Shown here: piece by piece, positions 1 through 38,673 of the stretch
Position numbering within the stretch: the first letter of the stretch is position 1
Layout: the number at the start of each line of letters is the position of its first letter
IMG/VR virus record: IMGVR_UViG_3300037504_000365
Location: 1-38,673 of that record
Source of the DNA: a virus
DNA: 38,673 nt
Strand: one strand, 5' to 3'
Translations under genes and position numbers: made by a program
Notes under the pieces: generated by a model
Told to the model about the DNA's origin: nothing
Databases searched by the model: none
What the model saw: only the letters and a program-made list of their open reading frames with translations

Positions 1-127
1 CGGGGCCCGAGTCGCAGAACAACCATCTTTGGGGCCATGCGTCACAGATAGGCGAACACGTAGGCGGTACGCCGCGTGAAGTGCTTGAGCAAGCCATAGA
101 GGACTGTTTGTCGCGCGGATACCGCAC
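1..127. repeat. 127-bp terminal direct repeat, left copy (circular contig overlap)
   Basis: These 127 bases are identical to 38547-38673. The repeat lies inside one continuous reading frame (38426 to the end, then 3-257), so joining the ends restores a gene. A length of 127 is a common assembler k-mer size, so this is most simply the overlap of a circular assembly. A genuine short direct terminal repeat is possible but less likely. Confidence 0.95.
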
Positions 128-257
128 TAAGGAAAACTTTGTCGGACGTACCGTACCTGTGGGGATAAGTGAGATGGACACTAACGATGCGTCGTTAGTC
201 ATAGAACGTCTGCATGAGATAGCGGCGTTTTTGGATGTAAGACTGAGGGAGGAGTAA
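3..257 (+). CDS. 3' part of the gene that crosses the circle join (NinB-like candidate)
   Basis: This is the continuation of the reading frame that starts with GTG at 38426. The joined protein is 125 residues. It contains NNHLWGHASQIGEHVGGTP and later a segment with SEMDTNDASLVIERLHEIA. Phage recombination-region proteins of the NinB type have a similar C-terminal helix with acidic residues, but the match is by eye and weak. The stop at 255-257 overlaps the next ATG (TAATG). No other function is visible. Confidence 0.8.
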   Translation, partial: GPESQNNHLWGHASQIGEHVGGTPREVLEQAIEDCLSRGYRTKENFVGRTVPVGISEMDTNDASLVIERLHEIAAFLDVRLREE

Positions 258-454
258 TGAATCAAATACGCAAAGCATGGTTAATGTCGGATTCGCCCAA
301 ATGTGATTTGTGTGATCGAAGGCTTAAAAATGTATGGGCTTTAAGTGCTATATATTTAGACGGATATGAAAATATCACATATATTTGCGAAAAATGTATA
401 ACTACACTAATACAAGCTATTTGTACAAAAGGTATGCATAAAAAGGGGAAATAA
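257..454 (+). CDS. Small protein with two CxxC pairs (zinc-binding candidate)
   Basis: A 65-residue protein starting at the ATG that shares its A with the previous stop. A GGGAGGAG ribosome site lies just upstream. CDLC (about residues 16-19) and CEKC (about 44-47) form two CxxC knuckles, as in small zinc ribbons. The C-terminus is lysine-rich. It is AT-rich compared with the next gene. I do not recognise the family; a nucleic-acid-binding role would be a guess. Confidence 0.75.
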   Translation: MNQIRKAWLMSDSPKCDLCDRRLKNVWALSAIYLDGYENITYICEKCITTLIQAICTKGMHKKGK

Positions 455-456
455 TA

Positions 457-708
457 ATGAGCAAAAAAGATATTGACGCATACTGCGAAGACCACCCCTG
501 GTGTCAAGCATGCGGCAGCCAGGCACACGGCGCACCGCATCACATCAAGACCCGTGGCGCCGGCGGCGGGGATGAGCCGGATAACTTACTGCGCTTGTGC
601 CCAACCTGTCACACGCTTATCCACATGAAGGGCGACAGATGGGCTTGCTGGGCATGGCCGTGGCTTGCGAATAAGATAAAGGCTGCCAAGCCAAAGGTGG
701 CAATATGA
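457..708 (+). CDS. HNH endonuclease, small phage type
   Basis: An 83-residue protein with a compact HNH fold. CQAC near residue 16 and CPTC near residue 48 form the zinc cluster. The catalytic region reads PHHIKTRGAGGGDEPDNLL and ends with CHTLIH. The HH, N and terminal H are the usual metal and catalytic residues. The family nicks or cuts DNA. Its place among small accessory genes suggests a recombination or homing-type nuclease rather than packaging, since the terminase is far away. It overlaps the next gene by ATGA. Confidence 0.88.
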   Translation: MSKKDIDAYCEDHPWCQACGSQAHGAPHHIKTRGAGGGDEPDNLLRLCPTCHTLIHMKGDRWACWAWPWLANKIKAAKPKVAI

Positions 709-1013
709 TGTATGCTGAGCTCGGTCTACAGTTCCGCTGGTCGGTTGAGTACCCCGATGTACCGTTGTGGATGCGCGTGTCGGAGTACTTGACTGAGCAG
801 CACTTACCGGAAGATAGATCGATGCGGAAAAACGCGCCTATGCCGTTTACAGCTATCGAAAAACAATATGTAGCCAACCACCTAGACGTATCTGTATTTA
901 GGTTGGCGGAAGAATTGGATAGAAGTCCAAATACGATACGTCGGTGGAAGCAGCGCATAAGCGAGTTGGGATATTCCGCCGTGTGCGGTAACCCAACAGC
1001 GATATATTCATGA
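705..1013 (+). CDS. Helix-turn-helix DNA-binding protein
   Basis: A 102-residue protein whose ATG overlaps the upstream stop. The C-terminal half (about residues 45-90) reads EKQYVANHLDVSVFRLAEEL followed by DRSPNTIRRWKQRI. That is a homeodomain-like helix-turn-helix with a long recognition helix. The N-terminal half has aromatic residues and no known motif. It precedes a non-coding structured leader, so it may regulate accessory genes, but no target is visible. Confidence 0.75.
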   Translation: MMYAELGLQFRWSVEYPDVPLWMRVSEYLTEQHLPEDRSMRKNAPMPFTAIEKQYVANHLDVSVFRLAEELDRSPNTIRRWKQRISELGYSAVCGNPTAIYS

Positions 1014-1082
1014 AGGAGGGACGTGAGAGGATTCTTCGGATCACGGGGCTGGGGCTTCGTGTTGGGTCACCCGGCCCCACAT

Positions 1083-1137
1083 GCAGGGCTTGGATAGGGT
1101 GAGTTGCCATCGGCAGGTTCGAATCCTGCCCCCTGCC
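1083..1137 (+). ncRNA. tRNA-like element: T-arm plus acceptor stem, other arms missing
   Basis: GCAGG-TTCGAAT-CCTGC at 1113-1129 is a canonical T-arm with a 7-nt loop. It is followed at once by CCCCTGC (1130-1136), which pairs with GCAGGG at 1083-1088 in six of seven positions to form an acceptor-like stem. Only about 23 nt lie between that 5' strand and the T-arm, so there is no room for both D and anticodon arms. It could be a degenerate tRNA, a tRNA mimic, or a relic attachment site matching a host tRNA 3' end. Confidence 0.5.
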
Positions 1138-1139
1138 AT

Positions 1140-1236
1140 AGGCCGCGATGGAAAGGCGGAAGAGTAGCGAGTTGATATGCGCGTATCTTCTGCAAGCCTG
1201 AAGGTGGCCCGGATTAGGGGATACCGGGCGCGGCCT
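1140..1236 (+). ncRNA. Candidate structured RNA with an 8-bp closing stem and two inner arms
   Basis: AGGCCGCG (1140-1147) pairs with CGCGGCCT (1229-1236). Inside, GCGGAAGA (1156-1163) pairs with TCTTCTGC (1186-1193) with one G-U, and CCCGG (1208-1212) pairs with CCGGG (1224-1228), with two further A-T pairs closing a 6-nt TAGGGG loop. This gives a three-way-junction shape. It ends 28 nt before the next start codon, so it may be a 5' leader element. No Rfam family was recognised. Confidence 0.5.
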
Positions 1237-1263
1237 TCTTTGAAACACAAGGAGAAAAGCAAT

Positions 1264-1623
1264 ATGTATAACTACGAGCAGGATGTATCCATCGGTGAAT
1301 TGTTAGGAAAAACCCTAACAAAAATCGACAGAAAAACAGACGAATTAGTCTTCCACTGCGACGATGGAACATCCTACAAGATGTTTCACGCACAAAATTG
1401 CTGCGAGTCTGTAACAATCGGTGACATCACCGGAGACCTCAATGACCTGATTGGAGTACCTATTCTCGAAGCCACAGAATCTACCAAAGAAGGGGAAATC
1501 GGATGTGACAGTGAAACCTGGACCTTCTACAAATTCGCCACCATCAAGGGATGGGTCGACATCCGATGGTATGGTACTTCGAATGGTTACTACTCAGAGA
1601 GAGTAGACTTTGTGGAGCTTTGA
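1264..1623 (+). CDS. DUF7448-like phage protein, function unknown
   Basis: A 119-residue protein. The ATG at 1264 was chosen because AAGGAG lies 9 nt upstream; an earlier in-frame ATG at 1177 falls inside the structured leader. Typical family signatures are IGELLGKTLTKI near the start, FHCDDGTSYKMFHAQNCCES, a GDLNDLIG segment, and TWTFYKFATIKGWVDIRWYG near the C-terminus. Such genes are common in phage and virus genomes, but their role is unknown. The gene is flanked on both sides by strongly structured non-coding DNA. Confidence 0.8.
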   Translation: MYNYEQDVSIGELLGKTLTKIDRKTDELVFHCDDGTSYKMFHAQNCCESVTIGDITGDLNDLIGVPILEATESTKEGEIGCDSETWTFYKFATIKGWVDIRWYGTSNGYYSERVDFVEL

Positions 1624-1627
1624 AAAC

Positions 1628-1709
1628 AACCCGCTGCGGTGTGGCAGCACACCGGGGATATCGAGCATGTTGGGAGCAGGGGAGAGGGTAAAGCTGTCAG
1701 CGGGTTTTT
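1628..1709 (+). terminator. Large nested stem-loop ending in a T-run (terminator or short RNA 3' end)
   Basis: AACCCGCTG (1628-1636) pairs perfectly with CAGCGGGTT (1698-1706), and a run of five T ends at 1709. Inside lies a second perfect hairpin, CGGTGTG-GCAG-CACACCG (1637-1654). The shape fits an intrinsic terminator with a long decorated loop placed just after the 1264-1623 gene. The 43 remaining loop bases are purine-rich. Confidence 0.6.
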
Positions 1710-1710
1710 A

Positions 1711-1832
1711 GGGACGAGGCGGTAAAAAGCCGGTAGGGGGCGACGGGTGCCTGTTGAACCCTCCCAAGCATACCCTACTGTCGGGGTGGTAGTGACATAT
1801 GGACAGCAAAGGAACAGGCTACCGCCCGTCCC
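1711..1832 (+). ncRNA. Candidate structured RNA with a 13-bp closing stem and an internal pseudoknot
   Basis: GGGACG-A-GGCGGTA (1711-1724) pairs with TACCGCCCGTCCC (1820-1832): 13 bp with one bulged A. Inside, CGGTAGGG (1731-1738) pairs with CCCTACTG (1773-1780), and GCCTGTT (1749-1755) pairs with AACAGGC (1813-1819). These two stems cross, giving a pseudoknot, and the second abuts the closing stem. CTGTC (1778-1782) and GACAG (1802-1806) can form a further small stem, competing for three bases. No family was recognised. Confidence 0.6.
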
Positions 1833-1834
1833 GC

Positions 1835-1904
1835 TTTTCCAGCAAGTCGGCAAACCATCGACCTACTGGAAAATATCCGTCGATTGTTCGTGAGTGGCGA
1901 ACAA
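1835..1904 (+). ncRNA. Second crossing-stem element and hairpin before a small gene
   Basis: TTTTCCAG (1835-1842) pairs with CTGGAAAA (1866-1873), and ATCGAC (1857-1862) pairs with GTCGAT (1879-1884) in crossing order, so an H-type pseudoknot is possible. The perfect hairpin TTGTTCG-tgagtgg-CGAACAA (1884-1904) follows and ends just before the GGGAGGAG ribosome site at 1911. The placement would allow control of translation of the gene at 1923. Confidence 0.45.
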
Positions 1905-1922
1905 CCGCAAGGGAGGAGATAG

Positions 1923-2090
1923 ATGAGTTTTTGGGATGGGTTCATTCTTGGTTTAATGGCAGGTCTATGGATAAGCGTTGAGTTATCGGTTATGTCGTTC
2001 AAGCGATCTATATACAACAAGGGGACAGGTAAGGACCCCACACGACTGGTCATAAAGGACAAGCTATTTCGTGTAGTGGAGGATAAGTGA
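1923..2090 (+). CDS. Small membrane protein
   Basis: A 55-residue frame starting MSFWDGFILGLMAGLWISVE, preceded by GGGAGGAG 5 nt upstream. Residues 4-22 are hydrophobic enough for one membrane span; the remainder is basic and polar and ends KLFRVVEDK. The stop overlaps the next ATG (TGATG), which supports translational coupling. Function unknown. Confidence 0.65.
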   Translation: MSFWDGFILGLMAGLWISVELSVMSFKRSIYNKGTGKDPTRLVIKDKLFRVVEDK

Positions 2091-2611
2091 TGCCAAACAA
2101 CAAAACCTTTGATGAGTTTGTGGAGGACGGCATAGTCATTTTCACAGCGGGTAGGCATTTTGCGATTGTAGATGAGACTGATTGGTCGGAAATGTCGAAA
2201 CATAAATGGTATTCTGAACGACGACGCTATACTCACTATGTTCGAAAAAGCTCCCCGCCACGGGAACGTCTGCATCAATTTATTGTTAGTGTGCCTCAAG
2301 GTAAAGATATTGATCATATCAATGGAGACGGGCTTGATAATAGGAAATGTAATCTGCGGATATGCACTCGAAGCGAGAACGCAGCGAATAAATGTAAATA
2401 CAAAAAAACGAGGTCGCGTTTTAAGGGAGTTGGGTGGCATAAAAGGGGGCGAAAATGGGAAGCGCAAATCATGTGCAACTATAAAAAGATTTATCTTGGC
2501 CTTTTCGACAGCGAATTGGAGGCTGCTCAAGCATACAACAAAAAGGCACTTGCGTTATTCGGAGAACATGCTTACCTGAACGACGTCCGCGCCCTGGAGG
2601 AGGACACATAA
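2090..2611 (+). CDS. HNH homing endonuclease with AP2-like C-terminal domain
   Basis: A 173-residue protein. The ATG at 2090 has GGAGG at an 8-nt gap; an upstream GTG at 2087 is less likely. Residues about 35-105 form the HNH part: LHQFIVSVPQGKDIDHINGD, then GLDNRKCNLRICTRSENAAN. The C-terminal part, with RFKGVGWHKRGRKWEAQI and LGLFDSELEAAQAYNKKAL, is an AP2/ERF-like DNA-binding domain. This pairing is typical of free-standing or intron-linked homing endonucleases in phages. The structured DNA just upstream makes a mobile intron worth considering, but no split host gene is visible. Confidence 0.9.
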   Translation: MPNNKTFDEFVEDGIVIFTAGRHFAIVDETDWSEMSKHKWYSERRRYTHYVRKSSPPRERLHQFIVSVPQGKDIDHINGDGLDNRKCNLRICTRSENAANKCKYKKTRSRFKGVGWHKRGRKWEAQIMCNYKKIYLGLFDSELEAAQAYNKKALALFGEHAYLNDVRALEEDT

Positions 2612-2811
2612 TGACTGTTAGGGAAATAGTACGCGCCTATCTCGACAAGCACGGCTACGATGGGCTTTACCTCTGGGGCACGTGCGGCTGCCTCAAAGAC
2701 GACCTGATGCCATGCGGAGAACCAAACCCACTATGCGCGCCCGGCTACAAGCTACCGGGTGACGAAGGCTATGATTGGTTTGTCGGATCGAAGGAGACCA
2801 CCGATGAATAA
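2611..2811 (+). CDS. Cysteine-rich small phage protein
   Basis: A 66-residue protein starting MTVREIVRAYLDKHGYDGLY. It then has CGCLKDDLMPCGEPNPLCAP, in which four cysteines could bind a metal. This arrangement recurs in small phage proteins of unknown role. Its ATG overlaps the HNH gene stop (TAATG), and its end overlaps the next start. Confidence 0.75.
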   Translation: MTVREIVRAYLDKHGYDGLYLWGTCGCLKDDLMPCGEPNPLCAPGYKLPGDEGYDWFVGSKETTDE

Positions 2812-3130
2812 CCCTTGGACCTGGACAGATGAGGATGAGGGACAACTACGGGATATGGATTATCGTCTGCATTATTTGGTTCCCGTCCCGGGATTAGAGG
2901 AGGATGCGGCTTGGCTCATCAACAAACTCCGCGCCGCCCGCCGGGAAATAGGCCGGTTGGAAAACGATCTTGGGGTAGAACAAAAGCTCCGCGATGAGTG
3001 TCAGGGCGGGTGGGAAGCGGGCTACGCGGTGGGATGGGACGACGGTAGGGAGTCGCTCCTCAAAGAGCAGACAAATACATCCAACTCCAGCAGCCCCGGT
3101 ATAGTTATCGACGAAGCGGAGGTGAAGTGA
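2804..3130 (+). CDS. Small coiled-coil protein, paralogue 1 of a tandem pair
   Basis: A 108-residue protein. The ATG at 2804 was chosen because AAGGAG lies 7 nt before it and because it matches the start of the following gene. Both start MNNPWTWTD and both carry a WLINK-AARREI-RLE helix (about residues 40-65 here). This copy has an extra C-terminal stretch with GWEAGYAVGWDDGRESL and a serine-rich tail. Function unknown. Overlapping stop and start codons link it to its neighbours. Confidence 0.75.
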   Translation: MNNPWTWTDEDEGQLRDMDYRLHYLVPVPGLEEDAAWLINKLRAARREIGRLENDLGVEQKLRDECQGGWEAGYAVGWDDGRESLLKEQTNTSNSSSPGIVIDEAEVK

Positions 3131-3360
3131 TGAATAACCCCTGGACCTGGACAGATAAGGACGAAAAGCGGTTGGACGAAATAAAGCTTGAAATCGGCGA
3201 TCGGTACGAATGGTTTGTGCCACACTCGGATATCACATGGCTCATCAACAAGTTCGAAGCCGCTCGTCGAGAAATAGACCGCCTTGAGGAAAGGGTCGCC
3301 ATGCTCAATGACCGGCTACAATGGGAGGCCATGAAGCGATACACGGACTGTCACGGATAG
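3130..3360 (+). CDS. Small coiled-coil protein, paralogue 2 of a tandem pair
   Basis: A 76-residue paralogue of the preceding gene, sharing MNNPWTWTD and WLINKFEAARREIDRLE. The ATG at 3130 overlaps the upstream stop (TGATG). It lacks the C-terminal extension of paralogue 1. The pair looks like an old tandem duplication that has diverged. No catalytic motif; a helical coiled-coil segment occupies the second half. Confidence 0.75.
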   Translation: MNNPWTWTDKDEKRLDEIKLEIGDRYEWFVPHSDITWLINKFEAARREIDRLEERVAMLNDRLQWEAMKRYTDCHG

Positions 3361-3368
3361 GGCGCCAT

Positions 3369-3443
3369 ATGTGGTACGAGTACGCCGGCTGTTTGGTGTT
3401 CTCGTTGTGGTTTGGCTGGCTTGTATGGAGGATGCTTAAGTGA
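3369..3443 (+). CDS. Tiny single-span membrane peptide
   Basis: A 24-codon frame, MWYEYAGCLVFSLWFGWLVW followed by RMLK. It is almost entirely hydrophobic with a basic end. It fills the gap between coding genes and overlaps the next start by GTGA. The ribosome site is weak, so it may be translated by coupling or not at all. Confidence 0.4.
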   Translation: MWYEYAGCLVFSLWFGWLVWRMLK

Positions 3444-3613
3444 CCCCGGTATGGGCGTCACATATTACTATCGGTGCCCGGCCACCGGCAGAAAGGATAC
3501 CCCTCCGAAGTGTGGTTGTGCCCATGTCCCGCGCCGGGGCGGGGCAGTTTTTTGCGGGAGAGAGCTTGGTGCTGATACACCGTTGGGTGTATGATGTCGA
3601 GGAGGGCGTGTAA
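3440..3613 (+). CDS. Small hypothetical protein
   Basis: A 57-residue frame from a GTG at 3440 that overlaps the previous stop, with GGAGG 8 nt upstream. It contains TIGARPPAERIPLRSVVVPM and ends with LVLIHRWVYDVEEGV. The overlapping stop/start chain on both sides supports it over a competing frame at 3412-3594. No family recognised. Confidence 0.55.
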   Translation: MTPVWASHITIGARPPAERIPLRSVVVPMSRAGAGQFFAGESLVLIHRWVYDVEEGV

Positions 3614-3765
3614 TGGATAGGCACAAGCAATTTGAAGAATGGGCACACACTTATTTATTTGAATGGGCTATAGATTACGATAAGGGCGAGCTCGAAGATG
3701 TTGTCTCTTTGTTGATAAGAGCTTATGAACTCGGCCGCGAAGATGCGGGCTTGAAAAGAAAGTAA
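3613..3765 (+). CDS. Small acidic helical protein
   Basis: A 50-residue frame starting MDRHKQFEEWAHTYLFEWAI. The ATG at 3613 shares its A with the upstream stop, and GAGGAGG precedes it. The composition suggests two amphipathic helices. Function unknown. Its stop codon lies in the 5' arm of the downstream hairpin. Confidence 0.55.
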   Translation: MDRHKQFEEWAHTYLFEWAIDYDKGELEDVVSLLIRAYELGREDAGLKRK

Positions 3766-3940
3766 AGCGCCGCCGCCGTGCTGCAACACGACGACGGCTG
3801 TAGGTAGGTTGGCGCTTGGGAGCTACCATACCTCCGTTTCTCATTGGTAGCACTTCCCACACAAAGCGTCAAGCCTCTTTCTATGCGGTTAAATGCCGCC
3901 GTTGGCGGTTGTGTATATACCTTACCAGAGGAGGCCACAG
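3765..3940 (+). terminator. Structured intergenic region: nested hairpin plus a second strong hairpin
   Basis: AAGCGCC (3765-3771) pairs with GGCGCTT (3811-3817), enclosing a GCCGCCGT / ACGACGGC arm with one mismatch. Directly after it, GGGA-GCTACCA (3818-3828) pairs with TGGTAGC (3845-3851) and TCCC (3855-3858) around a 3-nt bulge. A small CCGCC-gtt-GGCGG hairpin follows near 3896. There is no long T-run, so these may be leader structures rather than intrinsic terminators. Confidence 0.45.
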
Positions 3941-4570
3941 ATGGCTCCAAAAAAGGAACAGTCTATGCAGGGAGCAGTTTCAATACCGGCTGCTCGTATC
4001 GAAAAGTTCACCATCACTATTAAGGGTGACACTCCACTTATTGCACATAAGTGGAGTGAAAAGGCCAAAAAAATGATGTTGGACAAACAGATGAAGAAGG
4101 CTAAAACAGCAAAGCCCCCCAAAGATCCGCAACGTGAGTACGAGGAAGCTATGTATCGTTTTCCAGACGGAGGACACGGCTTTCCCGCTCGAGCTTTCAA
4201 GGCTGCGGCAATCAATGCATGCCGACAGGTCGATAATATTACGATGACCGCTGCCAGGGGTGCTTTCCAGGTGTTGGGCGAACTCGTAGACGGCGATATG
4301 CTTGTGCGATTGCGATCTTCGGAACCAGTAATGCGCGAGGACATGGTGCGCATTGGTATGGGAACATCTGATCTCCGCTATCGGCCCATGTACGAGGAAT
4401 GGGAAGCGGATATTACTGTCACTCATAATGCCGACTTCATGTCTCAGGAACAGATTGTCAATCTGTTTAACACGGCTGGTTTCTGTTCGGGTATTGGCGA
4501 ATGGAGACCGTCAAGTCCTAAGTGTTCCGGTCCCTATGGAACATTCCACGTTAAGACAGGAGGAGAATAA
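3941..4570 (+). CDS. Conserved phage replication-region protein, function unknown
   Basis: A 209-residue protein. The ATG at 3941 follows AGAGGAGG at a good distance; an upstream in-frame ATG (3893) lies in hairpin DNA. It contains GDTPLIAHKWSEKAKKMMLD, a basic KKAKTAKPPKDP stretch, FPARAFKAAAINACRQVD, and near the end IVNLFNTAGFCSGIGEWRP. I recognise these as marks of a phage family found in replication and recombination regions, but not its biochemical role. It is coupled to the next gene, and both sit immediately before the pentamer array. Confidence 0.8.
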   Translation: MAPKKEQSMQGAVSIPAARIEKFTITIKGDTPLIAHKWSEKAKKMMLDKQMKKAKTAKPPKDPQREYEEAMYRFPDGGHGFPARAFKAAAINACRQVDNITMTAARGAFQVLGELVDGDMLVRLRSSEPVMREDMVRIGMGTSDLRYRPMYEEWEADITVTHNADFMSQEQIVNLFNTAGFCSGIGEWRPSSPKCSGPYGTFHVKTGGE

Positions 4571-5055
4571 TGAACGTTAGTTGGAAGCAAACCTATGCTT
4601 TTAGAAACGCTGATGCTGAAAAAGTGTATGCGGAACTTAGTAATCTGCCCGGGGCCAAAGTGCCCCGGCGGATTTGGCAGGCTGCTGAAAATCCAGATAT
4701 GGAAATGCATAAATGTTTTACTTGGGATAGAGAAAAGGCAGTTGAAAAATGTTGGGATCAAGAAGCGCGGATGATGTGCAACCATCTTGTTGTTTCCGTT
4801 GAACGACAGAATACCGATCCTGCAAATCCAGAATATCTTACCATCAATGCATTCGTTTCACTTCCAACAGACGACGGCCAACAGTATGTACGTGTAGAAG
4901 ATGGACGGACTGATGAAGTATTGCGTGCACGTATCAGATCGGAAGTCAAGAGCTTCCTATCGAGGGCACAAAGCAAAATGCAAAACTGCGAGGAATACTT
5001 TTCTCAAGAGGAGGTTTCGGGAATCGGAGCGGTACTTCAAGAAATGAGCGGATAA
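4570..5055 (+). CDS. Conserved phage replication-region protein, function unknown
   Basis: A 161-residue protein; the ATG at 4570 overlaps the upstream stop and follows GGAGGAG. A family-type segment is MHKCFTWDREKAVEKCWDQE followed by ARMMCNHLVVSVE. The end is helical (RARIRSEVKSFLSRAQSKM). Such proteins often neighbour recombination genes in phages, but the function is unknown. Its last codons (AGC GGA TAA) are formed by the first linker of the downstream array, so the array begins exactly at this stop codon. Confidence 0.8.
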   Translation: MNVSWKQTYAFRNADAEKVYAELSNLPGAKVPRRIWQAAENPDMEMHKCFTWDREKAVEKCWDQEARMMCNHLVVSVERQNTDPANPEYLTINAFVSLPTDDGQQYVRVEDGRTDEVLRARIRSEVKSFLSRAQSKMQNCEEYFSQEEVSGIGAVLQEMSG

Positions 5056-5690
5056 GTTGTGTTTTGATGCAGCGAGCTTTGTCGAGTCAAGTTACGTTAA
5101 GTTTAGTTTAGTTCCGTCGGGTTGTGTTGCGTTATGTTTCGGCAGATGAGTTTAGTTGAGTCATGTTGTGATGTGCTAAGTCCGGTTATGTTTCGGCCGA
5201 TGTGTTACGTTCGGTCGAGCTATGTTTGGTTATGGTACGTTGTGTTGAGTCGAGCTGCGCTGGGTTGCGTTGTGTTATGGCAGATGCGTTAGGTCGAGTT
5301 CAGTTCTGTTAAGTTAAGTTGCGTTGTGTTAAGTTGCGTCCGTTCCTTACGGGTTCAGCCTGGTTCCGTTTCGTTGGGTTAGGGCGGATGGGTTGCGTTT
5401 CGTTCCGTTGCGGAGGTTACGTTTGGATAAGTTACGTTTTGTTATGTTAAGGCTGATTTATTTGGTTACGTTGCGATTGGTTAAGTTCAGTTAGGTTTCG
5501 TTCTGTTAGGGCTGATATGTTACGTCCCGTTTGGACGGTCAAGTTGTGTTCAGTTGTGTTAAGGCAGACGAGTCAAGTTGAGTCAAGTTGAGATAAGACG
5601 AGTTAAGTTGAGTTTCGTTTGGGCGGATAAGTTGAGTCGCGTTTTGTTTAGTTTTGTCCCGTTCAGCCGAGTTGGGTTAAGTTGCGTTTA
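5047..5690 (+). repeat. Pentamer array (GTTNN)n in nine blocks separated by GGCNGATNN linkers
   Basis: Non-coding. After the linker AGCGGATAA (5047-5055) the sequence reads in steps of five. By hand count about 77 of 113 units begin GTT, another 15 begin GTC, and about 108 begin with G. The last two bases take all 16 combinations. Blocks are 5056-5140, 5150-5194, 5204-5278, 5288-5382, 5392-5450, 5460-5509, 5519-5562, 5572-5621 and 5631-5690. Their lengths are multiples of five except two that are one base short. The linkers lie at 5141, 5195, 5279, 5383, 5451, 5510, 5563 and 5622. The strand is G/T-rich and can form little self-pairing. Confidence 0.95.
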
Positions 5691-5708
5691 AATAATATGG
5701 GAGGGGAT

Positions 5709-6509
5709 GTGCCGCCGAAAGATAGTTATTATTTTCCGCACGATTCAAACGCCCGCCACGATCCCCGTATTAGCGCCATGCGCTGTGAATACGGAAACGT
5801 AAGCTATGGCTGGTACTGGATACTAATAGAGATGATGCGGGAGCAGACCGACTACAGGTTGCGCGTTAATGGCCGGTCGACAAAGGTGTATGCGAAAGAA
5901 CTTGACTGTACGGAGGAAGAGGCACGCCGGTTTATTGATGATTGCATGACAAGCGAAGATGACGGTGGCCTGGGTTTATTTGAGACAGATGGTACGTACT
6001 TTTGGAGTCCGGCACTCCTGCGCCGCATGGACCATTGGGAGGAAGTACGTGCTAAACGCGCTGAAGCCGGTAGACAGGGCGGACGACCTAAAAAGCAAAT
6101 GAAAAGCAATTGCTTTTCAAATGAAAAGCAAAAAAAAGCAATGAAAGGAAAAGAAATAAAAGAAAGTAAAGAAGATAAGAATATAGTGCCGGCGGACCGG
6201 CATGTGTACCACCTTTTTGAGCAGTCTTTTCTAAGCAAAAACACTGACTTCGACTTCAAACGCGAAGGCAAGCACTTGCAGCAGCTTGAGCAGAAGGCGC
6301 TTGCGCGTGACTCGCCAACGGAGTTTGCCAAGCGCGTGCTTGTGACGTTTTGGCGCATGACGCACGGAGGCGACAAGTTTTATAGCAAGCAACCGTTCCT
6401 TCCATCGGCTCTGAACTCTGGCGGCATCTGGCCGCGTGTACTCAAACAGATGGAGAACGAGTCAGCCGCTGATGACTTAGATGACGAGATAGCGAGGGTG
6501 TTTGGATGA
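5709..6509 (+). CDS. DUF4373 (Lin1244/Lin1753-type) replication initiator-like protein
   Basis: Called from the GTG at 5709, giving MPPKDSYYFPHDSNARHDPR, because family members begin this way and GGGAGGGG at 5699-5706 sits in front. An in-frame ATG at 5697 and TTG at 5682 are alternatives. The N-terminal domain (residues 1-115) is the winged-helix DUF4373. A lysine-rich linker follows (about 135-165). The C-terminal part ends FLPSALNSGGIWPRVLKQM, like DnaD-type replisome organisers. It probably binds the phage origin and helps load the helicase. The linker DNA holds iterons. Confidence 0.85.
   Translation: MPPKDSYYFPHDSNARHDPRISAMRCEYGNVSYGWYWILIEMMREQTDYRLRVNGRSTKVYAKELDCTEEEARRFIDDCMTSEDDGGLGLFETDGTYFWSPALLRRMDHWEEVRAKRAEAGRQGGRPKKQMKSNCFSNEKQKKAMKGKEIKESKEDKNIVPADRHVYHLFEQSFLSKNTDFDFKREGKHLQQLEQKALARDSPTEFAKRVLVTFWRMTHGGDKFYSKQPFLPSALNSGGIWPRVLKQMENESAADDLDDEIARVFG
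6091..6141. repeat. AAAAGCAA iterons with a 20-bp palindrome inside the initiator gene
   Basis: AAAAGCAA occurs at 6091, 6102, 6124 and 6134, and inverted at 6110. The 6102 and 6110 copies form the perfect palindrome TGAAAAGCAATTGCTTTTCA (6100-6119). A long A-rich stretch follows to about 6185. Iterons plus an A/T-rich segment within an initiator gene resemble the lambda O arrangement, so this is a candidate origin. The codons encode a lysine-rich linker, so low complexity alone could explain part of it. Confidence 0.6.
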
Positions 6510-6859
6510 CAGTCGACAAGTTTGTGACGATGGTCGAGGAGTACTACGGCAAGTACGAGCGGCCGGCGGTGCGCAAGATAGTCACGCGCTACTTGGCCAA
6601 ACTTGGTGAGAACTTCCTGGATAGGCTCTACCAAAAACTCGTGCTTGGGTACTCCGGGCAGTACCGCTACACACCGGACGTAGCGATACTCGATAAGTAC
6701 AAGCGCGAGGTGTGGCGCGACATGGAGAACAGCACACCACACATCAAGCAACTTGAAGGCAAGCCGGATGCTGAGCAGCAGGAGGAGGTAGCACAGATGT
6801 TGCACGGCTTAACGGAGAAACTGAGGGGGGCTACTGATGGTGATACGGGAGATAGCTAA
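6506..6859 (+). CDS. Replication-region helical protein
   Basis: A 117-residue protein overlapping the initiator stop by ATGA. It reads MTVDKFVTMVEEYYGKYERP early, then LGENFLDRLYQKLVLGYSGQ and TPDVAILDKYKREVW. Small proteins of this type often follow DUF4373 or DnaD-like genes. A helicase-loader partner role has been suggested for such positions, but the sequence has no Walker motif, so this is inference only. Confidence 0.7.
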   Translation: MTVDKFVTMVEEYYGKYERPAVRKIVTRYLAKLGENFLDRLYQKLVLGYSGQYRYTPDVAILDKYKREVWRDMENSTPHIKQLEGKPDAEQQEEVAQMLHGLTEKLRGATDGDTGDS

Positions 6860-7055
6860 CTCAAACATGCTGGGGATGCCGCATCGCGACAACTGGGAGG
6901 CGGCTATACGGTGCTTACTGGACTACTGGGAGGCACCGTGGCTGTTGAGTGATGTGGACTTGGACAAGGAGTACCGGCTGCATAAACGAGCCGACATACT
7001 TGTAGACGAGCTCGTGACGGCGGCTGGGTTGCGAGAGGAGTGGTGTGACGCATGA
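6837..7055 (+). CDS. Small hypothetical protein
   Basis: A 72-residue protein starting at the ATG at 6837, inside the previous gene's end, with GAGGGGGG at a proper distance. It contains NWEAAIRCLLDYWEAPWLLS and a conserved-looking helical C-terminus. No recognised family. It overlaps the next small gene by ATGA. Confidence 0.65.
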   Translation: MVIREIANSNMLGMPHRDNWEAAIRCLLDYWEAPWLLSDVDLDKEYRLHKRADILVDELVTAAGLREEWCDA

Positions 7056-7129
7056 TATATCTCATACTCATGGGTCTTGCGTTGGTGGGGCTGGTCGCAT
7101 TTTGCGTCCACATTGGGAGGCAGCTGTGA
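7052..7129 (+). CDS. Tiny single-span membrane peptide
   Basis: A 25-codon frame, MIYLILMGLALVGLVAFCVH followed by IGRQL. It is one continuous hydrophobic helix with a basic end. Start and stop overlap neighbours (ATGA, GTGA), which is typical of the coupled genes here. Function unknown. Confidence 0.5.
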   Translation: MIYLILMGLALVGLVAFCVHIGRQL

Positions 7130-7380
7130 GAAAAGTGTATCTGCTTCTACGGTATTCAAACAACCGCGACAAGATACTTGAAGTTATCGGCGTGTTTGAC
7201 TCGCAACAGCGGGCGGAAGATATTAAGCGCAGCGCCTTTTCGGAGCAACCCTGGGTAGACATCGAAATGCGTTGTATTAACCGTTGGTATGCCGCCGAGT
7301 CATATAGCAACTACACGAAAGATGCGAAGCGACGGGAGAAACGACGTGTAGCTGAAGCGGAAGATGGCAATGTTAGTTGA
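7126..7380 (+). CDS. Small hypothetical protein
   Basis: Called from the GTG at 7126, which overlaps the upstream stop and follows GGGAGG at about 5 nt. The 84-residue product starts MRKVYLLLRYSNNRDKILEV and has a short beta-alpha pattern, then a basic C-terminus (KDAKRREKRRV). No recognised family. It overlaps the PP-loop gene by 17 nt. Confidence 0.65.
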   Translation: MRKVYLLLRYSNNRDKILEVIGVFDSQQRAEDIKRSAFSEQPWVDIEMRCINRWYAAESYSNYTKDAKRREKRRVAEAEDGNVS

Positions 7381-8143
7381 AAAGCAATTATTTGAAACGG
7401 TTGATAAGGTAAGACTTGCCTGTGATCGGTTGAGGCACTTTGAGCCGCCGGGGGGATACTATTTGGCTTTTTCTGGTGGCAAGGATAGCGTGGTTATCAA
7501 ACATCTCGCTAACATGGCCGGCGTGAAGTACGATGCTCATTATAGTGTGACGACTATAGATCCGCCAGAGCTTGTGTATTTTATCCGCGAGTATCATCCT
7601 TATGTTATTTGGGAATGGCCGGAAATACCTTTTCTGCGAAAACTTGAGACTAAGGGGTTTCCGCATCGGCACCGACGCTGGTGTTGTGAAATGTACAAAG
7701 AAAACGGCGGGAATGGGCGACGCATAATTACTGGAGTACGATGGGGTGAGTCATATAACCGCGGTAAACGCAAGCTATTTGAGCATTGTCTCTCGGGCGG
7801 ATACAAGTCGAAAAATAAGACGTTTGTGAACCCTATTATTGATTGGACAACAGAGGAAGTGTGGGAGTTTATAAAAACATATAATGTCCCCTATTGCAAA
7901 CTTTATGATATAGGATTCCATCGACTTGGATGTTTGTTTTGTCCTATGGCTGGCAAACAAAGGGCTTATGAAGCTCAAATATATCCGTCTTACGTCAAAG
8001 CTTTCATAAAGTCGTTTAAACGCTTGCATTCATCGGGACGTGATAGTGTGAAAAGGTGGGCGAATGGTGAAGAAATGTTTTGGTGGTGGTTAAACGAAGA
8101 TCGTAAAGGCAAAGACGAAAAACAATTGATGTTATTCGAATGA
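7364..8143 (+). CDS. PP-loop ATPase of the PAPS reductase/DndC-like superfamily
   Basis: A 259-residue protein. LAFSGGKDSVVIKHLA (about residues 34-49) is the PP-loop that adenylates substrates. RRWCCEMYKEN near residue 106 and GCLFCPM near residue 191 provide cysteine pairs, as in 3'-phosphoadenylylsulfate reductase relatives and DndC, which can hold an Fe-S cluster. Phages often carry such genes; proposed roles are nucleic-acid sulfur chemistry or nucleotide metabolism. No dnd partners occur here, so DNA phosphorothioation is unproven. Start is ATG 7364 or 7370. Confidence 0.85.
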   Translation: MAMLVEKQLFETVDKVRLACDRLRHFEPPGGYYLAFSGGKDSVVIKHLANMAGVKYDAHYSVTTIDPPELVYFIREYHPYVIWEWPEIPFLRKLETKGFPHRHRRWCCEMYKENGGNGRRIITGVRWGESYNRGKRKLFEHCLSGGYKSKNKTFVNPIIDWTTEEVWEFIKTYNVPYCKLYDIGFHRLGCLFCPMAGKQRAYEAQIYPSYVKAFIKSFKRLHSSGRDSVKRWANGEEMFWWWLNEDRKGKDEKQLMLFE

Positions 8144-8475
8144 AACAACGTGAAGTTGATATACAGTCGAGCATCTTAGAATATCTAAAGTATCGTCATA
8201 TATTTGCACGGCGCAACAACACGGGTGCGGTGTATCGCGGTGGCCGCTACATGGAGTACGGACTCGGGCGCGGTTCGTCGGACATCATCGGCATACTACC
8301 GGATGGGCGCTTCCTGGCTATCGAAGTCAAGCGCAAGGGGTGCAAGCCGACGCCGGCGCAGGACGAGTTCGCCGCGACGGTTGAGCGCAACGGCGGTGTG
8401 TACATACTGGCGCGGTGTGTGGCGGATGTGGATAAAAACTTGCGTCCGTATCTTGATAAAACAACGCGAGTATGA
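8140..8475 (+). CDS. VRR-NUC domain nuclease
   Basis: A 111-residue protein overlapping the upstream stop by ATGA. The PD-(D/E)xK core reads RGSSDIIGILPDGRFLAIEV then KRKGCKPTPAQDEF, with catalytic D, E and K in the usual places. Stand-alone VRR-NUC proteins of this length act on branched or flap DNA, including Holliday junctions, as dimers. It probably processes replication or recombination intermediates for this phage. Confidence 0.88.
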   Translation: MKQREVDIQSSILEYLKYRHIFARRNNTGAVYRGGRYMEYGLGRGSSDIIGILPDGRFLAIEVKRKGCKPTPAQDEFAATVERNGGVYILARCVADVDKNLRPYLDKTTRV

Positions 8476-8509
8476 TATTTTCCGCCGACTCCTCTGGGAG
8501 GGGAACATT

Positions 8510-8707
8510 ATGGCTGTAATACGTAATTGTCATTTTTATGGGAAATGTGCAGTGATGCCGTTAGTCAGAGTTGCATCTGGTATGGGAGAAACTGAAATGG
8601 TCGGTGTCGCCATTCTCCATCATCGAATGCTGCGGCGTCTGTGGCGGTGGCTCTTTTTACGCAATTTTGGTCGTTATTCATATAGATATCATATAGTCGG
8701 TCATTAG
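8510..8707 (+). CDS. Small basic hypothetical protein
   Basis: A 65-residue frame starting MAVIRNCHFYGKCAVMPLVR, with GGGAGGGGAACATT directly before the ATG. The C-terminal half is basic and aromatic (RRLWRWLFLRNFGRYSYRY). No family recognised. The AGGGGAACATT leader (8499-8509) is repeated before the next gene (8715-8725). Confidence 0.5.
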   Translation: MAVIRNCHFYGKCAVMPLVRVASGMGETEMVGVAILHHRMLRRLWRWLFLRNFGRYSYRYHIVGH

Positions 8708-8724
8708 TCCCGGAAGGGGAACAT

Positions 8725-9006
8725 TTGAAAACCGTATACTACGGTGATATACGTATTGACTGGACTGATGAAGAGTGGGCGCGGCTCAACGAGGTAAAAG
8801 ATGCTCGTTTTAAGGGATGTCCGTTATTCCATGATGACGGATATCCTCGGGGACGAGGGCGCTCGAGTTTGAAGGTCACGGAAGAGCAAATACAGGAAAT
8901 ACGCGCCTTGAAGGGGCGCATGAGTGGCAGGCAAATAGCGGAATTATATCCAACCAGCGTAGCTACCGTGCATCGGATATTGCGCGGTGATTTGGGGGCG
9001 AAATGA
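8725..9006 (+). CDS. Helix-turn-helix protein with resolvase-type C-terminus
   Basis: A 93-residue protein from a TTG at 8725, placed by the GGAAGGGGAACA ribosome site. Residues about 50-90 read LKVTEEQIQEIRALKGRMSG then RQIAELYPTSVATVHRILRG. This is the helix-turn-helix seen at the C-terminus of resolvase/invertase and in small phage regulators. The N-terminal part is a short acidic domain. It precedes and overlaps the sugar-synthase gene, so it may regulate this block. Confidence 0.75.
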   Translation: MKTVYYGDIRIDWTDEEWARLNEVKDARFKGCPLFHDDGYPRGRGRSSLKVTEEQIQEIRALKGRMSGRQIAELYPTSVATVHRILRGDLGAK

Positions 9007-9635
9007 TTATAGTGGATATGGGCTCCGGTGAAACATGTCGTAACGATACGCGTGAAATAGCGCGTATGATATATGCGCTCAAACAAGTAGATACGGGCAA
9101 ACACGAAGTCGTCATCAAGTGGCAGTTATTTGAGTCTATACCTCCGCTCAAGCCGCTGACTGTTTTCAATTTTTCGCTGGCGCGTCAAATAGCATCTGAT
9201 ATGGGATACCAAACGACGGCTAGCGTTTTTGATGACGCTTCCATAGCTTTTCTCCTTTCCGAGGGCGTGCCGTGGATTAAGATAGCGGCGCGTCCTCACC
9301 TTTATCACTACGTAGACGACTATCCTGATACGCGATTTGTCGTAAGCGTGGCGCATCCGCAAGTGACTGGGATATGGGATATTTTTGGCGATGATATGGG
9401 ACATCGCGCTAGATTGATGTATTGCGTACCGGAATATCCGGCAACGAGTAGCAAATATGAATCGCTGTTTGGTGAAAACTTGCATGTGGGCATATCGGAT
9501 CACACGCCGGATTTCAGATTATTCAGGCGTTATCGACCAATGACATACGAGGCGCATTTCAAGATGCCCGATAGTACGGGAGCCGATAGCGGGCCGTGGG
9601 CAAGAACACCCGAGCAGTGGGCGGAGATACTCTAA
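9003..9635 (+). CDS. NeuB/PseI-like nonulosonic acid synthase, compact TIM-barrel form
   Basis: A 210-residue protein. The family condenses phosphoenolpyruvate with a hexosamine-type sugar to make sialic, legionaminic or pseudaminic acid. Aligned features are an N-terminal strand plus helix, VVIKWQLF (equivalent of VKFQ), WIKIAARP (KIAS-type lysine), YCVPEYPA, GISDHT (metal-ligand His) and YEAHFKMPDSTGADSGPWAR (second His and substrate loop). Full-length NeuB is about 340 residues with an antifreeze-like C-terminal domain, which is absent here. Activity therefore needs proof. Confidence 0.75.
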   Translation: MIIVDMGSGETCRNDTREIARMIYALKQVDTGKHEVVIKWQLFESIPPLKPLTVFNFSLARQIASDMGYQTTASVFDDASIAFLLSEGVPWIKIAARPHLYHYVDDYPDTRFVVSVAHPQVTGIWDIFGDDMGHRARLMYCVPEYPATSSKYESLFGENLHVGISDHTPDFRLFRRYRPMTYEAHFKMPDSTGADSGPWARTPEQWAEIL

Positions 9636-10174
9636 TGGAATTGCGCCCCCTTACCATGGAAGATATGCACGTTATACGCCGGTGGCGGCATCAAGTGCCC
9701 GAGACGCTGCGCACGCCATACATGCTAACACGTGAGATGCAGGAGGACTACTACCGCACGGTTATCTGTGACAGGCGCAGCGCAACACGGTATTGGGCGG
9801 TAGCTGATGGCGATGTTTTATTGGGTTACGGCGGTATCGAGAATATCATCTGGGAGAACCGTAACGGCGAGATAAGCCTGTTGATGGCACCGAATGAACG
9901 CGGTAAGGGCCTGGGTGCCGAAGCGGCTGAGCTCATCCTCGAGCAAGCTTTCTATCGGCTTAACTTGGAGCACGTCTACGGTGAGTGCTACATGTGCGGT
10001 CCGTACCTGTTTTGGGAGAAGATGGTAGAAAAGTACGCTGGTAGTGAAGTCGTTTTACCGCGCCGCAAGTTTTGGGATGGGATGTATTACGATTCGTATT
10101 ACTTCACCTTTTACCGGAAACACTGGATAGGCTGCCGGTTGCGTAGGGCGCTTAGGGAGGCCAAGGAGAGATGA
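9635..10174 (+). CDS. GNAT acetyltransferase, PseH/RimJ-like
   Basis: A 179-residue protein from the ATG at 9635, which overlaps the synthase stop. It starts MELRPLTMEDMHVIRRWRHQ. The acetyl-CoA loop is ISLLMAPNERGKGLGAEAAE (motif A, about residues 85-105). Next to sugar-acid genes it most resembles PseH-type enzymes that acetylate the aminosugar before condensation. Alternatively it acetylates the finished sugar or a protein. Confidence 0.8.
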   Translation: MELRPLTMEDMHVIRRWRHQVPETLRTPYMLTREMQEDYYRTVICDRRSATRYWAVADGDVLLGYGGIENIIWENRNGEISLLMAPNERGKGLGAEAAELILEQAFYRLNLEHVYGECYMCGPYLFWEKMVEKYAGSEVVLPRRKFWDGMYYDSYYFTFYRKHWIGCRLRRALREAKER

Positions 10175-10596
10175 GAGAGATAAAGTTTCGCGCGTGGAAT
10201 GAGGAAACTAAAGAAATGATAAATCTTGATACTGCTGCCGAAGGCGAGTTGCCATATACAGGCGAATGGCCCATAAATGCTATTTTCAGGGATTTGCCTA
10301 AACATTGGAGTTATGTATTCATCCAATACACCGGCCTCCACGACAAGAACGGTAAGGAGATATATGAGGGGGATATATTGGGTTCTCGCGACGGTCTTCC
10401 TATTGCCGGAGCGGTTGAGTGGCGGGGTTGTGGTTTTGTATTGGTTAGCTGGCGCGAAACATCCAGGGAATACGGGATAACAGCTGATGGTGAACTTCTT
10501 TACGCTAAGAATGAATTTGTAGATGATCTTTGGGCATATTCCGGGGTCGAAGTAATGGGTAACATCTATGAAAACCCTGAACTGTTGGAGAAATAA
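10171..10596 (+). CDS. YopX-like phage protein
   Basis: A 141-residue protein with the YopX signature: start MREIKFRAWNEETKEMINL, then FIQYTGLHDKNGKEIYEGDI, and a C-terminal GNIYENPELL. YopX proteins are beta-rich and widespread in phages; their function is unknown. It is inserted between the acetyltransferase and the cytidylyltransferase and overlaps both, so it is co-transcribed with the sugar genes. Confidence 0.92.
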   Translation: MREIKFRAWNEETKEMINLDTAAEGELPYTGEWPINAIFRDLPKHWSYVFIQYTGLHDKNGKEIYEGDILGSRDGLPIAGAVEWRGCGFVLVSWRETSREYGITADGELLYAKNEFVDDLWAYSGVEVMGNIYENPELLEK

Positions 10597-11351
10597 TGAG
10601 CGATATAAACGAGGAAAAGACACGGGCTATCTGTATCATACCGGCCAGGGGTGGTAGCAAGCGAATCCCTAAAAAAAACCGCCGGCCGTTTATCGACAGG
10701 CCTGTTATCCGGTACTCCATGGATGCGGCGCGGAAGACAAGGATATTCGACAGCGTCATAGTTAGCAGTGATGACGACAAGATACTGTCCATGGCGCAGC
10801 ATAACGGTTGCCAGCCGCACCGCAGGAGTGGTAAGGCGGCGGCTGACGATGCGACGATGCTCGATGCGCTATTGGATGTGGTCGGTGGTCTTGGTGAGGT
10901 GTTTTTTGAGTACATCTGCATGGTATACGCCTGTGCGCCGTTTATCACGACGGAGCGGCTACTTGAAGGATACGAGCGTATCCAGACGGGCAAGTATCCA
11001 GTTGTATATCCCATTATCCCCAACAGCCACCATATCGAGCAGACGCTTGTAACCGGTGGCGACACAGTAAAGATGCTGTGGCCCAAATATAAGAATTATC
11101 AGGGGCGCATGATGCGGACATACCGGCACGCTGGCCAATGGTTTTGGATACGCACCAAGGACATGTACCGAAACCTGACGCTGACGCCTGATGACGCTGG
11201 GTACGTGCTTCTCCACTGGTGGGAGGGACACGACATCGACACGGAGGAAGACTGGCAGGAAGCGGAATTCAAATACGAGTATATGAGGAGGGTAAAGGAC
11301 GGTGACACATCGACACGGAACATTTTATTTGTACGGGATGCGGACAATTAA
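10596..11351 (+). CDS. CMP-nonulosonic acid synthetase (NeuA/PseF-like cytidylyltransferase)
   Basis: A 251-residue protein. The nucleotide-binding signature IIPARGGSKRIPKKNRRPF lies at about residues 14-32. Further family marks are VIRYSMDAARKTRIFDSVIV, SSDDDKIL, and HAGQWFWI near residue 180, which matches the DAGQFYW of PseF enzymes. The reaction activates the sugar acid with CTP to CMP-sugar, the donor for transferases. The last ten residues are encoded where the next HNH gene already begins in another frame. Confidence 0.88.
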   Translation: MSDINEEKTRAICIIPARGGSKRIPKKNRRPFIDRPVIRYSMDAARKTRIFDSVIVSSDDDKILSMAQHNGCQPHRRSGKAAADDATMLDALLDVVGGLGEVFFEYICMVYACAPFITTERLLEGYERIQTGKYPVVYPIIPNSHHIEQTLVTGGDTVKMLWPKYKNYQGRMMRTYRHAGQWFWIRTKDMYRNLTLTPDDAGYVLLHWWEGHDIDTEEDWQEAEFKYEYMRRVKDGDTSTRNILFVRDADN

Positions 11352-11797
11352 AAGTACCGGATGATTTTGCCCGATATGGCAATAAGGCGAGATGTAAGAA
11401 TTGCCAAAAAGCATATGATAAACAATATGCACGGACAAAACAGAAGCGCCTCAAATTGCGGTTATCGCAACGTTTATATTATGCGTTGAAGCAACAGGGG
11501 CATTTTAAACGGAAATCAATGCGCACTGAAGAATTGCTTGGTTGTACAATATCGTTTTTTATTAAGCATCTTGAGAAACATTTTCGGCCTGGAATGAGTT
11601 GGGAAAATTATGGCAAATGGCACATAGACCATATTATACCTTGTGCTGCATTCGATTTGGGTGATCCGAGCCAACAGCGTCAGTGCTTTCATTATACTAA
11701 TTTGCGACCCCTATGGGCTATTCAGAACCTGAAAAAGCATCATAAGGTTTTGCAGGATCCACAATTGAAATTGCTGGAACTATATAGGGAAAGATAA
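11302..11797 (+). CDS. HNH endonuclease with apparent frameshift near its start
   Basis: The HNH frame is open from 11304 to 11797, but no ATG, GTG or TTG precedes its N-terminal zinc knuckle CTGCGQLKVPDDFARYG with RCKNC. A GTG at 11302 with AGGAGGG upstream reads MTHRHGTF and joins the HNH frame if one T of the TTTT at 11323-11326 is skipped. The joined protein has about 164 residues. The core is WHIDHIIPCAAFDLGDPSQQ then CFHYTNLRPLWAIQN. It may be a real indel, slippage, or a consensus error. TTG at 11456 would give a truncated protein without the knuckle. Confidence 0.7.
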
Positions 11798-12033
11798 TGA
11801 CAGAAGAAGATTGTCGAAAGTTATACCAGAATGGCGAGTTAAATAATTATATTTGGAATAAGGCCCATAAGCGTTCTCGTTCATATGAAGATGCGGAGGA
11901 TTATTTTCAAGAAGCTTGGGCTAAAATATGGCTAAAAGTAAAAGATGATTCTACGATTGAAGATTGTAAAAAAATAGCTCAAAACGCAATTCATGCGGCG
12001 TATATGAGAAAAAGACGCAGACATCCCCTCTAA
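11797..12033 (+). CDS. Mini sigma-like protein (sigma-70 region 2 only)
   Basis: A 78-residue protein overlapping the HNH stop (TAATG). SYEDAEDYFQEAWAKIWLKV resembles the DAEDLVQETFLRAW helix of sigma region 2.1-2.2. IAQNAIHAAYMRKRRRHPL resembles the end of region 2.4. No region 4 follows. Position at the end of the early block, shortly before the terminase, is where other phages carry late-gene activators such as ArpU. A late transcription role is inference. Confidence 0.6.
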   Translation: MTEEDCRKLYQNGELNNYIWNKAHKRSRSYEDAEDYFQEAWAKIWLKVKDDSTIEDCKKIAQNAIHAAYMRKRRRHPL

Positions 12034-12101
12034 TAAGATCATTCACGTTATTCACATAATTACACCCCCAGAAGTTACTTAATATATAGAGGGTGTAAAT
12101 A
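12034..12101 (+). promoter_or_regulatory. Intergenic hairpin that pairs with the next ribosome site
   Basis: TTACACCC (12060-12067) pairs with GGGTGTAA (12091-12098) around an A/T-rich 23-nt loop. The only purine-rich ribosome site of the next gene, GAGGG, lies in the 3' arm, so folding would hide it. A direct repeat ATTCAC (12041 and 12050) lies upstream. The region follows the mini-sigma gene directly. Confidence 0.45.
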
Positions 12102-12332
12102 TTGTATAAACAAATAAAACTGTCTTCATGGTATTACTCTGGCGAGTGGTTGAACTATTTCAAACTGAAAAGACCGATGTGCTTTGAGGGTCGCAATTAT
12201 TGGCGCGGCTTTTATCACATTAACGATGTTGAACATAAGTTTATTGAATATTTAAGACACCTTGACCCCCAAGGGGAGCGGTATTGGTATGAGTGTAATG
12301 AACGGGATGGGGAAATGCTAATTTATGCATAA
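12102..12332 (+). CDS. Small hypothetical protein
   Basis: A 76-residue protein called from TTG 12102, which is 8 nt after GAGGG; no ATG is available near the 5' end. It is rich in tyrosine and tryptophan (WYYSGEWLNYFKLKRP, NYWRGFYHIND). AT-rich codon use resembles 11350-12600 rather than the sugar genes. No family recognised. Confidence 0.6.
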   Translation: MYKQIKLSSWYYSGEWLNYFKLKRPMCFEGRNYWRGFYHINDVEHKFIEYLRHLDPQGERYWYECNERDGEMLIYA

Positions 12333-12537
12333 AGATGAAATGGCAGAAGAATTGACCAAGGCTATGCAACCCCATCCAGTGCCGATGTTTGACTATGAAT
12401 CTTTGAGAATTTGGGGGGTTAGAAATAGTGAATGCGGTAGCGGTAAAATACAAAGCATCGCCGACTTGACAGAGGGTGAGGCCAAGTATGCAGAAAATGA
12501 GTTGTACAGTTTCTGGGAGGACGAGGGATACGATTAA
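12325..12537 (+). CDS. Small acidic hypothetical protein
   Basis: A 70-residue protein whose ATG at 12325 lies in the end of the previous gene. It starts MHKDEMAEELTKAMQPHPVP and ends acidic (ENELYSFWEDEGYD). No motif recognised. Stop and next start overlap (TAATG). Confidence 0.6.
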   Translation: MHKDEMAEELTKAMQPHPVPMFDYESLRIWGVRNSECGSGKIQSIADLTEGEAKYAENELYSFWEDEGYD

Positions 12538-12737
12538 TGCCGCAAACAGGCACAGACGAAAACCACGTATTCGCACTCACTGACTTAGACCAAGTACTTG
12601 AGCAGCTAACACGTATAACTGCGTATTTCAGCATAGGCCAAACTGCGCTCGGCCTTGTGGAGATAGGCAAGATGATGCGTGAGACCGAGATGGCGAAAGA
12701 AGAGGCGCTTATTGCGTCGGAGGGAGACGAAGAATAA
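12537..12737 (+). CDS. Small hypothetical protein
   Basis: A 66-residue acidic helical protein containing FALTDLDQVLEQLTRITAYF and IGKMMRETEMAKEEALI. Overlapping start and stop codons with both neighbours and a GGGAGG site upstream support it. No recognised family. Confidence 0.6.
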   Translation: MPQTGTDENHVFALTDLDQVLEQLTRITAYFSIGQTALGLVEIGKMMRETEMAKEEALIASEGDEE

Positions 12738-12997
12738 TGGAAGTCAAGCTAAAACTGAAAGTCAAGGATATTGAGATTGAGCTTTCGGTTGACGAAGCTA
12801 AGAAGTTACGGGATACGCTTGAGTGGCTTGTCGGCGCTGCTGTGCTGAAAGAGCCCGAATACATACCCTATCCCGTAGAACCGTATCGCCCCTGGTGGTA
12901 TAGGTGGCCGTGGTGGTGTGACGCCACCAATACCCGGACGACAAAATGGGAAGAGTTGTCGAACGATGTCAGCTATCAGGTATCATATAGTGCGTAA
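12737..12997 (+). CDS. Small phage protein with lysine-rich beta N-terminus and aromatic tail
   Basis: An 86-residue protein starting MEVKLKLKVKDIEIELSVDE followed by AKKLRDTLEWLV. A Pro/Tyr/Trp-rich stretch, PYPVEPYRPWWYRWPWW, follows. Short proteins with this layout are common near phage terminase genes; their function is unknown. It overlaps the next small membrane gene. Confidence 0.65.
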   Translation: MEVKLKLKVKDIEIELSVDEAKKLRDTLEWLVGAAVLKEPEYIPYPVEPYRPWWYRWPWWCDATNTRTTKWEELSNDVSYQVSYSA

Positions 12998-13196
12998 ACC
13001 GCCGCTGAGGGTGCTGGTAGAGGTTTTTGGCCGAATAGTGGAAGTTGGTTTGTTGAGGCGCTTTGGATTTGGGGTCATAAGTTGTTCGTTATCAAAGCGC
13101 TTAATTCCCAATGTAGTATATTGGAGATGGATTTGTGTGCTTGGAATTATTTGTGTTGCTTATGGCCGTTATATTTTGGACTTAGAGCGCCGCTGA
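12990..13196 (+). CDS. Small basic membrane protein
   Basis: Called from GTG 12990 as a 68-residue protein; an upstream ATG at 12918 would overlap the preceding gene more. One membrane span is likely at YWRWICVLGIICVAYGRYIL (about residues 43-62); the rest is basic. The ribosome site is weak. A 15-bp direct repeat, CGCCGCTGAGGGTGC, occurs near its start (13000-13014) and spans its stop codon (13188-13202). Confidence 0.45.
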   Translation: MRKPPLRVLVEVFGRIVEVGLLRRFGFGVISCSLSKRLIPNVVYWRWICVLGIICVAYGRYILDLERR

Positions 13197-13236
13197 GGGT
13201 GCGGCGATAATATTTATTTCCCTCCTCCTCGGTTCC

Positions 13237-13264
13237 GCCGGTGTCCGTCAACACCGGCTTTTTT
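13237..13264 (+). terminator. Rho-independent terminator before the late operon
   Basis: GCCGGTGT (13237-13244) pairs perfectly with ACACCGGC (13251-13258) around a 6-nt loop, followed by six T. It separates the early/accessory block from the terminase operon, so a late promoter or readthrough should act downstream. Confidence 0.9.
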
Positions 13265-13298
13265 ATTGGAGGTCGCTGATAAACAGCGATTAACAGCG

Positions 13299-13679
13299 AT
13301 GGCTATTGGCAAAAAGACGGGCGGCAGGGATTTTCAGCCAGGCGAATCGGGCAATCCGAATGGGCGCCCTAAATTTAGTATCGCCTCAATAATTAGAGAC
13401 GAACTATTAGAAGCATATGGCGATATTCCAGATGAATCGCTTGTACGGTCATATGTGAGACGCTATGTACGAAAAGCTCACGACGAGGTTGACGGCGTAG
13501 CCATACGTGACTTGATAGACAGGTTTGACGGCAAGCCGAAACAAAGCTTGTCAGTTGAGAATCAACGGGAGGCGGATCTGCTTGAATACCTCCGAGAGCT
13601 TGACAATAAGATTTACAAGCAAGCAACTACAGATATACGAGGAGTACCAGAGGAACAGACCAAAAATACTGATACTTGA
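13299..13679 (+). CDS. Terminase small subunit candidate (DUF5681-type N-terminus)
   Basis: A 126-residue protein from the ATG at 13299. The start RDFQPGESGNPNGRPKF is the DUF5681 signature found on small-terminase-like proteins. The middle is helical (SLVRSYVRRYVRKAHDEVDG). It directly precedes and overlaps the large terminase in another frame, the usual position. The start is uncertain: GGAGGT lies about 27 nt upstream, and AACAGCGAT is repeated directly before the ATG (13280 and 13290). Confidence 0.7.
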   Translation: MAIGKKTGGRDFQPGESGNPNGRPKFSIASIIRDELLEAYGDIPDESLVRSYVRRYVRKAHDEVDGVAIRDLIDRFDGKPKQSLSVENQREADLLEYLRELDNKIYKQATTDIRGVPEEQTKNTDT

Positions 13680-14829
13680 GGGCGCTGTAAGAACGGGTAA
13701 GACGGTACTGAACAACCGCCTATTCGTGCGTCGTCTCGCCGGCCACGCCGGACGTGGGAAACATTACCTGATAACCGGTCACACTATTGGCTCGATAAAC
13801 CGTAACGTGCTTGAGCCGATGAGCGAAGAGCTTGGCCGCACTATTAAGGTGGACAACCGAGGACACTTTGAGCTATTCGGTAATCACGTTCACTGTTTCG
13901 GCGCTGACAAGGCGGATAGCTACAAGTCAATGACCGGCATGACTGCTCACGGCTGGTATGGCAACGAGGTGAGCCTACAGCATGCTAACACGATACAGGA
14001 GGCGTTCAACCGGTGTTCCGGTGAGGACGCCTTTGTTATATGGGATACCAACCCGGACTTCCCGGAGCATCCCATCAAGGTCAACTTCATAGACCGGTCA
14101 GGTGAAAAGCTATCGAGCGGCAAAGAACGAGTACGTAGTTATCACTTCGTACTGGACGACAACGAGTTTCTACCGGCGGAGTACATCGAGAATCTAAAGC
14201 GTTCAACGCCGGCTGGTATGTGGTATGACCGTGCTATCAAGGGCTTGTGGGTAGCGGCCGAGGGCCTTGTCTATGAGCACTTTGATAGAGAGATGCATAT
14301 AGTCAAGCCGTTTGCTGTACCTGATAGCTGGACAAAGGTAAGAGGCGTTGATTTCGGCTATGCGAATCCTTTTGTATGCTTGTGGGGTGCTGTTGACCAT
14401 GATGGTCGGTTATATATTACTGATGAGCACTATAAGGCCAACACGCTTATCAAGGATCATGTGACTGAGATTGGCAAACGGCGGGGGCGATATAGCTGGA
14501 CAGTCTCGGACCACGACGCACAAGAGCGTGCCGAGCTTCATAGCTTGGGTGTGCCGACGGTGGCGGCAGATAAAGATATTGAGCACGGCTTGCAAAAGGT
14601 GGCTGAACGCCTGGTGGTGCAAGGGGACGGATACCCGAGACTCATGGTATTTGCCAACTGCAGGAATCTCATCAGGGAGTTTGGCCTTTATCGGTGGGAA
14701 GAGCAAAAAGATGGACGTGCGGCCAAGGAAGAACCGCACAAGGAAAACGACCATGCCATGGATGCACTCAGATATATGGTAATGCAACTTGATAGGCATC
14801 GTGTGGTTTTGGAGAACATTTCTTTATGA
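13600..14829 (+). CDS. terL: Terminase large subunit, PBSX XtmB type
   Basis: About 409 residues if TTG 13600 is used, giving MTIRFTSKQLQIYEEYQRNR. The frame stays open further upstream inside the small subunit gene. Walker A GAVRTGKT lies at about residues 28-35. The adenine/coupling region includes HGWYGNEVSL. The nuclease domain shows VRGVDFGYANP, SDHDAQERAEL and ENDHAMDALRYMV with the acidic metal ligands. It packages DNA into the prohead with the small subunit and the portal. It overlaps the next gene by ATGA. Confidence 0.95.
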   Translation: MTIRFTSKQLQIYEEYQRNRPKILILEGAVRTGKTVLNNRLFVRRLAGHAGRGKHYLITGHTIGSINRNVLEPMSEELGRTIKVDNRGHFELFGNHVHCFGADKADSYKSMTGMTAHGWYGNEVSLQHANTIQEAFNRCSGEDAFVIWDTNPDFPEHPIKVNFIDRSGEKLSSGKERVRSYHFVLDDNEFLPAEYIENLKRSTPAGMWYDRAIKGLWVAAEGLVYEHFDREMHIVKPFAVPDSWTKVRGVDFGYANPFVCLWGAVDHDGRLYITDEHYKANTLIKDHVTEIGKRRGRYSWTVSDHDAQERAELHSLGVPTVAADKDIEHGLQKVAERLVVQGDGYPRLMVFANCRNLIREFGLYRWEEQKDGRAAKEEPHKENDHAMDALRYMVMQLDRHRVVLENISL

Positions 14830-15008
14830 GAGACGTTAGCGAATTAGTTGAAAAGCAAACTGATAAAGAGAAACAAATGCTTCACAAAACGGAGGAGCAT
14901 TTGTTGCGCGAGATGATACTGATTGATTATCATGCGATGCTGAAGCGACGCAATTATAAAGCGGGCATCAAATACCCCGAATCGGTGAGGCCCCTATGGA
15001 AGAATTGA
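14826..15008 (+). CDS. Small helical protein between terminase and portal
   Basis: A 60-residue charged, helical protein containing EKQTDKEKQMLHKTEEHLLR. It overlaps the terminase stop (ATGA) and the portal start by 13 nt. No family recognised; position suggests a head-assembly accessory, without direct evidence. Confidence 0.6.
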   Translation: MRDVSELVEKQTDKEKQMLHKTEEHLLREMILIDYHAMLKRRNYKAGIKYPESVRPLWKN

Positions 15009-16360
15009 AATATAATTTCACCGGGGCAACTGGGGAAATATACGATATTATCAATACACACAAACGTACTCGGTTGGAAGAAATAGAGAAACGCAATGAT
15101 TATATAAGGGGCAATAACACATTTATCATGGAACGCAGCGCTCCGCAGCGCGGCCCGGATAATCGAATACCAATTCCTTATGCACGTACTATTATCAATG
15201 AAGTAAAAGACTTCTTATACGGCAATATTACGTATGCTGGTGCTGATGAGTTTTATAGGAATGCGCTAATTGAACTGTTTGAGCTAAATGATGAAAAGAT
15301 ACATACACAAGAATTGGGTGGTCAGGTAAGTACGCACGGGATTGGTTATGAATATTTTCGATATAAAAACGATGGCATTATCACTCTATATGACGGAGAG
15401 GAGGTTCCCGAAAAGGTAAGTCTGATATTTGAAAGATTGCCGCTTGCGCAAACGGTTGTTATTTACAATTACGATATTACACCACGCCCGACACACTTTA
15501 TTTATTTCCAAGAAATGCCGGAAATCCGCAAAGAAAAGGTATGGGTTTTTGACAATAGGGTTGTAAGAGAATATGAGCGCGGTACGGATTCTAAAAACTT
15601 TATTCTTATCAATGAAATTGTACATGGGTTTGATAGACTTCCGCTTGTTGTTTACAAAAACAATGCGGAAATGATGGGTGACTTTTCGGCTGTAATATCT
15701 GGTATTAACGCCTATGATGTTATCATTTCCAATTTGGTTAATGAAATCGAGCGACATTCTTGGTCTTTCCTCAAAACACAGGGGTTTCAGTTTAGCGATG
15801 AACAGGCCGAACAACTTGAACACATGAATGTGCTGAGTATGCTGAATGAGAGTGACAACGTTGATTATGTAACCAAGGAATTTAATTACGAAGCATTTCA
15901 ATATGCTACAGATACACTGCGTCGTGATATTTACAAGCATAGTGGTATTCCCAATATTGACGAATATGATTTCGGGGCAAATGCATCGGGTAAAACTATA
16001 GAGATGTGGTTATATCTGATGGAATTGTTTACCGGACCCAAAGAAGCCTATTTCAAAAAGGGATTGAAGAGTAGAATTGACTTAATAACAAATAATCTTG
16101 ATTACATCAACGGCGATCCGCGCAGTATTGAAATTATCATGAATCGAAATATGCCAGATCGGAGTAGGCTGCACGCGGAACTTAATCAGCTATGGAGTAG
16201 TGATGTCAGCAGAAAAACCCGATTAGAGCAGTTTGCTGATTTCATAGATAATCCAGAAGAAGAAGAGGAATTGCTGCGCAAAGAAAAGGAAGCAAATATG
16301 GATATGATGGATCTTGATAATATCATGGAAAATGAGGGGCCCGAAGAGGATGAGGACTAA
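14996..16360 (+). CDS. Portal protein, SPP1 gp6 type
   Basis: A 454-residue protein of the usual length. IPIPYARTIINEVKDFLYGN near residue 60 and the later SGIPNIDEYDFGANASGKTI (about 315-335) are typical of SPP1-type portals. The C-terminus is strongly acidic (EEEEELL and EGPEEDED). It forms the dodecameric ring for DNA entry, contacted by the terminase and by the head-tail connectors encoded downstream. Confidence 0.92.
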   Translation: MEELKYNFTGATGEIYDIINTHKRTRLEEIEKRNDYIRGNNTFIMERSAPQRGPDNRIPIPYARTIINEVKDFLYGNITYAGADEFYRNALIELFELNDEKIHTQELGGQVSTHGIGYEYFRYKNDGIITLYDGEEVPEKVSLIFERLPLAQTVVIYNYDITPRPTHFIYFQEMPEIRKEKVWVFDNRVVREYERGTDSKNFILINEIVHGFDRLPLVVYKNNAEMMGDFSAVISGINAYDVIISNLVNEIERHSWSFLKTQGFQFSDEQAEQLEHMNVLSMLNESDNVDYVTKEFNYEAFQYATDTLRRDIYKHSGIPNIDEYDFGANASGKTIEMWLYLMELFTGPKEAYFKKGLKSRIDLITNNLDYINGDPRSIEIIMNRNMPDRSRLHAELNQLWSSDVSRKTRLEQFADFIDNPEEEEELLRKEKEANMDMMDLDNIMENEGPEEDED

Positions 16361-16364
16361 ATGA

Positions 16365-17279
16365 ATGCCGCTCACACCGCAGCAAGTAGAGCGCAGGATA
16401 AGCAGAGAGATTGCGCGCAACCTCAAGGAGGTGCTGGATAAGATACGAAAAGAAATAGGCCGTGTCTACGAGAAATATAGCAAGGACGGCGTGCTGACGC
16501 ACGCCGAGATGACTAAGTACAATCGGCTCGAGTCGCTGTACAAGAAACTTGAAGATGGGGCCAAGCCGTATTTACGGCGAAACGGTCAACTGATTAAGCG
16601 ATTGCAACGAGACGCCTACGAGGCGTCTTTTTTTAAATATGCACACAAGCTTGAGCAGGAGCTTGGTACGGGGGCGCAGCTTAATTGGGGGCTGTTTACA
16701 CGAGAGCAGATCATAGAGGCGGTCGCAAATGAGTTGTCGGATATAGCTATACGCGGCGTCACGGGAGATGCGCTTATTGGGATACGGCGGGAGATGGCGC
16801 AGGGCCTGATGCAGGGTGTTGACTACAAGAAAATGGCCCGTTCTATCAAGAAGCGCATGAACGGCATTGCATCTGACTACATGCGGATAGTGCGTACCGA
16901 GGGGCAGCGGTCGCTTGTGCTTGGCCAGGAGCGGACATATCAACGCGCCGAGGACCTGGGTGTCGAGACGCAGTGGATATGGGATGCAGCGCTTGACCGC
17001 AAAACGCGGAGCTCGCATGGCAAGCTTGACGGTGTGCCGGCGCAGGAGGACGAAGGCGGGCGATATTGGAATACCGATGTTGGCCGCGTAGCAGGACCAT
17101 TACAGTCTGGCGTGGCATCGTTCGATATTAACTGTCGCTGCCGGGTACGGGCTGAGATAAAAGATTACGGACCGAAGGTGCGACGTATTACGGAAGACGG
17201 TGTTGTGCCATACGTGAAATATACGGATTGGGCTAAAACTAAAGGCTGGACGCCGAGCGGCGGCTGGCCTAAGAAGTAG
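16365..17279 (+). CDS. Head morphogenesis / minor capsid protein (SPP1 gp7, Mu gpF-like)
   Basis: A 304-residue protein. The C-terminal F-like domain shows MRIVRTEGQRSLVLGQERTY, then TQWIWDAALDRKTRSSHGKL and FDINCRCRVRAEI with the conserved DxRTR-type, H and CRC elements. The N-terminal half is helical. It binds the portal and is ejected with or holds the DNA in related phages. Start at ATG 16365, four bases after the portal stop. Confidence 0.9.
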   Translation: MPLTPQQVERRISREIARNLKEVLDKIRKEIGRVYEKYSKDGVLTHAEMTKYNRLESLYKKLEDGAKPYLRRNGQLIKRLQRDAYEASFFKYAHKLEQELGTGAQLNWGLFTREQIIEAVANELSDIAIRGVTGDALIGIRREMAQGLMQGVDYKKMARSIKKRMNGIASDYMRIVRTEGQRSLVLGQERTYQRAEDLGVETQWIWDAALDRKTRSSHGKLDGVPAQEDEGGRYWNTDVGRVAGPLQSGVASFDINCRCRVRAEIKDYGPKVRRITEDGVVPYVKYTDWAKTKGWTPSGGWPKK

Positions 17280-17295
17280 GGAGAACGGAATAAGA

Positions 17296-17514
17296 ATGGA
17301 TGTTAAAGAACTGGTTTATGACAATGTGCGTGGGCGGGTGCGGGAATTGATTTGGAGAAATGTTGTTATGGATGTTGACAGGATGGAGGCGGAATTAAAT
17401 CCCGATGATGCGGGAAAAATCAGGCTTTTATATGAGCGAACTAAATATTGGTACGGGCAATTCGAACCCCTATTAAAGGAGATGGAAAGCGATGAAAAAG
17501 AAGCAGCGAATTAG
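17296..17514 (+). CDS. Small hypothetical protein in head operon
   Basis: A 72-residue helical, acidic protein containing NVVMDVDRMEAELNPDDAGK and ending ESDEKEAAN. The ribosome site is GGGAGAACGGA. It overlaps the next small gene. No family recognised. Confidence 0.6.
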   Translation: MDVKELVYDNVRGRVRELIWRNVVMDVDRMEAELNPDDAGKIRLLYERTKYWYGQFEPLLKEMESDEKEAAN

Positions 17515-17671
17515 ACACGAATTGGCCGCCGCTTCTCGGCTTAATGTCGTAGGTGCGGCTCGAACTGCCGATTTGAACATAATCGAGCACAAATACAACT
17601 TGTCGTCTGATGGGGTGGGTGGGACGCGTGTATTGGGTCTCATGTACTCCGGGGGCGATTACTGGAATTAA
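17492..17671 (+). CDS. Small basic hypothetical protein
   Basis: A 59-residue frame from ATG 17492 with AAAGGAG upstream. It starts MKKKQRIRHELAAASRLNVV and ends GLMYSGGDYWN. The frame continues cleanly past the previous stop and ends 12 nt before the scaffold start, so it fills an otherwise empty gap. Function unknown. Confidence 0.55.
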   Translation: MKKKQRIRHELAAASRLNVVGAARTADLNIIEHKYNLSSDGVGGTRVLGLMYSGGDYWN

Positions 17672-17683
17672 GGGGAGTTTATA

Positions 17684-18370
17684 ATGGAAGAATATGACGA
17701 GTCTGTGCAGCAATCGGAAGATTCCGATGAGGGCGCGGAAGCGGAAGTAAATGACGATATAGATTACCGAGCCGCTTATGAGGAGGCCGTTAAAAAGGCA
17801 GCCGATAGCGAAAAAGCACGGAAAAAAGAGATTGCCGGGTTGAATAGGCGGATTTCTGAGTTGGAGACAACGAAGGAAGCTGCTGAAAAAAAGGCCAAAC
17901 GCTATGATCGCCGCCGGTTCAGCGATGAAGAAATCGAGGAACAGGAGCGGCAAGAAGAAATTGCGGAGAAGGTGAGGCGCGATCAAGAGGTTGAGCAACT
18001 TAGGCGCGAATTGGAAAGGACCCGGACGCATTCGAAATATAATGCTGCGGTCAATAGCAGGGCTGATATAAATCCGATAAACCGGCGCATTATTACTGAT
18101 TGGTTAGCCGATGCTCTTCCAGAAACCCTCGAGGAATTTCAAGATTATTTACAAGATATTGCCGACGAGGAAAAACGACTCAATAAACTTAGAGCTCGTC
18201 GGGGCGATGTGGATCTCAGCGGGGGTGGCGGAACGAGAAGCGACTCACCTAATCACGTTCTAAGTGATAGGGAATATGAGAAAATGAATTATGAACAGCG
18301 TCGAGAGTATTTTAATAATGCTTCCGACGAAGAATTAAAAAAGATGTGGAAATCTGATATACGCAAGTAA
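17684..18370 (+). CDS. Capsid scaffolding protein
   Basis: A 228-residue, highly charged helical protein placed directly before the major capsid gene. The N-terminus is acidic (EDSDEGAEAEVNDDIDY). A long coiled coil follows, for example KKEIAGLNRRISELETTKEA (about 45-115). The basic C-terminal end (SDEELKKMWKSDIRK) is the usual capsid-binding part. Position, charge pattern and length fit a scaffold that is lost on maturation. Confidence 0.85.
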   Translation: MEEYDESVQQSEDSDEGAEAEVNDDIDYRAAYEEAVKKAADSEKARKKEIAGLNRRISELETTKEAAEKKAKRYDRRRFSDEEIEEQERQEEIAEKVRRDQEVEQLRRELERTRTHSKYNAAVNSRADINPINRRIITDWLADALPETLEEFQDYLQDIADEEKRLNKLRARRGDVDLSGGGGTRSDSPNHVLSDREYEKMNYEQRREYFNNASDEELKKMWKSDIRK

Positions 18371-18382
18371 AAAGGAAAACAA

Positions 18383-19234
18383 ATGGCACTTGAACATTTA
18401 AAACCGGAACTTTGGTCCCGAATGCTTTTGAAGCGCCTTAATGATGCTACCGTATATCGTAATGTTTGCAATCGAGATTATGAAGGCGAAGTTCGACAGT
18501 ATGGCGATGTGGTTCATATCAACGAAATTGGTACGATTGATATTAACGATTACAGCTCTACTTCGACCAGCGCTCTTACGATTCAGACCCTCGATGATGC
18601 GCAAAAACTTCTTCAGATTAACAGGGCTAAATATTATGCGTTCTGGATTGATGAAGAAGACGCCGCCAAAGCCAAGGGAGATTTTTTGGAACAGGCGCTT
18701 GATCAGGCAGCTTGGTCCATGGCTAATGAAATGGATGAATATATTGCAAGTCTCCATGGTAGTGCGGGCATTACGGTTTCAGGAACATCGGCAAGCGGAA
18801 CCGATATTACTTCGACCAATGTGTTGAAGTATGTATCTCTTACCGCACAGAAGCACGACGAGGCCAATACACCCAAACCGCGGTGGATGGTTGTTCCGCC
18901 TTGGTTTGAGCAAAAGCTATTGCTGTCTAAGGTTGCTCTCAAAACGGACAACAATAGAGAACTGGAGACTGGTTATCTTGGTAGTTACATGGGTTTCGAC
19001 ATTTATGTGTCGAATAATGTTGTACACCAGTCTGGAACTGATAGGGCGTCTATTCTGAGTGGTTATCGCGGGAGTATTACTCTCGCCAACCAGGTAACCA
19101 AAACTCAGGTGGCGAACACCGTAACTGTGGGATTTAAGTATCTCGTCAAACAGCTACACGTTTATGGCGTTAAGGTAGTTCGCCCCAACAATACGGCGGT
19201 CCTGTGGGCTGATTATACGGCGGAGGCAAGCTAA
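18383..19234 (+). CDS. Major capsid protein (HK97 fold, P22-coat-like group)
   Basis: A 283-residue protein following the scaffold. It begins MALEHLKPELWSRMLLKRLN. YGDVVHINEIGTIDINDY and LLQINRAKYYAFWIDEEDAA are typical of this capsid group, and WMVVPPWFEQKLL marks the middle. GFKYLVKQLHVYGVKVVRP and VLWADYTAEAS close the protein. It builds the icosahedral shell. Confidence 0.88.
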   Translation: MALEHLKPELWSRMLLKRLNDATVYRNVCNRDYEGEVRQYGDVVHINEIGTIDINDYSSTSTSALTIQTLDDAQKLLQINRAKYYAFWIDEEDAAKAKGDFLEQALDQAAWSMANEMDEYIASLHGSAGITVSGTSASGTDITSTNVLKYVSLTAQKHDEANTPKPRWMVVPPWFEQKLLLSKVALKTDNNRELETGYLGSYMGFDIYVSNNVVHQSGTDRASILSGYRGSITLANQVTKTQVANTVTVGFKYLVKQLHVYGVKVVRPNNTAVLWADYTAEAS

Positions 19235-19674
19235 TGGCACGTAATGCACTTACTGTACTTAAAATGTCTACGGTCAATAGCTCCAGTCCCGGCGTTCTTA
19301 CTATGCAGGCCGTTGACTCGGATACTGGTGTGTATATCGATGCCAGAAACATTGACGCGGGCAAGATTCTTATTGCCATTCGCGGCCTTGACTCTGGTGC
19401 CAACACTTCCAGTTCCAACAGGATTAAGATTCTCGATGGTGACAGCAACGCAGCGTTTTCCGGGTACACTCTCGGAAACCTGAAGGTGGCCTTTGCATCT
19501 TCGGGCGCTTGCACGCAGCCTGATAGTACCACCGGTACTGTGGCTGCAAACATTCAGTTTGCCGGGCCAATCGAGACATCGCGTTTTAAGGACTCGGACG
19601 GGTATATCAAAATCAATACGGACCAGACCGCGTGTAATATCGCGGCTCTTGGTGCAATCTTTATTGGACCGTAA
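19234..19674 (+). CDS. Capsid decoration protein candidate
   Basis: A 146-residue, Ser/Thr/Gly-rich beta protein whose ATG overlaps the capsid stop. It starts MARNALTVLKMSTVNSSSPG and ends NIAALGAIFIGP. Proteins of this size and composition directly after the capsid gene are often head decoration proteins. No diagnostic motif is seen. Confidence 0.6.
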   Translation: MARNALTVLKMSTVNSSSPGVLTMQAVDSDTGVYIDARNIDAGKILIAIRGLDSGANTSSSNRIKILDGDSNAAFSGYTLGNLKVAFASSGACTQPDSTTGTVAANIQFAGPIETSRFKDSDGYIKINTDQTACNIAALGAIFIGP

Positions 19675-19684
19675 GGGGCACAAA

Positions 19685-20458
19685 TTGACTAAGAAATCCG
19701 ATGAATTGATTCTATGTAATAAGGATAAGCTGGTTATATTGGGGACGGCGGACACGAGAGCCGCCGCCCCGTATGAAGATGAAGAGTTTGAAATATGGGG
19801 CGTAGCACCGTGCGTGACGTACCCCGACATCAAGCGCGTCGACTTGCAGTTTGAACTGCATACGGAGGGGTATTGGCGCGACAAGGATGTGATGGCACGG
19901 CTCAAGCGGGCTACCGTCCCCATATATATGCAGGAGAAACACGGGGATATTCCCAAATCGATAAGGTTCCCGATTGAGATTGTCACTGGCCATCGCAAGT
20001 ATTTCACCACAGCAATCGGGTACATGCTTGCCCTCGCATATCATTCGTTTGTGACTACGGGGAAGCCGAAGCACGTTGCTGTATTCGGTGTACATATGTC
20101 CTCGCGGGAGGAATACACGGAGCAGCGACCCTGCTGTGAGTATTGGCTTGGCCGACTCGAGGGTGCGGGCGTTGACCTATTCCTGGCTCCCGGCGGTGCC
20201 CTGCTAACAGCAAACGGATTGTACGGATATGAGAATTACGACCCGATTTGTTATTCAATGCGGCAGCGGATAACTTCGCTGCGCAAGGGATACGATAAAG
20301 CGGACAAAACAAGGGAGCAGTGGCTATTACAACGGGCTAAAAATGAGGGGGCAATATACGAGGCCGAATACTGGCTTCGCAGATTCCAGAGAGGTGAAAA
20401 CAAATGGGATTCGACGGTGGACATAGAGCCGGATACAAGCAAGTTTCCGACAATGTAG
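19685..20458 (+). CDS. Phage head-cluster protein, possible sialyltransferase/DUF115-like fold
   Basis: A 257-residue protein from TTG 19685 after AGGGG. It begins KLVILGTADTRAAAPYEDEE, then FEIWGVAPCVTYP and FELHTEGYW. Later come YFTTAIGYMLALAYHSFV, VAVFGVHMSS and EYTEQRPCCEYWLGRLEGAG. This order resembles CstII-type sialyltransferases and DUF115 (Maf/MptE) enzymes, where a GNGPSL-like strand is followed by SG..M...A and GxD/H strands. Similar genes occur beside capsid genes in other phages. Transfer of the CMP-sugar made at 9003-11351 is an inference. Confidence 0.5.
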   Translation: MTKKSDELILCNKDKLVILGTADTRAAAPYEDEEFEIWGVAPCVTYPDIKRVDLQFELHTEGYWRDKDVMARLKRATVPIYMQEKHGDIPKSIRFPIEIVTGHRKYFTTAIGYMLALAYHSFVTTGKPKHVAVFGVHMSSREEYTEQRPCCEYWLGRLEGAGVDLFLAPGGALLTANGLYGYENYDPICYSMRQRITSLRKGYDKADKTREQWLLQRAKNEGAIYEAEYWLRRFQRGENKWDSTVDIEPDTSKFPTM

Positions 20459-20703
20459 ATGCCACATTCATCACAAGCACTTCCGGGGCAGTAACGGGCG
20501 ATTGGGCCAAAATAGTCGTCATGTCCACCGAAGTGCAGCTTGAATATTTGTATGCAAGCGGAATGACCGGCTCTTCGCTTATCACTTCCGCAGATACGTT
20601 TGAGCGGGGGCAGGTTTTTGCCTGTAGCAAGAGTACGGGCGTGAAAATATCGGCCAAGGATTCGCACGGGTTGCTGTTGGCATATAGTAGAGCGCTTCTT
20701 TAA
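20404..20703 (+). CDS. Small beta-rich head protein
   Basis: A 99-residue protein starting at ATG 20404 with GAGGTGA upstream; it overlaps the previous gene by 55 nt. It is rich in Ser, Thr and Gly (ATFITSTSGAVTGDWAKIVV). Position suggests a second decoration or head-completion protein. No family recognised. Confidence 0.6.
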   Translation: MGFDGGHRAGYKQVSDNVDATFITSTSGAVTGDWAKIVVMSTEVQLEYLYASGMTGSSLITSADTFERGQVFACSKSTGVKISAKDSHGLLLAYSRALL

Positions 20704-20727
20704 GATACGTAGGAAGAAAAAGAAATA

Positions 20728-21546
20728 ATGGCTGTAATAACACGGTCTGAAGCAAAGAATTTTGTTCTACTCGACGATACGCTTGTAGAACAAGAAGCGG
20801 TGACGTTCCCCAATTCCACGGCCGGCAGGCGACTCGATAACAAGGGTGTTAATACCATTCACCGTGTTGCTACGACAACCGAGACATCGGATACGGGCTA
20901 CTCGACGAATGACTTCTACACTACGGAAGATTATGCCGGCTATACGCTTATCAGCAACATCTCAACTGGTAGCATGTCTACCGGCGGTGCGTACAAGATA
21001 GACTATAGCTATGGCCAATATGATGACGACATCGACAGGTTGCTGCCCGAAGTAGAGCGTGATATTTGCTTGTATCTCAACAATTGGTTTGAGGACAGGG
21101 TTATCTACAAGGAGGCTGAAGGCGGAATAGCGTTTGTTTCCGGTACACCCGATTACATAACCGATGATAATGACGATTTCAGTACTATCGGTTTCACAAC
21201 CGATATGGACATCGCGGTGCGCGGGGGCTCCAATTATGGCATACATACGCTAACAGCCGTTGCGACAAATAAGCTAACCCTAGATTCCACGGGCGTACTT
21301 GTAGACCAGGACCAGGATGCAAGCCACCATACGGTTGGGACGATACGGATAAGTCGCATAGACTGGCCGCGTGAGCTCAAGCCGTATGTAGCACAAATGA
21401 TTTGGTACCGCATCAAACACAGTAGGCCAAGCGATGTTAAGAGCGAGACGATAGACGACTACTCGGTGACATATATTGGCGAGCACCAGTACCCGCGGTC
21501 CATAGCCGAAGGTCTCAACAAGTGGCGGCAAGTGGTACTGATATGA
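20728..21546 (+). CDS. Head-tail connector protein with an inserted beta domain
   Basis: A 272-residue protein. DDDIDRLLPEVERDICLYLN (about residues 95-115) and the end part LKPYVAQMIWYRIKHSRPSD with SIAEGLNKWRQVVLI are the helical connector (gp6/gp15-like) core. A beta-rich stretch with FSTIGFTTDMDIAVRGGSNY and TLTAVATNKLTLDSTGV is inserted, so it is longer than the usual 100-130 residues. The N-terminal 90 residues are also beta-rich. It probably forms the ring under the portal. Confidence 0.75.
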   Translation: MAVITRSEAKNFVLLDDTLVEQEAVTFPNSTAGRRLDNKGVNTIHRVATTTETSDTGYSTNDFYTTEDYAGYTLISNISTGSMSTGGAYKIDYSYGQYDDDIDRLLPEVERDICLYLNNWFEDRVIYKEAEGGIAFVSGTPDYITDDNDDFSTIGFTTDMDIAVRGGSNYGIHTLTAVATNKLTLDSTGVLVDQDQDASHHTVGTIRISRIDWPRELKPYVAQMIWYRIKHSRPSDVKSETIDDYSVTYIGEHQYPRSIAEGLNKWRQVVLI

Positions 21547-21857
21547 TCGAAGACCATTACGACCAGACTGTATACATTCAGAAGCTTACCACGGGCTCGT
21601 CCTGGGGTGTAGCAGATGCCTGGTCTGATAGCTCAACGATTCTGGCCGCCATGAATCCGGTCTCGGGCCGGGAGCGGTTTGCTGCCGAAAAAGAGGGTTT
21701 GCTTGCAGACTACAAAATGTTTTGTGGCACGACGGTAACGCTGGACGAGTCGCGGCGTGTCAAGTGGAATGATAAAACGTATAATGTGATATTTGTCAAG
21801 GACACGCTGAACAAGGGGCATCATTTAAACGCGATGCTCAAGAGAACTGATACCTAA
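21543..21857 (+). CDS. Head-tail adaptor (SPP1 gp16-like)
   Basis: A 104-residue protein from ATG 21543, overlapping the upstream stop by ATGA. The beta-barrel pattern VYIQKLTTGSSWGVADAWSD, then MNPVSGRERFAAEKEGLLAD, and KWNDKTYNVIFVKDTLNKGH is typical of the head-tail joining family. It stops DNA leakage and links connector to tail. Confidence 0.85.
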   Translation: MIEDHYDQTVYIQKLTTGSSWGVADAWSDSSTILAAMNPVSGRERFAAEKEGLLADYKMFCGTTVTLDESRRVKWNDKTYNVIFVKDTLNKGHHLNAMLKRTDT

Positions 21858-22234
21858 TGGAGTGGTTTAACAAGCTACCGCAGGCTGTACTCGATAAGGC
21901 GATAGAGCGCGGTCTGAATGCTATAGGCGTCACGATATTGGGTGATGCTATATCTCTCGTACCTTCTCCGGGCAAAACGGGTACGGGGCGCACCAAGGCC
22001 AGCTTAAGCTATGCTACTAAGCAAAATCGTAGCGGATCCGGTGCTGATGCGGTGAGCCAGCCAGATAGTCAATACGAGGTTTGGATCGGTACTAACGTTG
22101 AATATGCTCCATATCTTGAGTATGGCACATATAAGATGCCAGCGCGGCCGTTTCTGCGGCCGGCGCTCGATGGACGACGCAAAGATGCATCCAAGCTGTT
22201 AATGCGGGAGATAATGAAAGAATATGGCCGCTAG
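21857..22234 (+). CDS. HK97 gp10-like tail component
   Basis: A 125-residue protein. NVEYAPYLEYGTYKMPARPF (about 92-111) is the family signature, preceded by PGKTGTGRTKASLSYATK. It starts on the A of the previous stop and overlaps the next gene. Members act in neck or tail completion of siphophages. Confidence 0.92.
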   Translation: MEWFNKLPQAVLDKAIERGLNAIGVTILGDAISLVPSPGKTGTGRTKASLSYATKQNRSGSGADAVSQPDSQYEVWIGTNVEYAPYLEYGTYKMPARPFLRPALDGRRKDASKLLMREIMKEYGR

Positions 22235-22631
22235 TAATATAGAGCAGGCGCTACATTCGCATTTCACCACATCGACAAGTGTACACGACGAGGTAGCCGA
22301 TCGCATCTATTGGCTCGAGGCACCACAAAAGGCGACGTTCCCGTATGTGAGCTATTTTTTGGTTGATGACCCGCATGAGCCGTTCGCCTTTAAGAATAGC
22401 TCATCTGGCAATCCGCGATTTCAGGTGAATGTATACACGAAAAATGATAAGTACGAGGCCCTGCGCATCGGCAACAAGGTGCGTGACGAGGTAGAGAAGT
22501 ATTCCGGTACTATGGATAGCGTGGAAACAATATTTATACGCTGCACCGGAACGCGGTGCGAAAAAATGCCGGATGAAAATGATGTATACCGGGGAACATT
22601 TGATGCGAATATCGTATACATCGACCCATAG
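22224..22631 (+). CDS. Tail terminator / completion protein (DUF3168-like)
   Basis: A 135-residue protein. FPYVSYFLVDDPHEPFAFKN and RFQVNVYTKNDKYEALRIGN fit the tail terminator family, which caps the tail tube when it reaches the correct length. It overlaps the gp10-like gene. Order (gp10-like, terminator, tube protein) is the standard one. Confidence 0.8.
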   Translation: MAASNIEQALHSHFTTSTSVHDEVADRIYWLEAPQKATFPYVSYFLVDDPHEPFAFKNSSSGNPRFQVNVYTKNDKYEALRIGNKVRDEVEKYSGTMDSVETIFIRCTGTRCEKMPDENDVYRGTFDANIVYIDP

Positions 22632-22640
22632 GAGATGATG

Positions 22641-22793
22641 ATGCATAAATGCAGAGAATGTGGATACACAAAGGAACGCACTGCCAAGCGGTGTACCATT
22701 TGTGATAAATGCGGCGGATTGATGCTTTATCAGAAGCCATCTTATAGACCGTCGCGTGAAAAGGAAGTAATGGAGGAATACAATGGCAGTTGA
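22641..22793 (+). CDS. Zinc-ribbon mini-protein within the tail operon
   Basis: A 50-residue frame with CREC near the start and CTICDKC a few residues later, giving a treble of CxxC knuckles. GGAG sits just before three in-frame ATGs (22635, 22638, 22641). The frame overlaps the tube gene start by 11 nt. The tail is basic and acidic in turn. A nucleic-acid or assembly role cannot be told apart. Confidence 0.6.
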   Translation: MHKCRECGYTKERTAKRCTICDKCGGLMLYQKPSYRPSREKEVMEEYNGS

Positions 22794-23190
22794 TAAGGGT
22801 TGGCATGGTGCCGTGACTGTTGGTGGCGACACAATTGCCAGAATAACCGAATGGACTCTCGACGCCGGCGCAGACGTACTCGAGAATACCGCCATGGGCG
22901 ACACGTATGACAGGTCTTACGTAGTCGGCCTACGCGGACCTAATACTTTAAGCTTTTCCGGCTACAGGGAGACTACGGATACTGGACAGTATGTCATAAT
23001 GGATAACTGGTGTTCGACGAGCGGTCCATCCGCAGTAACGATGGAGCTTTTTCATACGGCCGGCGCGACGGAAGAGGGCTACACGGGCAGTGTGATTCTC
23101 ACAGGTTTTTCTCATGGTGCAGCCGTAGATGGACTTCAGACTTTCTCGGGTAACGGGCAGTTCGCCAGTGGCAAACTGAGTACCGTATAG
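22783..23190 (+). CDS. Tail tube protein, paralogue 1
   Basis: A 135-residue protein starting MAVDKGWHGAVTVGG. ITEWTLDAGADVLENT, then GDTYDRSYVVGLRGPNTLSF and VDGLQTFSGNGQFASGKLS are shared with the next gene. Position after the terminator and before the chaperones, and duplication within a tail operon, fit the major tail tube subunit. Length is at the short end for this family. Confidence 0.78.
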   Translation: MAVDKGWHGAVTVGGDTIARITEWTLDAGADVLENTAMGDTYDRSYVVGLRGPNTLSFSGYRETTDTGQYVIMDNWCSTSGPSAVTMELFHTAGATEEGYTGSVILTGFSHGAAVDGLQTFSGNGQFASGKLSTV

Positions 23191-23199
23191 GAGGTCCCC

Positions 23200-23646
23200 A
23201 TGGCTATTGATAAGGGCTGGGACGGGAATATTCTACTTAGTACCGGGGGCTCTACCGATTACTCGTCCGCCGACATAATAGCGCATATCACCGAATGGAC
23301 TCTCGACGCCGGCGCAGACGTACTCGAAAATACCGGGTTTGGCGATACATACGACAGAAGCTATGTCGCCGGCCTGCGCGGTCCGAATACGTTCTCGTTT
23401 GCCGGCTATGCAGAAGCGGGTAACGCGGCGCAGTCGACAGCTGTACACAACTGGTTAAGCACATCGGGCCCACGCAAGTACGATGTCGTGTTGCTATCGC
23501 AGCGCACTACCGGCTCGATGGCTGGTTATTTCGGAGAAGTTGTGCTGACCGGCGTATCCAAGGGCGCGGCTGTAGACGGACTACAGACCATATCGGGCAA
23601 CGGACAGTTTGTCTCTGGCAAGCTGTCAACGTATTCGACTAACTAG
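23200..23646 (+). CDS. Tail tube protein, paralogue 2
   Basis: A 148-residue paralogue of the previous protein, with ITEWTLDAGADVLENTGFGD and VDGLQTISGNGQFVSGKLS. It carries an extra loop near the N-terminus (LLSTGGSTDYSSADI). A 38-nt stretch is identical between the copies (22846-22883 and 23290-23327), although the rest has diverged. The two could form a mixed tube, or one could be a cap or decoration. Confidence 0.78.
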   Translation: MAIDKGWDGNILLSTGGSTDYSSADIIAHITEWTLDAGADVLENTGFGDTYDRSYVAGLRGPNTFSFAGYAEAGNAAQSTAVHNWLSTSGPRKYDVVLLSQRTTGSMAGYFGEVVLTGVSKGAAVDGLQTISGNGQFVSGKLSTYSTN

Positions 23647-23655
23647 GGAGTCAAA

Positions 23656-24018
23656 ATGAGGGTAACAGTTTCCCGCGAGGAATACTTCGTTCCCGAGTGG
23701 AACGGAAATCTAAAGCAAAAAGAAGCGGACCAAGTCAAGGTTTACTTCAAATATCTCACGCCGGAACAGGAAGAGCGATACTTGCAGTTTCGCCCCATAT
23801 ATCGTGACGGTGGCTCTGAAATAGAGATGACCGTTGAAACAAACGCTAACGCTATATGGTCGGACTGTGTAACTCGGGTAGAGGGGCTATACGATGAAAA
23901 CGATAAACCCATTACTGACCCCAAGGAAGTCGTCAAAATGCCCGGTATGTATGGGCTGATAACAGAGGCTGTGGCGCGCATCAAGAAAGGTCAAGAGGTA
24001 GACGAAAAAAACTCCTAA
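23656..24018 (+). CDS. Tail assembly chaperone, upstream frame (gpG-like)
   Basis: A 120-residue protein located between the tube and tape-measure genes, where gpG/gpT-type chaperones lie. The slippery heptamer A AAA AAC (24006-24012) occurs four codons before its stop, allowing a -1 shift into the next frame. It starts MRVTVSREEYFVPEWNGNLK and contains YLTPEQEERYLQFRP. Confidence 0.85.
   Translation: MRVTVSREEYFVPEWNGNLKQKEADQVKVYFKYLTPEQEERYLQFRPIYRDGGSEIEMTVETNANAIWSDCVTRVEGLYDENDKPITDPKEVVKMPGMYGLITEAVARIKKGQEVDEKNS
24006..24012 (+). promoter_or_regulatory. Programmed -1 frameshift slippery site A AAA AAC
   Basis: The zero frame reads GAA AAA AAC TCC TAA; the heptamer is A AAA AAC, among the most efficient bacterial -1 slippery sequences. 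A slip continues as CTC CTA ATG into the downstream chaperone. Location between the two tail chaperone frames is the conserved place for such a site. Confidence 0.85.
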
Positions 24019-24362
24019 TGGCCGCCATCATGTACTTCAAGGGCATGGTGACGGAGGACTTTCTAAGAAGTTGCCGCAATAGCCGCAAACGACGTGTAGT
24101 CAGCGGATACTCGATACCCGAAAAAGAAATCCCCCCATTATACGACTCCTCTTTTTATAAAGCGCTCGAGGTGTGGAATAACAACCGCATTATGGGCGGC
24201 CAAACGTATAGCGGTGGCTGGGCCGAATGGCCTGCCGATATAGTGCGTATCATCAAGACCATAGATATGGCGTTTAACATGGTACAAAACGAAAAAACGC
24301 AAGAAGCACGCAAGTCACAGAATCCCCGCAAGGCACCTGCGCCCAGGAGAGTGAGACGATAA
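24018..24362 (+). CDS. Tail assembly chaperone, downstream frame (gpT-like)
   Basis: A 114-residue frame directly after the upstream chaperone. It has its own ATG at 24018 but is also in the -1 frame entered through A AAA AAC, giving a gpG-gpT-type fusion. The middle reads SFYKALEVWNNNRIMGGQTY. The C-terminus is basic (RKAPAPRRVRR), as expected for the part that binds the tape measure. It ends by overlap with the tape-measure ATG. Confidence 0.8.
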   Translation: MAAIMYFKGMVTEDFLRSCRNSRKRRVVSGYSIPEKEIPPLYDSSFYKALEVWNNNRIMGGQTYSGGWAEWPADIVRIIKTIDMAFNMVQNEKTQEARKSQNPRKAPAPRRVRR

Positions 24363-26353
24363 TGGTTAGCGATAAATTGCGCATAGAAGTAGAGGCCGAA
24401 GTTAAGCGGGCGATGAAAAATCTTAACCAAGTGCGCCACGCGACGCGGCAAACAGCCACTGCCGCAAGCGATGTAAGTAAAAAGTTTGATATGGTACGCA
24501 AGGCTGCACTATTCGGTTTTGGTACTATCGTCGCCAAAAAAATATTTGATGTCGCTGCCGCTTCCGTCCAAGCTGCCGCCGCATTTGAAAAACAACAAAT
24601 AGCATTTGAAACCCTTCTTGGTAGCGCAGACAAGGCAGGGGCGCTTCTCAATGAAATAGAGCAGTTCGCCGCCACTACTCCATTTGAGCAGATGGGGCTT
24701 ATGGAAGGCGCTAAGCGCCTGATGGCCTTCGGCACCGCTGCCGATGACGTTGTTGAGACTATGCGCAATCTTGGTAATGCCGCCATGGGCAATCAGGCCA
24801 CCATGGAACGACTTATTGATGCTTATGGAAAAATGCGTGCGAAGGGTAAGGTTACACTCGAAGAGCTAAACCGTTTCATGGAAGCTGGAGTACCGATTTT
24901 GGATGCCCTTGCTGAAAGATATGATACAACAACTCAAAATATGCTTGAAATGATAACCAAGGGCAAGGTTATGTTTGAAGATGTTGATGCGGCCCTAAAA
25001 GATATTACAACCGGCGAAGGTAAATTTGCCGGGATGATAGAAAAGCAATCTCAATCTTTAAGCGGCCTTTTATCAACTATGAATGATAATTTTTCAATTT
25101 TGGCTAGGACTATTGGCGAAGAATTGATGCCGGTTATTAAGCCATTTGTAGAAGGAGTTATTGAAACAACACAAAAGCTAACTGAGGGGATTAAGGCACC
25201 ACGTAAACTGGCAGAAGCAACCGAGATATATAGAATGGCTATGGAGGGCCAAATAAAAGATTTATCTGTTGTTAATAAGGCAATAGAAATAATAAATCGC
25301 GAAATGCAACGCTACCAGGAAAATATCGAAGACGGTGGCCGGGCCCAGCAATACGCCAATCTTATCAACAAAAAGGGGACGGCGGAATTGCAAAATATGG
25401 TTGACGGTCTTAAACGATATTCTACGACATTAAAAAATGTGAAGGATGAAACCGAAGAAACTGATGATTCAACCGATAGTTTAACCGATAGCCAGAAATT
25501 ATATTTTGCTGTTCTTGGTGAAATTCAAAAAGAAATGGAATTGGCCAGCCAAAAGGCCTCCGTTTTTGGTGAACAATTTGATTTAACAGCCGCCAAAACA
25601 GATGTATTGACAGAAGCAATAAATACTCTTCTTGAAAGCGACCTGGGTTTTACGGCTGCGTCGCCGGGGATACAAAAACTAAGAAACGACCTGGAAGCGC
25701 TGGGCGAGACGGGTGAGAAAACTGGCAAGATAATGGCCGAGTCTTTCGGTCCAACAGCTGGCGAGGGTGCCAATTTCGCTGATATGTTCGGTGCCGGCTC
25801 TATGGCCGCGCGAGATATGTCCCTGGCCATGACGACGGTCGAAATGAAGATGGCGAAACTTAATGAGAAGTCGAAAGAATACGCCGCTACGTTAACCGAT
25901 GATCTCACCGAGGCTGTAGCTACCTTCCACCAGACCTTTTCCGAGGGCCTGGGGCAAATGATCGTCTCATGGGGCGAAGGCGTTAGCTCCATGAAAGAAG
26001 CGTATAAGGGGTTGGTTGCCACCGCCCTCGAGGCAGCTGCTCAGTTGTTTATGGCGCAGGCTGCTGGCTATATTTTTATCAATCCCGCCGCTGCCGCCGG
26101 GCTATTCGCCGCCGGTACTGCTGCCTATGTTGCGGCTGGGGCGGTGAAGGCGCTTGCAGAAGGTGGTATTGTCACCCAGCCCACCATGGCCATGGTCGGA
26201 GAGCGTGGCCCGGAGGCGGTCATTCCCTTAGATAAGATGGGTAAGATGGGCGACACATATAATATCTATAATATACGCGGCTCCTATGTAACCGAACGTG
26301 AAATGGCCAAGGAAGTTACCAAGCACATGCGACAGATGGGCGGCTCATTCTAA
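24362..26353 (+). CDS. Tail tape measure protein
   Basis: A 663-residue protein. The N-terminal part has AAAFEKQQIAFETLLGSADK and TPFEQMGLMEGAKRLMAFGT, typical of tape measures. The middle is long helix (about 280-480). A hydrophobic Ala-rich stretch (LFMAQAAGYIFINPAAAAGL) comes before the end motif GGIVTQPTMAMVGERGPEAV. It sets tail length and is exported during infection. The central part is more A/T-rich than the ends. Confidence 0.95.
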   Translation: MVSDKLRIEVEAEVKRAMKNLNQVRHATRQTATAASDVSKKFDMVRKAALFGFGTIVAKKIFDVAAASVQAAAAFEKQQIAFETLLGSADKAGALLNEIEQFAATTPFEQMGLMEGAKRLMAFGTAADDVVETMRNLGNAAMGNQATMERLIDAYGKMRAKGKVTLEELNRFMEAGVPILDALAERYDTTTQNMLEMITKGKVMFEDVDAALKDITTGEGKFAGMIEKQSQSLSGLLSTMNDNFSILARTIGEELMPVIKPFVEGVIETTQKLTEGIKAPRKLAEATEIYRMAMEGQIKDLSVVNKAIEIINREMQRYQENIEDGGRAQQYANLINKKGTAELQNMVDGLKRYSTTLKNVKDETEETDDSTDSLTDSQKLYFAVLGEIQKEMELASQKASVFGEQFDLTAAKTDVLTEAINTLLESDLGFTAASPGIQKLRNDLEALGETGEKTGKIMAESFGPTAGEGANFADMFGAGSMAARDMSLAMTTVEMKMAKLNEKSKEYAATLTDDLTEAVATFHQTFSEGLGQMIVSWGEGVSSMKEAYKGLVATALEAAAQLFMAQAAGYIFINPAAAAGLFAAGTAAYVAAGAVKALAEGGIVTQPTMAMVGERGPEAVIPLDKMGKMGDTYNIYNIRGSYVTEREMAKEVTKHMRQMGGSF

Positions 26354-29300
26354 TGGCAGTACATTTAATTGGCGCAACTGAACGTTCCTACTTGACAGAC
26401 AATGTAGTCAAGGACACGCGCTTTTACATCGACCCGCGACAGATGGACTATCCCCCCAACGACGGACATACGCTCGATTGGACGCTTATTACATCGGCCG
26501 ATAATCAGTGTGGCACGCATAACCTGACTAGCGGCTATGCCGACTATGAAATATCATTAGACGGCGTGACCGAGATGACAATTATTGTGCGTGCTTATCC
26601 ACAGTTTGATTATGATACGGCAAGCACCCAATATTTGTGGTCGTGGTATATTGATGCTAGCCACGAATTCCAAATGTACTATATCCCGACCTCTGACAAA
26701 ATGCAGGTCCGCTGGCTGGATGGTGGTACTGCACGATATTGCCGGAAAACCGACTCTTATGCTAATAACGCCGCCCTACAGAAATGGCAGGATTTTGCCT
26801 TTACGGTAGATTTTACCAATAAAGACGCGGCTTTCTACATTGACCGCGTGGCCCAGGATACATCGTGGTCAAATACTGCTGATGCGAAAACATCCACCTT
26901 TCCCATATTTTCCCTACGTCATCACGACGGTACTGCTGGTAATTTCGATATTAACTATGTTCGGATATTTTTAAACAAGGAGGCTACGTCTACAGAAATC
27001 GGTAACGACATGCAATTTGTCCAGGATGAGGAAATATATTTCCCTCTCAACGGATGCGGCCTAGCCCGGACACGATGCAACGTTACCGATTACGTAAAAT
27101 CCTATTGGATAGGACGCGAAAGAGAAAACGATAATGCGCAGCAGACAGCCAACAGGTTTTCAATGGATTTGTACAATGAAAATGGCGAGTTTGACTCAGC
27201 GCAGTATAACGCATTTGATCCAGCGAACGGTAATTATAATGGCACCACCAGCGATAAGTATTTGCAGAAACGCTGCCGCGTGATGATGGATTATTGGTAT
27301 GACCACGTGCCGCAGTTAGCTTTCGTTGGCAGGCTTACGCCCATGCTTTTTCAGCGGCAAAGCTCGGTTGATAATGTCGCAACCATCCATTTTGAGTGCG
27401 AAGACCAGGTAGAGGAAATGGGCCGCGGTGAGCGTTATTACGCCAAGCGATATGATGGTGCGGATTTTTGCGACCCGGCCGCTGAAAGCGACAGCCTCAT
27501 TCATCTGATTACGCGGCTTGCCAGTGATCGTACCGTAACTAATTATCTAGCAAACAGTAGTTTTGAAAATGCCACAATTAGCGATAGTTGGAGTGTGTCG
27601 GGTGCCGGCGCAACATTCACCAAACAGGGCGGCGGATTATATGGCAGCAATCAGGGCGACCTAGTTTACGGCGCAGCTACGTGTTATGCAAGTCAGTGCG
27701 TTATGTTTGATGAAGACAAGAAACTGAATGTTGAAGAAAAATATACATTCAGTGTTTATCTCAAGAGCGCTTCTGCTTGCGGTCACAACATTCGTATTTC
27801 GGAGCAGGACTCGGGCGGCGAAAATGATTATACGGATGCCGCCTGGAGCCTGAGTGGAGGCGAGGGCTGGACGAAGTTTTCCGTTACACACGAAATCACC
27901 GATGGTGATAGCGACCGTCTATATGCGATGGTGCTATTAGACGATAACGTTACCCTGAGCATAGACGCGGCACAGCTCACTATGAGTTCCCGCGAATACA
28001 ACTGGTTTGTTCTTAATGACAACGACGGCTCGAGCGGCGTCGAGGACGCGGACGATGCTGATACCGCCTCCTATCATACCCACGGCTTTGATGCCGATAC
28101 CGTGGCACAAACCATGTCCTATTGTTTGATTACGGATGATGATCCTATATGGGAATATCTAAAAGAACTTGCAGTGGCGTCCATAACCGAGTATATCGGT
28201 ATGGATGCTTCTGGTACGTTTAAATACCGTTCGTACATGAAAACGGGCTATGCCGATCCCACGCCCCTGTTTACCGTTGATTCACCCCGCGAACTTATAA
28301 CGACAATAGAACGTAACACGGCTAATAAGATTATCGTTCACGGTGCCATTTACAAACTTGATGCACACGAAAGATGTTTGTGGGATGCTTATGCTAGTGG
28401 CATGTTTAGCGATTACAATTATGATTTCCCGGGCTCCATACAGATGTCCGTTGCCAATAATGGATACTGGCCCCCAGCCGCCTTTCGCCCACTCTGGGCT
28501 GAATATACACATCTAAAACGGAAGATATATGAACATACATTTCATCGTCCGTGGCCTCTTAACGATACCATTATAATAGATGTTCCCTATTACACTAAAG
28601 AGGGTGCCGATTCGGAAATAATAGGCGCTACAAACCTATTTATGGTTGAACGCACCGAAGGTAGCTGGACAGAGACGACTTTTGATACAACCACTCGTGA
28701 TGACGCGGCGCGGATACTGCTAAAGAATGAAACAGGAGCGGCTGCCGAACTGTATAACGTGCGTATTTGGGGTAAACCAATTATGCGCACACCCCATGAT
28801 AAGGGTTATATACACGATGATTTAGAAGACATGGAATCTATCGAGCGGGAGGGGCTTAAGAAAATTGAAATAGGCAACGATTTCATTTTTGACACAACGC
28901 AGATGGAGGAGATTGCAGATTATTGGTGGAAGCTCAAAAGAACGACAAAGCACCGATACTTGTTGACTATACCCGGAACGGCGCTGTACTACGAGCCGGG
29001 CGAATGGTATACGCTTACTATTGGCGCGTCTGGCGAACCGGATTACATATCATCTACTGTTAGATGCCACGCTGTGCAAATTGAGGGGATGGCGGGTGAT
29101 TTGGGAATGACTAATTTAACACTCGAAGAAGTTGAAGAGAATTGGGCCAAAACGATAAATGCGGTTACAAAAATTAGAACGCCGGGTAATCCTCTAAGTT
29201 TCGTGTGGACAAATAGGATAAAGGTGGGGCCCGCTGATGCATTTGGGATACCCGATATTCAGTGCGATGGCACAAGTGATGAAACTGAAATAAACTCTGC

Positions 29301-30660
29301 TATTACGGCCATGAATAATCTGGGCGGCGGACTCGTCGAACTGATGGAGGGACATTTTTACATTGACAATTCGATAGATATGCTAAGCAATGTATCACTT
29401 GTTGGCCGTGGCTGGGGCACTGTCATAGAGAAGAATTGCAATGATTACGGCATACATTTTAATGGTACAAGCGGAACACATGTAGAAAATTGTTTTGTCG
29501 GACATTTTAAGATAACAAGAGATAGTAGTGATACAAATTCGAAAGCCTTAATATATGCAACCTATACGGATAATACATTTTTAGAAAAAATATATGTATA
29601 TGATTCTTATGATATAGGGATTCAGGGTGGATATTGCGACAACTTTAAAATAAGAGAATGCAAGATTGAAGAATGTGCAAATGATTATGCGGTCTTAATA
29701 AATAATGTAACGCTAGCTTCATATAATACCCCGATTAATGAGAATGTCATAACCAATTGTTTGGGAGGCATAAAGCTACAATATGCACGCGACACGACTA
29801 TTTCTGGCAATAGAATATCAGATATTGATCGTTACGCTATTTATGTGACATCGTGCGAGCGAATAAATATTGAAAATAATATTTGTTCTGACGGATTGGC
29901 CGCCAATACTACATATAGTAGTTCTATTGGTATATATTTGTTTTTAAGTGATTATTGCAAGGTTACGAATAACGTAGTTTATAATTTTCGCGGTTTTGGG
30001 GTTGGACTAATCGGTGGCCCCACAGCCCGATCCTCTCCGTGTGGTATCCTTTTGAAAGACGCTGACTATACAACCCGAGATGGTAATTATTGCTATGGTA
30101 ATGGCAATATAGTCGAGGGGGGCCAATGCGATTATCCAACCGAACCCGAAATTGAGGGAACAACGGGTGTAACTAAGACAAATATTTCAACTTCACAAGT
30201 CAGTACTCAATATTATTTCTACAACGATTCCTGGGAAATCAGTCTAACGGCCGGCGGCAGTGTGGGCGAACTCGTTTTAACCGATAATCAGAATACAAAT
30301 GATATGCATGGCTTTATTGCTGGAGAAGCATACGAGTTTGAAACTTATTTGAAAATATTATCTGCCACTGGTCCCGATGCAGCGGAAGTAAGTGTTGTTT
30401 TCAGGCAGTATCATTCCGCCGCATGGCATGAAACAGAGGTGGCTGCGACAACCCAAGATGCATGGGAGCACGTGGTAACTGGCGAAGTTGCCATAGATGC
30501 AAGCGCCACCGGATGTCATCCCCTAGTCCGAATAGCATCAACAGCAAGTGCGGGCGAAAAAATATATCTTGGCATGGCCGTTGTTAGGCCAGCAACGGAG
30601 AATAATTATGATGAAGGTAATTTCCACTTGCAATATAGTGGTGTAGCAACAGGATGGTAG
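26353..30660 (+). CDS. Large tail protein: lectin-like, carbohydrate-binding and beta-helix domains
   Basis: A 1,435-residue protein. The N-terminal 230 residues resemble a LamG/concanavalin fold (YADYEISLDGVTEMTIIVRA, AAFYIDRVAQDT). Residues about 395-545 resemble a CBM4/9-type module (NYLANSSFENATISDSWSVS). A central tail part follows. From about 970 to 1265 a right-handed beta-helix begins with GTSDETEINSAITAMNNLGG and continues in short N-rich repeats. The last 150 residues are another jelly-roll-like module. It likely recognises and may degrade host surface glycans. Confidence 0.8.
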   Translation: MAVHLIGATERSYLTDNVVKDTRFYIDPRQMDYPPNDGHTLDWTLITSADNQCGTHNLTSGYADYEISLDGVTEMTIIVRAYPQFDYDTASTQYLWSWYIDASHEFQMYYIPTSDKMQVRWLDGGTARYCRKTDSYANNAALQKWQDFAFTVDFTNKDAAFYIDRVAQDTSWSNTADAKTSTFPIFSLRHHDGTAGNFDINYVRIFLNKEATSTEIGNDMQFVQDEEIYFPLNGCGLARTRCNVTDYVKSYWIGRERENDNAQQTANRFSMDLYNENGEFDSAQYNAFDPANGNYNGTTSDKYLQKRCRVMMDYWYDHVPQLAFVGRLTPMLFQRQSSVDNVATIHFECEDQVEEMGRGERYYAKRYDGADFCDPAAESDSLIHLITRLASDRTVTNYLANSSFENATISDSWSVSGAGATFTKQGGGLYGSNQGDLVYGAATCYASQCVMFDEDKKLNVEEKYTFSVYLKSASACGHNIRISEQDSGGENDYTDAAWSLSGGEGWTKFSVTHEITDGDSDRLYAMVLLDDNVTLSIDAAQLTMSSREYNWFVLNDNDGSSGVEDADDADTASYHTHGFDADTVAQTMSYCLITDDDPIWEYLKELAVASITEYIGMDASGTFKYRSYMKTGYADPTPLFTVDSPRELITTIERNTANKIIVHGAIYKLDAHERCLWDAYASGMFSDYNYDFPGSIQMSVANNGYWPPAAFRPLWAEYTHLKRKIYEHTFHRPWPLNDTIIIDVPYYTKEGADSEIIGATNLFMVERTEGSWTETTFDTTTRDDAARILLKNETGAAAELYNVRIWGKPIMRTPHDKGYIHDDLEDMESIEREGLKKIEIGNDFIFDTTQMEEIADYWWKLKRTTKHRYLLTIPGTALYYEPGEWYTLTIGASGEPDYISSTVRCHAVQIEGMAGDLGMTNLTLEEVEENWAKTINAVTKIRTPGNPLSFVWTNRIKVGPADAFGIPDIQCDGTSDETEINSAITAMNNLGGGLVELMEGHFYIDNSIDMLSNVSLVGRGWGTVIEKNCNDYGIHFNGTSGTHVENCFVGHFKITRDSSDTNSKALIYATYTDNTFLEKIYVYDSYDIGIQGGYCDNFKIRECKIEECANDYAVLINNVTLASYNTPINENVITNCLGGIKLQYARDTTISGNRISDIDRYAIYVTSCERINIENNICSDGLAANTTYSSSIGIYLFLSDYCKVTNNVVYNFRGFGVGLIGGPTARSSPCGILLKDADYTTRDGNYCYGNGNIVEGGQCDYPTEPEIEGTTGVTKTNISTSQVSTQYYFYNDSWEISLTAGGSVGELVLTDNQNTNDMHGFIAGEAYEFETYLKILSATGPDAAEVSVVFRQYHSAAWHETEVAATTQDAWEHVVTGEVAIDASATGCHPLVRIASTASAGEKIYLGMAVVRPATENNYDEGNFHLQYSGVATGW

Positions 30661-30710
30661 CCGGATGTTATCCGGCAAGAATTAGACACCGCCCACAAGG
30701 GCGGTTTTTT
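30660..30710 (+). terminator. Tandem hairpins: GCCGGAT stem and an intrinsic terminator
   Basis: GCCGGAT-gtt-ATCCGGC (30660-30676) starts at the last base of the stop codon. Then ACCGCCC (30688-30694) pairs with GGGCGGT (30699-30705), with acaa as loop, followed by a T-run to 30710. The second hairpin is a standard terminator; the first may be a transcript-end stabiliser. Confidence 0.88.
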
Positions 30711-30723
30711 ATTGGAGGTTTAT

Positions 30724-31647
30724 ATGGCAGATACTTGGCACAAATGCGGCAAAACGGGTGAGCCGCAAGTATCACAGTATTGGGATGGTGCAAATTGCAA
30801 TTGCGAAACCTGGATAACATGCGGAACACGCATCAACTTTCGCAAGTTTGGCAATATGGTTATTGTTTGGGGGATTGCCACACGAACTGGGGGGACAAAA
30901 GACCAGCGTAATGTGGTTACGCTTCCATCTGGGTACCGCCCAACTAGTACAGCGTACATATATTTCCCAGCGATGGATATTCCGCAGGATGGCGCTCAGG
31001 CCGATGTTTTGTTGGGATGGGTGCGCGATGATGGGGATATTGATATTTATGAAGCCGAACAAGATGTAACGTATGACTTCGCAGCGGTTTATCCGGCGGG
31101 CGAGCCTTATTTGAATGACAACGAAGATGTGGACGCCGATAGTCCGTCTGGCGGAGATATACTCAAATACAATAACGCTACATCAAAATGGGAAAATAGC
31201 GTTCTCGATGAAATCAACGACCTATCCGATGTTAATGCGAGCCCCACGGACGGACAGGTGCTTGCATATAATGCGACTTCGGGAGAGTGGCAGTCAGATG
31301 ATCCGGTTACGCAGACACAAGCAGATGTCGTGCGACAAATTCATACCTATAGTGGTGCGGCAAGTGTTCCCTCTACTGGCGCTGACCGCGTCATAGTATG
31401 GAGCGTCGGTGCAAGCGATGTCGATCTCAGCCTACCCGATGCAAGCAACTATGTGGGAAATGAAATTACAGTTATCCGTAGCGACGACGGTGCGGGGGCT
31501 GGTTCGCTTAAGCCTGCTAGTGGTCAGACGGTCAACTGGAAAACCGATAGTGATAAGTTCACTCTTGATACAAGGGGACAGCGCATGACGCTTGTCGGCG
31601 CAAGCTCCACCGAGTGGTTAATCAAAGAAGCCGGAATAAGAAATTAG
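30724..31647 (+). CDS. Tail fibre-type protein with repeated modules
   Basis: A 307-residue protein from ATG 30724 (GGAGG 5 nt upstream). The N-terminal 125 residues form a beta-rich domain (FRKFGNMVIVWGIATRTGGT, LPSGYRPTSTAYIYFPA). Two repeats follow, GGDILKYNNATSKWENS and DGQVLAYNATSGEWQSD, separated by DLSDVNASPT; such repeats are common in trimeric fibre shafts. The C-terminal 90 residues are a compact beta domain ending TEWLIKEAGIRN. A fibre or receptor-binding role is likely. Confidence 0.7.
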   Translation: MADTWHKCGKTGEPQVSQYWDGANCNCETWITCGTRINFRKFGNMVIVWGIATRTGGTKDQRNVVTLPSGYRPTSTAYIYFPAMDIPQDGAQADVLLGWVRDDGDIDIYEAEQDVTYDFAAVYPAGEPYLNDNEDVDADSPSGGDILKYNNATSKWENSVLDEINDLSDVNASPTDGQVLAYNATSGEWQSDDPVTQTQADVVRQIHTYSGAASVPSTGADRVIVWSVGASDVDLSLPDASNYVGNEITVIRSDDGAGAGSLKPASGQTVNWKTDSDKFTLDTRGQRMTLVGASSTEWLIKEAGIRN

Positions 31648-31656
31648 GAGGTAACG

Positions 31657-32088
31657 ATGCCAGCAAATAGTTTTCAAAATACAAAAACACCAGACAACAA
31701 CTATGCCCCGCCGTGTGGTGAATTGCACTTACTGGATGAAGGGGATAGGGATTCATCGTGGGATCTGTTCGACACGTCTATCAGCACAACCTGGGAAGAA
31801 TGTGATTTGAGCGGACGAGTACCCAAGGGGACAAAGGCACTATACGGTGAATTAGTAGCTTGGAAGGGAGATCAACATATTATTTTATTGATAAGAGATG
31901 GTGCCGGGTCTGAAACAAATTCGCCAAGAACCCAAACATTACAAATATTTGATAACAGTACGGTGGATTCGATTATTGGAACCCCTGTCATACTTAAAGC
32001 AACGGATGGGGTTTTTGATTATCGGGAGCACGCGGCGACACATGAGGTCACAGAGGTTCATTTTTGCCTCTGGGGCTATTTTATCTAA
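31657..32088 (+). CDS. Tail-tip or fibre-associated protein, function unknown
   Basis: A 143-residue protein with GGAGGT upstream. It starts MPANSFQNTKTPDNNYAPPC and is beta-rich (HIILLIRDGAGSETNSPRTQ, EVTEVHFCLWGYFI). No family recognised. It lies between two fibre-region genes. Confidence 0.6.
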   Translation: MPANSFQNTKTPDNNYAPPCGELHLLDEGDRDSSWDLFDTSISTTWEECDLSGRVPKGTKALYGELVAWKGDQHIILLIRDGAGSETNSPRTQTLQIFDNSTVDSIIGTPVILKATDGVFDYREHAATHEVTEVHFCLWGYFI

Positions 32089-32099
32089 GGGGGAAACAA

Positions 32100-32396
32100 A
32101 TGCCAGCATGTAAGCGACTGAAGATAGTAGACGGCAAGTTGGCCGGATGGGCGCCGGTAAGCGCCACGCCAGATTATAAGACGGTATTCCCGCATAACCA
32201 TCCCATTTTTTCGGAGACGGATGTTGAACTCCGCGACAAATACGGCAATCTACGGTATAAGGTGGACGGTGAACACTTCGTCCTTGATGAGGTGCAACCG
32301 ACTGCCGAACAGGTGGAGGCTGCCAAAACCGATAAAGAGCGTATTACCGAATTGGAGCAGCGCCTCGCATCTGTCGAATCAAAGGTAACTAAGTAA
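32100..32396 (+). CDS. Small fibre-region protein with C-terminal coiled coil
   Basis: A 98-residue protein from ATG 32100 (GGGGGAAA upstream). The first 60 residues are beta-like (VDGKLAGWAPVSATPDYKTV). The end is a clear heptad helix (ERITELEQRLASVESKVTK). Such small proteins after fibre genes may be chaperones or structural caps. A terminator follows it directly. Confidence 0.6.
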   Translation: MPACKRLKIVDGKLAGWAPVSATPDYKTVFPHNHPIFSETDVELRDKYGNLRYKVDGEHFVLDEVQPTAEQVEAAKTDKERITELEQRLASVESKVTK

Positions 32397-32404
32397 TTAA
32401 CACG

Positions 32405-32429
32405 CCCCGCCCTTCGGGGCGGGGTTATT
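32405..32429 (+). terminator. Intrinsic terminator with TTCG tetraloop, end of tail operon
   Basis: CCCCGCCC (32405-32412) and GGGCGGGG (32417-32424) form eight perfect G-C pairs around TTCG, followed by TTATT. It separates the tail genes from the lysis genes. Confidence 0.9.
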
Positions 32430-32439
32430 GGAGTACATC

Positions 32440-32838
32440 ATGGATGCAGAACACGATAAGCTACAACAGCAAATAGACAGCCTCAAACAGTGGAGCAACG
32501 GCAAGGACGCCATACAGATGGGCGACATCAAAGCGCTGGAAAAGAAGCTCGATGTAATACAGGTATCACACGAAAACGATATGAAGGACCTACAACGCGA
32601 GATGCAGGCGCTTATCGTGTCTGTCCGGGAGGGCTCGGCGCAAAGTAAGGCGTGGTACGACTTGGTTAATAAGGACTTGAACAATCTTGGTGAGAAGGTG
32701 CGCGAAAACAAAAGCGATATAAAGTACTTAAAGGATAAGCCGAGCAAATGGATTGACAGGGGTATTACCGCATCGATAGCCGCAGGCGTTAGTGCCGTGA
32801 TGGCCTGGGTATTCGGCAATCTTTTTTCGATGAAATAA
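32440..32838 (+). CDS. XhlA-like membrane protein, lysis region
   Basis: A 132-residue protein from ATG 32440 (GGAG upstream; an earlier ATG at 32428 overlaps the terminator tail). The body is coiled coil (EHDKLQQQIDSLKQWSN and LNNLGEKVRENKSDIKYLKD). One membrane span lies at the end (DRGITASIAAGVSAVMAWVF). This architecture matches haemolysin XhlA-type proteins found beside holins and endolysins. Confidence 0.72.
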   Translation: MDAEHDKLQQQIDSLKQWSNGKDAIQMGDIKALEKKLDVIQVSHENDMKDLQREMQALIVSVREGSAQSKAWYDLVNKDLNNLGEKVRENKSDIKYLKDKPSKWIDRGITASIAAGVSAVMAWVFGNLFSMK

Positions 32839-32901
32839 CCATCCGTAACTTGTATTTGTGTGGGACTTGTGATATTTTCGCTCGTCCCTGGGAGGGGAGC
32901 G

Positions 32902-33462
32902 ATGAAGCCTATCGAGGCTCATATTCCGATTAACGCAAACTCAAGGCCCGGAGAATTGCGCCCACTAACGCGGGCTATCATTTATCACTGGACCGGGGTG
33001 CCGCGACAGACAGCCGAACAGGCCGGCGCATATTTCGCCTCTCTGGCCGGCACAGACAATTATGCGTCCGCGCATTATGTTGTCGATGATAATGTGTACG
33101 AGTTCATCCCGCCCCGGGAGATAGCCTATCATGCCGGCGGCAAGCGGTACAGGCGTCCGGCTAAAGACATTGTTGGCATACCACCGTGGCGCTTTGCTGT
33201 TGGTATTGAGTTGTGCGTTGAAGACAAAACGGGGCGCATGGCCGAACGAACCATACGCAACGGTTTGGAGCTCGGCAAGAAACTCTGTCTCGATTTTGAC
33301 CTAGACCCGATACACTGCATTTACCGCCACCACGATATGACGGGGAAAATATGTCCCAAATGGTTTGTAGAGCATGTTGACCAGTGGACTGCATTCGTGG
33401 GGCAGATACAGCGGCTCGTTGAACTACAAATCGAGTTTGATTACAAGAGGTATAAACGATGA
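32902..33462 (+). CDS. Endolysin: N-acetylmuramoyl-L-alanine amidase (Amidase_2)
   Basis: A 186-residue protein from ATG 32902, with GGGAGGGG upstream. Zinc site residues appear in AIIYHWTGVPRQTAEQAGAY (first His) and IYRHHDMTGKICPKWF (second His and Cys). ASAHYVVDDNVYEFIPPREI is the conserved middle. It cuts between muramic acid and the stem peptide. There is no signal peptide, so it needs a holin to reach the wall. Confidence 0.95.
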   Translation: MKPIEAHIPINANSRPGELRPLTRAIIYHWTGVPRQTAEQAGAYFASLAGTDNYASAHYVVDDNVYEFIPPREIAYHAGGKRYRRPAKDIVGIPPWRFAVGIELCVEDKTGRMAERTIRNGLELGKKLCLDFDLDPIHCIYRHHDMTGKICPKWFVEHVDQWTAFVGQIQRLVELQIEFDYKRYKR

Positions 33463-33653
33463 AGCAAATAGGGAAGCGCCTGCGGGAGCTCATAATAAAG
33501 CTGGTATCCGTCAAAGGCTTGTTTGCAGCTATCGCCACCTGGCTGCGCCTGGTGGACCGCCTGGATGATTGGGTATGGTTCATGGTAGTGCTCGCGGTTA
33601 TTAGCGCCCGTGCGTTCGAAAAGAAAGTGAGTGAAATCAAAATAGGGAAGTGA
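33459..33653 (+). CDS. Small membrane protein, holin candidate
   Basis: A 64-residue protein overlapping the amidase stop by ATGA. A hydrophobic helix, WVWFMVVLAVISARAF, spans about residues 38-53, with a weaker amphipathic one at LVSVKGLFAAIATWLRLV. The ends are strongly basic (MKQIGKRLRELIIK, EKKVSEIKIGK). Size, charge and position next to the endolysin fit a holin, but no family match is certain. Confidence 0.6.
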   Translation: MKQIGKRLRELIIKLVSVKGLFAAIATWLRLVDRLDDWVWFMVVLAVISARAFEKKVSEIKIGK

Positions 33654-33654
33654 T

Positions 33655-34377
33655 ATGCGACAAATCATAGGTGTGGTTTTAATATTGTCGCTTACGGGTA
33701 TGAGTGTTGGTATATGCCAGGATACTCGACTTGGCGATAATGTCTATCGTTATGATAGAGATATAGATGGATGTGCAGTACTTACCGATACACGAGAAGC
33801 CGTTGTTTGTATGGCCATACAGGAACATCCCATAGCGTCCGGCGTTATCGTTCGTGCAGACGGGTTTGTGCTGACCAATTACCACGTGGCAAACGAAGAC
33901 AACTGGCTTCAACTTACAGTGATCACTTATTCGGGCCAGACGTATGGAGTGGAATGGATATATCCACTGCCTAGGGCGGATTTATGTCTCGTCAAAATAG
34001 ACGCTGCGGAATTGCCGTCCATCAAATGGGGTAACACGGATGATCTGTATCTTGGCCAGAAAGTATACGCTATGGGTCATCCCCTGTTGTTTTATTGGAC
34101 GATCTCCCGGGGGGTGATATCCGCTGCTCATGTGAAACTCAGCACGGGTGTACGATATATTCAGATTGACGCCAATATCCAACAGGGAAGCAGTGGTGGG
34201 CCGGTATTCAACGACAAGGGCGAGGTGGTCGGTATCGTTAGCTGGGTAATGGCGGGACATAACATGTATGGCCCGCCTATATCCATGGGGCTTAACTTTG
34301 CGATAGACGGAAACGTGGCCCATGCGTTTTCCCGGGCCGTGATGTCGGTATATGACAATCTCAGGTTAAATGAGTGA
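33655..34377 (+). CDS. Exported trypsin-like serine protease (HtrA/DegP-like)
   Basis: A 240-residue protein. Residues 1-22 form a signal peptide (MRQIIGVVLILSLTGMSVGI). The catalytic triad is His in FVLTNYHVANEDNW (about 82), Asp in PRADLCLVKI (about 109) and Ser in ANIQQGSSGGPVFNDKGEVV (about 183). No PDZ domain follows, so it is a single-domain protease. Placed between holin and spanin genes, it may act in the periplasm during lysis or exclusion. Virion processing is unlikely for an exported protein. Confidence 0.85.
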   Translation: MRQIIGVVLILSLTGMSVGICQDTRLGDNVYRYDRDIDGCAVLTDTREAVVCMAIQEHPIASGVIVRADGFVLTNYHVANEDNWLQLTVITYSGQTYGVEWIYPLPRADLCLVKIDAAELPSIKWGNTDDLYLGQKVYAMGHPLLFYWTISRGVISAAHVKLSTGVRYIQIDANIQQGSSGGPVFNDKGEVVGIVSWVMAGHNMYGPPISMGLNFAIDGNVAHAFSRAVMSVYDNLRLNE

Positions 34378-34772
34378 TGTGGAAAAAAATGATACTCGTG
34401 CTGTTGGGGGCAGTTATTGGCTATGCGATATTTGTTGGTCTCGGTTCTGTGTTTGATTGGCTTGACCCTTTCGGCGGCGGACTTCGAAGCGAGCTTGAAC
34501 GAATTAGAGAACGTAATCGAGAGCTTAGAGCGCGACTTAGCGCAAGCAGCCGAGCTCTCAGCCGAGCAATTGAAACGGCTGAGCGAGATGCAGAACGAAT
34601 TGGAGAGCTTGAAAAAGCAAATAGCCGCCTCCGAGAAATTAACGGCCACCTTGAAAGCCTCCTTACTGAAACGTACGGAGGCGCTGAAAAGCTTGACGAG
34701 GCGATTGCAAGAGCACGTCGCAGAGCTCGAAAAGCAGGACAAATCGTTAGCGAACTTAGAGCGGAGGATTAA
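34377..34772 (+). CDS. i-spanin-like (Rz-type) membrane protein
   Basis: A 131-residue protein from ATG 34377, overlapping the protease stop (TGATG). One N-terminal membrane span (MILVLLGAVIGYAIFVGLGS) is followed by a long charged coiled coil (ELERIRERNRELRARLSASS onward). This is the topology of Rz, the inner-membrane spanin that helps fuse inner and outer membranes. It overlaps the next frame over 356 nt. Confidence 0.7.
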   Translation: MWKKMILVLLGAVIGYAIFVGLGSVFDWLDPFGGGLRSELERIRERNRELRARLSASSRALSRAIETAERDAERIGELEKANSRLREINGHLESLLTETYGGAEKLDEAIARARRRARKAGQIVSELRAED

Positions 34773-34860
34773 CGTCCAGCGTATAATAACTATATCGTTG
34801 GCCGTTATCGTGGTTATAGAGACAGGAGTTATCATCTGGAAGTCTTTAGCCAAACCGTAG
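34417..34860 (+). CDS. Second spanin-like protein, overprinted in another frame
   Basis: A 147-residue frame starting at TTG 34417 or ATG 34423, with GGGGG upstream. It has an export signal (YLLVSVLCLIGLTLSAAD, with a cysteine but no clean lipobox), then a coiled coil (ELENVIESLERDLAQAAEL onward). A C-terminal membrane span follows (IITISLAVIVVIETGVIIW). This is the order of a unimolecular spanin. Nearly the whole coiled coil is encoded on top of the Rz-like gene, so both frames are heptad-rich. Confidence 0.6.
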   Translation: MAMRYLLVSVLCLIGLTLSAADFEASLNELENVIESLERDLAQAAELSAEQLKRLSEMQNELESLKKQIAASEKLTATLKASLLKRTEALKSLTRRLQEHVAELEKQDKSLANLERRINVQRIITISLAVIVVIETGVIIWKSLAKP

Positions 34861-35699
34861 ACCTAAAGAGCGAGAACGACTGGACCGAGGTATACTTCCT
34901 CGGTGATATACACGAGGGCAACTGCAACAGCGACACGCCGGCCTTGCGCCGCGCCGTGCAAACCATAGCCGACAATCCCAATCCCCATAAGTACACTATC
35001 CTCATGGGCGACCTTGCCGATTGCATTATCAACGCCAAAGATCCCCGGTGGGACCCCATCGAGGTCAGCCGGCGATACAATATCGCTGACATGAAAGATC
35101 TGCCGTACAAGCAGGCCGACTTCGTGGTGCGGATGCTCGAGCCGATAGGCGATACCATCATCTGTTCGCTAATCGGGAATCACGAAGAGCAGTACATCCG
35201 CCGGCACAGCTACAACGTATATGGCCACTTCTGTGAAAAGTTTCACAGCTGTTACGAGCTTGGTTACGTCGGCTTTGTGAAATTTTTCCTAAAGGTGAAG
35301 GGGAACCCGGTAGGCTCTATCGACATCGCCTTAAACCACGGTGATGGCGGTGGTGGTATGCGTGAGGGGTATCCGGTTAACAAGGTACACGACGTGTACC
35401 GATGGACAGCGGCCGACTACAACATCATGGGGCACTTACACGTGCTGACTACCGACTGCAAGGACATCATCGAGCCGTCACACGACGGTACGGGGATACG
35501 TCAGGTCAAGCGGTGGTACGGCATATCCGGGTGTTTCCTACGGACGTTCGTCAACGGCAACCGTAACTACTTTGAGCACAAGGGCCGGCCGCAGTCAGAC
35601 ATCGGTATGCTACATGCGCGGTTTCGCATACCACGGCAGACGGTGGACGGCCAGCGCCAGCGAGTCAAGGACATGGATCTTGAGAAGGTGTGGCTCTAG
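34836..35699 (+). CDS. Calcineurin-like metallophosphoesterase, apparent CTG start
   Basis: The conserved N-terminus TEVYFLGDIHEGNCNSD is encoded upstream of the first canonical start (TTG 34944). The frame back to the stop at 34770 contains no ATG, GTG or TTG. CTG 34836 lies 7 nt after AGGAG and gives 287 residues. Metal-binding motifs are all present: GDIHEG, MGDLADC, IGNHEEQY, NHGDG and MGHLHVL. The substrate is unknown; phage relatives act on nucleotides or nucleic acids. Its stop shares the palindrome CTAG with the convergent lipoprotein gene. Confidence 0.85.
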   Translation: MEVFSQTVDLKSENDWTEVYFLGDIHEGNCNSDTPALRRAVQTIADNPNPHKYTILMGDLADCIINAKDPRWDPIEVSRRYNIADMKDLPYKQADFVVRMLEPIGDTIICSLIGNHEEQYIRRHSYNVYGHFCEKFHSCYELGYVGFVKFFLKVKGNPVGSIDIALNHGDGGGGMREGYPVNKVHDVYRWTAADYNIMGHLHVLTTDCKDIIEPSHDGTGIRQVKRWYGISGCFLRTFVNGNRNYFEHKGRPQSDIGMLHARFRIPRQTVDGQRQRVKDMDLEKVWL

Positions 35700-36079
35700 G
35701 GCAGGGAACTCGACCAATATTCCCATCCAACGCTAGTATGCCACCAATCGATAAATGTTTGATTGGGCCAATGTACTGGATCGTCTGGATACATGATCTG
35801 TCCCGTACTATTATCTCGTACAGTTAATTCTTGTATATTGTAATTGTAACTCAGGCCCGTATATGGTGCAGTTGTAGCGGTTTCGCCCGACACCGTTATT
35901 ACGGCATCATAAGCAAGTACGGTGAAACTGCCCCCGTCTTCGATAGCGTTTATTCTATCCTGTATTGCATCTTCAAGTGATGTTGGTGAGCTGTCGGTTG
36001 ATCCGTCGGCGGTATTCCCCGGCTGTTCGCACGTACAAAAAGCAAGAATAATGACGAGAAGTAGGCTAGTCTTTACCAT
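35696..36079 (-). CDS. Small lipoprotein or exported protein
   Basis: A 127-residue protein on the minus strand; the ATG (complement of 36077-36079) follows a purine-rich GGGAAGGGAGAG. The N-terminus MVKTSLLLVIILAFCTCEQP looks like a lipoprotein signal, with Cys at 15 or 17, although the -1 residue is not ideal. The mature part is acidic and ends with Trp-rich WWHTSVGWEYWSSS. Expressed with the regulator upstream, it could be a superinfection-exclusion or conversion protein; this is inference. Confidence 0.65.
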   Translation of the reverse strand: MVKTSLLLVIILAFCTCEQPGNTADGSTDSSPTSLEDAIQDRINAIEDGGSFTVLAYDAVITVSGETATTAPYTGLSYNYNIQELTVRDNSTGQIMYPDDPVHWPNQTFIDWWHTSVGWEYWSSSLP

Positions 36080-36386
36080 CTCTCCCTTCCTCTCCCCAGC
36101 GTGGCTCATAATGACCGTCCCCGGGATACTTCCCATAGTCACCATAGCGCCCGCTTGTAAATATATAGTCCACGGTATCGTGCATATTTTCTTGCGCCGT
36201 TTCTTTGATGATATCGGGCATGTGTTTGCGTATGATTTTCTCAACCATCATGCCGAGCTCTATGCGTTTTAGTACGATTTGATTGATATATAATCCCGAC
36301 TCTTCGGCGCGGCGTTGTAATTCTTCATGCATCTCGGCGGGAAACCGGATACTGATTTGAATATAATTGCGCTTTTTGCGCTTCAT
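36066..36386 (-). CDS. Ribbon-helix-helix DNA-binding regulator
   Basis: A 106-residue minus-strand protein. RNYIQISIRFPAEMHEELQR then RAEESGLYINQIVLKRIELG (residues 6-45) is an Arc/MetJ-type ribbon-helix-helix. The C-terminal part is polar and acidic. It is the first gene of the only leftward operon, and its end overlaps the lipoprotein gene. The operator-like repeat at 36403-36411 lies just upstream on its own promoter side, so autoregulation is likely. Confidence 0.82.
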   Translation of the reverse strand: MKRKKRNYIQISIRFPAEMHEELQRRAEESGLYINQIVLKRIELGMMVEKIIRKHMPDIIKETAQENMHDTVDYIFTSGRYGDYGKYPGDGHYEPRWGEEGRDGKD

Positions 36387-36435
36387 AACAATATTAATAT
36401 ATCACTATCATTATAAGAAAAACACGAAAAACTCT

Positions 36436-36465
36436 TTGACTTATAGTTAAGAACAGCAGTATACT
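36436..36465 (+). promoter_or_regulatory. Sigma-70 promoter, rightward
   Basis: TTGACT (36436-36441) and TATACT (36460-36465) are separated by 18 bp, close to consensus. It would drive transcription toward the 36589 regulator and possibly the operon at 37013. Confidence 0.75.
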
Positions 36466-36531
36466 ATACGTATGTGTAGCTACTGTAGACTATGATAGTG
36501 AAAAAACCGTTAAAAAGGGTTGCCATAGTGT

Positions 36532-36560
36532 TTGTTTTTGTCTGCTAATAGGGTTATACT
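36532..36560 (+). promoter_or_regulatory. Second rightward promoter candidate
   Basis: TTGTTT (36532-36537) and TATACT (36555-36560) are separated by 17 bp, with a likely start a few bases before the GGGAGGGGGAG ribosome site of the next gene. Confidence 0.45.
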
Positions 36561-36588
36561 ATTTATTGTGATGGGAGGGGGAGTCCGG

Positions 36589-36771
36589 ATGCAACGAAAG
36601 TGGCACTATCTTAGTGTTAGGATTCCACCTCACATGATGGCTCGCATTTGCGAGTCCTGCCGTATTAACTACGGTAAGCACGCCAGCAAGGAGGCTTTTA
36701 GACTTTACAAGCTAGGGACGGAATGCGAGGAGTGGTTGCGGGGTGTCAGAGACACCATCGCGGGTGTATAG
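36589..36771 (+). CDS. Second ribbon-helix-helix-type regulator
   Basis: A 60-residue protein from ATG 36589 with a GGGAGGGGGAG site; longer starts lack such a site. RKWHYLSVRIPPHMMARICE then SCRINYGKHASKEAFRLYKL fits a short ribbon-helix-helix fold: a beta strand with alternating residues, then two helices. It faces the leftward regulator across the shared control region, giving a two-regulator switch layout. Confidence 0.65.
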   Translation: MQRKWHYLSVRIPPHMMARICESCRINYGKHASKEAFRLYKLGTECEEWLRGVRDTIAGV

Positions 36772-36787
36772 GGTTTTTGCCAGAGTT

Positions 36788-36898
36788 GCAACTACCGATA
36801 AGAAGTAGTATGTCTTTTACGGGCAAAGACTTACACCATCCGCAAACATAACGAGTTGTATACGCAACTATAGCAACTATCCTCGCAACTAAGCAACA
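36788..36898. repeat. GCAACTA iterons
   Basis: GCAACTA occurs at 36788, 36864, 36873 and 36885, and GCAAC again at 36893. AGTTG (36854-36858) sits inverted to the second copy. Three spaced copies within 28 bp plus palindromic outliers suggest a regulator or replication-protein binding site. GCAAC is the complement of GTTGC, one of the pentamers of the 5056-5690 array, but the spacing differs. Confidence 0.55.
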
Positions 36899-36949
36899 CC
36901 GGGGGTGTGTTTGGGTGGCTTTACAAGCCTCCTTACCATACCTCCTTGC

Positions 36950-36992
36950 GCCGGGGTGGATGGGGCCACCCGGAAGCCCCGGCATTTTATTT
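36950..36992 (+). terminator. Intrinsic terminator
   Basis: GCCGGGG (36950-36956) pairs with CCCCGGC (36977-36983), followed by ATTTTATTT. An inner GGTGG/CCACC pairing adds stability. It ends transcription from the regulator region. Confidence 0.8.
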
Positions 36993-37012
36993 ATCCGTGG
37001 AGGAGGATGGGT

Positions 37013-37303
37013 ATGAAAAGTGTTTATTGTGTATGTGGTAAGACCCTCGGTTACAAACCGGGCGACGGTATCTCCCATGGAAACTGCGAGAAATGCGCCG
37101 CCGATACGCTTAACGAGCCGCGCATGTGGGAGGTGTGGTACCGGCAGCACGGGTTGGCCTGTCGGATGCATGTCCGTGCCAACAACTCAACGCAAGCCAA
37201 CATGAGGGCCGTGCAACTCCTGAACGATGACGGAGTAGTGCGGCCCTTCGTTTCCTCGGTGAAGCCGGTGACATGGAATGATATCGAGGACTGGAGGAGG
37301 TGA
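37013..37303 (+). CDS. Small protein with cysteine knuckles
   Basis: A 96-residue protein. ATG 37013 was chosen because GGAGGAGG lies 6 nt upstream; ATG 37007 is too close to it. Zinc-like knuckles CVCGKTLG (residues 6-13) and CEKC (about 26-29) are followed by a domain with MWEVWYRQHGLACRMHVRAN and a WNDIEDWRR end. No family recognised. First gene of the operon that runs over the circle join. Confidence 0.7.
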   Translation: MKSVYCVCGKTLGYKPGDGISHGNCEKCAADTLNEPRMWEVWYRQHGLACRMHVRANNSTQANMRAVQLLNDDGVVRPFVSSVKPVTWNDIEDWRR

Positions 37304-37306
37304 GGT

Positions 37307-37966
37307 ATGGCTGAGACAAAAGAGATAGCCAAGCGCACACCGGAAGACGAGCGGCGGCTCACTCTTGAGCGCATTGTACCGCTTATCAATCCGCAAAAAG
37401 ACTTCGCAACCTTCGGCAACAATGTGGAGCCGACACGGGACTTGATGCTCAAGCTGCTGAAATCTTTCAACCTATCACACGATACAGAAATCGTTGAGAC
37501 TACGCAGACGCGCTTCATCATGAAAGCCGTCGTCTGGGATGAAGCGGGGCACAAGTCAGCCAGCCACGGACTGTGTACGCTCAAGGAAGTACAGAACACA
37601 CCGCGCAAAGAACACGATGCCATGACCAAGGCTGAAACACGCGCCATCAAACGTGCCATAGAGTCGCTGTCGGGTGCATCGGTTATCAATCAACTTATTC
37701 TGCACTTCTATGGTGGTTTCCAAACTACTCCCAAACAGCATAAGCCGGAACCACATAAACCAACCATAGAAGAGGTTTACAAAAAATGTCTCGCCGGCAT
37801 GGACGCCATGCAAAATGCACATCCCGAAGAGTACACCGAGAAGTCGTGGGAGCACGACAAGCAATACATCGATGAATGTAAGAAACAGGGATTCTACGAC
37901 AAACTGATGGATCACGTACACAAGCTGGCCGCCAAATACAGAGAACTGGAGGGTGAAGATGAGTGA
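37307..37966 (+). CDS. Possible ssDNA-annealing (Erf/Rad52-like) protein
   Basis: A 219-residue protein. The central part resembles annealing-type recombinases: a beta strand with MKAVVWDEAGHKSASHGLCT followed by HDAMTKAETRAIKRAIESLS G, like the AET-A--RAL-- helix of Erf/DUF1071 proteins. The C-terminal 80 residues are charged and helical (EVYKKCLAGMDAMQNAHPEE). If correct, it promotes strand annealing in recombination. The match is by eye and could be wrong. Confidence 0.55.
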   Translation: MAETKEIAKRTPEDERRLTLERIVPLINPQKDFATFGNNVEPTRDLMLKLLKSFNLSHDTEIVETTQTRFIMKAVVWDEAGHKSASHGLCTLKEVQNTPRKEHDAMTKAETRAIKRAIESLSGASVINQLILHFYGGFQTTPKQHKPEPHKPTIEEVYKKCLAGMDAMQNAHPEEYTEKSWEHDKQYIDECKKQGFYDKLMDHVHKLAAKYRELEGEDE

Positions 37967-38117
37967 TATATCAATGGATAATATGTCGCTACGCGACCAG
38001 CTTATCGAGCATCTGGACCACAACCGCAGGCAGACGAGTGAACAACTGGCCGATGATATCATCGTTATCGTGTGTGAGTTCCTGCGGTGGAGCGAGGAGG
38101 CAAGCCGTGGAGACTGA
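37959..38117 (+). CDS. Small helical protein
   Basis: A 52-residue frame from ATG 37959, with GGAGGGTG upstream, overlapping the previous gene's end. It starts MSDISMDNMSLRDQLIEHLD and is helical and acidic. It overlaps the next gene by 11 nt. Function unknown. Confidence 0.6.
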   Translation: MSDISMDNMSLRDQLIEHLDHNRRQTSEQLADDIIVIVCEFLRWSEEASRGD

Positions 38118-38433
38118 TAGACTCCCGCTGATGAGCCGCGAACTGGTGAAGGATATTATCATCAAGGCCTGTGCTGAGTTTGACAGTGATTCCGAGTTCG
38201 CCTGTCAACTGAGGACTGTCGCAATCGACTACGGCCGCATAGCGCATAGTCACAAGTTGCTCGAGGAAAAGTGCAGCATGCTCTCGCGCAAGGTGGCGGA
38301 GAAAGACGAGCGCGTTCGCAAGCTGATATTGCAAGGTGCCACGCCGGAAGAGCGCAAGCGCATGCTGCAACGCGATGTGCCCGCAGAGTACCGCGAAGGC
38401 GCATGGAAGCGCAGGGGCGGCCACGGTGATTGA
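38107..38433 (+). CDS. Helical hypothetical protein
   Basis: A 108-residue protein from GTG 38107, chosen for GGAGG 6 nt upstream; ATG 38131 is an alternative. LLEEKCSMLSRKVAEKDERV is a coiled coil. The C-terminus is strongly basic (ERKRMLQRDVPAEYREGAWK). It may bind DNA or act with the annealing-type protein; no family recognised. Confidence 0.65.
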   Translation: METDRLPLMSRELVKDIIIKACAEFDSDSEFACQLRTVAIDYGRIAHSHKLLEEKCSMLSRKVAEKDERVRKLILQGATPEERKRMLQRDVPAEYREGAWKRRGGHGD

Positions 38434-38673
38434 GTTTACCGCTTATCCTCACACGTTAACACAGCAAGTGCATAACCACATCTCGCTCTTGGATAGCGGC
38501 AAGCTGTATACAGTACGCTTGACGAAGTTGCGCGGCGGGCGGTCTACGGGGCCCGAGTCGCAGAACAACCATCTTTGGGGCCATGCGTCACAGATAGGCG
38601 AACACGTAGGCGGTACGCCGCGTGAAGTGCTTGAGCAAGCCATAGAGGACTGTTTGTCGCGCGGATACCGCAC
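38426..38673 (+). CDS. 5' part of the gene that crosses the circle join (NinB-like candidate)
   Basis: GTG 38426 lies in the end of the previous gene, after GGGGCGG. The frame reads VIEFTAYPHTLTQQVHNHI and runs off the end. It continues at position 3 of the window and stops at 257, giving 125 residues in total. See the entry at 3-257 for the family suggestion. Confidence 0.8.
   Translation, partial: MIEFTAYPHTLTQQVHNHISLLDSGKLYTVRLTKLRGGRSTGPESQNNHLWGHASQIGEHVGGTPREVLEQAIEDCLSRGYR
38547..38673. repeat. 127-bp terminal direct repeat, right copy
   Basis: Identical to positions 1-127. It shows that the contig closes into a circle of 38,546 bp or, less likely, that the genome has a short direct terminal repeat. 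Confidence 0.95.

Follow-up and report, generated by a model that had tools for sequence, protein, structure and literature searches.

Organisation of the locus

The window, i.e. the whole stretch of 38,673 nt of viral DNA that was analysed, contains a pentanucleotide array between a pair of genes and a replication initiator gene. The features of this region are as follows:

3893..4570, plus strand: vipr, encoding a RAMP (Cas7-like) protein of 225 aa, phrog_4652 (AF2 model, Foldseek, hhalign)
4570..5055, plus strand: vap-position gene between vipr and the array, 161 aa, phrog_15946 (profile homologs, AF2)
5056..5690, plus strand: very probable VIPR guide-RNA (vrRNA) array of ~109 GTYNN pentamers with 4-nt GGCN slips (parse, lag-5 identity); its runs, from the parse, are:
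5056..5140, plus strand: run A, 17 pentamers, the first of them degenerate; begins directly after the vap stop codon
5141..5194, plus strand: slip GGCA and run B, 10 pentamers, NN: GA TA GA AT GT GT AA CG AT TC
5195..5278, plus strand: slip GGCC and run C, 16 pentamers
5279..5382, plus strand: slip GGCA and run D, 20 pentamers, mid-part degenerate (possibly two guides)
5383..5450, plus strand: slip GGCG and run E, 5 pentamers, slip GGAG and 7 pentamers
5451..5509, plus strand: slip GGCT and run F, 11 pentamers
5510..5562, plus strand: slip GGCT and run G, 4 pentamers, slip GACG and 5 pentamers
5563..5621, plus strand: slip GGCA and run H, 11 pentamers, GA/AA alternating
5622..5690, plus strand: slip GGCG and run I, 13 pentamers, NN: AA GA GC TT TA TT CC CA GA GG AA GC TA (last unit unsure)
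5697..6509, plus strand: replication initiator, Lin1244_N, PF14297 (domain match)

Elsewhere in the window we noted genes for a DUF7448 protein (1177-1623), a PAPS-reductase-domain protein (7364-8143) and a VRR-NUC-like nuclease (8140-8475, score just below the cut-off). The phage proteins matched by the window terminase were less than 60% identical to it, and the best-matching protein among 291 genomes was 35% identical. When 20 kb of the window were compared with phages by megablast, no match was obtained.

The initial annotation had proposed a 5-nt period at 5056-5690, and autocorrelation confirmed it. Lag-5 identity was 0.530 compared with a mean of 0.295 (sd 0.018, max 0.351) in 2000 dinucleotide shuffles (z 13), and was at most 0.35 in every 300-bp window clear of the array. 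The local parsing score was 315, versus 18 +/- 7 for 300 shuffles. Parsing yielded about 109 GTYNN pentamers, of which 77 began with GTT, 14 with GTC and 105 with G, and the NN used 16 of 16 dinucleotides, in agreement with the earlier hand counts. The second base of the fixed triplet was T in 93, A in 15, C in 7 and G in 1 case (n=116). Three positions are thus held and two are free, as had been noted, which is in line with selection on a nucleic acid that is read in steps of five bases and not with a recent tandem expansion.

The array does not run in fives without interruption, as first described, since 4-nt GGCN units shift its phase at eight places (5141, 5195, 5279, 5383, 5451, 5510, 5563 and 5622). 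Each of these slips is followed by GAYNN, and together they cut the array into runs, mostly of ~10-20 pentamers; GGAG at 5412 and GACG at 5534 are probably further slips. That no gene fits the array still stands: the ORF list contains no fitting ORF of at least 60 aa, and each of the three plus frames has 8-14 stops within the array. The RNA had been called poorly self-pairing, but it folds slightly better than its own shuffles (z -2.4). The array showed neither a constant 3' tail nor a convincing terminator or ribozyme, and Rfam gave no match. CRISPR-type identical repeats with spacers were not found in the window, where the repeats seen were period-5 arrays and short repeats.

The genes upstream of the array

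The vipr gene lies two genes upstream of the array; an internal ATG at 3941 is its probable translation start. An AlphaFold2 model of the protein (pLDDT 85) was compared with the PDB by Foldseek. The top 50 matches were all CRISPR RAMPs (best E 2.4e-6), comprising chains of Csm3, other Csm subunits, type VII Cas7, Cmr6, Cas6 and Cas7-11, and VIA-align gave a Z of 11 to Csm3. The family is characterised by an RRM core and glycine-rich loop with a conserved GxGxxRP..GxxGxF motif. Its profile (A1) aligned with the RAMP protein ALH47069.1 of Escherichia phage SUSP1 (hhalign prob 99.9, E 1.3e-31), whose gene has GGTNN and GGCNN arrays on its flanks. From its family and the flanking GGTNN arrays we infer that ALH47069.1 is the published SUSP1 Vipr. 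The window protein is 41-43% identical to Mycobacterium and Gordonia phage proteins, and the Mycobacterium ones (42%) adjoin GGCNN arrays.

VIPR is a viral RNA-guided system that was presented in bioRxiv in April and June 2026 and proposed as an ancestor of CRISPR effectors (PMC13142463). According to the main text, it consists of a RAMP protein and vrRNAs of 9-16 YNNGG units, the NN of which pair with double-stranded DNA, skip one base at each step (every third target base) and repress transcription (PMC13142463). Competing phages are given there as the natural targets and SUSP1 as the model phage (PMC13142463). The main text also distinguishes seven types with 'GGY/NN motifs, or a related consensus', names staggered arrays, and describes accessory genes vap1-6 and an invariant structured 3' tail on each vrRNA (PMC13142463). 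The initial annotation knew of no described element of this kind; one was described in this 2026 publication.

Profile searches with the protein of the vap-position gene revealed 82 distinct homologous sequences, most of which are encoded at the corresponding position behind vipr in relatives. Foldseek of its AF2 model (pLDDT 91) against the PDB gave no significant match and only a weak HTH-type or winged-helix DNA-binding resemblance. Neither this protein nor that of vipr had a match above cut-off in Pfam or NCBIfam. The initial annotation had placed the array between two replication-region genes and the initiator; the downstream gene does encode a Lin1244-type initiator, but the upstream pair encodes a RAMP protein and its usual neighbour.

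Arrays and vipr genes in other loci

A search of IMG/VR for eight consecutive GTTNN units revealed at least 119 stretches, most of them simple repeats and about two dozen long arrays with varied NN. Among these stretches, a vipr homolog was present in 25 of 38 varied loci versus 2 of 81 simple-repeat loci (Fisher p 4e-14). The pattern recurs in other phages that share flanking genes, and so passes the refutation test set in the initial annotation. The initiator family of the window is encoded in a single pattern-hit locus. For 13 varied arrays, mostly of low complexity, no Vipr was detectable even in the whole record. Four of these, in L003 (7962-11121), L075 (5250-5375), L040 (11625-11736) and L073 (9505-9613), look like true GTTNN arrays and may represent fragments, distant Viprs or satellites that use Vipr in trans. 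By eye, L072 and some other loci display a hairpin-like sequence and then T's after the array, which fits transcription in the GUUNN sense.

Several of the loci displayed additional features. In L098 (900-2700), a 331-kb jumbo-phage contig, GTTNN guide arrays are interrupted at intervals of about 140 nt by a hairpin, ACAACACC..GTGTTGT, and behind it a tRNA-like minihelix, whose T-loop consensus GGTTCGAYYCCG is present in 9 perfect copies (chance 0.1). Neither ARAGORN nor Rfam called the minihelix, which may serve for processing by RNase P/Z between guides; the main text of PMC13142463 names no layout of this type. A 139-kb viral contig with a GTTNN array and vipr also contains a HEARO RNA (L046, 9984-10218), and a Lachnospiraceae MAG carries two tandem vipr genes (L132 / G017 contig C64, 17123-18781). 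A GTTAA-rich simple repeat, apparently with the same flanks and with varying copy number, occurs in many isolate prophage contigs (L002, L008, L020, L029, L035, L044, L054, L066, L071, L089, L009, L115); by the tests applied it is unrelated to VIPR.

Searches with the window protein and two relatives confirmed 427 relatives in IMG/VR, of which 80 were retained; six more came from genomes, among them Ancylobacter, Streptomyces and Lachnospiraceae. Of the resulting 86 loci, 81 contain a G[G/T]YNN array on the sense strand, in most cases one gene downstream of vipr, which is also its position in the window, and four of the five array-less loci end within 600 bp of the gene. All of these arrays consist mainly of GGY units, with GGCA, GGCC or GGCT slips, and GGY arrays with such slips are also present in Mycobacterium phages, Gordonia phages and a cyanophage. 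Very large GGY arrays, with more than 400 pentamers in one locus, were seen in L213/L214 (1819-6368). In a phylogenetic tree the window groups with 14 GGY members in one clade (support 93/96), where no other member is GTY. Five changes are required to explain the distribution of GTY and GGY on the tree, and well-supported branches force at least two of these. Compared with the main text of PMC13142463, a GTY-consensus array alone within a GGY clade is new here.

Codon signature and targets

If the targets are coding sequences, the NN are expected to resemble codon positions 1 and 2 because the wobble base is skipped. The window NN fitted sense codon positions 1-2 with +8.1 nats over the frame mixture, while all other frames were negative (p 5e-5). 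For 22 GTY loci together the signature came to +86.5, versus -71 to -253 for the other frames. It agreed in most single GTY loci and was below significance in L111, L114, L079 and L085.

Comparison of all guides with all loci for exact matches of 8 consecutive NN revealed 107 guide-target pairs at a 1-nt skip versus 0-4 at skips of 0, 2, 3 and 4; matches in loci that had been fetched with a guide pattern were not counted as evidence. Much of the excess at skip 1 comes from one guide of the near-identical loci L179 and L185 against ~50 homologous vipr genes, and the independent guides with credible targets number ~5-6. In 78 of 119 vipr genes, the G-loop codons agree with the L179/L185 guide (5231-5285) in at least 16 of 18 bases, whereas the vipr of these loci themselves agrees in 15 and is altered at the guide site (V-G-C, AGA for Arg). 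By sequence, this is a predicted anti-VIPR guide with self-avoidance. The run 3 guide of L140 corresponds with 10 of 10 NN to the codons of DPPYNVDYEG, the catalytic motif of DNA methyltransferases, in a 465-aa methyltransferase-like ORF (L090 5377, minus strand). Guides of L198 matched a 192-aa ORF of L189 at 9 of 9 NN and the vap genes of five relatives at 19 of 20 bases. Partial self-matches of guides in their own loci showed a weak general excess (0.096 +/- 0.034 NN). The predicted reading with a 1-nt skip is shown directly by targets in GGY relatives and indirectly, by codon statistics, in the window and the other GTY loci.

Guide I and the replication initiator

The NN of run I (guide I) decode to K/N-D/E-A-F/L-Y-F/L-P-H/Q-D/E-G-K/N-A, with the last unit unsure, and this sequence resembles an N-terminal motif of Lin1244-type replication initiators. 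The best 1-nt-skip site in the window's own genome lies in frame in its own initiator, in the codons from 5718, with 9 of 13 NN and 19 of 26 bases matching. One of 1500 shuffles was as good, which corresponds to approximately p 0.005 with seven guides tested. Initiators of the same family matched better, namely that of L254 (22 of 26 bases; L254 was fetched by half of the guide, and the independent half matches at 6 of 10 bases) and that of a Porphyromonas phage (21 of 26 bases; this phage was fetched by protein similarity). These matches are suggestive of a guide aimed at the replication initiator genes of rival phages. The own initiator, which differs from guide I at four NN, would then probably be a protected self version of the target type.

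Our searches found no perfect natural target of any window guide. Exact 8- or 9-NN scans of IMG/VR gave 0-13 matches each for guides C, I and B and the right half of I, with extensions that were not significant except for the L254 initiator, and likewise 0-13 matches without significant extensions for GTY guides shared between phages (L048/L070, L048/L112). The core of guide C had 0 matches in IMG/VR, guides B and I had no convincing extension there, and guide I had 0 matches in 391 genomes of one class, that of a Lachnospiraceae MAG.

Interpretation of the array

Taken together, the array at 5056-5690 is very probably the guide-RNA locus of a VIPR system. Its transcription on the plus strand would give RNAs of repeating GUY-NN units. 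Judging from the SUSP1 mechanism and the shared fold, each pentamer along the RNA would be occupied by one RAMP copy that holds GUY and presents NN. The NN of one run, from slip to slip, would jointly specify a DNA target as NN-skip-NN-skip, each run presumably forming one guide and each NN representing codon positions 1 and 2 with the wobble base ignored. Binding, as published for SUSP1, would block transcription of competing-phage genes here as well, and the vap-position protein probably assists. The last guide probably targets the replication initiator genes of rivals, the own initiator differing at four NN.

The initial annotation favoured a replication origin or a site at which an ssDNA-binding or annealing protein of the phage enters or loads. 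The G/T-rich array strand and the initiator gene just downstream are compatible with such a site, yet we consider it improbable: the linked protein is a RAMP and not an annealing protein, the array follows vipr and vap in relatives, the window initiator family occurs in only one pattern-hit locus, and a loading site does not predict NN that follow codon positions 1-2. GC skew, which had been suggested as a check for an origin, is positive on both sides of the array without a switch. An RNA sponge or multivalent site for a ring or filament protein, with the free bases as mere spacers, has a similarly small probability. The triplets read by TRAP lie two or three bases apart, and both the five-base step and the recurrent link to one RNA-binding-type protein would suit a TRAP-like partner. 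Spacer bases should, however, be neutral or biased towards lack of structure, whereas the NN follow codon positions 1-2 in most GTY loci and those of relatives give perfect matches to conserved gene motifs.

Simple (GTTAA)n and similar arrays make up many of the pattern matches, as expected if the array were a degenerate pentanucleotide microsatellite. This reading is refuted by NN that are diverse while the frame is held, with all 16 dinucleotides next to a triplet maintained over 109 units; ordered slips, the codon signature and the presence of a RAMP gene in only 2 of 81 simple arrays also argue against it, and its probability is negligible.

Under the VIPR reading, the guides appear to aim at conserved protein motifs, as suggested by the vipr G-loop, the methyltransferase DPPY and the initiator YFPHD. 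Skipping the wobble base would defeat silent escape mutations in such motifs. A more tentative proposal, which we hold to be somewhat less probable than its negation, is that GTY-reading is a separate, repeatedly evolved Vipr specificity. The window lineage would have switched from GGY to GTY and kept GGCN between guides, so that G at the second base now serves as a boundary flag only, and its last guide would attack the initiators of rivals with the same replicon type and spare its own.

Recognised in raw sequence and independently of the published work, the window locus lends support to the VIPR code without assuming it. As the fixed triplet is not universal, GGY and GTY systems provide natural pairs of close proteins for locating the triplet-reading residues, and the GTTNN pattern is a cheap metagenome probe for further VIPR systems.

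Comparison with known systems

As far as the main text of PMC13142463 describes it, VIPR type II of Escherichia phage SUSP1 is similar to the window locus in its RAMP homolog, its gene in the accessory position, its phage-encoded nature and its array of pentamers that combine a fixed triplet with variable NN. The 1-nt skip is also shared, here on statistical grounds and directly in relatives. In contrast to SUSP1, the window has the triplet GTY instead of GGY, an apparently different accessory gene, and one continuous array with 4-nt slips in place of separate vrRNAs that each have a structured tail. The window array does not follow the strict GGY triplet, and we count GTY under the 'related consensus' in the wording of PMC13142463. 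Compared by the same main text, the staggered, overlapping vrRNA arrays of VIPR are likewise continuous and tail-less, and close relatives of the window protein share this layout with GGCA slips; the window again differs in its GTY triplet. Unannotated loci of Mycobacterium phage Quico and Gordonia phage ODay encode Vipr proteins with 41-43% identity and have adjoining G[G]YNN arrays with GGCA slips, but their triplets are GGC/GGT, and in Quico the array lies upstream of vipr. The RAMP fold of the window protein is common to Class 1 CRISPR-Cas effectors (Csm3, type VII Cas7). Unlike these, the window has no CRISPR repeats and no other cas genes recognised nearby, and it is characterised by a 5-nt unit and non-contiguous pairing. 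On balance, the array very probably encodes VIPR guides built on an altered fixed triplet. It would represent a variation on a type of element that was described only very recently, rather than a loading site.
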